From positions 1-43,418 of the IMG/VR virus record IMGVR_UViG_3300020601_000023: 43,418 nucleotides of DNA; one strand, given 5' to 3'. Source of the stretch: a virus. The notes beneath the pieces were generated by a model. The model saw nothing but the letters and a program-made list of their open reading frames with translations. It searched no databases and was not told the DNA's origin. This document shows, one piece after another, positions 1 through 43,418 of the stretch. Position 1 is the stretch's first letter, and every line of letters starts with the position of its first letter. The position numbers and the translations under genes were made by a program.

Positions 1-203
1 CTTCCTTTTCATCAGAAGAAAACTTCCAGAAATCTTTTCCAGACCTCCCCCTTTTATTAACACCCTTATACCCTAAGATCTTTGCCAGAGTCTCCAGCTT
101 AATCAGGTATCCGTACTCAGATCCTCCATACATTTCATTTGTATCCACAAAGATCTTGGGTAGGTATTTTTTTGGTTGAAGGTAGACTGGGACTTTCACC
201 CCA
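1..203. repeat. Left copy of terminal redundancy (contig circularisation overlap)
   Basis: These 203 bases recur at the right end of the window (43216-43418) with no gaps and seven substitutions. Relative to the left copy these fall at 47, 56, 59, 61, 146, 158 and 173. The repeat lies inside one gene on the minus strand, and six of the seven differences are at third codon positions. The simplest reading is an assembly overlap of a circular or circularly permuted phage genome joined from two closely related variants. A true diverged terminal repeat is less likely. Confidence 0.93.
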
Positions 204-274
204 TGCCTTATGCTAAACCTGTAAATCATTTGGTAGTCATACTTGTTCGACATATGTCCTGCTACTACTCTCAT
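1..274 (-). CDS. DnaQ-like 3'-5' exonuclease, N-terminal part (cut by contig end)
   Basis: The ATG at 274 overlaps the TGA of the ERF gene (ATGA). Residues 1-91 read out of the window at base 1 and continue, via the 203-bp redundancy, in the minus-strand frame ending at 42791. Joined, the protein is about 232 aa, beginning MRVVAGHMSNKYDYQ. This N-terminal region has no motif I recognise; the exonuclease signature lies in the part at the right end. The GTG at 43414 is internal, because the frame is open upstream to this ATG. The overlap with ERF suggests translational coupling in a recombination/replication operon. Confidence 0.85.
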   Translation of the reverse strand, partial: MRVVAGHMSNKYDYQMIYRFSIRHGVKVPVYLQPKKYLPKIFVDTNEMYGGSEYGYLIKLETLAKILGYKGVNKRGRSGKDFWKFSSDEKE

Positions 275-918
275 GCTGCCTTACCCCCTGCCTGTTCTGC
301 TTCCCACTCATCTACTTTTTTTGTGATTTCCTCACTGCTCTTCGCTAGAAAAGTCTCTAGCTGTGGTACTGTTGCAGTATCTGGATCAAACCCTTTAGCC
401 TTGGCATATGATGTAGCGCCATGATCAATGAGCTTTTCCTTAACTTCATTGATAAGGGCAGACTTATTAACTTTAGGTTTCGTCTTTGATGGATCTCGGT
501 GCAACGCTCCATCAATATCCTCTTCCGCTGCTATGTTCACATAGGCTGCCAAGGCGTACCTACGAGCGTAAGTAACTGTAGCACCATAAGACTGGGCTAA
601 GCTCATGCCCTTGCCCTGCTCAACTGGCATGGCAAAGAAGCTGGGCTGCGATTGCTCGCCAGAAATGTGTTTGATCACAGTCTCTACACAAACCCAGTGA
701 CCTTCACGCTCCTGATCCTGCAATAATTGTTGTAAGACTAGCCCATGCTTATTTAAGACTTGATTTATGTGCGATGCAGTCTGATCCAGTCCAGCGTATT
801 TGTATCCATATCCTTTCTGGTTTTTCTTGGGGTTCTGTAGTTCTGCCTGAGCTTTCGCAAGTGCAGTATTAATGTTCTTCTGTTCCATGTAAGGAACGAT
901 TTTATTGTCTTCATTCAT
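271..918 (-). CDS. erf: ERF-family single-strand DNA annealing protein
   Basis: This 215-aa protein has the ERF-family pattern: a GYGYKYAGLDQ segment near residues 36-46, a GLVLQQ strand, then QSYGATVTYARRYALAAYVNI and an acidic AAEEDIDG motif at about 108-137. ERF proteins are Redbeta-like recombinases that bind single-stranded DNA and anneal complementary strands, for example in phage genome circularisation. The C-terminal 70 residues are charged and low in conservation, as is usual. It sits between a Hjc-like resolvase (8-bp overlap) and a DnaQ-like exonuclease (ATGA overlap), a coherent annealing, trimming and resolving module. Start could also be Met11, but Met1 gives the tight overlap with the neighbour. 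Confidence 0.9.
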   Translation of the reverse strand: MNEDNKIVPYMEQKNINTALAKAQAELQNPKKNQKGYGYKYAGLDQTASHINQVLNKHGLVLQQLLQDQEREGHWVCVETVIKHISGEQSQPSFFAMPVEQGKGMSLAQSYGATVTYARRYALAAYVNIAAEEDIDGALHRDPSKTKPKVNKSALINEVKEKLIDHGATSYAKAKGFDPDTATVPQLETFLAKSSEEITKKVDEWEAEQAGGKAA

Positions 919-1246
919 TTGGTTGTTCTTGTTTTGGGATTAACTCTAAGAAGTCTGAAAATCTCAGAGTGATTAATGAAAATTTTTTGTGATTTTTCCT
1001 GTGCACTACACAGGCTGGCTTACTTGCAGGGGCATCTCTCTCGCTCTGCTCAAATGCGTTCCAGATATTTAATTTCTCCACATACTTTGCCTCGATATGA
1101 CAGGCAAAATCTTGGCAAGCTACATCTGGAGAGTCATGACCCCCAGCGTGTTGGCAGCCTCGCTTTGCCTCGTAGCCATAACCTCTAAGGATTTCAGCTA
1201 CCTCGCGCTCATATCTTGCCCCTTTCTTTTGGGAATTAATCGACAT
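911..1246 (-). CDS. Hjc-like Holliday junction resolvase / PD-(D/E)XK nuclease
   Basis: A 111-aa protein with the core of the PD-(D/E)XK fold. KKGARYEREVAEIL (residues 7-20) supplies the N-terminal helix with Glu13/Glu15. SPDV gives Asp41, and HIEAK gives Glu52 and Lys54, the catalytic D...ExK triad. The remaining AFEQSERDAP and VVHRKNHKK segments resemble the archaeal Hjc and phage resolvase pattern (Q.ER.A, then a strand with R). Small phage enzymes of this type cut branched DNA. It overlaps ERF by 8 bp and is preceded by a 62-aa gene overlapping by 11 bp. Fold assignment is firm; the exact substrate is inferred. Confidence 0.83.
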   Translation of the reverse strand: MSINSQKKGARYEREVAEILRGYGYEAKRGCQHAGGHDSPDVACQDFACHIEAKYVEKLNIWNAFEQSERDAPASKPACVVHRKNHKKFSLITLRFSDFLELIPKQEQPNE

Positions 1247-1424
1247 TTGTAACCTCCATAATAATTTCTAAAAGATCCTTTATTTTACCCTTCCACTCGC
1301 CACTTGTTTCTATGGTAACATCATTACCATCAGTACTTACTGTAATATTGTTAACCTGTATTTGTTTTTTGGTTAACAAAGTAGGCACAGTTATGCCATG
1401 TGAGTCATTATTTATGTATACCAC
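1236..1424 (-). CDS. Small hypothetical protein (62 aa)
   Basis: A 62-aa product with a GTG start at 1424, preceded by a purine-rich AGGACAGGGGA stretch that can serve as ribosome binding site. No known domain is recognisable. The middle (NNITVSTDGNDVTIETSGEWKG) looks like two beta strands and the C-terminus like one helix. It lies 10 bp after the integrase stop and overlaps the resolvase start by 11 bp, so it is probably cotranscribed with both. Function unknown. Confidence 0.6.
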   Translation of the reverse strand: MVYINNDSHGITVPTLLTKKQIQVNNITVSTDGNDVTIETSGEWKGKIKDLLEIIMEVTNVD

Positions 1425-1434
1425 TTCCCCTGTC

Positions 1435-2511
1435 CTACACCTCTAGTTCATTTCGGTGGGCTGTCAGGTCAGAGTAATACTTCTCTGCCACTGCTACCGA
1501 ATTTCTGAGGGTTTTCGCTGCATGGAATATGCCAGCGGTAGATGCCAATCTAGCCCCCAATATCTTTCTTAATCTATGACACGCCTTGTTCTCGGTTATG
1601 CCAAGCTCGCTCTTTAAAAATGAAACGAATCTACGATGGAGTCTCTCACCTCCGTGCACTACTCTGCCAGCTTGCTCTCGGCAGGTAAAGTGATCGTAGA
1701 CCTGTCGAGAAATACCTACTTTTTCGACATGATTCGTTTGTTTCAGTTTGCTACGCTTAGTAGCGAAAGGGAGCAGCAAGAAATGCTGCCCATTAAAAGT
1801 CGTAAAATTGGAGTACTCAATTTGATAAATTTCTGACTTCCTGAGACCGCAGCCAAAAGCCAGCATATAAATATCATAAAATATAGGGTGCTGCTCCCTA
1901 GCCCCATTAAAGAAATTAATTATGTGATCTACCTCGCTGTCATCAGTAGTAAAAGGCTGGGATACTGTTGTCTCAGGAATAAACGCCAAGAAATTCCCAA
2001 AATAACTAGTATCCCAGCCATTACGCTTGAACAACAACAGGTTTTTGCGACCAAAAATAGACCTTATCTGCCGAAGCTTGTGGGGCAGATTAAATATCGC
2101 TTCCCATCTCTCTGGGAGTGTCCGACCTAGCTCGTCAACTTCAGATAAAAATTTTATTGAGTCACTAAGATCCCAACCCTCCCTCGAAAATAGATCTTTT
2201 ATATGTGCTACATTCTTCTTTCTGGTAGGCTCGCTACCAGTGCCATGCTCAAGGTAAAGATCAAGTAAATCCTTAATTGTGCCTGTGCCGTCAATTTTTC
2301 GGCACACTTTTTCGATAGTGGTAGATATGTCATTTCCAGTTAATTCACTTAGTGCAATATAAAGTCTGTGAGAGTGGGAGGTATTTTTGTAAGTGAAATT
2401 TAAACCAACATAGCTGCCGTGATCAGTCAGGGTAACTGGTATTTGCACAGACCCATATCTGTATCCTGAAAGCTTTTTTTCTTCAACAACAGAAGCATGA
2501 GATTTATTCAC
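1435..2511 (-). CDS. int: Tyrosine recombinase (phage integrase)
   Basis: The C-terminal domain carries the tyrosine recombinase residues: Arg in AFGCGLRKSE (residue 258 of the longest reading), Lys in the FATKRSK region, HRLR (346-349), and a terminal KYY with Tyr379/380. The usual second His of LGH is Asn (LRNSVAVAEKYY). The frame is open to an ATG at 2613, but residues 9-25 of that longer version simply translate a tRNA-Cys 3' half. A GTG at 2511, three bases after GAGGGG, gives 358 aa and is preferred because it lies outside the attachment core and would stay intact after integration. The enzyme should integrate and, with an unidentified partner, excise the phage. The start choice is an inference. 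Confidence 0.88.
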   Translation of the reverse strand: MNKSHASVVEEKKLSGYRYGSVQIPVTLTDHGSYVGLNFTYKNTSHSHRLYIALSELTGNDISTTIEKVCRKIDGTGTIKDLLDLYLEHGTGSEPTRKKNVAHIKDLFSREGWDLSDSIKFLSEVDELGRTLPERWEAIFNLPHKLRQIRSIFGRKNLLLFKRNGWDTSYFGNFLAFIPETTVSQPFTTDDSEVDHIINFFNGAREQHPIFYDIYMLAFGCGLRKSEIYQIEYSNFTTFNGQHFLLLPFATKRSKLKQTNHVEKVGISRQVYDHFTCREQAGRVVHGGERLHRRFVSFLKSELGITENKACHRLRKILGARLASTAGIFHAAKTLRNSVAVAEKYYSDLTAHRNELEV

Positions 2512-2540
2512 AATCCCCTCAAATTCCCTTAGAGGGGAAT
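2512..2540 (-). promoter_or_regulatory. Two mutually exclusive hairpins between attP core and integrase GTG
   Basis: Just after the tRNA CCA, minus-strand ATTCCC-CTCTAA-GGGAAT forms a 6-bp stem. The alternative CCCCTC-TAAGGGAATTT-GAGGGG also forms a 6-bp stem and would hide the GAGGGG that can act as the ribosome binding site of the GTG start. The two cannot form together. They could terminate tRNA read-through, regulate integrase translation or serve as recombinase arm sites. The sequence shows only the complementarity. Confidence 0.4.
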
Positions 2541-2590
2541 GGAGGCGCGACTCAGAATCGAACTGAGGAATAGAGGATTTGCAGTCCTCG
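2540..2590 (-). other. attP: attP core: 3' half of tRNA-Cys(GCA)
   Basis: On the minus strand this reads as the 3' half of a tRNA. It has an anticodon arm GAGGA-CTGCAAA-TCCTC (2573-2589; U33, anticodon GCA), a 5-nt variable loop, a T arm CTCAG-TTCGATT-CTGAG (2551-2567), acceptor strand TCGCGCC (2544-2550), discriminator U and encoded CCA (2540-2543). No 5' acceptor strand or D arm precedes it, so it is not a functional tRNA gene. Phages that integrate into tRNA genes carry exactly such a 3' half as attP. Its place next to the integrase makes host tRNA-Cys the predicted attB. The core may extend a few bases past 2590. Confidence 0.88.
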
Positions 2591-2626
2591 GCGCTGGTTA
2601 GATGAAAATTCATGCCGTAATTAAGC

Positions 2627-2654
2627 TTTATGGGTCTTATTCAAGTGATGTCAA
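2627..2654 (-). promoter_or_regulatory. Candidate sigma70-type promoter upstream of attP/integrase
   Basis: On the minus strand TTGACA (2654-2649) is followed after 16 nt by CATAAA (2632-2627), a perfect -35 box and a 4/6 -10 box. It overlaps the end of the 82-aa gene and points at the integrase. Because it lies upstream of the attP core, integration would separate it from the integrase gene. Identified by motif only. Confidence 0.45.
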
Positions 2655-2656
2655 GA

Positions 2657-2905
2657 CTAAGCACCAATAGTAAGTAAATTTCTTTCAATGTCATAACTGC
2701 AGATAATTTCTCCACCCTCTCCGTACCAGATTAGTTCACTGTCGGAAAACTGGTCTCCATCACAATCTAGATATTTCTCACAGCAGGGTTTGATATCCCT
2801 CTTTACAGCTGCTTTAGTGATCTTGATTTGATCTGATGCGCACCCTTCTGGATACCATGTAAGTTCAAAGTTTCTAGCTTGGTTAAATGCTTTTTTAAGT
2901 TTCAT
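2657..2905 (-). CDS. Small hypothetical protein (82 aa)
   Basis: An 82-aa product whose ATG at 2905 follows AAGGAGCTAACCAC, the same type of leader seen before its two upstream neighbours. It contains four Cys (CASD, CCEKYLDC) and a C-terminal strand-rich stretch LIWYGEGGEIICSYDIERN. No known family is recognised. Cys spacing does not match a standard zinc ribbon. It is the last of four small genes behind the promoter/operator at about 3.69 kb and is likely an early accessory protein. Confidence 0.7.
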   Translation of the reverse strand: MKLKKAFNQARNFELTWYPEGCASDQIKITKAAVKRDIKPCCEKYLDCDGDQFSDSELIWYGEGGEIICSYDIERNLLTIGA

Positions 2906-2917
2906 GTGGTTAGCTCC

Positions 2918-3133
2918 TTATTTTTCTTCGGTGCATTTATCAATGTAGGGAACACAATAACCAAGAGTTTCATCATTAAGAATTATAAAGGTGTGCTTCT
3001 CAATGAATTTGGCAATGGCATCATCAAAAGTTGGTGCTTCAATTATTTTAAATGAGTCCCACCATTGTGTTCTAGCTCTGCTATGCTCTGGGTTACTAAT
3101 TCTCTGATATTGTATGCGGTATTTGTTGTTCAT
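2918..3133 (-). CDS. Small hypothetical protein (71 aa)
   Basis: A 71-aa protein starting MNNKYRIQYQRI, with a strong ribosome binding site AAGGAGACCAACCAC ahead of the ATG. The pattern (beta strand with YRIQYQRI, then WWDSFKIIEAPTFDDAIAKFIEKH) looks like a small alpha/beta protein in which an exposed strand is followed by an amphipathic helix, as in many phage early proteins that modify strand-sense input. No family or function is recognised. It is in a run of four short genes with near-identical leaders. Confidence 0.7.
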   Translation of the reverse strand: MNNKYRIQYQRISNPEHSRARTQWWDSFKIIEAPTFDDAIAKFIEKHTFIILNDETLGYCVPYIDKCTEEK

Positions 3134-3146
3134 GTGGTTGGTCTCC

Positions 3147-3419
3147 TTAGTTTAGTTCAAGTAAGTTGTTAATTTCGTTCTCAAAGGTAAAAGCTACCTG
3201 ATACAAAGCAAAGTTTTCAAGAATGCCTTCCTTAGTGGTAACGCATGGAGGTCTTCCTGTGACAACATCTTCGACTGATCTCAACTGATCGCAGATTTCC
3301 TTAATTGTTAAATCTTGGTCTTCATGCTCAAGCCATTGTTTAACTGATGCGTAGATTGCTTTGTGGCGAAGATTATTGTCCTCGTCATTAGGTAATTGAA
3401 ATTGTTGGTAAATGTTCAT
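3147..3419 (-). CDS. Small hypothetical protein (90 aa)
   Basis: The frame is open to 3521, but the start is placed at the ATG at 3419 (MNIYQQFQLPNDED). It is directly preceded by AAGGAGACCAACCG, the leader shared with the next gene, and the longer version would overlap the 78-aa gene by about 90 bp. The 90-aa protein is acidic and mostly helical (HKAIYASVKQWLEHE, TIKEICDQLRSVEDVV). The second helix pair resembles a helix-turn-helix weakly (LTIKEICDQLRSVEDVVTGR). No function can be assigned. Confidence 0.7.
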   Translation of the reverse strand: MNIYQQFQLPNDEDNNLRHKAIYASVKQWLEHEDQDLTIKEICDQLRSVEDVVTGRPPCVTTKEGILENFALYQVAFTFENEINNLLELN

Positions 3420-3432
3420 TCGGTTGGTCTCC

Positions 3433-3669
3433 TTATAAAGTTTTGTAATTTTCTTCGGCTTTAGCGTAGGCTTTAAGTGATGGGTAGTCGAATTGCCCAA
3501 CCTCATATCCCTCCCAAACATTTTGCAAATACCACCAACCTAATGCCCATTTGTTTTTAAGGGTGTAGATTAAGTCCCCAGACTTGTCATAACCATTAAT
3601 TTGGTAAGACCCTTTTTTGACCCAGTTGATGGCGTTGTTCCCTTGTGCGAATACTTGTTCGTTGTTCAT
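3433..3669 (-). CDS. Small hypothetical early protein (78 aa)
   Basis: A 78-aa protein beginning MNNEQVFAQGNNAINWVKKG, rich in aromatic residues (WALGWWYLQNVWEGYEVGQFDYPSLKAY). It is the first gene behind the promoter/operator element at 3677-3709. No Shine-Dalgarno is visible, and the ATG lies only about 8 nt from the predicted -10 box, so the transcript may be leaderless. No domain is recognised. Its first position in the left block suggests an early product. Confidence 0.68.
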   Translation of the reverse strand: MNNEQVFAQGNNAINWVKKGSYQINGYDKSGDLIYTLKNKWALGWWYLQNVWEGYEVGQFDYPSLKAYAKAEENYKTL

Positions 3670-3676
3670 GCATACA

Positions 3677-3709
3677 GATATAGTTTATGTGTACACAGAA
3701 AGCAAGTAC
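3677..3709 (-). promoter_or_regulatory. Promoter with palindromic operator, copy 1
   Basis: A 22-bp block (3688-3709) is repeated exactly at 36489-36510. On the minus strand it contains TTGCTT (3705-3700, -35-like) followed by the palindromic TGTGTACACA (3697-3688). Seventeen nt after TTGCTT comes TATATC (3682-3677, -10-like), and the ATG of the 78-aa gene is at 3669. The palindrome lies in the spacer, so a bound protein would block RNA polymerase. Promoter function is inferred; the repeat and palindrome are seen directly. Confidence 0.62.
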
Positions 3710-3742
3710 CAAATGAAAGAAAGCTACATTTGATTTAAAAAA

Positions 3743-3865
3743 TTATCTGGCTAAGGGCGTATTGCCCCTATTTCCAGCGGAGTTCTGCTTTACAACTTTT
3801 TTGTCAGCTGGAGCTTTTTTCTTAATTTCTTTGGCTGGTGCTTTCTTTTTTTCTACAGTTTTCAT
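3743..3865 (-). CDS. Small lysine-rich protein (40 aa)
   Basis: A 40-aa product beginning MKTVEKKKAPAKEIKKKAPADKK. About one third is Lys, with Ala/Pro spacers and a C-terminal NSAGNRGNTPLAR. The ATG at 3865 overlaps the TGA of the giant 2849-aa gene (ATGA), strong evidence for translation by coupling. The composition resembles the tails of histone H1-like or other nucleic-acid-binding proteins. It might travel with the ejected proteins or DNA. Function unproven. Confidence 0.7.
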   Translation of the reverse strand: MKTVEKKKAPAKEIKKKAPADKKVVKQNSAGNRGNTPLAR

Positions 3866-6800
3866 AATAGTGATTCCTTTTCTTTTCTAAGTTTTGTATT
3901 TCTCTGGTCTCTGAAGTACAGGCTTTTTTCGTCAGCCTTAACTTTTGGTTTATACTTAATTGGTTTGCTTGGCAGCGTGTTTTCTTTTGTCAAAGGTCTC
4001 TGCATTAAATCGTGTGCCGTTCGCATCTGCATGACCCTATATGAACTACTGCCTAAACTCCTGTCTGGCTGGATTGTTCTTTGTGGATTTGTTTTCTTCC
4101 CTTCCATTGCATTGAAATCTTCATCATAAGCAAACACATCTAAGCCTTCCTTAAAGAGATCAAAAGCTGACACATGACCCTCCATTGAGTGCACAGCAGT
4201 ACCCCGAAAGCTTACATCATAAGTCGGGTCAGGAGTTGCACCAATATCTTTTAAGTCTATCATTGGGTTTGCTATATCGAACTTAAGAATATGAATTATG
4301 TCTCCATGCCTATAGCCATCAGCGTCTCTATAGGAAGCAAGGCTTTGGTAGAGATCTTTCCAGTCTATAGCCTTATAGCCTTTAGGAGCATTCTTTTTTA
4401 TTTCACGCTTGTAGGCTGCTGGCATAACTCGACTTAATAATTTTTTTCTAAGCTCAAAAACCATTGTCGGAGTCACTGCCTTTAGGTCATCAAGGTTTCT
4501 AATTGGCAAGTCCAAGCTTTCCGCTGCTTGCTGTATATATTTTTCCACAATAGCCTTACCGCCCTGCACATGGAAAGAATCGTACTCAAGCTCATCCATC
4601 ATTATTCTGGCGTAAGTCCTGTTAGATGCCAGAGCCTCTTCGGACATCAGAACAGTCGCAGCGTAACCATCACTTCTTTCAATTCCCTTAAGCAACCCAG
4701 CAACAACTGAATCAATTTTGTCACCTGACTGCCCACAAGCCCAAGCAACCAGTCCTTTGTGTCCCCCAAACTTTGGGTGATCATGTCCACCCCTGCACTC
4801 AAACCTATTACCAGACCGAGCTGTATGCCATCCGACTTTCAAGCGATCACCGAGCACAGGAAAAACTTTTTTGGCTAGTAAGAAGTCTGGAATGTAATGC
4901 TTGTCTACATGATTGTCAGTGATCTCTACTTGAACTCGTGGAATGTAGCCGTGTACCGACTCTTGAACTCCACTAACTGATGGCATATAATTTAGATCTT
5001 TCTCTGTCAGCTTTACTTGAGGCTGTCTTCTCTTAAGATCAGAAACATTATACCTGTCGTTAATGTCCTTTACTTCCTGTGGGCTTAGAACTCTATTTAC
5101 CTTCATCTGTCCACTGATTAACCATTCCCCTACCATGTTAGGGTTAGTCTTATAGCGATAGTGTCCATTATATGGCACTTGGTCTATTATCTGGGCTGTC
5201 CTTGCTTTTATAGTGCCGTCCTTATTGTACTCTGCCCTTTCTTTGGCAACCTCAGTCCAGTCGAAATCATCAGCCAGCTCAACTTCAGCCCAGACCTCAT
5301 CAGGTCTCCTAGTGTCAGGTTTGACTAGAGTGTTCTTAGACTTTGACCCAATGTGTAAAGCCATGGGAAAGTCACTAGCGTGCCACCCTGCCCGATATGC
5401 TAAGTCACCGATCTTGGATTTAACTTTGCCAGTCTTCAGGTTTTGCTCACCCATTTCAGCCACCTGCCATTTGTTTAGTCTCACAGGTTGGTTTGCGTTC
5501 ACAAACAATGGGTAAAGTTTTTTATCTTTACCAACCTTGAAAAGCTTAAAAGCCTTTTTTGTTTTTAGTACTGGCTGAGGTTCAGTCGGCACTGGTATGG
5601 GCATATAAAATCTATTGTTTTTAGCATTGTATCGGACTTGAGCTCGTGCCATAGCTTCCCTTAATTTTCTTGGATCTAATCCAAGCTTAGCAGAGTGATC
5701 AACAGCATTAGCAGGGTCATTACTTGGAGTCCCAGTATCTATTAAAACATCAGCGACCTTGTCGTAAACCTTAATGCCTTTTGGGTTAATTTTAAAAAGC
5801 TTCCAAAAGGTTGGTGCACGATCTTTAGAAACTGGAGACATTTCTACCGCAGAATCCTTGCCATCGAAATCAAACTTAAGCTGCGGTAAAAATAATTGAT
5901 CGCCAATGAATTTCCCTGAAACTTCAACAGACCTATTTTTATCATTAACATCTTGAATTAGCTTAATGTCTTTTCGATTAAAAATAACAACATTTTCCGT
6001 ACCATCCTGCTTCATTCGAGCGCCATCAAATCCTAAGTCTTGCAAGAGTTTTAAATGAGGCTCAACATCGTACCATTCTCCTAGTTTCAGATCTTCAATC
6101 CCATAGTAATCTAGGTCAGAATTTTCTCTTAATTTTTTAATGTGCTTAGGGTTAGCATAATGAAAAACATTAGATGCATTAGTCGCTACCATGATTGGAT
6201 TTCCAGCATCACTGGCACTTCTCATCTGTGCTTCATAAAGAAGGGGATCTGCACCTCGATACATACTAAATTCCAGACTGAAATCTCTTTCAGAACTCAG
6301 CCAAATATAGTTATCCTTAAAAGTCCAATCCTTAAGCTTGCCCCTATTTCCTTCCCCTATAGTCCCACCATGATACCATGGCACAGGCAGATAACTTCCT
6401 CTTTCATTTTTTAAAGCAAAGTCAGGCTTGCCTTTACGAGTAATAAAATCCTGAAAATTTTGACTTTCAACAGTTTTAGATAGCCATTCAGATCGTGCAT
6501 CGATTTCTTTTATATCTGGCATAAATCGAATGTCTTTCTTAGTCGATGAATTAAAAGAATCAGAAGGTAGTTTTTGCCCGAACAAACCACTTACTTTTCC
6601 GAATGGTCTGTCTTTAGAAATGAGTTTTGTTTCCGCTGATTGATCTTTTATTAATTTTAATCTAGTGCTGTCAAAAATACTAATCTCATCACCCACTCTG
6701 TAACCATGCCAGCCTCTGGCTTTTATTTCTGGCTCAAACGCAAAAAACGCTTCTGGGTTTGCTGGAAAAAATTCCCCTTCAGGTAATTTCAGTGAGGCTA

Positions 6801-9800
6801 TATGTTCAGGGTTAGAAGCATCAAATATATACTTTGCATTACTCGCTAACACTAGAGGGACATGGTTTGGGTCTAACTTTGCCTGAAGCTCTCTAGCCTT
6901 TTTTCGGTCTGCCGTAACAGTGATGGTTTCATCTGCATTCCATCTGTGACTTTCACGATTATCCACTTTGTCGAACAATCGTTTTTGAATGTTGAGAGTT
7001 GCATCGTAGTTGGCATTTTTCGCAACCCCTATATCTCCAACATAATAAAGTTCTATCGGCTTAAAATTCCCATTAGGTTCTAGTGTTGCTAACGCTGGTG
7101 GATCTGCTCCAAACTCGTCTTCCAGTTTCATGAATCGCTGGAAGTTTGGCGCTTCGTACCCTAACTGCTTCCACTCCTTCCGAGCACCCAAAATAATCGA
7201 CTTGTCCAACCGCTGTGCCTGACTTAATTTTTGTCCATATTTCAAAGCTTTACGCTCATTGACAGAGGGCATAAAAAGTTTATCACCAAGAATCAAATTT
7301 TCTGCTAATTTCTTTCTTTTCTCTACTGCTTTTTTATACGCAGCAGCATCTTCTGCTGTAATTGTTGTTTTCTTTAAAAGCCTTATTTCATCAGCATTTA
7401 AAGTGATATCACTTTCATTTTGCGGTTTTTTTGGTTGGGAATTTTTTTCTTCGGGTGGCAGTTGTTTTGCCAGTCTTTCATTGTAGACATCATTAGCGGA
7501 AATACCTCGTTCTTCAGCTTCTGCTTTTATACTTTCAGCTATCTCGTCAGTTGTTCGTAATAATACTTTTTTGTTTCTACCTTTAGGTTGTCTCGGCATA
7601 TAAAGCTTGCGCCCACTCCCATACTCTTGAATTAAACTAGCAGTCTGCACATCTTCCTTACCAGTTTTAATATCAGGCATATACATAGGTAACTCTGGCT
7701 TAGTCTCAGGCAGCTCCATAAGCCAGACCTGTTGGGTCTGTTTATTGACCTCACCAAACTGATCTTGCGTTCCTACTGCTGCTGTACTGTCTCTATCCTG
7801 CAATGAAATTTCAGTTTTAATGGGTGGTCTTGTACCCATAATTTTTGCAAATCTCTTTGCAGCATCCACTACCATTTTGTCATAGAAGATCCTTCTGCCA
7901 GCGTGTGGCTTTTCTACATCATGCACAGCAATTTGTGCCCCTGCCTCTGCACCTCTTAGTTCTTTCACAGCATGATCCGCTGCATCCTTGCCAATCGTTC
8001 TAGCAAGCTCATCTGCATCTTTTATGGACTTGCGGACACTTCTTCCAGTTTTGCTTTCCGCATGGATTTTATACTGAGTACCAGAATCTGGCACTGCGAA
8101 ACCTAATTTATCTTTTTCTACTTTACCATCTAGCTTTGTGACATTCACAAAATTGAAATGCTCATCCAGCCTGTTCTGCTGTGCTGACCTTTCACCAGTT
8201 ACCCATGAAACATATCGCTTACCCTCATTCCATGCGTTGTTGATTGCCTCTGCAAGTCCACGAGAGTGCCAAGATTTTTTCATTGGGGCTGCTGACTGAA
8301 TAGAACCCCTCTCTCGATTCATTTCCCGAATTTCAATTCGAGCATCCTGCAAATTAGCATCAGCATTTTTTTCGTCATCTACCTTTTTAAGTTCAACTTC
8401 TAATCCAGTTTGCAGCGTTGCAAGTATATCATACCAAACTTTTTCTTGGTCTATACTCCCATACTTATATGGGTCTTCTGCCATCAAGTTCTGTCTATGC
8501 TTAAAATAGTTTTCTGTGTAACTATTTCTGTCACCGCTCCATGACCTTTCCCAATGAGCAAACTGCGTATCATTTAATTGACTTTCATAATTCAAATCGA
8601 AAAAGTCTACCTCGCCCTCGTTTGGATAGACTCCTTTAGCCTGTAGCTTTTCAGCCATATCTTTTTTTTGCTTGGTAATTATCCTGTCTGCAAAAAACTT
8701 TTTCGTCTCTTGTACAATACCAATAATATTATGATACACTTGACTATATCCATTTATCTCATGGTCTTTAGTCATCATTGTTAATGCGGTATCAACATCA
8801 TTCTCAATCTGCGTTGGATCGGTTTCGTAATCGGCTAGAGTCAGTAATTTGTTTTTGTATATACCTCTAAATAAATCTTCATCCACAAAGAATCGTTCTC
8901 GCACAGCGTTCCCTTTTCGCTGTTCATACTTACGCTCACCTTCATCAAAAATTTTCTGCAATTCTTTTTTTCTAGCAAACTTTGCTACCGCATCTGGGCT
9001 ATCGTCATAGCCTACTCCCTTTGCATACTGATGCCAGTCACTCTGGATTTCTTCTATATGGTAAGCAGTCTCTCCGTTGGGCAGGATTCTATCAGTCTTT
9101 CTTACATGAAACAATACCCTGTCATTTTCCCAATGCCCCCCACTCTGGTCTCCACCAATATATTTTTCAGACTCTGGTAAAATATAAAGTATTTCCTCAT
9201 AGTTCTCCCTGTATCCTCTCTCGACAGAGTCACCATAAATCGGGTCACCATCTTTTGAATTATCGACAGAAAGGTTTAAGATTTTCTGGTTAGCACCTAT
9301 TAAAAACTCCAGCGTGCTTTTGTCGATTATCTTTCCACGCTTTATTTCATTTAAGGTCTTCTGATCAATGCCAATGTCTTCAAGAAATTCCTTTGCTCCT
9401 TTCGACTTGTTTACCTCTGACATCAATTGTTCTGGTGTAAACTTATCTTGCGTTATATTAGGTAACACATCCTCCAGTAAATTGTTTCTAAGACCTCTAC
9501 TGTCAAAGTTATCCTTAGTGCTCATGCTAGGCATATACATTGTCTGAGGTATGGTTGTGCCATCAGCACCAGCACCAGAGAGCATGGGCATATAATTGTG
9601 CTTTGCATTATTATAATCGAAAGCAAACCCACCCTTATTCATATTGGCTGCACCAGCCATGCCCCCTAAGTCATAACTCTTGTAGGCATTCTTCAATTTA
9701 TTATCTGGGTTACTAAAAAATTCATTCAGCTTCGGGTCTTGCAGTTTCTGACCAGACTCCTTCATGCCGAGGGCTGCCGTGAACAGTTCATTCTCACCCA

Positions 9801-12411
9801 TCCCTAGAGGATTAATCCTACCCTCACCAGACTCCTGTAAAACACTATCTGCATGAGCAGCGAAGTCCTCGAAGAATTTAGCTTGGTTAGTTATGAAACC
9901 AGCTTGCTGTAGCAACTCTACATTGCTGGAAATAATGTCAGCATCATAACCTACTACCTTTAGATTCGGGAACACCCTTCTGCCTCTTCTTATACTTGGT
10001 TTCTTGGGGGAAATTTGCCAGCCTATAGGCGTAAAGCTTCGCTCATAAAATGGATTGTATTCTGTCTTGCCAATCCATTTTGCTGAGCGGTAACCGAATT
10101 TAATTTGCTGCCGTCTATCAATAGAAACTTGTAAGAAATCAATAAAGTCCATAGCAGCCTGTGCACTATTACCAGCAGTCCTAAACACAGACCTTACACC
10201 CTCACTTAACCTTTTCCCCTCTGCACCTTTCCCTATGCCTGTCAGGTCTTTGTCGAGACTCTGTGCATCTAATGAGGTTTGCTGCACCAGTTCGTCAAAC
10301 ATTGTCTGGTCTTTAATCATATAATGATTACCTATGGCTGTTGATACACCCTTGCCCCCAAACAGCTCAGTAAAACGATTATCAGAGGACTGCCCTGCCC
10401 TTGGTTCATGCTTTCTGCCTGTCTCAATATCGTCAGCTCGCTGGCGGTAGTGATCATTCCTTGTCTGCATATAGTTGTTAAACACATTAGCGACTCCATC
10501 ATTTTTCAGCATGGACTCACTAATTGGGCTGTCTATTAAGTTGCCAGAGTCTGGCTCGACAATGCCCATTTTAGACAAAGCCAGTCTGGCTGTATTCATA
10601 AGGCTGTGCCTAAATGATTTATTGTACTTTGCGAAAACATTAGGGGATTCCCTCATAAGCCCACTGAACTGTTCAGCTGCTATCTCCTCTGCCAGTAAGT
10701 AAGCATTTGTCCCCTCTACTGAGTTTGCGTAATCTTCGTCAGTCTTCCGTATCTTATCAGCATAATCTTTGGCAAACTGTTGTGCCTGTTCGTTTACTTT
10801 TATGCTGCCCGATATGCTGCCCTCACTGTCCCTAAAGAAAAATTCTTTACCATTAGGGTCATAAAAATTCTCAAGGATCTTTCGACGCATCAAGGGGTTT
10901 GACCCCATCATCTGTCTCATGATGTCATGCCCATGTTCATGCAGTACGATTTTACTGGCAGCATCAGTACCCTCTGCGACCTTAGCCTCGTTTATAACTA
11001 TGTTTTGCGATGGCTTATCATAATATGCACTGGGAGCATCTTTTGGGTCAACCCCTACAATTTTAGCAAACGAGTCCTGATCTAAAAGTTGCAACCTCAT
11101 GTTACCGAGTCCTGAGAACTCATCTAATGTGCTAAGAGCAACAAGTGTTTTTTTATCAACTTTCTCAAGTGCTGCTATTGTATCCTTATTCAGCATTTGC
11201 CCCTTGTTAGATAGATAGTTTTCTATGCCCTGATCACTGCGAGCCTCGTCTGTTTTACCGCTTCCCCGACTACCTGCCAGAGCACCAACAGGTGCACCCA
11301 ATACGAAACCACCACCAGCTGCCCGACCCATATCCTCTGCACTCTTTCCTTTTGCAAACTCAATCGCTGTCTGCATAGCAGCACTACTAACACCAGAGAC
11401 AAGTGCATCAAACACAACATCGTACATCCGAGTGCCTCTTAGTTTATAAGCCCTCGCTGCTAGTGCACGAGTCTGCTTCGATACATTTTCATTGGTGCTT
11501 AGTTTAAATAAAAATCTAGCGTGTGAGCTAGGACTGGATAGGACACTTGCAACCTCACTGACTTCTCTACTGACTGCCTTGGCAACCTTACTTAGTCCCT
11601 CTGCTACACCAACAGTCACCATGGTTGTGGCAATTCCCCCAAATGGATCTGAGCCCACTGCCATAACTGATCCAGCTTGCAGTCCCCTGTAAATATTCCC
11701 ACCTTTTGGGATCTTTTTCTCTAGCACTTTTGCAGGAAACCCAAGTGTAGCTTCTACCCCACCAGCTAATTTCTCTGCTCCCTTGGCTGTCACGCTGACA
11801 CCCTTGGCTGCACCCTTAATAGATTTCCTTATTCCCTGCTTTATGAATCTATCTCCATACAAGGATGGCACTAAATTTGTCGGGTCAGCAAAGTCAGCCA
11901 GTAAACTTGTATCATCCTTAAACTTTCCTGCTGCCTGTTGCAAATAGTGCTCCCTTGCAGCATTATAATAATTTAGCTCAAACTTGTGCCGTGCAAATGC
12001 CCTCTGGATCTCTTCCTCACCCTTGACCTCTGGGTCAAAGTAATCACGGATACTACTCTGCACGGATTTAATCATGTTCCATGTGTCCCTGAGTCCTAAC
12101 TCTGGTGCACTCGCTAAAGCTTTCCACGAGCCCTTAAAATCCTCCTTACCTTTGAAACCAAGCATACTGGCGATCATGGAGTCATTGTTCATGGCGTTAC
12201 CAATGTCCTCCTCAATCATTGTAGCTATGCCTTCAGGTAGCGCGGATGCATAACCCCAAATTGCTTCCCCCATACCCCTTTCCTTACGCTTTAAGTAATC
12301 TGCCCTGAACTGATCGTACTCAGTTTCCTCTGGCAAACTGGCTAGACCGCTAAAGTCTAGTTTTCGTCCGTAATTCTGCTCCTCATCAAACTCGCCAAAA
12401 TTAAGTCCCAT
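3862..12411 (-). CDS. Giant polyvalent virion protein (zincin + ART-like modules, 2849 aa)
   Basis: A 2849-aa protein, about 20% of the genome. Residues 1-400 are helical and include glycine-rich membrane-like stretches. A zincin metalloprotease motif HEHGH is at 491-495, with EEIAAE near 573 as possible third-ligand region. HIEEIQSDWHQ (about 1118) matches a domain common in phage polyvalent proteins. Two segments look like ADP-ribosyltransferase folds: about 1760-1925, and 2005-2150 (WYHGG, IWLSSERDFS, GFDGARM, VVIFNRKDIKLI). A further WHASDFPMALHIG / YNGHYRYKTNPN module is at 2339-2440 and a His/Cys-rich one near 2527-2565. Nine aromatic-hydrophobic-Met-Pro motifs (for example LYMP, LFMP) punctuate it. 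Such proteins are thought to be injected with phage DNA to disarm host defences. Start has GGGAGAT upstream. It follows two other presumed ejection proteins. Confidence 0.85.
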   Translation of the reverse strand: MGLNFGEFDEEQNYGRKLDFSGLASLPEETEYDQFRADYLKRKERGMGEAIWGYASALPEGIATMIEEDIGNAMNNDSMIASMLGFKGKEDFKGSWKALASAPELGLRDTWNMIKSVQSSIRDYFDPEVKGEEEIQRAFARHKFELNYYNAAREHYLQQAAGKFKDDTSLLADFADPTNLVPSLYGDRFIKQGIRKSIKGAAKGVSVTAKGAEKLAGGVEATLGFPAKVLEKKIPKGGNIYRGLQAGSVMAVGSDPFGGIATTMVTVGVAEGLSKVAKAVSREVSEVASVLSSPSSHARFLFKLSTNENVSKQTRALAARAYKLRGTRMYDVVFDALVSGVSSAAMQTAIEFAKGKSAEDMGRAAGGGFVLGAPVGALAGSRGSGKTDEARSDQGIENYLSNKGQMLNKDTIAALEKVDKKTLVALSTLDEFSGLGNMRLQLLDQDSFAKIVGVDPKDAPSAYYDKPSQNIVINEAKVAEGTDAASKIVLHEHGHDIMRQMMGSNPLMRRKILENFYDPNGKEFFFRDSEGSISGSIKVNEQAQQFAKDYADKIRKTDEDYANSVEGTNAYLLAEEIAAEQFSGLMRESPNVFAKYNKSFRHSLMNTARLALSKMGIVEPDSGNLIDSPISESMLKNDGVANVFNNYMQTRNDHYRQRADDIETGRKHEPRAGQSSDNRFTELFGGKGVSTAIGNHYMIKDQTMFDELVQQTSLDAQSLDKDLTGIGKGAEGKRLSEGVRSVFRTAGNSAQAAMDFIDFLQVSIDRRQQIKFGYRSAKWIGKTEYNPFYERSFTPIGWQISPKKPSIRRGRRVFPNLKVVGYDADIISSNVELLQQAGFITNQAKFFEDFAAHADSVLQESGEGRINPLGMGENELFTAALGMKESGQKLQDPKLNEFFSNPDNKLKNAYKSYDLGGMAGAANMNKGGFAFDYNNAKHNYMPMLSGAGADGTTIPQTMYMPSMSTKDNFDSRGLRNNLLEDVLPNITQDKFTPEQLMSEVNKSKGAKEFLEDIGIDQKTLNEIKRGKIIDKSTLEFLIGANQKILNLSVDNSKDGDPIYGDSVERGYRENYEEILYILPESEKYIGGDQSGGHWENDRVLFHVRKTDRILPNGETAYHIEEIQSDWHQYAKGVGYDDSPDAVAKFARKKELQKIFDEGERKYEQRKGNAVRERFFVDEDLFRGIYKNKLLTLADYETDPTQIENDVDTALTMMTKDHEINGYSQVYHNIIGIVQETKKFFADRIITKQKKDMAEKLQAKGVYPNEGEVDFFDLNYESQLNDTQFAHWERSWSGDRNSYTENYFKHRQNLMAEDPYKYGSIDQEKVWYDILATLQTGLEVELKKVDDEKNADANLQDARIEIREMNRERGSIQSAAPMKKSWHSRGLAEAINNAWNEGKRYVSWVTGERSAQQNRLDEHFNFVNVTKLDGKVEKDKLGFAVPDSGTQYKIHAESKTGRSVRKSIKDADELARTIGKDAADHAVKELRGAEAGAQIAVHDVEKPHAGRRIFYDKMVVDAAKRFAKIMGTRPPIKTEISLQDRDSTAAVGTQDQFGEVNKQTQQVWLMELPETKPELPMYMPDIKTGKEDVQTASLIQEYGSGRKLYMPRQPKGRNKKVLLRTTDEIAESIKAEAEERGISANDVYNERLAKQLPPEEKNSQPKKPQNESDITLNADEIRLLKKTTITAEDAAAYKKAVEKRKKLAENLILGDKLFMPSVNERKALKYGQKLSQAQRLDKSIILGARKEWKQLGYEAPNFQRFMKLEDEFGADPPALATLEPNGNFKPIELYYVGDIGVAKNANYDATLNIQKRLFDKVDNRESHRWNADETITVTADRKKARELQAKLDPNHVPLVLASNAKYIFDASNPEHIASLKLPEGEFFPANPEAFFAFEPEIKARGWHGYRVGDEISIFDSTRLKLIKDQSAETKLISKDRPFGKVSGLFGQKLPSDSFNSSTKKDIRFMPDIKEIDARSEWLSKTVESQNFQDFITRKGKPDFALKNERGSYLPVPWYHGGTIGEGNRGKLKDWTFKDNYIWLSSERDFSLEFSMYRGADPLLYEAQMRSASDAGNPIMVATNASNVFHYANPKHIKKLRENSDLDYYGIEDLKLGEWYDVEPHLKLLQDLGFDGARMKQDGTENVVIFNRKDIKLIQDVNDKNRSVEVSGKFIGDQLFLPQLKFDFDGKDSAVEMSPVSKDRAPTFWKLFKINPKGIKVYDKVADVLIDTGTPSNDPANAVDHSAKLGLDPRKLREAMARAQVRYNAKNNRFYMPIPVPTEPQPVLKTKKAFKLFKVGKDKKLYPLFVNANQPVRLNKWQVAEMGEQNLKTGKVKSKIGDLAYRAGWHASDFPMALHIGSKSKNTLVKPDTRRPDEVWAEVELADDFDWTEVAKERAEYNKDGTIKARTAQIIDQVPYNGHYRYKTNPNMVGEWLISGQMKVNRVLSPQEVKDINDRYNVSDLKRRQPQVKLTEKDLNYMPSVSGVQESVHGYIPRVQVEITDNHVDKHYIPDFLLAKKVFPVLGDRLKVGWHTARSGNRFECRGGHDHPKFGGHKGLVAWACGQSGDKIDSVVAGLLKGIERSDGYAATVLMSEEALASNRTYARIMMDELEYDSFHVQGGKAIVEKYIQQAAESLDLPIRNLDDLKAVTPTMVFELRKKLLSRVMPAAYKREIKKNAPKGYKAIDWKDLYQSLASYRDADGYRHGDIIHILKFDIANPMIDLKDIGATPDPTYDVSFRGTAVHSMEGHVSAFDLFKEGLDVFAYDEDFNAMEGKKTNPQRTIQPDRSLGSSSYRVMQMRTAHDLMQRPLTKENTLPSKPIKYKPKVKADEKSLYFRDQRNTKLRKEKESLL

Positions 12412-12413
12412 AA

Positions 12414-14780
12414 CTATCTCCCGAAATAACTAGACCCAATGCCCTTATACTGCCCACCCTCAAACCTTGGCTTAGACTTTTTCAAGTTGCCCAGATACTG
12501 GTCTCTCATCTGCTTAACCAGTTTTCTTTCATCTTCTGTTTTAGCATTAGCAAGCATTTCATCATAGGTCTCTTTTGTTACCTGTTCCTCAGATTCCGCT
12601 AGTGAAATAAGATCGTAAGCAACCGAGCCCATTGCAAAACCAACACCCCCAGTCAAAGCCCCACCGATTGCTGTTGCGATTCCTTTTTTCAGTGTACTCT
12701 TAAATCCTTGTTCCCCTGCCCACCTTGCTACTTTTCTCTTTACTTCCGAATTAAGTTTTGACCTTACTCTTGACCTAAAAGCCTTTTCATTTCCTCGGTA
12801 CTTATTTGCGTCAATGTTGTAGTTCTTGGCAACATTCTTAACATCGTCCAAGCTACCAGACTCTACCGCAGTTCTCATCTGTGTAATCTTAGTGGCTGCC
12901 TTTGGAAAATTTTTGTCAAAAGATTGCTGGGCTGTTTTGCCAGCTGACATTTTATTGTAGGTTGCCTTGCTACCAGCCAGCCCAGAGGTAACACCAGAGG
13001 CAGATGCAACCATTGAGCCACCATCATTAAGATTACTTAAATTTTTAGGATCTACAGTATAGGCTTTTTGCTTGGGTATATTTACAGGTGTCGATGCAGC
13101 AATAGGCTGGTTGCCATTTTGCTTAAGATCATTGAACTGCCTTTCCGCTTCGTCCATTGTCATCTTAAGGTTTATCTCGTCTCCAGTGCTCGGATCAAAG
13201 CCAGCCCCATTCCTTACTATTTTCTCAATGGCTGCCCGACTTTTTCCTTGCACCAGTCCGTTTATAGCTGAGTTGACATTGGCAGAAGTAACCCCTGCCA
13301 TTTTCTGCTCTTCTGTCTTAAACCCAGTAGGCTTATACATATCAAGATCAGAAAACTCATGTATTTCATTTGTGGTCAGCCCACCATAGGTAGCACGGAC
13401 TTCCTCATAGACCTGTGGAATTATTTCATCTGTTAACTCCCTACTTCTAAGATCTAATTTTGCTGCTATATCTTTAAACATTAAGAGGTCAGCAGCATTG
13501 AGAGCTCCACCCCCAAACACTGCATCGTCTCCGATTTTAAACTTCAATCCTGTTTCTGGGTTAATGGCATTTTTATAACCATTCTCCCACATCTCTTTGG
13601 TGACTTCTACATTCTCGCCAAAGGCTTTATCAAAAAATCTTTTAAACTGGTCACTGTATCGAGCACTGCCTTTTACTCGATCTACATCTTGATTACTTAA
13701 CACCCCAGCCCCCTGTGCTGTTTTTGCTAATTTAATTAATGCTACTGATGCAGCTACAGGGTTTTTAACATTGTAGGCAGTAATGTTTCCGTCCTGATCA
13801 AACTCAACTCCTTGAAGAGACTCATCCAGCATCTGCTTAAAATTGCCCATGTCACCAACTTGCGCCTTCATGGTCTCTATAAAGCTACCAAAGCCAGACT
13901 TAGCTACAGCATTATCAATAATCTTTCGAACACCTCCCTCTGGTACGATAAGTTTTTCTGCTCGTGCTCGTGCTGCTGCTAATTGCTCCCTTGGAAGTCT
14001 GGGGTTTTCAGCGGTGAATTTTGACCAGCTTTCTTCAAAGTCTGTACGGCTCTTAAAGTTCACACCATTTAATATTTCCCCAGTACCGCCCTCATCTTTT
14101 TTCTTAAATGAGTTAACTATAGAGGTAAGCATTGCAGGACTATATGCACCCAGCCCCATTGACTTATTTATACTCTGGACTGCTTGTAGGTCAGTAGGGT
14201 TAAACTCTTCTCCATTCTTTAAGAAACCCTGAGCAGGGTCTAAGCTATCTAAACGCTTCTTCCCATTCTCATCAGGCTCATGAAGGAATTGCAGGTATTT
14301 ATTTTGACTTTCTTGCAGTTCATTTCTTTGCTCGATCTCACTTATCAGCAGAGAGTTTTTCTTCTGTTCCTGACTTAGATTTCCCATAGCAAGCTGATGC
14401 TTCTGTTGAGCCATTTCCAGCTTCATCTCGTCCTGCACTTGAGCTCGTATATTATCGATGCCAATTTCTTTGTACCAAGACTTGATCTCTTTATTTAGAG
14501 TGCCTTTTTCTAGCATACCATTCACTTGCTCAGGAGTGTATCCAAACTTAAACTGAAGTTCCTTTTGTCCCTGCTTAGTTTTCAGGTGTGTCTCTAGGGT
14601 GCGCTCCAACTTTTTATTTTCAAAGTAAGTACTACCAACATTGCCAATTACGCTTGATAGAGCTTTCCCTATGTTCTGCCCTGTCTGGGCATACATATTG
14701 CCTATTGTTTCCCCTGCCCTTGCTATTGAAGAGTAGTCTGCCTGTTGTACATTTATGTCAGAAAAGTAAGGTGAGTTCAT
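12414..14780 (-). CDS. Presumed internal virion / DNA ejection protein (788 aa)
   Basis: A 788-aa, largely alpha-helical, Gln/Lys/Asn-rich protein (for example QKKNSLLISEIEQRNELQESQNK near 140-165). Near residues 690-725 a glycine-rich hydrophobic stretch (GIATAIGGALTGGVGFAMGSVAYDLISLA) could insert into a membrane. Placement between a 1056-aa and a 2849-aa protein mirrors the T7 gp14-gp15-gp16 and P22 ejection-protein clusters of podoviruses, which form a channel through the cell envelope. The 3' end is 2 bp from the giant gene; the 5' end touches the upstream gene's stop. No enzymatic motif is seen. The role is inferred from order, size and composition. Confidence 0.65.
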   Translation of the reverse strand: MNSPYFSDINVQQADYSSIARAGETIGNMYAQTGQNIGKALSSVIGNVGSTYFENKKLERTLETHLKTKQGQKELQFKFGYTPEQVNGMLEKGTLNKEIKSWYKEIGIDNIRAQVQDEMKLEMAQQKHQLAMGNLSQEQKKNSLLISEIEQRNELQESQNKYLQFLHEPDENGKKRLDSLDPAQGFLKNGEEFNPTDLQAVQSINKSMGLGAYSPAMLTSIVNSFKKKDEGGTGEILNGVNFKSRTDFEESWSKFTAENPRLPREQLAAARARAEKLIVPEGGVRKIIDNAVAKSGFGSFIETMKAQVGDMGNFKQMLDESLQGVEFDQDGNITAYNVKNPVAASVALIKLAKTAQGAGVLSNQDVDRVKGSARYSDQFKRFFDKAFGENVEVTKEMWENGYKNAINPETGLKFKIGDDAVFGGGALNAADLLMFKDIAAKLDLRSRELTDEIIPQVYEEVRATYGGLTTNEIHEFSDLDMYKPTGFKTEEQKMAGVTSANVNSAINGLVQGKSRAAIEKIVRNGAGFDPSTGDEINLKMTMDEAERQFNDLKQNGNQPIAASTPVNIPKQKAYTVDPKNLSNLNDGGSMVASASGVTSGLAGSKATYNKMSAGKTAQQSFDKNFPKAATKITQMRTAVESGSLDDVKNVAKNYNIDANKYRGNEKAFRSRVRSKLNSEVKRKVARWAGEQGFKSTLKKGIATAIGGALTGGVGFAMGSVAYDLISLAESEEQVTKETYDEMLANAKTEDERKLVKQMRDQYLGNLKKSKPRFEGGQYKGIGSSYFGR

Positions 14781-17700
14781 TAGGAATCCTTTTTAATTTT
14801 TGTCAGCATCCATGACTTAATAATTTTCTTCAACCATGGCTTGTCCTTCACCCACTCGGCAAACTTTTCACCATGCCTCATGTAAAGCTTTCGAAACCAA
14901 GATGGTGAGTCCAGCATCATCCATGTGCGGAACTGTATCCAACGAAGATCAAACATACCAAACACTTCCCTAGCAACCCAGCACGCATATGCCATTCCAG
15001 CACCTGTAGCTACACCACCAAGAATGCTACCCCACATGGAAGACTTACCAGCTGACGCAGTTGCCTGAGCACTTGCCATAGCAGCATTATACGAGTTTAT
15101 TCCTGCTGCCTGATTAGCTATAAACTCTGCACCCTGCGCTGGGTTATACATCATCGGAGTCTGAACATTCTGTGCTGCATTTCCGTAAAGGTTTCCAGCC
15201 CCAACAACACCAGCACCCGAAGGTCTTCCTGTGATTGCTTGCATTGGGTCTGCTGATGTTGCTTGCTCCAGTCCCACTCGTTGAGCTGCTGATGCCCGAT
15301 CCATTTGCAGACCGCTCTGCTCAAATGCTTGATTGATTTGACCGACTTGTATGCCTCGGTCAATATCTTTCTCCGTAGCACCAAGCAGCATTTGTTGCCT
15401 CGCCAATTCATTCGATTGGTTAGCTGCCTGAGATGCCTGATCCATTTGAGTTAAGGCAAGCTGGGACTGTTGGTTCTGTGCTGATGCTGCACCCTGTCGT
15501 GCACCTAGATTTAAGTCAGCTGCCTGATTAGACATCTGGGCTTGCATCGAGCTATTGATATCCATGCCCCTAAGCTGTGCCTCCTGCCCTGAAACTCCTT
15601 GTGCGAAGGCTTGTCTTTCCCTGAGTCTCTGGTTCGCAAACATTTCATTGTTTCGTAATTCATCTAGGACTCCAGCGGTGTCACGAGTCCTGCCTCGTGC
15701 GGTACTAGCAGCCCTTGCTTGCTGCTGTGCTGCCCTTAGTTCTCTTTCGGTCAGGTCACCTCCTGCTGCAAGCTCACTTGCTGCCTGTTCATTCAAGCCA
15801 GACCTGAGACCACTAAGGTTACCGACTTCCATGGCATCAACATCACGCCCTGCCATGCCAGCCTGAGCCATGCCTACACCCTGCTGATCTGTTAGCATTG
15901 CTGGCTGTGTTGATTCTTGTGGTGCTGCTTGTGGTGCTGCTTGTGGTGCTGCTTGTGCAGCTCCCATCTGTTGCAGCTCGGCTTGACCCCCTCCTACTTG
16001 CTCATTAATGCTTGCTGTGTTTCCCTTGCCCTGACCAGACAAGTCTCCACCAGTCTGATTTATATTCTGTAAATTTCCCTTACCATTGCCAGTCAGATCA
16101 CCTCCTGCCTGATTAATGCTCTGGGTATTTCCCTTACCTTTACCAGACAGGTCTCCACCTGTCTCATTAATGCTTGCTGAATTTCCCTTACCCTTACCAG
16201 ATAGATCTCCACCTGTCTCATTAATACTTTGAGTGTTTCCTTTACCTTTGCCAGATAGATCACCGCCAGTCTGATTTATATTCTGTAAATTTCCCTTACC
16301 ATTACCAGACAGGTCTCCACCTGTCTCATTAATGCCCTGAGTGTTTTCACCGCCATAATTATTCAGGTCTGGTTTAAGTGCTACTTGTTCCTCAAGTTTG
16401 CCTTCAAGGGACGATGCCCTCTCAGTAACACCAGTCTGGTTCATGCTTTTAGAGTCATCAAACTTTTCATTGTACGCAACCCTGCGCCCCACTGACTGAG
16501 CTTGCTCAGCTATTTCCTGACCAGTTAAATCACCACTTGTCGGATTAGGGTTTTGACCCTTACCTCCTGAGCCTCCTGAGCCTCCTGCGCCTCCAAAGCT
16601 TCCTGCGCCTCCTAGGACTGCACCTATCGCTCCAGCTCCCACTGCACCCATTGCTCCAGCTCCTGAACTCTCACCCTGACCAGTTAAGTCTCCTGCCTGT
16701 GGGTTTCGGTTATCACCTTTCTGTTGGCTCAATGACGAAGGCTGCTGATCCTGTTGCCCAGTTTGCCCTTTACCCTGACCAGTTAAGTCTCCTGCCTGTG
16801 GGTTCTGACCCTCGCCTTTTTGCTGTCTAAGCGACGAAGGCTGCTGATCCTGTTGCTGTTGCTGTTGCTGCTGACCTTGCTGAGCATTCTGCCTGTTTCC
16901 ATAAACGCTAGATATTTGCTGACCGCTTCCAAATGATTGAGCCAGATTACTAAGCCTATTGCCTTGAGAATCTAACTTTTGTGAGGGAATGGCAGACTGA
17001 TCATTTAACTTGGTAACTTTATCAAGTGCACCCTGAATATCTCCCTGTTTGCGGTACTCTTCTGTAAACTTATTTCCGTATTCCTCTATTAACTGAAGCT
17101 CGCCTTGGACTCTTGTGTCATTTGTCGTTGTCTGTAGGTCATTGGCAAGCTTACTTAACCCCTGAAAGTTTCCATCCTCATCAAAGCCAGCCCTACGCTT
17201 TACAGTATTTCCGTCTTTATCTTTAAAATCAAAAGTTTCTGTGCCAGCATACACATCGACTAGACCGCCACCAGACCTAGTAGTCTGTCCTGCCTTTGAT
17301 GGATCTGTTATAATATTTCCACCAACATCTTTCCTATAGATTGGAGTTTTTTCTATAGCCTCACCTGTAGGGCTAAATGAAACAGCATCAAGGTACTTTG
17401 CATTCTGTGCATTTTTAACACCCTCTTCTCCTAGAACATCTCCAAATGAACCAAGTGCAGAATTTCTTAGTTGTTGATATTTTGCTGTTTTATTACTGGG
17501 GCTACCGAGTTTTCCGTTGCCAGTTAAGTCTCCACCAGTAGGATTTACTGTTTGTCCCTTTTCAGTTTCAAAATCAAAAGAATTAGATTTTACAACATTT
17601 CCTGTCTTTTTGTCGATAAGCTCTAAGGTTGAAGTATACCTAAATCCGCTGTCACCTTTTTTGACATTACGCTGTTTTATTTCATAAGCCTCATTGCCAG

Positions 17701-17950
17701 TCTGTGCCTGTTCATATCCTTCTATTATTCTTCCTTCATCGTCATACGATGCTTCCTCGCCCAGCAGGGTATCCATTGCGACTTCTTGGTTCAGTCGCGC
17801 GTATGCTTTCCTGCCGTATGACGGATCTGCTTCTGCTGCGTATAGGTCTGGTGCGAGCTCAATTTGTGCCTCCAATCCTTCACGCATTGCTTCCCCATAA
17901 TTAACTTTTTCTGGGGCTTGTTGTACTATTGTTGTGTCACTTCCGCACAT
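14780..17950 (-). CDS. Presumed internal virion protein with GDLSG repeats (1056 aa)
   Basis: A 1056-aa protein with AGGAGG eight bases before the ATG. The N-terminus (MCGSDTTIVQQAPEKVNYG) leads to a Gln/Gly/Asn-rich middle with poly-Gln, six perfect 18-residue tandem repeats around GGDLSGKGKGN, four scattered extra GDLTG copies and an AAPQ triplet. Residues about 700-900 are Gln/Ala-rich helical. The C-terminus has a glycine-rich hydrophobic helix (SILGGVATGAGMAYACWVAREVFG) followed by a Trp/Lys-rich tail (SPSWFRKLYMRHGEKFAEWV). This C-terminal pattern is common in marine phage virion proteins. It is probably ejected with DNA; the repeats are low-complexity and likely flexible. Confidence 0.68.
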   Translation of the reverse strand: MCGSDTTIVQQAPEKVNYGEAMREGLEAQIELAPDLYAAEADPSYGRKAYARLNQEVAMDTLLGEEASYDDEGRIIEGYEQAQTGNEAYEIKQRNVKKGDSGFRYTSTLELIDKKTGNVVKSNSFDFETEKGQTVNPTGGDLTGNGKLGSPSNKTAKYQQLRNSALGSFGDVLGEEGVKNAQNAKYLDAVSFSPTGEAIEKTPIYRKDVGGNIITDPSKAGQTTRSGGGLVDVYAGTETFDFKDKDGNTVKRRAGFDEDGNFQGLSKLANDLQTTTNDTRVQGELQLIEEYGNKFTEEYRKQGDIQGALDKVTKLNDQSAIPSQKLDSQGNRLSNLAQSFGSGQQISSVYGNRQNAQQGQQQQQQQQDQQPSSLRQQKGEGQNPQAGDLTGQGKGQTGQQDQQPSSLSQQKGDNRNPQAGDLTGQGESSGAGAMGAVGAGAIGAVLGGAGSFGGAGGSGGSGGKGQNPNPTSGDLTGQEIAEQAQSVGRRVAYNEKFDDSKSMNQTGVTERASSLEGKLEEQVALKPDLNNYGGENTQGINETGGDLSGNGKGNLQNINQTGGDLSGKGKGNTQSINETGGDLSGKGKGNSASINETGGDLSGKGKGNTQSINQAGGDLTGNGKGNLQNINQTGGDLSGQGKGNTASINEQVGGGQAELQQMGAAQAAPQAAPQAAPQESTQPAMLTDQQGVGMAQAGMAGRDVDAMEVGNLSGLRSGLNEQAASELAAGGDLTERELRAAQQQARAASTARGRTRDTAGVLDELRNNEMFANQRLRERQAFAQGVSGQEAQLRGMDINSSMQAQMSNQAADLNLGARQGAASAQNQQSQLALTQMDQASQAANQSNELARQQMLLGATEKDIDRGIQVGQINQAFEQSGLQMDRASAAQRVGLEQATSADPMQAITGRPSGAGVVGAGNLYGNAAQNVQTPMMYNPAQGAEFIANQAAGINSYNAAMASAQATASAGKSSMWGSILGGVATGAGMAYACWVAREVFGMFDLRWIQFRTWMMLDSPSWFRKLYMRHGEKFAEWVKDKPWLKKIIKSWMLTKIKKDS
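16010..16333. repeat. Six tandem 54-bp in-frame repeats
   Basis: Exactly six 54-bp units (324 bp) encode 18-residue repeats of the form IN(E/Q)TGGDLSG-x-GKGN-xxx in the 1056-aa virion protein. A seventh partial unit (INE) starts at 16009. Units differ mainly at synonymous or tolerated positions. Further single GDLTG copies upstream in the protein show an older expansion. Copy number may vary between phage variants. Confidence 0.9.
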
Positions 17951-17951
17951 A

Positions 17952-18329
17952 TTAAATTCCTCCTATTTTCTTCAAGTCTTTAAAAAACAAATTAGTTGCC
18001 CATACAGGCTTATGCCCGAACCTGTGCATATGCTCAAAGTAGGGCGAATGACTATTGCAAGCTATGTAACTTTGCTGGACTCCAATCTGTGAGAGCATAC
18101 TCTCCTGCAATGCATTTAAAATAAGGCTGTCCTTCGCTGTCACTTTCTTTGAGTGATGCCAACACAAAACCATAGGCACTTCACATAAGTTCATGCCCCC
18201 CACAATCTCATCGCCCTTAAGAATGGCATGAGTGGGTATGTTCATGTTGTCATTATCTTCCTTCGCAAGCTTAGAAATTAAGTCACGCTCACCTTGAGTT
18301 TTTAATTTAACTGCTACTGGGACGCTCAT
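17952..18329 (-). CDS. GNAT-like protein, paralogue 2 (125 aa)
   Basis: This 125-aa protein is a clear paralogue of the gene upstream. Shared segments are P-T-H-(A/V)-I-x-K-G-D-E-(I/L)-V-G, N-L-(C/A)-E-V-P-(M/L)-V-L, W-H-H, A-K-D-S-L-I-L-N and a C-terminal SPY..H..R.G. The pattern (strand-turn-strand, long helix, SPYFEHMHRFGHKPV) resembles the acyl-CoA N-acyltransferase (GNAT) fold, although the canonical Q/RxxGxG/A acetyl-CoA loop is not evident. It could be a degenerate structural version. ATGA overlap with the paralogue indicates coupling. Role unknown; it lies between fibre and ejection genes. Confidence 0.72.
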   Translation of the reverse strand: MSVPVAVKLKTQGERDLISKLAKEDNDNMNIPTHAILKGDEIVGGMNLCEVPMVLCWHHSKKVTAKDSLILNALQESMLSQIGVQQSYIACNSHSPYFEHMHRFGHKPVWATNLFFKDLKKIGGI

Positions 18330-18685
18330 TCTACCCTTAATTTCTTTTTGTAGATTTTAGTCGTATGGATTGGCTCAAACCCCAACCGAGACAAGTGCTC
18401 CGTGTAAGGTGAACTGTCGTTAACAACTATGTAGTACTCATTAATTCCCTTCTCACTCATGATCGACTCTTGCAGAGAGTTCAGAATTAGTGAGTCCTTT
18501 GCCTTTACCTTTTCCTCATGATGCCACACTAACACCAAAGGCACTTCTGCTAAGTTCCACTTACCTACTAACTCATCACCCTTGTAGATGACATGAGTGG
18601 GGGCGGTGAGTGGATCATCTTTTGCAGTATTAAGGTATTTCTCTTTCGCCCTTGCAGTGCTTACTTTTACTACTTTAGGAATCAT
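18326..18685 (-). CDS. GNAT-like protein, paralogue 1 (119 aa)
   Basis: This 119-aa protein is paired with the next gene through a recent tandem duplication. Both have THVIYKGDELVG, LAEVPLVLVWHH and AKDSLILNSLQES followed by SPYTEHLSRLGFEPIHTTKIY. This ends with the classic GNAT-like lone pattern of a Tyr near a final strand (residues 100-115). Enzymatic residues for acetyl-CoA binding are not obvious. Start ATG at 18685 overlaps the stop of the 924-aa fibre-like gene (ATGA). An internal-virion or host-modifying role is possible but unproven. Confidence 0.72.
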   Translation of the reverse strand: MIPKVVKVSTARAKEKYLNTAKDDPLTAPTHVIYKGDELVGKWNLAEVPLVLVWHHEEKVKAKDSLILNSLQESIMSEKGINEYYIVVNDSSPYTEHLSRLGFEPIHTTKIYKKKLRVE

Positions 18686-21456
18686 AATAGTGCTGGTATT
18701 AGTTTTGTGTTTTTATCAATTCCACTAATTGTGGCGTTTTCATTAATTGCTGTAGCTACTGCTGGAGGTAACTGCACATTCAAAGACTCATTCACCTGTC
18801 CTTTTATGTACTGTATCAACTCACCATTATCCTGCGTCATTGGTTGGTCATCTACATCTGCGTGGAGAACACTAGTGCCATCATCTCTGAATATTCTTGC
18901 TCCAGAAATAACCAGTGGAATACTTCCAGTGTTCTGCAATTTGATGTCAGCGATTGCAGTATTCACTCGATAGTTCATGTGATCAATCGCATCAATTGCA
19001 CCAAACCATTGCCCAATGCCAGTAGAAGTGGTTGTTTGCTTCACATAGAATGCATAGAACTCTCTTGCGTCTGCGATCCCATCACCATCGGAAATGTCGA
19101 TCTGAACATTCGGATAATCTGCGGACAAGGTAGTCAGATTATCAGCATTTATGCCGTTTTCATTATAGATTGTATCTGGCTGCTGGTCTGCCTCGAAACT
19201 AATTCCTATACTTGTCGCAACACCAAACGCCTCGTAGGGCAGGAATGCACCAGTCCCTGCTTGGCAGGTAATCCGTAAACGAATGTTGTCACCAACGCTT
19301 ACTTCCTGCCCTGTATATGTCCCAGAAGATTCCACCTTATCTCCAGCAGTACCTGCAACCACTAAGTTTTCTACCTCTAGGTTTTTGGTAATATTGAAAA
19401 GTTGCAGGGTGGCAGTTGCTTCCACATTAGTTACTTTCCAAGGCAGAACTGTGTTTTCACCATAAGTACCTATTACTTCTGCACCATTTAAAAGTGAAAT
19501 ATCTCCAGTAGTCTGAATATTTCCCACAAAGGTAGATGCCTTGATAGTTATTGTAGATGGGTCTTGGGGTGGCACTATCTCATTCAGTTCATTGACTCCT
19601 TCTGTAAGAGCCAAATAACCAATTGAACCTTGTATAAGATAATTTTGATTACTCCCACTAAGTATTTCCCACTGCCACCCAGTTCCATTGCCATTGGCAA
19701 CGATATTATAAAGCCTACCTACATTTGAGCCAGAAGGCTTCCTAAAGTTTAGCCGAGTCCTTCCGTATACCTCTTCATAGAAAGGATCAAAATAAAAATC
19801 ACTTGCGTCAACATCTGTGTTACTATTTAGATCTAGGTACACTCCATTCTTTATCTCATCATAAAACTCAAATTCTGGCGTAAAAGTAATACGCATTTGT
19901 GTCCCAAAACTATCAAAATCTAAGGAATAAGAACTATCGCCAGATGCAGCACCATATTCCACATGAAGCACAGGATCTGCGTTTGCATCAATAACGACAT
20001 TAAAATCCTTTGCATCAATGGTATTTCCGTCTCTGGTTACAATTGTCTGGGTTTCCCCTGCGTAGTTATCTACCAGAAATGCTTTTGCTCTGTTGTAAAA
20101 TTTTTTTGGTGTATCAATTTCAGTGTAATCATCTGTGATTACTCTTGGGTCAGTAATAAGTTGGTCATCAAATAACACCCAATTGACTCCGAGTTCGCCC
20201 AATCCTTTAAGGGCTTGATTTGTAGTAGAAATGGATTTCCCATACTCAATTAATTTGAAAATAAATATATCATCACCACTGTCATCTAATCCTCTCCTGT
20301 CCACCTTGTACCTATTAGTTCCAAAATCGGTATCCCATCGGGTGTAAGTGATTGGGGTGGTAGAACTATCCTCACTATCAATATTGGTGATTGCGGTGGT
20401 TACTGTTATAGTCTCTGTGTCTCCGTTTGCATCGGTTGTGTACTCGTAAACCTTGTCTGCCGTGTGGTCTTGTCCGTTGGCATTTTTTCTGTACGAATTA
20501 TCCGTGTCGGATGCGTAAACTTTCACTCCATCGATGGCAGACCCACTTGAGTTTTTAACATTAAAAGACACCTCCTTTTGTATAATTGCTCCACCTAATT
20601 GCCTGTTGCCACCAACGCCTTCCTTTGGCATACAACGAGTATTAGAACCTTCTGATGCGTTTATTACTGTGTAGAATTTTGCACCTGTAGCATCATCATC
20701 CGTGCCTAAATCGTAATCTGAGCGTATGTTCCCCGAAGTGTCTAAGTCTCGCAACACCGAGGAATTTGAGCCACCTGCTAATTGACCAATCGCAGCATTT
20801 ACCAAAGTGACCGAAAAAGTTTCGGGTAAGTTTCTGTGCGTAATTAAAAAACCATCCACTATCAAATTCTCCACCGAACCCAATATAGTGTTCGTAGCAT
20901 CATCTAACCTAATTTCTCTTCGCTCACTCGATGCCAATCCGCTTGGTCTGAATATCTTTGTGTTTTTAACATTTATTGTGCTTGAACCATCAGTTGAATC
21001 AGCATTGAATCCTGCCAGACCAAGCGGTTTTGCACTACTGATTGCCCCACCTTTTAAATTTAATGTTCCACTATTATTTTGGATCAGTCCCTTCTGATTT
21101 GCTCGCCATTCTCGTGAACCACCTGTGTCCTCACGCACGCACATTAGACCTACTCCGCTAGAGTAAGCACTATTTCCGCTCCCTGTCCGCTCGACTCCGT
21201 AGTTATATGTTCCTGTGCTTGTTATTACAATTACTGGGGTGGTTGCATCAGTCCCAGTTGCACTATATACCAGCATCTCAACATCGGGGTCATGCGTCAG
21301 AGTGCCTTGGATTTCCAATCTATTTGAACCCAAATCGTAAATCGTAAAATTACTATTGAATGCAGTTGTGATTACACCCGAAATTCCATTTAATCCACTA
21401 AGGTCTGTATCAGTGCCAGTCTGAGTAATTGTTGCACCACTTTTTGTCCAAGTCAT
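18682..21456 (-). CDS. Large tail fibre / appendage-like protein (924 aa)
   Basis: A 924-aa protein of almost pure beta character. It is rich in Thr, Ser, Asn, Gly and Asp, with repeated NTKIFR, GSVENLIVDGFLI and GNIQTTGDISLLNGAEVIG strands typical of right-handed beta-helix or prism fibres. No catalytic motif is recognised. A short segment near 305-330 (VSFNVKNSSGSAIDGVKVYASDTDNS) looks like a carboxypeptidase-regulatory-like Ig fold. It is the last and largest of five adjacent fibre-type genes. Start ATG overlaps the previous stop (TAATG). Host-receptor contact is the likely role. Confidence 0.72.
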   Translation of the reverse strand: MTWTKSGATITQTGTDTDLSGLNGISGVITTAFNSNFTIYDLGSNRLEIQGTLTHDPDVEMLVYSATGTDATTPVIVITSTGTYNYGVERTGSGNSAYSSGVGLMCVREDTGGSREWRANQKGLIQNNSGTLNLKGGAISSAKPLGLAGFNADSTDGSSTINVKNTKIFRPSGLASSERREIRLDDATNTILGSVENLIVDGFLITHRNLPETFSVTLVNAAIGQLAGGSNSSVLRDLDTSGNIRSDYDLGTDDDATGAKFYTVINASEGSNTRCMPKEGVGGNRQLGGAIIQKEVSFNVKNSSGSAIDGVKVYASDTDNSYRKNANGQDHTADKVYEYTTDANGDTETITVTTAITNIDSEDSSTTPITYTRWDTDFGTNRYKVDRRGLDDSGDDIFIFKLIEYGKSISTTNQALKGLGELGVNWVLFDDQLITDPRVITDDYTEIDTPKKFYNRAKAFLVDNYAGETQTIVTRDGNTIDAKDFNVVIDANADPVLHVEYGAASGDSSYSLDFDSFGTQMRITFTPEFEFYDEIKNGVYLDLNSNTDVDASDFYFDPFYEEVYGRTRLNFRKPSGSNVGRLYNIVANGNGTGWQWEILSGSNQNYLIQGSIGYLALTEGVNELNEIVPPQDPSTITIKASTFVGNIQTTGDISLLNGAEVIGTYGENTVLPWKVTNVEATATLQLFNITKNLEVENLVVAGTAGDKVESSGTYTGQEVSVGDNIRLRITCQAGTGAFLPYEAFGVATSIGISFEADQQPDTIYNENGINADNLTTLSADYPNVQIDISDGDGIADAREFYAFYVKQTTTSTGIGQWFGAIDAIDHMNYRVNTAIADIKLQNTGSIPLVISGARIFRDDGTSVLHADVDDQPMTQDNGELIQYIKGQVNESLNVQLPPAVATAINENATISGIDKNTKLIPALL

Positions 21457-21779
21457 TATGCGTAATCCTTTGTAATTGATGAGACATTACCATCTTCATC
21501 GTATGCTATTGCCTGAGTGTAAGTCCTATTATCAAGTTCTCCATATTTTGTAGTCACTACACCAATTAATCTTTTTGTAGAATCATATGTAAAGACCTTG
21601 TTGTACAAGTGCTGGGTCTTTGAATTATCCACATAAACATTAATGGCAGAGAGGCTACCATCTGAGTACGAAAGTTCATTAAAATAATCCTTACTCTCAG
21701 TGGTAGCCGAAGACATTGCAAGAGGGTGAAACCACCCTCCTACAGCTGTCCCAATCTGCCCTAATATAGTGTCAGGCAT
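21456..21779 (-). CDS. Small fibre-associated protein sharing the DILGKIG-type N-terminus (107 aa)
   Basis: This 107-aa protein starts MPDTILGQIGTAVGG, which matches the DILGKIG start of the next two upstream genes. The rest (FNELSYSDGSLSAINVY, KVFTYDSTKRLIGVV, AIAYDEDGNVSSI) resembles two or three YD/RHS-type beta hairpins. It ends in a TAATG overlap with the 924-aa fibre gene. The shared N-terminus suggests docking onto the same tail or fibre partner as its neighbours. Confidence 0.7.
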   Translation of the reverse strand: MPDTILGQIGTAVGGWFHPLAMSSATTESKDYFNELSYSDGSLSAINVYVDNSKTQHLYNKVFTYDSTKRLIGVVTTKYGELDNRTYTQAIAYDEDGNVSSITKDYA

Positions 21780-21784
21780 TATTA

Positions 21785-22723
21785 CTATGGAGTGTAAATA
21801 TACCCTGCTAAGAAATTATTGTAGTCACCAAAAGCAACTCCGTTCAAAGTAAGGGCAGTACCAGATGCAATTTTGAAGTTAGCCTTAACATTAGCGACAT
21901 CTGATCCACTCTTAATCTCCCATCTGCTAGTATTATTATTCCAAATAATAGTCGCAGGATTAAGTGGGGTAAACGACTCCTCAAATGTTAATGAGTTTAC
22001 AACAATATTTGTAAGACCAGCGTGAGTGTCAGTCTTCCAATCAATCGACCAGCCATTTTCTATTGCTTGAATGCCAGCAACATTCCAAACTCCAATTAAT
22101 TGACTCTTGCCTGATCGTGGTGCTGTACCTCCTGCTGTAACCCCATCACTCCAGTCTTCCACATACAAGCCATTTCCAGTAACCCCATTAACTACACGAG
22201 GTGTGCCACTCTCCAGCATAACAGCATAATCATAGGAGTAACTACCAGCCACAACCCTAAAAAAGTGCCTCCTTCTAATTACACCCTCAACATTTTGAGT
22301 GCCATCGGCTAAATCGGTAGTCATAGTTGCCGACCCACCTCCTGAAAGTGTGTAAGCAGTCGGGTTATCATATATCGTAATACCTTCAGCTGTTACACCC
22401 CAGTGCGCATCAAAATCTGCTGCACTCGTATCTCTGTAGTTTTGTGTATTATATGCATCAGCTTCCTGACCCAAGTGCACCTGAATCCCAGAAGTAGCTG
22501 AACCCATCGCACCACTCTCAGTTTTATTCAGCTCAATGATATTGTCTTCAACCTGAAGTGTGGTGGCATTTATTGTGGTAGTCGTACCATTGACTGTTAG
22601 GTTGCCAGTTACTGTGAGATCCCCAGTGATCTCATTTAAGTTATCAACCAGCTCTTGAATCGTATTAACCTCGGCAGCTATCGCTTGACCGATCTTCCCC
22701 AGAATGTCTGTTGGTGCTGGCAT
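21785..22723 (-). CDS. Fibre-like structural protein with DILGKIG N-terminus (312 aa)
   Basis: A 312-aa protein starting MPAPTDILGKIGQAIAAEV, then a helix, then the fibre-type block GDLTVTGNLTVNGTTTTI / VEDNIIELNKT, which is shared with the 149-aa gene upstream. Residues about 105-240 are a beta-rich insertion not in the shorter paralogue (IRRRHFFRVVAGSYSYDYAVM, TAPRSGKSQLIGVWN). The C-terminus again follows the paralogue: IIWNNNTSRWEIKSGSDVANVKANF. The layout is thus a small fibre protein enlarged by a receptor-like insert. Adjacent to other fibre genes; role in adsorption inferred. Confidence 0.75.
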   Translation of the reverse strand: MPAPTDILGKIGQAIAAEVNTIQELVDNLNEITGDLTVTGNLTVNGTTTTINATTLQVEDNIIELNKTESGAMGSATSGIQVHLGQEADAYNTQNYRDTSAADFDAHWGVTAEGITIYDNPTAYTLSGGGSATMTTDLADGTQNVEGVIRRRHFFRVVAGSYSYDYAVMLESGTPRVVNGVTGNGLYVEDWSDGVTAGGTAPRSGKSQLIGVWNVAGIQAIENGWSIDWKTDTHAGLTNIVVNSLTFEESFTPLNPATIIWNNNTSRWEIKSGSDVANVKANFKIASGTALTLNGVAFGDYNNFLAGYIYTP

Positions 22724-22726
22724 GAC

Positions 22727-23176
22727 TTAAGGATTTAGGATTGTGTTTAGCTCAGTCTCAAAAGATGCGTAGTCTCCTACACTTACAGTGTTGATCTTTA
22801 CACCATCCCCATCAGGTGCTGCAATGTTAGCAGAAACATCTGCCAAGGCTGTACCTTTTTTGAAACTCCAGTTTTTCTCTGCTGTGGTATCATCCCAAAT
22901 TAAAGTAGCATCTGGGTCAGTTCCTAGCTTTACAGCAATACCAGCAGTGTCTGCACCTTTTTCACCAGTCGCAGTTTTATTAAGCTCAATAATATTGTCC
23001 TCTACCGCAAGCGTTGCTGTCTGCAAAGTGGTAGTCTCACCATTAACTGTTAGACTTCCCCCGATAGTTAGGTCACCCGAAACATTACTTAAGCCTGTAA
23101 TGCCATCCTTGACTGCTTTGATTTCTGTGGCAACTTTCTTGCCGATTTTACCTAATATATCTGTTGGTTCTGCCAT
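22727..23176 (-). CDS. Short fibre-like structural protein with DILGKIG N-terminus (149 aa)
   Basis: A 149-aa protein starting MAEPTDILGKIGKKVATEI. It has the tail-fibre block SGDLTIGGSLTVNGETTTL and VEDNIIELNKTATG (residues about 30-70), and ends in a WDDTTAEKNWSFKKGTALADV segment. It is a shorter paralogue of the following 312-aa protein, which has the same start and the same ends with an insert between. The ATG follows AAGGAG within the leader (TAAGGAGTAAACAAA). Likely a trimeric fibre or adaptor component. Confidence 0.75.
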   Translation of the reverse strand: MAEPTDILGKIGKKVATEIKAVKDGITGLSNVSGDLTIGGSLTVNGETTTLQTATLAVEDNIIELNKTATGEKGADTAGIAVKLGTDPDATLIWDDTTAEKNWSFKKGTALADVSANIAAPDGDGVKINTVSVGDYASFETELNTILNP

Positions 23177-23181
23177 TTTGT

Positions 23182-23421
23182 TTACTCCTTATGTAGTTCA
23201 TATTGTGTAATGAATGAGACCTCATCCCCATACTCTTGCCTAATTTCATCCATTGCTGTTTTGTCGATGTATTGGAGTTGATCCCAGCTTGTGAAACCAT
23301 CTCCGATTTTAATTCTTTTGTTGGTGATATCTAAGCCTAGTTCACCTTGGTGAAGTGTAGGATTCCTATCGTTCCACTCTACAGCTGTAGACCTCCGAAT
23401 CTGTATTCTCCGAACACTCAT
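23182..23421 (-). CDS. Mtd N-terminal-like fibre module (79 aa)
   Basis: A 79-aa protein with the motif RRIQIRRSTAVEWNDRNPTLHQGELGLD followed by NKRIKIGDGFTSWDQLQYID. This is the pattern of the major tropism determinant N-terminal domain (IQ.RR.T...W...NP.L..GE.G......KiGDG...W..L) found at the base of many phage fibre proteins. Here it forms almost the whole gene. It overlaps the previous gene by ATGA and may be a separate baseplate-side adaptor for the fibres encoded next. Confidence 0.82.
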   Translation of the reverse strand: MSVRRIQIRRSTAVEWNDRNPTLHQGELGLDITNKRIKIGDGFTSWDQLQYIDKTAMDEIRQEYGDEVSFITQYELHKE

Positions 23422-23942
23422 GCCCCACCCCCATCTATGTTAAGATCAATACTGTAAGTTGACGAAGCTACGCCCCCATCTATATTTCCCTCGATAAACT
23501 GAACAGCATCACGAGCAATCCATTTTGAGCTCGCACTGTCGTACTGTAAAACTGAGTTATCTGCATAGCTTGATGCGGTCACATCCGTCAAGTCCCCTAT
23601 GGCAAAGCTAGTAGCCCCTACAGCATCACTTTGGTTTGTAAAAGCCGTTCCGTCCCACTTTAAAATGTCACCGATATCTAGGGCTGCTATGGAAACATCA
23701 TTTAACCCATTAAGGGCTGTTGCTCCTCCAGTACCAGATCCACCACCTGTAGGAGCACCACTGCCAGATATTGTCCCATTGACCACAAGTGTGCCATCTA
23801 TCTGTAAGGTCTCACCAGCACCAATGGTGATCTTATCAGTCGGGACAAAAACTTCTGGAGCGCCAATATTTCTTAGTGCTGTTAAGATATCGCTCCCTAC
23901 TTCGGGAGGATCGGCAGGAATCACTAAAGCCTTAATTGCCAT
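23418..23942 (-). CDS. Fibre-like structural protein (174 aa)
   Basis: The start is placed at the ATG at 23942 (MAIKALVIPADPPEV), 11 bp inside the previous gene; the upstream extension to 23975 has a weaker start. The 174-aa protein has a Gly-rich linker (SGSGAPTGGGSGTGG), a fibre motif TLQIDGTLVVNGTISG and two repeated blocks LNGLNDVSIAALDIGDILKWDG and IGDLTDVTASSYADNSVLQYD, a motif typical of fibre shafts. It ends SIDLNIDGGGA. Likely part of the tail fibre assembly. Confidence 0.7.
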   Translation of the reverse strand: MAIKALVIPADPPEVGSDILTALRNIGAPEVFVPTDKITIGAGETLQIDGTLVVNGTISGSGAPTGGGSGTGGATALNGLNDVSIAALDIGDILKWDGTAFTNQSDAVGATSFAIGDLTDVTASSYADNSVLQYDSASSKWIARDAVQFIEGNIDGGVASSTYSIDLNIDGGGA

Positions 23943-25455
23943 CGTACACGCCTCCTGCCCTACCGCTACCGACAAAGCCCTCTAGGGTTACTCTCTTAAT
24001 CTCTGTCTGCAAGTTTGCACCACTAGTGGCATTGACCTCCACATTAGCACTGTACCCACGCTTGCGAGCATTAAATCTGGTGAGTCTGTCAAAATCATCA
24101 TCATCCTCTATTATTACCCTTGAAATTATAGTGCTGTCTGGGTTTTTAGTGTAAACATTTACAATTGTGCTACTGCCATTTTCAGCAGCATACCCAATAG
24201 TCCCACGGACAAATTTCTTAATATCACGGCTGCCTAAAATATACTGCCGTGTAATTAGCTTACCATTAATTAAAGTCCCATCATCATCTATTGCCGACTC
24301 ATACTCAAAGACCGCATCAGAACTAGCTATATATAATTTTCCTAAAAGACTAGATATAGCTTTTATGCCGACTGGTAAAATATCGACACTTTCCCACATT
24401 GACTGCAACGAGTTATACACCAGTAAGACATTAGGCTCTGTCGGTGGATTAGCTGGGTCAATAATGTAAGGGACTGCAAAATAAACTCGGTTCTTATGGT
24501 AATGAACAATGCACTTATCAATAGCGTCTAGATTAAATCTTTCGACCAATGGGGTAATTTTTTTCGACAATGGCTCTTGGTCTAAATTAATCTTACTGAC
24601 ACTAATGCCTAACCCTTTTGCTGGGTCACTACTAGGCACTAAAACTTGTATGTCTCCCTCACTTGATACAAAGTAAATATAGCTGCCATTTTGTGCAAAA
24701 GCCCTAGTCCCTGCGATTCCATACTGCCTAGTAATCTCAAAGCTTGTTGAGTCCAGCGAATGGACATTACCAATAATATGTATGCTGTTCTCATTTAAGA
24801 CCAAAATCTGAGATTCTTGGTACGGACAAAAAGCAACTGTCTTATCGTTTGTTCCCTTGTTTACAAAAAATTCTCCTGTTCCTATCTGGAAATTATTTTT
24901 ATCCAGTAGATCACTAATTAGTACTGTCGTACTGGAATCTGCATAATCTGGTACTATCAGTCTATTAGACATATAAGTCCCAAACCCTGCGTTTGGGCAT
25001 TGCGTGAACGCTGGTTGATTTACTGTAGGTGTGGCTGGAAATGCTGTAAAAGAATTATCGCCATCTGAGAACTGAGGGCGTTGCCCTTCATCAAAAACTA
25101 TAACCTCATTGAAGGCTTGAATCGCATACCCATTGCCTACTGGATTTGCCAGTGTCAAGACCTTGGTGGGATTAGTAACTCCGAGAAGAGCGTTGTTTGT
25201 TACAGCCAAAATGTCATTTGTTCCATCAGGGTCTCGGAATGACAATAGGTTTTGTATTCCTGCAATCTCGCGCACCTTTTTTAAGCCCTTGCGCACTCGT
25301 GCTGTACCCTGATCAAACCGCATATTGACACTGAACTGAACCATTCCCTCAGGCAGCAAGGTAGGTTCGGTATACGCATCCATACCAACAAACATACCAT
25401 CCCCATCCTCAAGGTAGGGATCGTCTAATTGTCCATGGCTACGAAACTTAGGCAC
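23932..25455 (-). CDS. Beta-propeller-like tail protein (507 aa)
   Basis: The start is GTG at 25455 in a TAGTG overlap with the upstream gene's stop, with GGAGG eight bases before it. The 507-aa protein has repeated strand-turn blocks with Gly/Asp and aromatic residues (NEVIVFDEGQRPQFSDGDN, SNRLIVPDYADSSTT, GSYIYFVSSEGDIQVL, KNRVYFAVPY, SLLGKLYIASSDAVFEYES), as expected of a 6- or 7-bladed beta-propeller. Proteins of this kind form the nozzle or tail tube in podoviruses (T7 gp12-like). Assignment is by pattern, not sequence identity. Confidence 0.62.
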   Translation of the reverse strand: MPKFRSHGQLDDPYLEDGDGMFVGMDAYTEPTLLPEGMVQFSVNMRFDQGTARVRKGLKKVREIAGIQNLLSFRDPDGTNDILAVTNNALLGVTNPTKVLTLANPVGNGYAIQAFNEVIVFDEGQRPQFSDGDNSFTAFPATPTVNQPAFTQCPNAGFGTYMSNRLIVPDYADSSTTVLISDLLDKNNFQIGTGEFFVNKGTNDKTVAFCPYQESQILVLNENSIHIIGNVHSLDSTSFEITRQYGIAGTRAFAQNGSYIYFVSSEGDIQVLVPSSDPAKGLGISVSKINLDQEPLSKKITPLVERFNLDAIDKCIVHYHKNRVYFAVPYIIDPANPPTEPNVLLVYNSLQSMWESVDILPVGIKAISSLLGKLYIASSDAVFEYESAIDDDGTLINGKLITRQYILGSRDIKKFVRGTIGYAAENGSSTIVNVYTKNPDSTIISRVIIEDDDDFDRLTRFNARKRGYSANVEVNATSGANLQTEIKRVTLEGFVGSGRAGGVYDGN

Positions 25456-25688
25456 TACCTATTCCTCCAGCTTTCCAGTAGTTTATCTAGTTTTGTCTCA
25501 ATACCATCGAGCCTCTTGAATAGTGTCTCATTCTCGGTTGTGTTTTTAGCCATATCCACTTCCAGTTTATTAATCCTAAGGGATTGACATTTCATTTCTC
25601 CGAACACGGATTTGATCATGAATCCACCTACAGCAAACAGAACACCAGAGACTACTTGCAGTGCATAAAATACTAAATTCTGTTCCAT
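25455..25688 (-). CDS. Small membrane protein with coiled coil (77 aa): holin or spanin candidate
   Basis: The start at 25688 (MEQNLVFYALQVV) overlaps the previous gene by 16 bp; the open frame upstream of it is an overlap. One transmembrane helix (residues about 5-26, VFYALQVVSGVLFAVGGFMI) is followed by a charged coiled coil with heptads (ETLFKRLDGIETKLDKLLESW). This fits a class III-like holin or a spanin inner-membrane subunit. It lies next to a lipoprotein, as lysis genes often do. The nearby absence of an endolysin gene makes the role uncertain. Confidence 0.55.
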   Translation of the reverse strand: MEQNLVFYALQVVSGVLFAVGGFMIKSVFGEMKCQSLRINKLEVDMAKNTTENETLFKRLDGIETKLDKLLESWRNR

Positions 25689-26098
25689 CTGTCTTCTGAT
25701 TTTTTTGCCCTCCAGTGAGAATAAACCATCGGTACGATAAACCATAAGGCTAAGCCAATAACGCAAAGTTTTATGACCCCATAGACTTCTGCTAGAATAG
25801 AATCGAAAAAACCACCATCCTTAGCAGCCTTAAGTTTTGTCTCCACCAGTGCGTCAACATCTCCAGAAGTTAAAGCATCTACCATCATTTTTTTATCTTC
25901 CCTCGCATTTGAGTCCATAACTATTAAAGACCCAGCAGCACTACCAACCCCAGCCCCTAGAGCTGCACCTGCTGGCGATCCTGCGGTCACTGCTGCACCA
26001 GCCCCTCCACCTACCACCGCAAGAGTGGGAGGCAAGAGGGACTTCATGCTACAACTACCTAAAAAGAAGATTAATAAAACTATAGCCCAAGAGGGCAT
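25673..26098 (-). CDS. Lipoprotein with glycine-rich segment and C-terminal TM: u-spanin-like lysis candidate (141 aa)
   Basis: A 141-aa protein with a hydrophobic N-terminus ending in LGSC (Cys16), a lipobox for signal peptidase II. Residues about 25-60 are a glycine/alanine zipper (VVGGGAGAAV, GAALGAGVGSAAGSLIV), then a charged helix. A C-terminal transmembrane helix (KLCVIGLALWFIVPMVYS, about 110-128) ends in a positively charged tail. Outer-membrane lipid anchor plus inner-membrane helix is the layout of unimolecular spanins such as T1 gp11. Alternatively a holin or a plain structural lipoprotein. Starts in an overlap with the upstream gene stop. Confidence 0.6.
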   Translation of the reverse strand: MPSWAIVLLIFFLGSCSMKSLLPPTLAVVGGGAGAAVTAGSPAGAALGAGVGSAAGSLIVMDSNAREDKKMMVDALTSGDVDALVETKLKAAKDGGFFDSILAEVYGVIKLCVIGLALWFIVPMVYSHWRAKKSEDRWNRI

Positions 26099-26529
26099 TA
26101 GTTCATTTGAATGGTAAATCCGTTAGCTGGTACTTTAAAGATATCACCTAGCTCTATGACTACGGAACTTTGAAGTTGTCCGTAGACGAGCAAGTTGCCA
26201 CCTGTTGCTGCGTCAAATAATCCTACATGGGTGATTGTACCCCAGTCAGCTAACGCATCAGCCCAGCGAAATTCTGCATCGTTGTCGATCTCTCCACCAG
26301 CAGCAGCATTAAAGCTACCCTGTCCAGTAGAACCGATCTGAATGCGTTCATAAGCAGTGCCTGAACCTGAGACCTCAGTACCAGCAGAGCTGTCAGAAGG
26401 TGCTGAAGTAAAGAGACCAATGTATCCACCTGCTCCACTCGTTACTGTTCCAGAAGCAAAATCAAAGCTGCCCAGCGTTGCCATGGCATCTAAAATTTTC
26501 TCCTCTAAATAATCTGTTGCTTGACTCAT
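26098..26529 (-). CDS. Conserved phage structural protein of the VSG-xx-Y / HVGLFDAATGGN type (143 aa)
   Basis: A 143-aa protein with a recognisable phage pattern: YLEEKILDAM, YIGLFTSAPSDSSAGTEVSGSG-YER, an interior EIDNDAEFRWADA, ITHVGLFDAATGGNLLVYGQL, and GDIFKVPANGFTIQMN. Such proteins, small and beta-rich, occur beside tail and fibre genes in many phages and are usually annotated as tail-fibre or capsid-decoration proteins. The precise place in the virion is not known from sequence. The gene overlaps the lipoprotein gene. Confidence 0.75.
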   Translation of the reverse strand: MSQATDYLEEKILDAMATLGSFDFASGTVTSGAGGYIGLFTSAPSDSSAGTEVSGSGTAYERIQIGSTGQGSFNAAAGGEIDNDAEFRWADALADWGTITHVGLFDAATGGNLLVYGQLQSSVVIELGDIFKVPANGFTIQMN

Positions 26530-26564
26530 TTTATATATCCTCTCTTGTTTTTAGTTGGTTAAAA

Positions 26565-29500
26565 TTATTCCTTTTCGGCAATGACTACATTTTTGTTTGT
26601 GCATTGCCCGATAGTGACCCAATCATTGTTTGCCCAATTAGCAGCTGCTGACTTGCCAAATGTATTTGGGAAAGTGGCTGGTAATCCATCTGGTATTACA
26701 TTGCAGGTAAATGGCATAGATAACTGATCCCATGTGCCGTCACTAGTACTTAATCCTGTCTTATTAAACCAAGGGTCTTGGCTCGTGTTATTATGAACAA
26801 TACAGTGCTCCCTGTAAGGTGCTGGAGGTTGATTGTATTTCCAGTACTCTCCAGATAAATCTGCACTATCTTTTTGTGCTGCAAATACAACATTCTGAAT
26901 TAGTGCTGTGTCCTGTGCCTGAACAGGGTTATCAAAATCTATTGCGTAGTTTTGGTCTATGCAGTACCCACCTGTTACAGTTACAGGAATTTTTTGATAA
27001 GTATTACTACCTAAAGTTCCACTTGAGCCTGTTAAATATACGGACTCCATGTAAGCATAACTATCAAGCATTAAGTCAGTTGTTCCATACCCGAATCCAT
27101 AGGGTGTATTTGGTCTAGCATTTTCTATTAAAATCCTAAACTTGATCATATACCCATTATTTTTTTGCCAAACTTCTGGATCGTTTTCATTTCCAGACAA
27201 ATACTGGAAGTTGTCAGAAAACAGCCCACGAGGGTGATTTGCTTTGGTTGAACTTGCTGCAATTTGATCAAATTCACCATACCCATGTGCTGAAGTAGTG
27301 TTAGATGGAAACAGCTCAGTAAAGTGTCCGAAATGAATCTGGCGAGTGCCAGTGTATGCACTGACATTTGTCCTTGGCTGCTGTAAATATGCGATTACAT
27401 ACCCTTGTATGTTTTCCTCCGCTTCACCATTACTATATTCTGGTAAATGAATATTTATAGGAGTTTGCCCAACCAGCAGCATATTCTCATAAATATTTCT
27501 TGTTGTATGAAAACCAGAATTTGAGTCAGTTGCAGTGTTAGGTAAATCGTACCAGTCTACTGACTTGTTATTAAAAAATGTTTCATTTCCAAAGTCATTA
27601 GTATGCACTAATTTAAACTGCTGGTTTGTATTAAAAAATTCATCAAGTTGCACTGAAGCGATTCTTCTAGCTTGAGTACCTAAGTAAGTTTGACCTAATT
27701 CTGGCTGCGTCCTTCTACCTATTGTTTCAAACAATATATGACTAACATTACCAGACCCAGATGAAGGAATTGATGACAAGCCTAACCTGCTGTCAGAAAG
27801 TGGAGTGGTGCGACTGTTCCATAACTGCACATTGCTATCCCGATTATTAGCAAGTTTATAAGTTATTTCTGTTGATGCCTCTCTTTGTCTTTCCCTTATA
27901 TGAATCACAGTTAAATTAGCAGCAAGTGACATAGTGGTTTGACCTTTTACTATTGCATTTTTACCAGCAAATTGAGTGTCTATTAATGCTGAAGCTGTCG
28001 ATATACCCTTGACTACAATATTATCCCCTTGGGTTATGTCAGTGATTGCGATAGCAGCCGTACTGTACCCACGCTGAACTACATTCCTACCATTAAAAAC
28101 ACCAGCAATACTTATAGGTGCAATGCTCACACCCTGACCTACTATATTCTTAGCTTGGACATTTTGCGTAGTAATTACGGCAGCAAGATAAGCATTATCT
28201 GTCTTTACTGGATTATAGCCAATCACCGAACCACAGGAAATTTTTGTGGGGATTAATTTAATTGCAGACTGCTTTACACAGTTTCTTGCAACTTGAGATG
28301 AGTAAACTCTCACACTTCCATTGATCGGAGGACTCCAAACTACATTGAGCTTTAGAGCCTTTACCTGACCTATGTTAATAGAGCGGTATGCCTTGCCTGT
28401 AAAAACTTTAGTGTAAACTTGTGTTTCTCCATACTGGGCTGCATTTTTCGCACGGACATCAGGCTTCACCCTTAAGAAGATTTGTGGGTAACCTTTTCGC
28501 ACAATATTGAGAGCTGTTACAATTAGATCCAGTATTGGGTCACCATCAATGATTGCCTTTACCACAGCATTTTTACCCTTAAAGTCTGTGTCCACTGACA
28601 TAGCAACTTCTGCCAGCCCTTTCTTGACTGCTGCAATTTGCTCTGCAGTAATCGGTGCTTTATGGCTCTGCTTTGCATTAAGCCTCCTATAAGGCTCTTT
28701 CGTAATCGTAAATGGTGCAGCCCTGTCTTGCTGGCTATCTAACTTATCCAGTTCCCGAACCAGAAGGTCTAGCCCATACACATCTTGGATCTGTGCTTTC
28801 TCGTGCTGACCATCCCCCACAAGCCAATGTTTATACGCATACGCCTTTATTGCCTGTGCCAAGAAATTTGGGACATCTTCATCTGCACTGTCCGAAGTAA
28901 AAACTGGAGACTCTATCCTGTAGCGAACCCAGACCTCATTAAATGTCTTGGAATGTGGGTCTACATAAATTCCTTCTCTACCCTCTCTCCAGTTTAATGG
29001 AGTCGTATCACTATACCGAGGATCTTCTAGGGTCACGGACAAGCAAGTCCCGATAACATCTTTACCGACTTGCTCATAAGAAATGTAGCGATCAAATTTA
29101 ATGCTAATCTCCATGAAGTTTGAGCTTTCTGGCGTTATTCCATTTACCTCAAAGCAACAGGGCTGGTTTCCGTAGGCTGTTATTGGGTCAACTGGCTCAC
29201 TAATGCAAAGGTAAAGTTTATTCTTATACCTAACCTTTGCTCCTATATAATAACAGCCACTCTCTGCCCATTCTGGTGCATCATCTATATCACCAATCTC
29301 ATACCACAGCGAGAGGTCTAATGGAGTGCCTCCTGTAGCCTCTTCGTAATTCCTGTAATACTTTCCGTCATAGTAAACCTCACTCCCGACTGGGTAGGTG
29401 CTAGACGGATTAAATTCGTCACGGAAATATCTTACTTCCGTCTTAGTAAATTCTGCCCAAGGATAATAATCCCAGCAGTATTTCACCGCATCAGTTATAT

Positions 29501-29603
29501 ATTCTGCCAGTAATACTTTTTCATGGCTTAGAATACTAGTTGGGTCTATTCCAGCTGTTGCTGCAACACCCCTCTCGATTGCCGAGTAAGAAATGCTTCT
29601 CAT
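26565..29603 (-). CDS. Head-tail adaptor fused to repeated and fibre-like domains (1012 aa)
   Basis: A 1012-aa protein. The N-terminus (MRSISYSAIERGVAATAGIDP, AEYITDAVKYCWDYYPWAEF, VPNFLAQAIKAYAYKHWLVG) has the helical look of a podovirus tail-tube adaptor (T7 gp11/P22 gp4 class). It contains two carbohydrate-binding-like insertions at about 68-104 (YPVGSEVYYDGKYYRN...W) and 112-150. Residues about 330-570 hold several 20-25 residue repeats with GKN(A/I)V(V/Q)KG...A.I. The last 400 residues are beta-rich with no known fold. The exact boundaries are inferred. It follows the 117-aa gene and the capsid genes. Confidence 0.6.
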   Translation of the reverse strand: MRSISYSAIERGVAATAGIDPTSILSHEKVLLAEYITDAVKYCWDYYPWAEFTKTEVRYFRDEFNPSSTYPVGSEVYYDGKYYRNYEEATGGTPLDLSLWYEIGDIDDAPEWAESGCYYIGAKVRYKNKLYLCISEPVDPITAYGNQPCCFEVNGITPESSNFMEISIKFDRYISYEQVGKDVIGTCLSVTLEDPRYSDTTPLNWREGREGIYVDPHSKTFNEVWVRYRIESPVFTSDSADEDVPNFLAQAIKAYAYKHWLVGDGQHEKAQIQDVYGLDLLVRELDKLDSQQDRAAPFTITKEPYRRLNAKQSHKAPITAEQIAAVKKGLAEVAMSVDTDFKGKNAVVKAIIDGDPILDLIVTALNIVRKGYPQIFLRVKPDVRAKNAAQYGETQVYTKVFTGKAYRSINIGQVKALKLNVVWSPPINGSVRVYSSQVARNCVKQSAIKLIPTKISCGSVIGYNPVKTDNAYLAAVITTQNVQAKNIVGQGVSIAPISIAGVFNGRNVVQRGYSTAAIAITDITQGDNIVVKGISTASALIDTQFAGKNAIVKGQTTMSLAANLTVIHIRERQREASTEITYKLANNRDSNVQLWNSRTTPLSDSRLGLSSIPSSGSGNVSHILFETIGRRTQPELGQTYLGTQARRIASVQLDEFFNTNQQFKLVHTNDFGNETFFNNKSVDWYDLPNTATDSNSGFHTTRNIYENMLLVGQTPINIHLPEYSNGEAEENIQGYVIAYLQQPRTNVSAYTGTRQIHFGHFTELFPSNTTSAHGYGEFDQIAASSTKANHPRGLFSDNFQYLSGNENDPEVWQKNNGYMIKFRILIENARPNTPYGFGYGTTDLMLDSYAYMESVYLTGSSGTLGSNTYQKIPVTVTGGYCIDQNYAIDFDNPVQAQDTALIQNVVFAAQKDSADLSGEYWKYNQPPAPYREHCIVHNNTSQDPWFNKTGLSTSDGTWDQLSMPFTCNVIPDGLPATFPNTFGKSAAANWANNDWVTIGQCTNKNVVIAEKE

Positions 29604-29936
29604 CTAGACAATAATTTTGCCAGAGACTGATTTAATTTTAACTAGATCACCAAATCGATTGTCTAGCCATTTTTTAAACCCTTTGTCCTGCCAAATATTT
29701 TCATGGATTTTGTCTTTCCAAAAATTATAGACCTCTGGGCAGAGCTTATACCTAAGATACCCAAAGTCTAAATTTTTTCGCTCACCGCCAGTCAAACGAC
29801 GCTCGGCTTGCATCAACTTGATTTGTTGTTCCTCCGCCCTAGCGAGCTCGGTTCTAAACTGATTAGCAAAGATATCCCAAACTTCACCAGTGTAGTTAAC
29901 CCCATCAACTACAATTTCTTTGTTAGAATCGAGCAT
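29604..29936 (-). CDS. Hypothetical head-associated protein (110 aa)
   Basis: The start is placed at ATG 29936 (MLDSNKEIVVDGVNYTG); a TTG at 29957 just after the capsid stop would add seven residues. The protein is helical and charged (QFRTELARAEEQQIKLMQAERRL) and ends with FGDLVKIKSVSGKIIV. It lies between the major capsid gene and the adaptor, the position of small head-completion or joining proteins in many phages. No family is recognised. Confidence 0.62.
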   Translation of the reverse strand: MLDSNKEIVVDGVNYTGEVWDIFANQFRTELARAEEQQIKLMQAERRLTGGERKNLDFGYLRYKLCPEVYNFWKDKIHENIWQDKGFKKWLDNRFGDLVKIKSVSGKIIV

Positions 29937-29957
29937 CGCTGAGCGTAAGAAAACCAA

Positions 29958-31007
29958 TCAGGTTATAGTGTATTTGCCGTGATCAAGTCCACCAGAGTAA
30001 GACTTGAGAGCAAAGACAGACTCGATTAATGACCGAGCACCACCGCCAAGATCAGGCAACTCACGGACATTTGTGTTTTCCGCAAATGCTACCTCAAGCT
30101 GTGGCTTATTTAAGATAAACAAAGTACCCTGTCCTTTGGACGCATCATAAGCACCAGCCGACCGAGCGTCCTGCTCCAGAAAGCTACTTAATTGAAGCCC
30201 GACAGTCCCGAAGTCAGTCTCGATGATATCAATTGCAGCACTCAAGCGTCCTTCATCAGTGTCACGATTAGAGACTACCAGATTGTTGGTTCTTGGGCTA
30301 AACAGCGTAAACTCAGAAATGGTCTTCTTTGCAGAAGTTCCGCAAAGACCAAAAAAGACTTTATCCGATTCACCAGTCTGCTCATATATGCTCTGAAGAA
30401 TGTCACGGATGTCTTCCTCTTTAGCGGTAGCAGCAGCAGATGTTCCAATAGATGATGCTGGAGTTAGGAACGAAGTCGGTACTGGCAAGGTTGCCTGTGC
30501 CGAGGAGCTAACCCACTTGCCAAGTCCACGAGTCTGATATGGATCAGAAGAGCTTTCCTGATTGGTCTCTTGAGATGAGCACAAAGTACTCTCTATATCT
30601 CTTTTATGTGTAACCAATGCTTTTGCAATAGAGTTGCTCATTTCCTTCTTAAAACCGACTCCTGCGATATCGGAAGTCATGTCAGCTAAGCGAGAAACCT
30701 TAGGGAATCTGCGAGCATACTGTACATAAACTTGGCACTTTGCACGATCATCATAGTTCTCAAAATCAGCACTGGTGGTATCTTCACCATCCACTGGGAT
30801 TTTGTCGGAAACGCCAGCTGTATAATTAGCAGCCTGAACATTATTAATCTTATGCTTATCTACACCCCACTCTAAAAGTGAGTTTCGAGGCGCACTGCCT
30901 TTTTTAACTTCAGATAAAAAGGGTGTACTCTTTTTATCAATAATGGTGAGAAGCGAAGACAAGTCTTCCCTCTTTAAATTTTGTGATCTTTCGACTATTC
31001 CAGCCAT
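29958..31007 (-). CDS. Major capsid protein (SU10/DUF5309-like, 349 aa)
   Basis: A 349-aa protein with the features of the DUF5309/SU10-type capsid family: STPFLSEVKKGSAPRNSLLEWGVDK in the N-terminal arm, ADFENYDDRAKCQVYVQYARRFPKVSRLADM, and a C-terminal GQGTLFILNKPQLEVAFAENTN / LPDLGGGARSLIESVFALKSYSGGLDHGKY. The long central helix and P-domain strands fit the HK97 fold. AGGAGG lies seven bases before the ATG. It follows the scaffold gene by 15 bp and precedes the adaptor genes, as expected. Confidence 0.88.
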   Translation of the reverse strand: MAGIVERSQNLKREDLSSLLTIIDKKSTPFLSEVKKGSAPRNSLLEWGVDKHKINNVQAANYTAGVSDKIPVDGEDTTSADFENYDDRAKCQVYVQYARRFPKVSRLADMTSDIAGVGFKKEMSNSIAKALVTHKRDIESTLCSSQETNQESSSDPYQTRGLGKWVSSSAQATLPVPTSFLTPASSIGTSAAATAKEEDIRDILQSIYEQTGESDKVFFGLCGTSAKKTISEFTLFSPRTNNLVVSNRDTDEGRLSAAIDIIETDFGTVGLQLSSFLEQDARSAGAYDASKGQGTLFILNKPQLEVAFAENTNVRELPDLGGGARSLIESVFALKSYSGGLDHGKYTIT

Positions 31008-31022
31008 GATTTTTTCCTCCTG

Positions 31023-31979
31023 TTAAAGTAATGATTCTATGTAAGACGCTGCATCATCAATTTCTCCAGAGGCTGCTTTTTTCAGAAGTGCTTCTTTCCC
31101 TTTACCCTTTGACTTTACCACAGTCCTCTGTGATCGACTTGGGGCGGTGGGAAGATTCGGTGCGGTTGGTTGTTTGCCAGTTTTAGCTTTAACTGCATTT
31201 TCTCTATAAGCTTTGAACCCTTCTACTGCATAACCCAATGTTATTAACCCAAAGGGGTCAGTCTTAACATAGTTTGCTAAGTGCGAATTGTTGGTCAAAA
31301 GTTTTTCAACTTCTTTACTCTCCGCACTGCCTTGGTTAGACATCCACTTAAAAGTCTGCAACGCAAGCTGGCTTTGTTTTTGTTTCTCCACCAATCTAGC
31401 TGCAACTTTTGGAATGTTCTTCCTGAGATCCCTGTCAGTTTCAACCATCAGTTTTCTGGCTTGATCGTACTCGACATCGTGGGTCTCACCAGCCATGTCT
31501 GTATAATCACCTCCGTCTGGATTTTCCAAAAGCCACTCCCTTAAGTGCTCAGCACTTTCTTCACGCTGCTGCAACTGTTGCATATTATCAACATCACTAA
31601 AGCGGTCTAAATTCTCAGACTTAACTGGCATTGGGGCTTCTTTTGCCCCAGCAGTGCTTTCTAGTTCGGCTTTTAGGATCTCAACTTCGGCTAAAGCAGC
31701 ATTTTTTGCTTCTACTAGCTTACCAATCCGCTTTTTAACACCCTCAGAGTCTTCTGGCTTCTCTTCTTCCTCTAAATATTCAGGGGATTCAAGAATTTCT
31801 TCAGGCTCTTCAGCTGTCTCCAGCTCTTCTTCAGCAACCTCTTCGGTTTCTGATTCTGCATTGTCAATGAACTGCCCACTTAATCCCGAAGATTCTATAA
31901 TCTCCCCAAGATCAATTAAGCTATCTGTTTCTGTTTCTGCTGTTTCTTGAGGCGCGACCTCGTTTACTGTGTCTACCAT
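31023..31979 (-). CDS. Scaffolding protein (318 aa)
   Basis: A 318-aa protein, very acidic in the first 80 residues (ETEEVAEEELETAEEPEEILE, split by short spacers), then a coiled coil (VKKRIGKLVEAKNAALAEVEILKAEL, about 80-110). The C-terminus is basic and short-helical (RSQRTVVKSKGKGKEALLKKAA). Acidic N-terminus, coiled coil and basic C-terminus directly upstream of the capsid gene is the standard layout for podovirus scaffolds. No protease domain is seen. Its stop is 15 bp from the capsid start. Confidence 0.82.
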   Translation of the reverse strand: MVDTVNEVAPQETAETETDSLIDLGEIIESSGLSGQFIDNAESETEEVAEEELETAEEPEEILESPEYLEEEEKPEDSEGVKKRIGKLVEAKNAALAEVEILKAELESTAGAKEAPMPVKSENLDRFSDVDNMQQLQQREESAEHLREWLLENPDGGDYTDMAGETHDVEYDQARKLMVETDRDLRKNIPKVAARLVEKQKQSQLALQTFKWMSNQGSAESKEVEKLLTNNSHLANYVKTDPFGLITLGYAVEGFKAYRENAVKAKTGKQPTAPNLPTAPSRSQRTVVKSKGKGKEALLKKAASGEIDDAASYIESLL

Positions 31980-32087
31980 AGTTTTTTTAAATTCACTGGC
32001 GTTGGAATTGTTATCTCGTGAAGATCGTCACGGACGAATGTTAAGCTAAAACTTTTTGTTGCTTAACAATCTGTCAACACGCTTACC
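31980..32087 (-). promoter_or_regulatory. Inverted repeats and -35-like box upstream of scaffold/capsid genes
   Basis: This 108-bp non-coding stretch contains a perfect 8-bp inverted repeat TGTTAAGC/GCTTAACA (32039-32046 and 32061-32068, 14-nt spacer). It also has a hairpin CGTGA-AGATCG-TCACG (32017-32032) and, on the minus strand, TTGACA (32077-32072) as a -35-like box without a convincing -10. No T-run follows either hairpin. A late promoter, an RNA processing site or a binding site are all possible. Confidence 0.45.
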
Positions 32088-32330
32088 CTAGTTGGGCTCA
32101 ATAAAGCGATACCAGTTCCTTCGAACTAATTGTTTTTGGCTACCAGAGTACTCAGATCCTGAGTAGCATTCCATTTTACCATTTGTAATAGCTTGGTTTA
32201 TTAGCTTGTAGCATTTGCCGAATCCATAGCCAGTTTCTTCCTTAAAATCAGCAACAGTAAACCAGCCCTCTCCACTTGGCTTATTTGCACTATCGTCATG
32301 CAAGTTCTCAAGCTTTGATGCCCAGCTCAT
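32088..32330 (-). CDS. Small putative DNA-binding protein (80 aa)
   Basis: The ATG at 32330 (MSWASKLENLHDD) overlaps the metallophosphoesterase stop (ATGA). The 80-aa protein contains GWFTVADFKEETGYGFGKCYKLINQAITNGKMECY, which fits a helix-turn-helix with a following wing (SGSQKQLVRRNWYRFIEPN). It could be a regulator of the late block or a packaging-related protein. No close family is recognised. Confidence 0.6.
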   Translation of the reverse strand: MSWASKLENLHDDSANKPSGEGWFTVADFKEETGYGFGKCYKLINQAITNGKMECYSGSEYSGSQKQLVRRNWYRFIEPN

Positions 32331-33040
32331 CTCCAGCACCACTCGCTTCCCATCCGCTTAGCTATATAAGCAGCCCAACCCTTATTGGAGTAATATCCGT
32401 AAACCCAGCCAGCCTCGTGAGCTAACCTGTTCACCTTAGCCCGATTCCAGTCCATTGCAGTAGTAGCAAGGCAGCCAGCACTAATTCCAGCACCACCTCC
32501 CTGCTTAGGGATAGAATGGTGCTGTATAGAATGAATGTGTCCATGCACTACTAGCCCACCCTCTTCAGAAAATGTCTCTGCGTGTCTTTTTGTGGCTGTG
32601 ATGCCATGAAAATAACCATGGCAGAATTTTATCTTACCTAGCTTTAAAATACCCTTATCAACATCATACGGATACATCTTGCACTTTATAGAGCGACAGG
32701 TCTGCTCAATATCTTTAATGCCTAATTTAGCTGTGTCTCTAATTATGCCCAAGCTATGCTTTTCGGCTGTCTGCCACAGTCGGTCATCATGATTGCCTAA
32801 TAAAAAATGATGTGGCTTAAACTTTTTTAGAAACTCCATCCCAGCCTCCACATCTGCCTCCATGCTTGCATTTCTCTCAGCAGCATCTGCGGATCTCATC
32901 AGTGGAGAAAAATCAAATAAGTCTCCTCCAAATATACGGACATCTGGCTTAAACTCATCCACAAATTTATGAAGGTGAGCTACTGCATCGTAGTCCTGCT
33001 TGTCACCATGCAAATCGCTGGCGAACACAAAAGACTTCAT
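32327..33040 (-). CDS. Calcineurin-like metallophosphoesterase (237 aa)
   Basis: A 237-aa protein with all five conserved metallophosphoesterase motifs in order: ASDLHGD (residues 7-13), FGGDLFD (about 37-43), LLGNHDDR (about 82-89), CHGYFHG (about 140-146) and VHGHIHS (about 165-171). These bind two metal ions and hydrolyse phosphate esters. The enzyme could act on nucleotides or DNA ends, or on host signalling nucleotides. It sits between small genes and the portal in the head region, a position phages often use for moron-type enzymes. Start ATG overlaps the 50-aa gene (ATGA). Confidence 0.88.
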   Translation of the reverse strand: MKSFVFASDLHGDKQDYDAVAHLHKFVDEFKPDVRIFGGDLFDFSPLMRSADAAERNASMEADVEAGMEFLKKFKPHHFLLGNHDDRLWQTAEKHSLGIIRDTAKLGIKDIEQTCRSIKCKMYPYDVDKGILKLGKIKFCHGYFHGITATKRHAETFSEEGGLVVHGHIHSIQHHSIPKQGGGAGISAGCLATTAMDWNRAKVNRLAHEAGWVYGYYSNKGWAAYIAKRMGSEWCWR

Positions 33041-33189
33041 TCTTCGTCGAATACAACTATAGCAGGAAGCAACTCTGCCTTTAGCGTCTCAAGCACCCCA
33101 ATGACCTGACGAACAGTTAAGCCTTTCATCAGATAGTCGTTACATTTCTCACCTAATTCTGATTGAAGTGTATCTTCCCATTCTTCCAT
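33037..33189 (-). CDS. Small acidic hypothetical protein (50 aa)
   Basis: A 50-aa product starting MEEWEDTLQSELGEKC, with a clear AGAGGA nine bases before the ATG. It overlaps the 98-aa gene by 37 bp and the metallophosphoesterase by ATGA. The sequence is acidic and helical (NDYLMKGLTVRQVIGVLETLKAELL). The last part fits an amphipathic helix. No function is recognised. Confidence 0.68.
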   Translation of the reverse strand: MEEWEDTLQSELGEKCNDYLMKGLTVRQVIGVLETLKAELLPAIVVFDEE

Positions 33190-33449
33190 TTTTTAAATTC
33201 CTCTATTTTTGTTTTTAGTGTAGCCAGAGCATCAATTCTGCCAGCAGCATGGGACATCTTCTGTGGATCACTCGCTGGATCTGCTACATCATTCACCGAG
33301 TCTAAAAGAGCAGAATCAATAACAGTGTCCAAGGCTTGCCAGAATTTACTACCATCGCCAACATCCCCAAAAGCCTGAGCGACTTCATCTGCCGACATTG
33401 GCTTAGGGTACTTTACTAGCTTTGACTTCTTACGAAATAATTTAAACAT
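33153..33449 (-). CDS. Hypothetical portal-proximal protein (98 aa)
   Basis: A 98-aa protein beginning MFKLFRKKSKLVKYPKPMS, with a basic N-terminus and then helical segments (ADEVAQAFGDVGDGSKFWQALDTVIDSALLD, GRIDALATLKTKIEEFKKW). The ATG overlaps the portal stop (TAATG). Position just after the portal suggests a head-assembly or packaging accessory, but no family is recognised. Confidence 0.68.
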   Translation of the reverse strand: MFKLFRKKSKLVKYPKPMSADEVAQAFGDVGDGSKFWQALDTVIDSALLDSVNDVADPASDPQKMSHAAGRIDALATLKTKIEEFKKWKNGKIHFNQN

Positions 33450-35569
33450 TAGTATCCTCCAGTGACCGATTTAACTCCCACTCTTCCAATCTGTGCGTTT
33501 TCCATTTGCTGTATTCCGAACTGCAAATACTGCATCCGATTGTCCGACAATTGCTTAACAAGTGGTTTCTCTTGGAGCTTCTTCTGAAGCTCCTGAGAAG
33601 TTTGGATAATTTGCTGAGCTGTTTGCTGGCGTAATTGGAAATTAACTCCCTCTTTAGGTATTGGTTCGATTTCATTGATAATTTTAATCCACGCATTTTG
33701 CTCATCTTCAATTTCCCTTTGGGCTGCTGTTGCCTTATCCATAACCACTTGCTTTGCTAACATTGGATCAATCGACTCGGCTATGATTTCTAAAAGCTTA
33801 TTTCGGTCTAGAGCACCTGTCACATCGAACTGCGTCAGCTTCATAACCGCATCAATTTTTTTCTCCATAAACTCTGGATTAAGCGTATCCACATTAAAGC
33901 GAAGGCTCAGGTCATATCGCCCAGCAATGTCATCTTGTTGAACAGCAATATCCTCAACTGATCCACCTGTCAGTCTTGCGACAAATTCAGGTGACAGGTA
34001 CTGCTGGCATAAACACAGGGCTTGCGATAAAGCTTCTTTCCATGAATCCAGCCAGCGATTAGTCATGCACTGCTGGTAAAGCTGTTTCTGTTCTGGCTTA
34101 TCAGGGTTACCAAAATATTTCTCGGCATCCATAATGGCAGCAGCCTCTGCCTCCATTGATCCATTGGAAACAGGGGGAGGTGCAAGCCAGCCAATATCAT
34201 CGGGTCTTGAAATAGTCATCTGTGATGCTGGGGCTATCGTTGTGTTTAATCCCCCACGCCTTGCGTTGACCAACAGTGGAGGAATCACACTGATACTTGC
34301 AGCATCATTTTTAAGGTCTCGGTGCAGCTTAGCCTCATACTGATTAGTTGCCACCACTTCAGGTATTCCCCTGCTGTCGAAAATAGACCTACTTAAACGC
34401 TCCCTGCTAAAGAGAACAAAAGGCATCTGATTATGACCATAGTTTAAGATTTCATGTTTACCATAGGAATCAGGCACATGAGAAGAAAATGCGGTGCAGT
34501 AAATCGCTGGCACATTCGTATCCTCATCATAGACCCTCTGGTATGCATAAAAGATCTCATAAAGATCGTCATAGTCTCCCTCAACCCCCTGCCCCACGAG
34601 TAACTCCCCAAGCCGAATCGGACTTCTTTGGTCATACTGTGGCACTCCAGAAACTGCCTCTGTTTTCTCTAAGACCTGCTCAACAAATTCCTCATTGAAT
34701 CCTTCAGTTATAATTTTATCACGCAGCTCTGTCTCCGTAAACCATTCCCTACGCATAACACAGCGAGCCCTGTCTAGTTCAGTGCAATTTGCGTCAACAA
34801 ATATATCGTCGTAAAGCCTGTGCGCCACAAACCTTGGGCGGTTCTCGTGCTCTGATGGGGCTGGCAATTTTGTCTCCCCAAACTCTCTAAATTCCTTTAG
34901 CCCTTTCTTAAGAACCTTGTCCTTGACCCCAGCAAAAACCATCCGCATGACATCCAAGGCTTTTTCTTCCATGTCAGGGTCTACCATTATAGCAGAAATT
35001 TCCTGCATGGCATTTTCATCCCCACCCATCTGCTGCACCAGCTGCAATAGGTCTTGCATACTAAACTTCTTTAGACGCATGATAGTTTCCTGCTGCCAGT
35101 ACACTCCCAAAATGGCAATAGCAGGAGACCCAGCATACATTTCCTGAGCCAGCAGCTCCACCTCTCTACGAAGCTCAGGTAGCATCTTTTGCTCTAAGAA
35201 ATAGGAGAGGCAGTCCCTCCAGTAAGAGGCTTTTTTTGTATCATCTACCTCTATGCCTGTAACATTTATGTTAGCCCTAAAAAATGATTCTAGAGCCATA
35301 TGCACGTGCTCGTTCACAAGCCTATCTGCAAGTCGATTATGGGTGTCAGATGCCCCTTCCCATGGGATAGGTTTTCTCCCTATAAATTCTTCATGCTTCC
35401 TGCCATCATCTGACTGACCAGACCAGCGACAAAAACGAACATCATCAAAATCATCTCTCCTCCTGAGATTGCGACTAGCATCTTCAAGGATGGCAGATAG
35501 CTCAGCTTGCAGCTCAGCTACATCAGGCTCTTTAGTAAGTTTGTTCTTGTCGCTGTCGTAATTCCTCAT
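33449..35569 (-). CDS. Portal protein (P22-like size class, 706 aa)
   Basis: A 706-aa protein with typical portal features: an early RKPIPWEGASDTHNRLADRLV segment (about 64-85), a long central helical region, a mid-length DIGWLAPPPVSNGSMEAEAAAIMDAEKYFG, and a final Gln-rich coiled-coil (QLRQQTAQQIIQTSQELQKKLQ, about 645-666) that would form the barrel. The length matches the large P22-type portal class. It lies downstream of terminase genes and upstream of the scaffold and capsid genes. The start overlaps a small HTH gene by 38 bp. Confidence 0.87.
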   Translation of the reverse strand: MRNYDSDKNKLTKEPDVAELQAELSAILEDASRNLRRRDDFDDVRFCRWSGQSDDGRKHEEFIGRKPIPWEGASDTHNRLADRLVNEHVHMALESFFRANINVTGIEVDDTKKASYWRDCLSYFLEQKMLPELRREVELLAQEMYAGSPAIAILGVYWQQETIMRLKKFSMQDLLQLVQQMGGDENAMQEISAIMVDPDMEEKALDVMRMVFAGVKDKVLKKGLKEFREFGETKLPAPSEHENRPRFVAHRLYDDIFVDANCTELDRARCVMRREWFTETELRDKIITEGFNEEFVEQVLEKTEAVSGVPQYDQRSPIRLGELLVGQGVEGDYDDLYEIFYAYQRVYDEDTNVPAIYCTAFSSHVPDSYGKHEILNYGHNQMPFVLFSRERLSRSIFDSRGIPEVVATNQYEAKLHRDLKNDAASISVIPPLLVNARRGGLNTTIAPASQMTISRPDDIGWLAPPPVSNGSMEAEAAAIMDAEKYFGNPDKPEQKQLYQQCMTNRWLDSWKEALSQALCLCQQYLSPEFVARLTGGSVEDIAVQQDDIAGRYDLSLRFNVDTLNPEFMEKKIDAVMKLTQFDVTGALDRNKLLEIIAESIDPMLAKQVVMDKATAAQREIEDEQNAWIKIINEIEPIPKEGVNFQLRQQTAQQIIQTSQELQKKLQEKPLVKQLSDNRMQYLQFGIQQMENAQIGRVGVKSVTGGY

Positions 35570-35762
35570 TGTCGCTTTCCCATGATTCTAAAAGTTTTTC
35601 AATCTGGGAACGCAGGAAAAATGCACGAGCACCCTTGCGAAAGTAGTGCGGAGTAATTAGCTTAGCATCCACCATGTTCTTCATCTCGGATCTAGATAAT
35701 CCGAGTGCCTTAATTACCTCACCTCGCCTTAACAAAGCCTTATCAATCCCCAATCGAGCCAT
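35532..35762 (-). CDS. Helix-turn-helix DNA-binding protein (HTH_17/MerR-like, 76 aa)
   Basis: The start is placed at ATG 35762 (MARLGIDKALLRRGE). A TTG at 35798 would add 12 residues. LLRRGEVIKALGLSRSEMKNMVDAKLITPHYFRKGARAFFLRSQIEKLLES is the pattern of the HTH_17/excisionase-like fold: two helices, then a wing with F-K-G-x-R-x-F, then a short helix. It could be an excisionase, a packaging (small terminase-like) protein or a regulator. It overlaps the portal start by 38 bp. Confidence 0.68.
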   Translation of the reverse strand: MARLGIDKALLRRGEVIKALGLSRSEMKNMVDAKLITPHYFRKGARAFFLRSQIEKLLESWESDNEELRQRQEQTY

Positions 35763-35798
35763 GGTGAAAACTCGACTTTTCGTAGGGATTTTGGTCAA

Positions 35799-35996
35799 CT
35801 ATATTTTTTTAGCCTTCGCTCTTACGACTAATTTGTCAACGCACTTACCTTGTCCATCAGGGTCACTTTCCAGAAACTTTTTTGTCTCTGGCTTAATCCT
35901 CATAGTAGTGTAAACCCGTTTAATATTATCTGGCAATTTAGGTCTACCTGTCTGGTTCACTCGCTTGCCCCCCCATGATGATTCTTCTGTTTGCAT
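35799..35996 (-). CDS. Small ribbon-helix-helix-like protein (65 aa)
   Basis: A 65-aa basic protein with VYTTMRIKPETKKFLESD (about 28-45), the strand-then-helix pattern of ribbon-helix-helix (Arc/CopG-like) DNA-binding proteins. The second helix (CVDKLVVRAKAK) follows. Such proteins bind palindromic operators. It lies in the second block behind the operator at about 36.49 kb and is a candidate for the protein that binds it. Function inferred from fold pattern only. Confidence 0.62.
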   Translation of the reverse strand: MQTEESSWGGKRVNQTGRPKLPDNIKRVYTTMRIKPETKKFLESDPDGQGKCVDKLVVRAKAKKI

Positions 35997-36190
35997 GGTT
36001 CTAAACCATAAACATCCTTGCTTATTGTGTCTATAAGAATTGTATACCCTCCTAGGCAGTCAGTTATAATTTTGCTGTGGTCTGGATGGGTCATCAATAC
36101 AGACGGATCTATGTTTAACAAAGATGAGAATCTATCGATCAACTTAATCTTAAGCTGTTGATCTTTGAATTGGTCACTTTTATCAATCAT
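35957..36190 (-). CDS. Hypothetical protein (77 aa)
   Basis: A 77-aa protein beginning MIDKSDQFKDQQLKIKLIDRFSSLLN. It is helical throughout (LIDRFSSLLNIDPSVLMTH, HSKIITDCLGGYTILIDTISKD) and ends in a Lys/His/Gly-rich tail (KQKNHHGGASE). It overlaps the following 65-aa gene by 40 bp. No known family. Confidence 0.58.
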   Translation of the reverse strand: MIDKSDQFKDQQLKIKLIDRFSSLLNIDPSVLMTHPDHSKIITDCLGGYTILIDTISKDVYGLEPCKQKNHHGGASE

Positions 36191-36217
36191 AATTCGGGAC
36201 TTCCCTATTTTCTTTAC

Positions 36218-36472
36218 TTAATCCCATTTTGCTGCCCCCTGTAAAATAAGAACATCCCCACGAATGCCATCCCAGATAAGTGCATTGCTTTGATCTATTG
36301 CGATTTGGGTTGCTATCTCGTTGATTGGCAATTGATCCATAATAGCGTTTTCGTTCACGAGCATCTGATCTCCATTCTTGAGTCCGATCAACTCTACAAA
36401 GCCTCCTACAATTTTCTGAGCTCCCTCAAGAGTCGGCTTTTCCTCTGTTTGATATAATAATTTCGTATCCAT
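36218..36472 (-). CDS. DUF3846-like small protein (84 aa)
   Basis: The start is the ATG at 36472 (MDTKLLYQTEEKP), which follows a GTG at 36478 by two codons. The 84-aa protein has the DUF3846-like pattern: IVGGFVELIGLKNGDQMLVNENAIMDQLPINEIAT, then RGDVLILQGAAK. These small proteins occur in phages and mobile elements with unknown role. It is the first gene behind promoter/operator copy 2; no Shine-Dalgarno is seen, so translation may be leaderless. Confidence 0.68.
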   Translation of the reverse strand: MDTKLLYQTEEKPTLEGAQKIVGGFVELIGLKNGDQMLVNENAIMDQLPINEIATQIAIDQSNALIWDGIRGDVLILQGAAKWD

Positions 36473-36477
36473 ACCCA

Positions 36478-36510
36478 CAACATATATCTGTGTACACAGA
36501 AAGCAAGTAC
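36478..36510 (-). promoter_or_regulatory. Promoter with palindromic operator, copy 2
   Basis: Bases 36489-36510 repeat 3688-3709 exactly over 22 bp. On the minus strand, TTGCTT (36506-36501) is followed by the perfect 14-bp palindrome TCTGTGTACACAGA (36500-36487). A -10-like TATGTT (36484-36479) follows after 16 nt, or TATATG (36486-36481) after 14, less clear than in copy 1. The ATG at 36472 follows within about 10 nt. The two copies suggest common control of the early and late left-reading blocks. Confidence 0.58.
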
Positions 36511-36607
36511 TAAACCAAATAATAAAAAAAACTAATTCCTGATTACAAAGTTAAGCGATTGCTATACAAGCACTTGCGGTAAACCTTTTTTTGTAAACTT
36601 TTTTCGG
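36511..36607. other. Non-coding gap after the large terminase gene
   Basis: About 100 bp without a gene between the operator and the terminase stop. It holds runs of T/A (for example TAAACCTTTTTTTG on the plus strand near 36581-36594) and the 14-mer ACTTGCGGTAAACC (36572-36585), which recurs with one change at 39953-39966. A strong intrinsic terminator hairpin was not found; the 4-bp AT stem near a U-run on the minus strand is too weak to call. Confidence 0.4.
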
Positions 36608-38236
36608 TTAGTAGCCACCACCTTCAAATAAAACGCCACTACCTTCCTCTAAGAAAACTGGAGCTGACAGCACAAAGTACCGCATTAGATCACAAAAATC
36701 TTTTGTGGCAGCGTGTTTCCCATCAGTATTAGTCCAAGTGCTAAGGGCAAACCTCAGATTCTTACAGTCTTCATGTACATAAAGTTTTGGACAATTCATT
36801 GAACCTACAGGCTGCTCAGAATTATAGTCCAGTAGGCTATTAACCATGGTAATACCCTCCTCAATCCTGACCCCTACGCTTGGCTCAAAAAACATATCCA
36901 TGTCAGCCATTTCATCTATTAGCGTGGTAATACCTGACTTTGTTGGAGTCGGTGCAGACCCAAACCTAGAGTCCATGATTCTCATAAATATTTTCTCATT
37001 ACCCTCCTGCCTCAAGATCTCTTCTTTGTATCGAGCCAGTGACCAGCCCCAGCTTTCCTGAGCGTGACCCCTAGCACCATCAATCTTTTTACCAGCAACA
37101 GCCCACTCTCCAGCCATACCAACTCCCTCAATTGGGTTAATCTGGTCAGGAAACTCTCTATAGACATAGCACTTCCCATCCTTAGCTACCCTAACCCAGA
37201 TCATAACCCAGTTTTTTCCGTGAGATGGGTCTACTACCATGTAGTTTGTGCCTTCTTTGGGAATCTGATCATCATTCACCAAGTGTGCCTCGCCAAATTT
37301 TGGAAACATACCACCAGAGACTTTTGTAGGGACTCCAAACGCACGAGTAAGAATTTTGGGGCGAGGATCATTCTGTAAGGTTCGCTTCAGGGCTCGGTAG
37401 TCATTAAATTTATTCCAAATAGAGTGAAAATAAATTACCCTAGAGTTTTCTCGCAGCGGTTGCTGAATGATTGGCACTTTTTCGTTTTCTAAAAGCTCAG
37501 GGTCTGCTTGCCCCCATTTTACTGTCCTAGCCCCCTGCAAATACTCCCTAATTGTCGGAGTATAACCAGCAACTGGCGTAAAGGTTATAAGCATCCCACG
37601 CCATGGATAACCTTTAGGATAGTTAGGTGCTGGTCTGTTTGCCCTAGTAACAAGCCTAAAACGAAGGGCATTAATATGGTCTACTCCGCAGAGCTCATCC
37701 AGCCACACCATATCCCACTCAGAGCCCTCTAAAATACCAGTATCGAGGTTCTGCGAGTAATTACGAAAAAATATTCGGCTGCCATTAGGGGTAACGCAAC
37801 AAGACTCAGTAAATCCTCCTTTTTTTGAGAAAGTCATGTTAGTTACCTTACCCTTTTTTGCCTGTTTCCACTCTGAGGGCAGATATTTATAAACATACTG
37901 CTGTTGCTGCTCTATAGAAGTTGCAGAAGTAGTGTGCATACAAAGCACATTTGCCTCTGGAATATCATTAGTGCACTTTACTACCCTTTTACTTGCAAAT
38001 TCGCTCTTACCAGACCTATTTCCGCCCAAAATTACAAGCTCATCGTGGTTTGCAAACTCTTCGTCTGCCATCCTCCAGTGATCTGGCTCATATCCATTGT
38101 GGAATGGGTCAGTTTTTTCTGCATAAATAGATTCTTCTCTGGCAGCATGAAAATCTAACAGTTTGTCCACTCCCATCATCTCAGCCTCTTTGTGGCTGGG
38201 AATAGGATAGTACGGATGCTCAGTCCACTGAATCAT
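36608..38236 (-). CDS. terL: Terminase large subunit (542 aa)
   Basis: A 542-aa protein with the ATPase motor of phage packaging: Walker A GGNRSGKS (71-78), Walker B WDMVWLDE (174-181), then a coupling region with ITFTPVAGYT. The C-terminal nuclease domain shows MVVDPSHGK (about 337-345) with an acidic residue, ends near DFCDLMRYFVLS, and matches terminase nuclease spacing. It cuts concatemers and pumps DNA into the prohead. Start ATG overlaps the 84-aa gene stop (ATGA). A small-terminase candidate lies two genes upstream. Confidence 0.92.
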   Translation of the reverse strand: MIQWTEHPYYPIPSHKEAEMMGVDKLLDFHAAREESIYAEKTDPFHNGYEPDHWRMADEEFANHDELVILGGNRSGKSEFASKRVVKCTNDIPEANVLCMHTTSATSIEQQQQYVYKYLPSEWKQAKKGKVTNMTFSKKGGFTESCCVTPNGSRIFFRNYSQNLDTGILEGSEWDMVWLDELCGVDHINALRFRLVTRANRPAPNYPKGYPWRGMLITFTPVAGYTPTIREYLQGARTVKWGQADPELLENEKVPIIQQPLRENSRVIYFHSIWNKFNDYRALKRTLQNDPRPKILTRAFGVPTKVSGGMFPKFGEAHLVNDDQIPKEGTNYMVVDPSHGKNWVMIWVRVAKDGKCYVYREFPDQINPIEGVGMAGEWAVAGKKIDGARGHAQESWGWSLARYKEEILRQEGNEKIFMRIMDSRFGSAPTPTKSGITTLIDEMADMDMFFEPSVGVRIEEGITMVNSLLDYNSEQPVGSMNCPKLYVHEDCKNLRFALSTWTNTDGKHAATKDFCDLMRYFVLSAPVFLEEGSGVLFEGGGY

Positions 38237-38487
38237 TTCTGCTCCTTTATTCTCCTTGAGAGTTCATATAGGTAAAACCATGTGTCGATGATTTCCTCTT
38301 TTATCGACTCAATCAAGTCACTGGATTTCATTTTGGCTAACCCCTTAGATCCATCTGGGTTATGCTCCTCAATACCCTTTAAGAATTTCTCTCTAGCAGA
38401 ATAATGAAACTCCAACAAAGCTTCATCCATAATTTTGTAATCAGTATTTTCATTAAGCCATTTTTCACCATGTACTTTATCGCTCAT
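38233..38487 (-). CDS. Small hypothetical protein, weakly MazG-like (84 aa)
   Basis: An 84-aa acidic, helical protein. The C-terminus SDLIESIKEEIIDTWFYLYELSRRI carries an E-E-x-x-D helix reminiscent of all-alpha NTP pyrophosphohydrolases (MazG-like), but only one such helix is present, so this is a weak resemblance. It is coupled to both neighbours by ATGA overlaps. Function unknown. Confidence 0.6.
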   Translation of the reverse strand: MSDKVHGEKWLNENTDYKIMDEALLEFHYSAREKFLKGIEEHNPDGSKGLAKMKSSDLIESIKEEIIDTWFYLYELSRRIKEQK

Positions 38488-38639
38488 TTCTTTTTCTTTG
38501 GTTTTTTTCTGGGAGCAGACTTTGACCCCTTGATTTCCTTACTTAGCTTGCTCAGGATCTTAGTAAACGCATCACCATGCCTCTCCATCTCCTTTTGCTC
38601 CTCCCACTGCCTTACGATATCTTCACTCTGCTTACTCAT
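38484..38639 (-). CDS. Small lysine-rich protein (51 aa)
   Basis: A 51-aa product starting MSKQSEDIVRQWEEQKEMER, acidic-helical at first and ending in a strongly basic tail (SAPRKKPKKKKK-type). Its ATG at 38639 shares bases with the TAA of the upstream gene (TAATG), and its TGA overlaps the next start (ATGA). The tail could bind DNA or RNA. Two coupled junctions support it as real. No family recognised. Confidence 0.72.
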   Translation of the reverse strand: MSKQSEDIVRQWEEQKEMERHGDAFTKILSKLSKEIKGSKSAPRKKPKKKK

Positions 38640-39031
38640 TACCATTTACCTTTCCATCGTGGACTCCTACCCACCAGAACCCACAGTTTACTCTCATTGG
38701 TCAAGGGTGGTCTTGCCCTGAGCTTCATGCCCTTCCTGAAATTTAAATTACTGTGAACCCTGACTCGCACATCACCACAAATCACCATTCGACTATTGAA
38801 GGGGATGTTTGTAACTACCATCTCTTCTTCCACTGGATCTGGCAACGGCTCGGAAAGTTCACTAACACATAATTCCTTTTGTACAACATTCCGTACAGCG
38901 TGTTCTCCATCCGAGTCATACATCACTGTATTACCCTTTCGATGCCAACCCTTCAGACCTTCCTTCCTCATCTGTATTAGGTGCTTCCTGTCCAGACCCA
39001 TCTCCTCGCTCAGCTCTTTCTCTGTCTTCAT
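38639..39031 (-). CDS. Winged-helix DNA-binding protein, small-terminase candidate (130 aa)
   Basis: A 130-aa protein. KELSEEMGLDRKHLIQMRKEGLKGWHRKGNTVMYDS (about 5-40) is a winged helix-turn-helix pattern close to that of lambda Nu1-type DNA recognition: helix, turn, recognition helix, then a Gly-rich wing with a T-V-M-Y-D-S strand. The rest is beta-rich. Proximity to the large terminase (two small genes downstream) makes it the leading small-terminase candidate. The start overlaps the upstream 67-aa gene by about 100 bp, so a shorter start (Met11 at 39001) is possible. Confidence 0.58.
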   Translation of the reverse strand: MKTEKELSEEMGLDRKHLIQMRKEGLKGWHRKGNTVMYDSDGEHAVRNVVQKELCVSELSEPLPDPVEEEMVVTNIPFNSRMVICGDVRVRVHSNLNFRKGMKLRARPPLTNESKLWVLVGRSPRWKGKW

Positions 39032-39134
39032 ACTCCTTTAGTTTCCTTAATAATTTTTGATTCTCTTTAACCAGCCTGTCCACCCATTGCGGAAAGCTTA
39101 AATTCTTTTCACCTGTTGGTTTCCATATATTCAT
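38931..39134 (-). CDS. Small charged protein (67 aa)
   Basis: A 67-aa protein starting MNIWKPTGEKNLSFPQWVDRLV, then a helix (KENQKLLRKLKEYEDRERAER) and an acidic, disordered C-terminus. The ATG overlaps the nuclease gene stop (ATGA), supporting translation, but the 3' half overlaps the next gene in another frame for about 100 bp. No family recognised. Confidence 0.5.
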   Translation of the reverse strand: MNIWKPTGEKNLSFPQWVDRLVKENQKLLRKLKEYEDRERAERGDGSGQEAPNTDEEGRSEGLASKG

Positions 39135-39568
39135 TTTTTTATTACCTTGGTTGCATTTTGTTTCATTGAGCCCACTGGGACTAAGAACGCTTTCTTGGCA
39201 GTGTCATCACCCTGACCCACAAACACACTAGGCTTGTAGTCCCAAAAACAAAGGATGTCCTTTATCTGTGATGGGGTGATAAAAATATACTCAGTCGGTA
39301 AATCAAAAACCCAGAAGTCTGCTTTGGTTGTCTGCAAGCCACTTGGGTTACCCACTGGCATCTCTATCTCCACCACAAGGTTACCCGTGTGCTTTGACTT
39401 CCAGTCCCTCTTCACTTCGTAAGCCAGTTTTGTCTCAAGCACTATGAAATCATAAGGCTTAAACTTACCCTGCACAGGGGCTGGAGTCTTCCCACTCTTA
39501 AGGCACAGATCCATTACCGCATCCTCACCTAATTTCCCTACCCTTAGTGCTGTATCAAAGTCTGCCAT
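39131..39568 (-). CDS. PD-(D/E)XK-type nuclease (145 aa)
   Basis: A 145-aa protein. GKLGEDAVMDLCLKSGK supplies the N-terminal helix; KPYDFIVLETKLAYEVKRDW provides Asp and the E-x-K pair; ADFWVF completes the core. This is the PD-(D/E)XK restriction-like fold, as in small phage endonucleases or resolvases. It is distinct from the Hjc-like protein at 911-1246. The gene overlaps the 65-aa gene by 14 bp and the 67-aa gene by ATGA. Role in packaging or recombination is inferred. Confidence 0.75.
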   Translation of the reverse strand: MADFDTALRVGKLGEDAVMDLCLKSGKTPAPVQGKFKPYDFIVLETKLAYEVKRDWKSKHTGNLVVEIEMPVGNPSGLQTTKADFWVFDLPTEYIFITPSQIKDILCFWDYKPSVFVGQGDDTAKKAFLVPVGSMKQNATKVIKK

Positions 39569-39752
39569 CTAATCGCATCTCCCAACGCAAGTAATCCCTG
39601 TAATTACTCTTAATAAAGTCGTAAGCATCGTAGTCATTAACGACATGAAATATCTTGTAACAGTTATCAGATATAACCCCCCAGTCCTGAAGGTAGGATA
39701 GAATATAAGTCTCGCTATGCTTGTCATTAAGGAGATCATAGAGCTTGTTCAT
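39555..39752 (-). CDS. Small hypothetical protein (65 aa)
   Basis: A 65-aa protein starting MNKLYDLLNDKHSETYI, with a Tyr/Asp-rich C-terminal half (FHVVNDYDAYDFIKSNYRDYLRWE). The ATG follows AGGAAATTTTTTTACTT, in which the AGGA lies 14 nt upstream, a weak ribosome site. It overlaps the nuclease gene by 14 bp. No family recognised. It is the first gene of the packaging block after the 270-bp gap. Confidence 0.6.
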   Translation of the reverse strand: MNKLYDLLNDKHSETYILSYLQDWGVISDNCYKIFHVVNDYDAYDFIKSNYRDYLRWEMRLDGRL

Positions 39753-40022
39753 AAGTAAAAAAATTTCCTATGGCACAATCGGTTCGTTCTCCGAGCAAAG
39801 TACATCCCCCCACCCCCCCCACCCTCGAAATAGTGTAGGTAGAGGACAATAAATCCTCGGTACTACCGCATAAACACAGGGATCTGAGCCTAAACATGGT
39901 ATCTGCACCCCTTTATGCGTACATTTAACACCTCTAAACCGCTCGACACATTACTTGCGGTAGACCTGCACACCGATAAATGCCCATAGCTTGCTACCAT
40001 ACCCTCTTTATTCTTCGTTAAA
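39753..40022. other. Structured non-coding region with G-rich tract and hairpins
   Basis: About 270 bp separate the replication and packaging blocks. On the minus strand 39804-39825 reads G3-T-G8-T-G6, a potential G-quadruplex. Next to it lies the hairpin GAGGA-CAATAAA-TCCTC (39842-39858), and an 8-bp inverted repeat CGCATAAA/TTTATGCG spans 39867-39919. The 14-mer ACTTGCGGTAGACC (39953-39966) recurs at 36572-36585 with one change. A 36-codon frame (39890-40000) is not convincing. The place, just ahead of the packaging genes, fits a cos/pac or regulatory region. Confidence 0.5.
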
Positions 40023-40364
40023 TTACTCACCCAAGTCCGAACCCCCATATCCATCAAAACGACTCCTACACCCCTTCATGGTCTTTAAATCGCTATTCAC
40101 CCCATTCCCCTCATTATTTCCTCCAACAATTGACTCAAGTTGGCTCATATAGGTATGCAACAGCTTAGAGTGCACTGACCTTATACTCTCTACCCCACAC
40201 TGGGCTGCAAGTATCTTTAAAGAGTACCTAGCAATCACTGGATCAATGTCTTTCGATTTTAAACTTTTGAGGTCTTTCAAGGTTAGTTCGATAGATCGGG
40301 TATCGATGCGATTTAGGGGTAAGTGTTCTCCCCTCGTGCTCACTCCAGTAGTATTCTGCGTCAT
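40023..40364 (-). CDS. Hypothetical protein (113 aa)
   Basis: A 113-aa protein starting MTQNTTGVSTRGEHLPLN; AGGGGA lies about 9 bases before the ATG. The middle is helical (IELTLKDLKSLKSKDIDPVIARYSLKILAAQCGVESIRSVHSKLLHTY). It overlaps the upstream 87-aa gene by about 120 bp in another frame, which is unusual here, so either start may be shorter. It is the last gene of the replication block before the non-coding region. No family recognised. Confidence 0.55.
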   Translation of the reverse strand: MTQNTTGVSTRGEHLPLNRIDTRSIELTLKDLKSLKSKDIDPVIARYSLKILAAQCGVESIRSVHSKLLHTYMSQLESIVGGNNEGNGVNSDLKTMKGCRSRFDGYGGSDLGE

Positions 40365-40506
40365 GTCTTATTTCCCCTAACCTGCCCTTAGCGAGCTGGC
40401 ACTTATTGTTGAAGTTCTCCCATGCGAGATTGCCCTCTACATAGCTTGTATTTTCCTTAAACCTAGTCTTTTCCTCTTGATGTTTTTTAAGCTCACTTCT
40501 GGACAT
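40243..40506 (-). CDS. Hypothetical protein (87 aa)
   Basis: An 87-aa basic, helical protein starting MSRSELKKHQEEKTRFKENTSYVEGNLAWENFNNKCQ. It overlaps the upstream gene by 14 bp at the start and the next gene by about 120 bp. Composition is like small phage replication accessory proteins, but no family is recognised. The final third lies in the overlap and could be dispensable. Confidence 0.55.
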   Translation of the reverse strand: MSRSELKKHQEEKTRFKENTSYVEGNLAWENFNNKCQLAKGRLGEIRHDAEYYWSEHEGRTLTPKSHRYPIYRTNLERPQKFKIERH

Positions 40507-40924
40507 CAGTGACCTCCGCTTCTACTGCCTCTGGCAATGACTTCAGCAATTCCTCCATAGACTCTGCTGATGCCCCTCTTTTTACCTTTTCCACATGAAG
40601 GCTGGAGTCTCCCTGCATTTCTCTTAGTGTCTCGACAGCATACTTTAGTGCTGGTGCTACCTGCCGAGCCTCGAGCTCCTCTGTGGTATTGATAGCCTTT
40701 ACTTCCAGCTTAAACACGAGCAATCGATAGTAACCGAGCATGAACTCATTGTACTCGCTGGGAGTCATGTTAGAGAACTGCATGGCTGTCATCTGGTCAT
40801 CACCTGAGACTTGCAGCTCAAGGTTCTTCTTAAACATATCAAGGGACATATCACAGGCATCTGCTATTTCCTCTAAGCCCATATTATCGAGCTTCCGTCT
40901 GGTGACCTTTTCTCGCCCTGCCAT
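40493..40924 (-). CDS. HTH-containing protein, possible small terminase or regulator (143 aa)
   Basis: The start is placed at ATG 40924 (MAGREKVTRRKLDNMG) because it shares bases with the stop of the 28-aa gene (TGATG). The longer frame to 40969 would lack such support. MGLEEIADACDMSLDMFKKNLEL (about 15-37, helix-turn-helix) and the tail (EARQVAPALKYAVETLREMQGD) resemble phage small-terminase or replication regulators. It is placed upstream of the packaging block, behind the helicase loader. Confidence 0.6.
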   Translation of the reverse strand: MAGREKVTRRKLDNMGLEEIADACDMSLDMFKKNLELQVSGDDQMTAMQFSNMTPSEYNEFMLGYYRLLVFKLEVKAINTTEELEARQVAPALKYAVETLREMQGDSSLHVEKVKRGASAESMEELLKSLPEAVEAEVTDVQK

Positions 40925-41010
40925 CACTCGGTGAGAAAGTATGCCACAGTGCAAATTACGATTACGCACATCATTAAGAATACCCAGTCATTGAAATCAT
41001 CCCAGCTCAT
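40924..41010 (-). CDS. 28-aa membrane microprotein
   Basis: A 28-aa product MSWDDFNDWVFLMMCVIVI followed by CTVAYFLTE. An acidic N-terminus precedes one transmembrane helix (about 9-25). Its ATG shares bases with the stop of the helicase loader (ATGA) and its TGA with the next start (TGATG). Both couplings and the clear TM helix support it. It may bring the replication complex to the membrane or act as a small inhibitor; function unknown. Confidence 0.68.
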   Translation of the reverse strand: MSWDDFNDWVFLMMCVIVICTVAYFLTE

Positions 41011-41714
41011 GCTATTTTTAGCCTCTCCTGCATTTGCTCCTGATTAAACAGCCAGACATTACAGGTCTCCCTGAATCGATTGAGTAGTGCCTCACCTCGC
41101 CTCTTGTCCTCAAATCGTGCTATAGCGTCGCTACGCTTTACCTGAGAGGTACACAGCAAGGGGAGCTTTCTCTCCATCCTCTGGTTTACGATCTCAAACA
41201 GCCCTGCCTCAGTAGAGGGGGTGAGCTTTTCGGCAAACAGGTCATCGATTGCAAGGATTGGAATATTCACTACCTCATCCCTCCAGTTCGCATAGTGGCT
41301 GGATCTCTTAGCTGACGCTAACTCACTATGAAACTCACCAGCATAAAATACCTTAAATGCGAGCCCATAACCATGAAGCTTCTTTAGCAGCAGTGTAAGC
41401 AATCTACTCTTACCCATCCTTGACTCACCGAGTAAGTAAATTCCTTTATCTCGGTCAGGAGTCCAGTGCTGGATATTCTTCCATACTGCCTGTGCTTGGC
41501 TTGGCAACAGGTTAAAGTCTGTCTCCATATACAGGGGTCTAATCAGCTCATGAATGGGTCTAGGCGTGTAAATTAATTTATTTGACCTAGTTCCCTCACG
41601 CTCATGAAAAGCCTTACAACACTTATCACAGACTACTGCCTTCTCACTGAATGCTGCTACCAGCTCATCAGTCCAGTCAGTATCCTGCCTACACTCTCTA
41701 CATTTATAAATCAT
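41007..41714 (-). CDS. DnaC-like helicase loader ATPase (235 aa)
   Basis: A 235-aa protein with an N-terminal zinc-finger-like pair (Cys5/Cys8 and Cys29/Cys32), Walker A GESRMGKS (96-103), Walker B ILAIDD (153-158), and a sensor/arginine region ALLNRFRETCN near the C-terminus. This is the AAA+ DnaC/IstB-type fold. Such proteins load the host replicative helicase onto phage origin DNA. The gene starts at the stop of the initiator (1-bp overlap) and is followed by the microprotein, consistent with lambda O/P-type replication. Confidence 0.88.
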   Translation of the reverse strand: MIYKCRECRQDTDWTDELVAAFSEKAVVCDKCCKAFHEREGTRSNKLIYTPRPIHELIRPLYMETDFNLLPSQAQAVWKNIQHWTPDRDKGIYLLGESRMGKSRLLTLLLKKLHGYGLAFKVFYAGEFHSELASAKRSSHYANWRDEVVNIPILAIDDLFAEKLTPSTEAGLFEIVNQRMERKLPLLCTSQVKRSDAIARFEDKRRGEALLNRFRETCNVWLFNQEQMQERLKIA

Positions 41715-42403
41715 TAGAAATCCTCCGCATTGAATCCACCCTTACTCTCTGCCACTACCTCGTTAGCTGGCTGTGGTGGAAATACACCTGCCCAGCCCAT
41801 TGCCACTGACCGATTTAATGACTCGATCAAACCATCCACTCCAAACTCCTCCAAGATGGAATTAAAGCCTGTCCACATCCTTTTCATCTGGGTTGGCTTA
41901 ATAACTTTCCTGAGCTCTTTTCTGTGTTGCACAAACTCGTCCCAAGCACTTTGCAACTTAATATTATATATATTAATACTATTCTTATTAAGTAAGTATA
42001 TATTCGCAAAAGGCGCGCGCGAGGCTGCTGTCAAATTACCCTCTTTTTGGGGGTTTTTGCTGTCAAATTGAACACCATCACTTTCCTCACCTAAATTATC
42101 AGTTGCTGTCACATTTGGCGTTTTTTGGGGGGTTTTGCTGTCACCCTGTTTTTTCTCCACAATTGCTGTTGCTGTCAAAATTGCGTCTTTATAGGGGTTT
42201 TTGCTGTCACTTTGTGATGTTGCTGGTGCAGGGGCTGGGGCTGAAATGGCAGGGTTTCCTGCCAAATCAAACACCCGAATCCCTGAAACTATTGCAAACT
42301 TCACAGCATCATTCAGGGTCATATCATACCTTTCTTTGACCATCATTAATTGCTGCTTCAAGTGCTCAGGTAGCCTAATTGTTAGTCTCTCAGAATGGGA
42401 CAT
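41714..42403 (-). CDS. Replication initiator with internal iteron origin (229 aa)
   Basis: The start is placed at ATG 42403 (MSHSERLTIRLPEHLKQQL), 14 bp inside the SSB gene; the open frame continues upstream in overlap. The N-terminus is a ribbon-helix-helix-like DNA-binding domain. The middle repeats DSKNP-type motifs because the DNA carries iterons. The C-terminal AWDEFVQHRKELRKV ... LIESLNRSVAMGWAGVFPP is the classic tail of lambda O/DnaT-like replication proteins, which contacts the loader. It acts with the DnaC-like protein next to it. The fold is split from lambda O in its N-terminal domain. Confidence 0.82.
   Translation of the reverse strand: MSHSERLTIRLPEHLKQQLMMVKERYDMTLNDAVKFAIVSGIRVFDLAGNPAISAPAPAPATSQSDSKNPYKDAILTATAIVEKKQGDSKTPQKTPNVTATDNLGEESDGVQFDSKNPQKEGNLTAASRAPFANIYLLNKNSINIYNIKLQSAWDEFVQHRKELRKVIKPTQMKRMWTGFNSILEEFGVDGLIESLNRSVAMGWAGVFPPQPANEVVAESKGGFNAEDF
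41950..42209 (-). other. ori: Candidate replication origin: paired iterons plus AT-rich tract
   Basis: The minus-strand heptamer TGACAGC occurs six times at plus-strand starts 42027, 42059, 42105, 42137, 42171 and 42203. It is arranged as three pairs, each with exactly 32 bp between members; pairs are 46 and 34 bp apart. Two of each pair are followed by AAAA(A)CCCC. An AT-rich tract (41958-42005) follows, fit for unwinding. The layout, iterons inside the initiator gene beside an AT-rich tract, is that of lambda ori in gene O. Confidence 0.78.
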
Positions 42404-42788
42404 CTTCAAGGAGATCTTGGTCTGCATTTTCAATAGGTGCAGCCCGATCCATTTTAGGCTCAATTGGCTCATCCAGTGCTAGATACTTGTATATCTTCGC
42501 ATAGCCTTTAGCATCAGTGCCGTCCTCTATCCCAATTGCCTTACCCTTAAAGTCCAAGAAGTTCTTATAGCTTGTATCCTTAAACTTTGGGGGAAGTGCG
42601 TTCATGCTCTTGAAAAATGACTCCACCTTCCAGTGTGCTTTCTCTGTGAAGAAAAAGGCATCATATATCTTTGTGCCATCTTCTTTTTCTAACCCTAGCT
42701 TTATGTAAGGGTTTCCGTTCTTAGTTACATACTCTTCCCCAGTCTCCCTGTCGGATGAGTAAACGCCAATAATAGTTGCTTTATTCAT
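42390..42788 (-). CDS. Single-stranded DNA-binding-like protein (132 aa)
   Basis: A 132-aa protein starting MNKATIIGVYSSDRETGEEYVTKNGNPYIKLGLEKEDGTKIYDAFF. This N-terminal strand layout is OB-fold-like, and the acidic C-terminal tail ends DLLEDVPF, the SSB-type tip that recruits partners. The middle lacks canonical SSB aromatic residues, so this is a divergent phage SSB. It is placed between a DnaQ-like exonuclease and the initiator. It likely protects single strands at the origin or in ERF-mediated annealing. Confidence 0.78.
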   Translation of the reverse strand: MNKATIIGVYSSDRETGEEYVTKNGNPYIKLGLEKEDGTKIYDAFFFTEKAHWKVESFFKSMNALPPKFKDTSYKNFLDFKGKAIGIEDGTDAKGYAKIYKYLALDEPIEPKMDRAAPIENADQDLLEDVPF

Positions 42789-42790
42789 AT

Positions 42791-43418
42791 TTAGTTTTGG
42801 TTGAAAAATCCTTCATCATGTCCCCACACTGATCCACAAATTGACCAGAAGTTGACTAGTGCTTCCTTGATATCTGCATCATTAGAGCAAAAGCAGAGCT
42901 GCTTCTTTCCGTCTGGCATCTGATAGCCAATCGCATCCAGCTCGCAGTGCTCCGCTGTTAACTGAGCTCGATTCATGTAAGAGCTTAGGTGATTTTCCTC
43001 TGCACTCTTAATCTTTTCCTCAATCTTGTAGGGATCTTTTAAGTTTCCTACTTTGACGGAATCTGGATCAAACTCTGGGATCAGTGACGCAATTTCCTGT
43101 GCTGACCTCGGTCTAGTTTCAATGTCAAAAATGACAGCATCGTCCGAGACATCTAAGCTCTCATTTAAGGCATTGAAACAGTGGGCTGTCATGTTGATAT
43201 CTGCGGTGAGATAATCTTCCTTTTCATCAGAAGAAAACTTCCAGAAATCTTTTCCAGACCTTCCCCTTTTGTTCAGACCCTTATACCCTAAGATCTTTGC
43301 CAGAGTCTCCAGCTTAATCAGGTATCCGTACTCAGATCCTCCATACATTTCATTTGTATCAACAAAGATCTTTGGTAGGTATTTTTTGGGTTGAAGGTAG
43401 ACTGGGACTTTCACCCCA
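42791..43418 (-). CDS. DnaQ-like 3'-5' exonuclease, C-terminal part (cut by contig end)
   Basis: This frame is open to the contig end and continues from the left-end segment 1-274, giving about 232 aa in total. The motif VIFDIETRPRSAQEIASLIPEFD is ExoI of the DEDD family, followed by HCELDAIGYQMPDGKKQLC. The protein stops at SVWGHDEGFFNQN, just where ExoII (usually H-N-x-x-x-F-D) would lie, so the C-terminal half of the fold is missing. It may be inactive or complemented. It lies ahead of SSB and after ERF across the junction. Confidence 0.78.
   Translation of the reverse strand, partial: GVKVPVYLQPKKYLPKIFVDTNEMYGGSEYGYLIKLETLAKILGYKGLNKRGRSGKDFWKFSSDEKEDYLTADINMTAHCFNALNESLDVSDDAVIFDIETRPRSAQEIASLIPEFDPDSVKVGNLKDPYKIEEKIKSAEENHLSSYMNRAQLTAEHCELDAIGYQMPDGKKQLCFCSNDADIKEALVNFWSICGSVWGHDEGFFNQN
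43216..43418. repeat. Right copy of terminal redundancy
   Basis: Same 203 bases as 1-203, seven substitutions and no gaps. Merging both gives a circle of 43215 bp. In the shared gene the only amino-acid change is Val/Leu in the segment GYKG(V/L)NKRGRSG. See the left copy for interpretation. Confidence 0.93.

Follow-up and report, generated by a model that had tools for sequence, protein, structure and literature searches.

A giant phage polyvalent protein carries a module-boundary motif with protein-specific dialects, a candidate processing signal

The giant gene and its modules

The window, a viral DNA stretch of 43,418 nt (IMG/VR record IMGVR_UViG_3300020601_000023), contains a polyvalent protein gene whose features are collected in Table 1. 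An earlier reading of the letters of this DNA (the sequence-only reading) had described one virion protein gene that takes up about a fifth of the genome and encodes an HEHGH (zincin) signature and two ART-like modules. The reading frame was confirmed at 19.7% of the window, and the HEHGH is present. The gene has two large structural-block genes as neighbours, suggesting that its product may be a virion protein. Several disparate domains are joined in the polypeptide, namely ART folds, the zincin signature, a module assigned to phrog_30118 and a module with an EIQSDW signature. The latter (module A) is shared with another giant phage protein, and part of the phrog_30118 module (F) forms a separate gene in Vibrio phage K412.

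Table 1 Features of the polyvalent protein gene, with positions in the window and residues (res) of the product
Feature	Position	Strand	Remark
Polyvalent protein gene	3862..12411	minus	ORF, 2849 aa, 19.7% of window
Conserved N-terminal backbone, res 1-939	9595..12411	minus	homologous in six relatives
Zincin-like metallopeptidase region, approx. res 404-627	10531..11202	minus	signature, weak profile evidence
HEHGH, res 491-495	10927..10941	minus	HExxH invariant in seven aligned backbones
Glu576, candidate third zinc ligand (LLAEE)	10684..10686	minus	invariant in seven aligned backbones
Motif 1, NYMP (YMP res 940-942), backbone end	9586..9594	minus	NYMP/NFMP/NFLP in relatives
Motif 2, MYMP (YMP res 959-961)	9529..9537	minus	sequence
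Cargo module A, res 962-1576, EEIQSDW signature	7684..9528	minus	occurs in other giant phage proteins
Motif 3, MYMP (YMP res 1577-1579)	7675..7683	minus	sequence
Motif 4, LYMP (YMP res 1604-1606)	7594..7602	minus	sequence
Segment B, short, lysine-rich, res 1607-1712	7276..7593	minus	sequence
Motif 5, LFMP (FMP res 1713-1715)	7267..7275	minus	low-confidence linker in model
Cargo module C, ART-like fold, res 1716-1962	6526..7266	minus	AF2 model and Foldseek
Motif 6, DIRFMP (FMP res 1963-1965)	6517..6525	minus	low-confidence linker in model
Cargo module D, ART fold with WYHGGT, res 1966-2173	5893..6516	minus	model; sub-threshold ART-PolyVal
Motif 7 variant, LFLP (res 2173-2176, F at 2174)	5884..5892	minus	low-confidence linker in model
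Cargo module E, ~92 aa, res 2177-2268	5608..5883	minus	sequence
Motif 8, FYMP (YMP res 2269-2271)	5599..5607	minus	sequence
Cargo module F, res 2272-2474	4990..5598	minus	phrog_30118
Motif 9, NYMP (YMP res 2475-2477)	4981..4989	minus	sequence
C-terminal module G, res 2478-2849	3865..4980	minus	sequence

In an AlphaFold (AF2) model of residues 1690-2200 the ART-like regions were folded with pLDDT values of ~80-93. A Foldseek search with these regions returned as best matches nearly exclusively ART/PARP folds, including the anti-CRISPR protein 6kyf, each match being weak and none individually significant. The Pfam profile ART-PolyVal reached 19.8 bits in the window protein, below its cut-off of 31.2, and 49.8, above the cut-off, in a related protein (L138). 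The two ART-like modules are thus supported by the model, by the Foldseek matches taken together and by the sub-threshold profile hit. The motifs at 1713, 1963 and 2173 fell into segments of the same model with pLDDT <50, forming linkers beside the ART folds. Motif 1 was likewise found in a segment <50 (pLDDT ~24) of a separate, poorer backbone model. The four modelled motifs are hence predicted to sit in disordered linkers.

A short aromatic-Met-Pro motif recurs far above chance

The sequence-only reading had counted nine aromatic-Met-Pro motifs. Eight of these indeed read [FY]MP (F/Y at 940, 959, 1577, 1604, 1713, 1963, 2269 and 2475), while the ninth is a Leu-Pro variant (LFLP); the positions given were correct to within two residues. 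From the composition of the 2849-aa protein, 0.27 [FYW]MP would be expected, and a count of eight was not attained in any of 20,000 shuffles. No tripeptide in the protein was more strongly enriched than YMP (1.8e-5 after correction for 8000 tripeptides), and in a blind search for the best [FY]XX among 94 long ORFs the window protein with MP ranked first. The remaining ORFs of the window contained no [FYW]MP, and no [FY]MP was found in the other ORFs of at least 400 aa at the loci of five relatives. Within the giant gene the proline codons vary from site to site, indicating that the repeat exists at the protein level.

Relatives keep the backbone and replace the cargo

A profile of the N-terminal region retrieved six relatives from IMG/VR (L151-L156), several of them on contigs of ~43-44 kb, similar to the window, where further window genes were matched as well. 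As single-sequence queries against public phages, the whole protein or the backbone gave one distant match or none. The relatives aligned with residues 1 to ~945 of the window protein at 32-44% identity, and in all six the backbone homology stopped within ~15 residues of motif 1. Beyond this point their cargo was unrelated to that of the window protein by blastp. The sequence-only reading had named motif positions that are not conserved in relatives as a refutation. This refutation fails at motif 1, the sole alignable site, which was kept in 6/6 relatives as NYMP, NFMP or NFLP. The motif type recurred as [FY]MP in the cargo of all five relatives with sequenced cargo, each having two to three additional sites; L153, whose sequence ends soon after motif 1, was left out of this count. 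A comparison of motif core and flanks between aligned relatives was uninformative, since the cargo is mostly non-homologous.

Motifs mark module boundaries

Across 14 proteins of the MP type, 35 of 51 motifs lay within 20 aa of the end of a blastp alignment, compared to 11.5 ± 3.0 expected from 2000 random circular shifts (maximum 22). The median distance from motif to breakpoint was 7 aa versus 82 aa under the shifts. ART-type sites had biased the retrieval of proteins and were dropped in a second test, in which 23 of 39 motifs were still found near breakpoints (7.8 expected). This excess, together with the modelled linker positions, bears out the earlier observation that the motifs mostly fall between domains.

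Scanning DNA for the ART-terminal form NPDIR[FY]MP yielded 15 viral loci, and most of the longer frames held two to five [FY]MP where 0.1-0.2 were expected. The same scan of genome contigs gave ten matches in short frames without recurrence, which serve as chance controls. A reciprocal anchor, GQP[LIM]FMP, matched 16 loci, 14 of them with the matched site only; both multi-motif proteins from this search also carry D[IM]RFMP sites. Enrichment, relatives, breakpoints and model all present the motif as a set of repeated like sites between domains.

The tag is spoken in protein-specific dialects

Similar proteins of other phages are punctuated by different tags, including FSR, FAR, FQL, YSP and F[KR]K. 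Scanning for FDPxNP[DN]I[RK][FY], the ART C-terminus, recovered 120 loci in which the dipeptide after [FY] differed between proteins, SR being the commonest, followed by AR, SL, SV, SQ, LP, RD and others. In 89 non-redundant proteins, the own two-letter tag came back after [FY] at 90 places outside ART contexts, at junctions without homology to one another; the permutations averaged 51.6 and never exceeded 85 in 20,000. With SR proteins removed, the recurrence was 57 versus 29.5 (p 5e-5). The same dipeptides were not enriched after residues other than [FY] (648 vs 672). A de novo tag search recovered SR, SP, QL, SV and ET, and a scan for NPDIR[FY]QLA gave no matches. The sequence-only reading had missed this wider tag, of which [FY]MP is one dialect.

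In a family whose zincin signature is HEWWH or a related form, the homologous backbone end is NVAMF-SR, NVAMF-AR (L039) or TILF-RK (L093), and the ART sites of those same proteins read DIRF-SR, -AR or -KK, in step with the backbone end. As backbone-end and ART tags change together within a protein, the tag is fitted to its protein rather than travelling with the module. We conclude that [FY]MP signals module boundaries, in dialects that are specific to each protein.

The zincin region

The HExxH and a downstream Glu were invariant in seven aligned backbones. By hhalign, the zincin region of the window protein matched those of six other MP-type proteins with a probability of 91, including the downstream LAEE/ELAAE stretch. 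The Pfam profile MPTase-PolyVal (PF18818) reached a best E of 0.11 in one relative only, and Foldseek found no meaningful match for the backbone model (pLDDT 57). We therefore call the region zincin-like on its signature and weak profile evidence. In MP-type proteins with the 5' part present, all motifs follow the zincin in the same chain, and the window ORFs that were scanned matched no further peptidase family. Its proposed role as internal processing enzyme is thus in keeping with the invariant HExxH and Glu and with their position upstream of all motifs.

Several observations count against a model in which each zincin strictly reads the tags of its own chain. Among ART-selected proteins, many with truncated ORFs, tag recurrence was equal with and without HExxH/HExxxH (ratio 1.98 vs 1.86); the 5'-intact L099 carries two FSR tags and no HExxH; and L007 and L039 have close zincins and different tags, SR and AR. 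Small zincin clades mostly shared one tag, on a poorly resolved tree. Tag changes numbered 18 on the zincin tree (49 rows) versus 22 on the ART tree (45 rows); these raw counts come from trees resolved too poorly to serve as evidence.

A candidate processing signal

We propose that the gene product may be a polyvalent effector polyprotein, in which a conserved, zincin-bearing N-terminal backbone is followed by interchangeable cargo modules. [FY]-[ML]-P would punctuate the modules: short, linear and exposed, it could be recognised at every boundary by a cognate factor that the element itself encodes. A protease is the most economical such factor, since the zincin with its invariant HExxH and Glu stands upstream in cis and the scanned window ORFs matched no other peptidase family. 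The motif would then most likely be a cleavage (processing) signal with the upstream zincin as candidate enzyme, and cutting during packaging or after injection would set the ART and other effectors free separately. We infer injection and cleavage as well as which enzyme acts, and we give the processing signal within an effector polyprotein, with the zincin as candidate enzyme, an even chance of being correct. Motifs 1 and 2 are spaced by 19 residues and motifs 3 and 4 by 27, which would mean more cuts than one per module and counts against cleavage.

Viral polyproteins contain several like cleavage sites at successive domain junctions, which are lineage-specific and served by a protease in the same chain. 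The present case is alike in having one short, lineage-specific consensus at successive domain junctions and a candidate protease in the same chain; it differs in being a tailed-phage protein for which we infer the cleavage. Polyvalent proteins with zincin autoprocessing were proposed in 2017 (Iyer et al., PMC5512222), and the giant multi-domain architecture with zincin and ART modules is common to those proteins and ours. The window protein differs by its repeated boundary motif and the dialects; the excerpted text of that paper contains no inter-module tag or cut site. According to the same excerpts, the P1 protein DdrB, likewise a polyvalent protein with an HExxH zincin, is reported to be processed before packaging. 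DdrB differs in lacking [FY]MP and in having its zincin at the C-terminus. The N4 virion RNA polymerase is a giant protein with a zincin signature too (HELVH at residue 2228); it differs in having no repeated [FY]XX tag and in being reported, in that excerpted text, as packaged unprocessed (PMC5512222). A zincin protein that is reported as uncut and has no tag repeat counts for the cleavage reading. The sequence-only reading had suggested cleavage or docking signals between effectors. The boundaries, the predicted linkers and the persistence of the motif through cargo exchange lend partial support to this suggestion; the accompanying idea of zincin self-processing is not new (PMC5512222). New is the boundary tag with its dialects, and no inter-module tag of this kind was described in the open-licence literature searched.

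Alternative explanations

Docking would also account for much of the pattern. The tag peptide of each module might bind a phage partner such as a portal, ejection protein, scaffold or chaperone and so allow packaging or ordered translocation, with the protein staying whole. This explanation fits a motif that is short, linear and placed in linkers predicted to be disordered. A protein-specific dialect would be as compatible with coevolution alongside a phage partner as with a protease, and the N4 enzyme, in the excerpts of PMC5512222, is an example of packaging without processing. Against it stand the intact zincin signature in cis upstream of all motifs in MP proteins with the 5' part, and the purely hypothetical partner; we regard docking as possible, if rather unlikely.

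The motifs might instead be passive relics of module shuffling, linkers that served as recombination joints or were copied along with modules. Homology breaks do coincide with motifs in mosaic modules, ERF and RusA homologues are encoded by the phage, and locally copied linkers exist (MPAPTDLQ occurs twice in L139). However, only ~8-9 bases are common to the sites and the proline codons vary, the pattern is kept through alternative residues (F/Y, M/L) after unrelated modules, and the tag at a homologous site differs between relatives in step with the whole protein, which carry-over leaves unexplained. This origin appears distinctly improbable.

The idea that certain domains, mainly ARTs, simply end in the motif as a terminal strand or cap draws on NPDIR[FY] as a recurrent ART C-terminus; non-ART modules precede most sites in the window protein, the modelled motifs lie outside the folds, and the residues after [FY] agree within a protein and vary between proteins, so that this reading is disfavoured and very unlikely. 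Internal translation starts at the motif Met, by which cargo modules would be made separately, can draw on the Met in the core at eight sites and are scarcely credible, given a Leu TTA at one site, SR, QL and KK tags elsewhere that offer no start codon, and no Shine-Dalgarno-like sequence in the few bases inspected upstream.

Implications

Taking the motif as a processing signal, we tentatively extend the proposal to tailed phages at large, as an idea that falls somewhat short of probable: they may encode self-processing effector polyproteins with a protein-specific cleavage code (FMP, FSR, FAR, FQL, F[KR]K and others), incoming modules would have to gain the local tag for release, and dialects would coevolve with the cognate protease. 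Since the tag is readable in the sequence, every such protein offers candidate cut sites, which makes the proposal testable. The tag also predicts module boundaries without homology and would aid the annotation of effector modules, including possible anti-defence ARTs. The tag thereby bears on the means by which many activities pass through the tail in one giant injected phage protein, and on whether such proteins are cut.

Module F, a cargo module of the polyvalent protein (residues 2272-2474, phrog_30118), also occurs outside the window. Its N-terminal half matches a stand-alone gene of 117 aa in Vibrio phage K412, and in the cultured Roseobacter phage CRP-212 the module is contained within gp38, a protein of 1203 aa that carries neither the HExxH signature of zincins nor a repeated tag. 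Among other large phage proteins, the 2387-aa product of Dolichospermum phage Dfl-JY45 has four YHGT sites, which probably represent four ART copies. In the open reading frame of viral locus L059 the tag is lengthened to four residues, as FMPE (five times) and FLPE (once).

Feature coordinates in the window and in compared viral loci
Feature	Locus	Coordinates	Remark
Genes for an ERF-like annealing protein and a RusA-like resolvase	Window	271-1246	
Module F	Window	4990-5598 (-)	
1056-aa neighbour protein	Window	14780-17950	Repeat-bearing, read from L001 copy
Terminal direct repeat	Window	1-203; 43216-43418	
2387-aa protein	L177	2352-9515	
Tag-bearing ORF	L059	1628-7567 (-)	

The neighbour protein, as read in the copy at viral locus L001, contains many GDL[TS]G(x)GKG repeats; searches of Pfam and PHROG returned no match. 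The first and last 203 bases of the window repeat each other imperfectly in direct orientation, with 196 identities, which suggests a near-complete genome with redundant ends, derived from a mixed population. The annealing protein and resolvase are possible tools for module shuffling.
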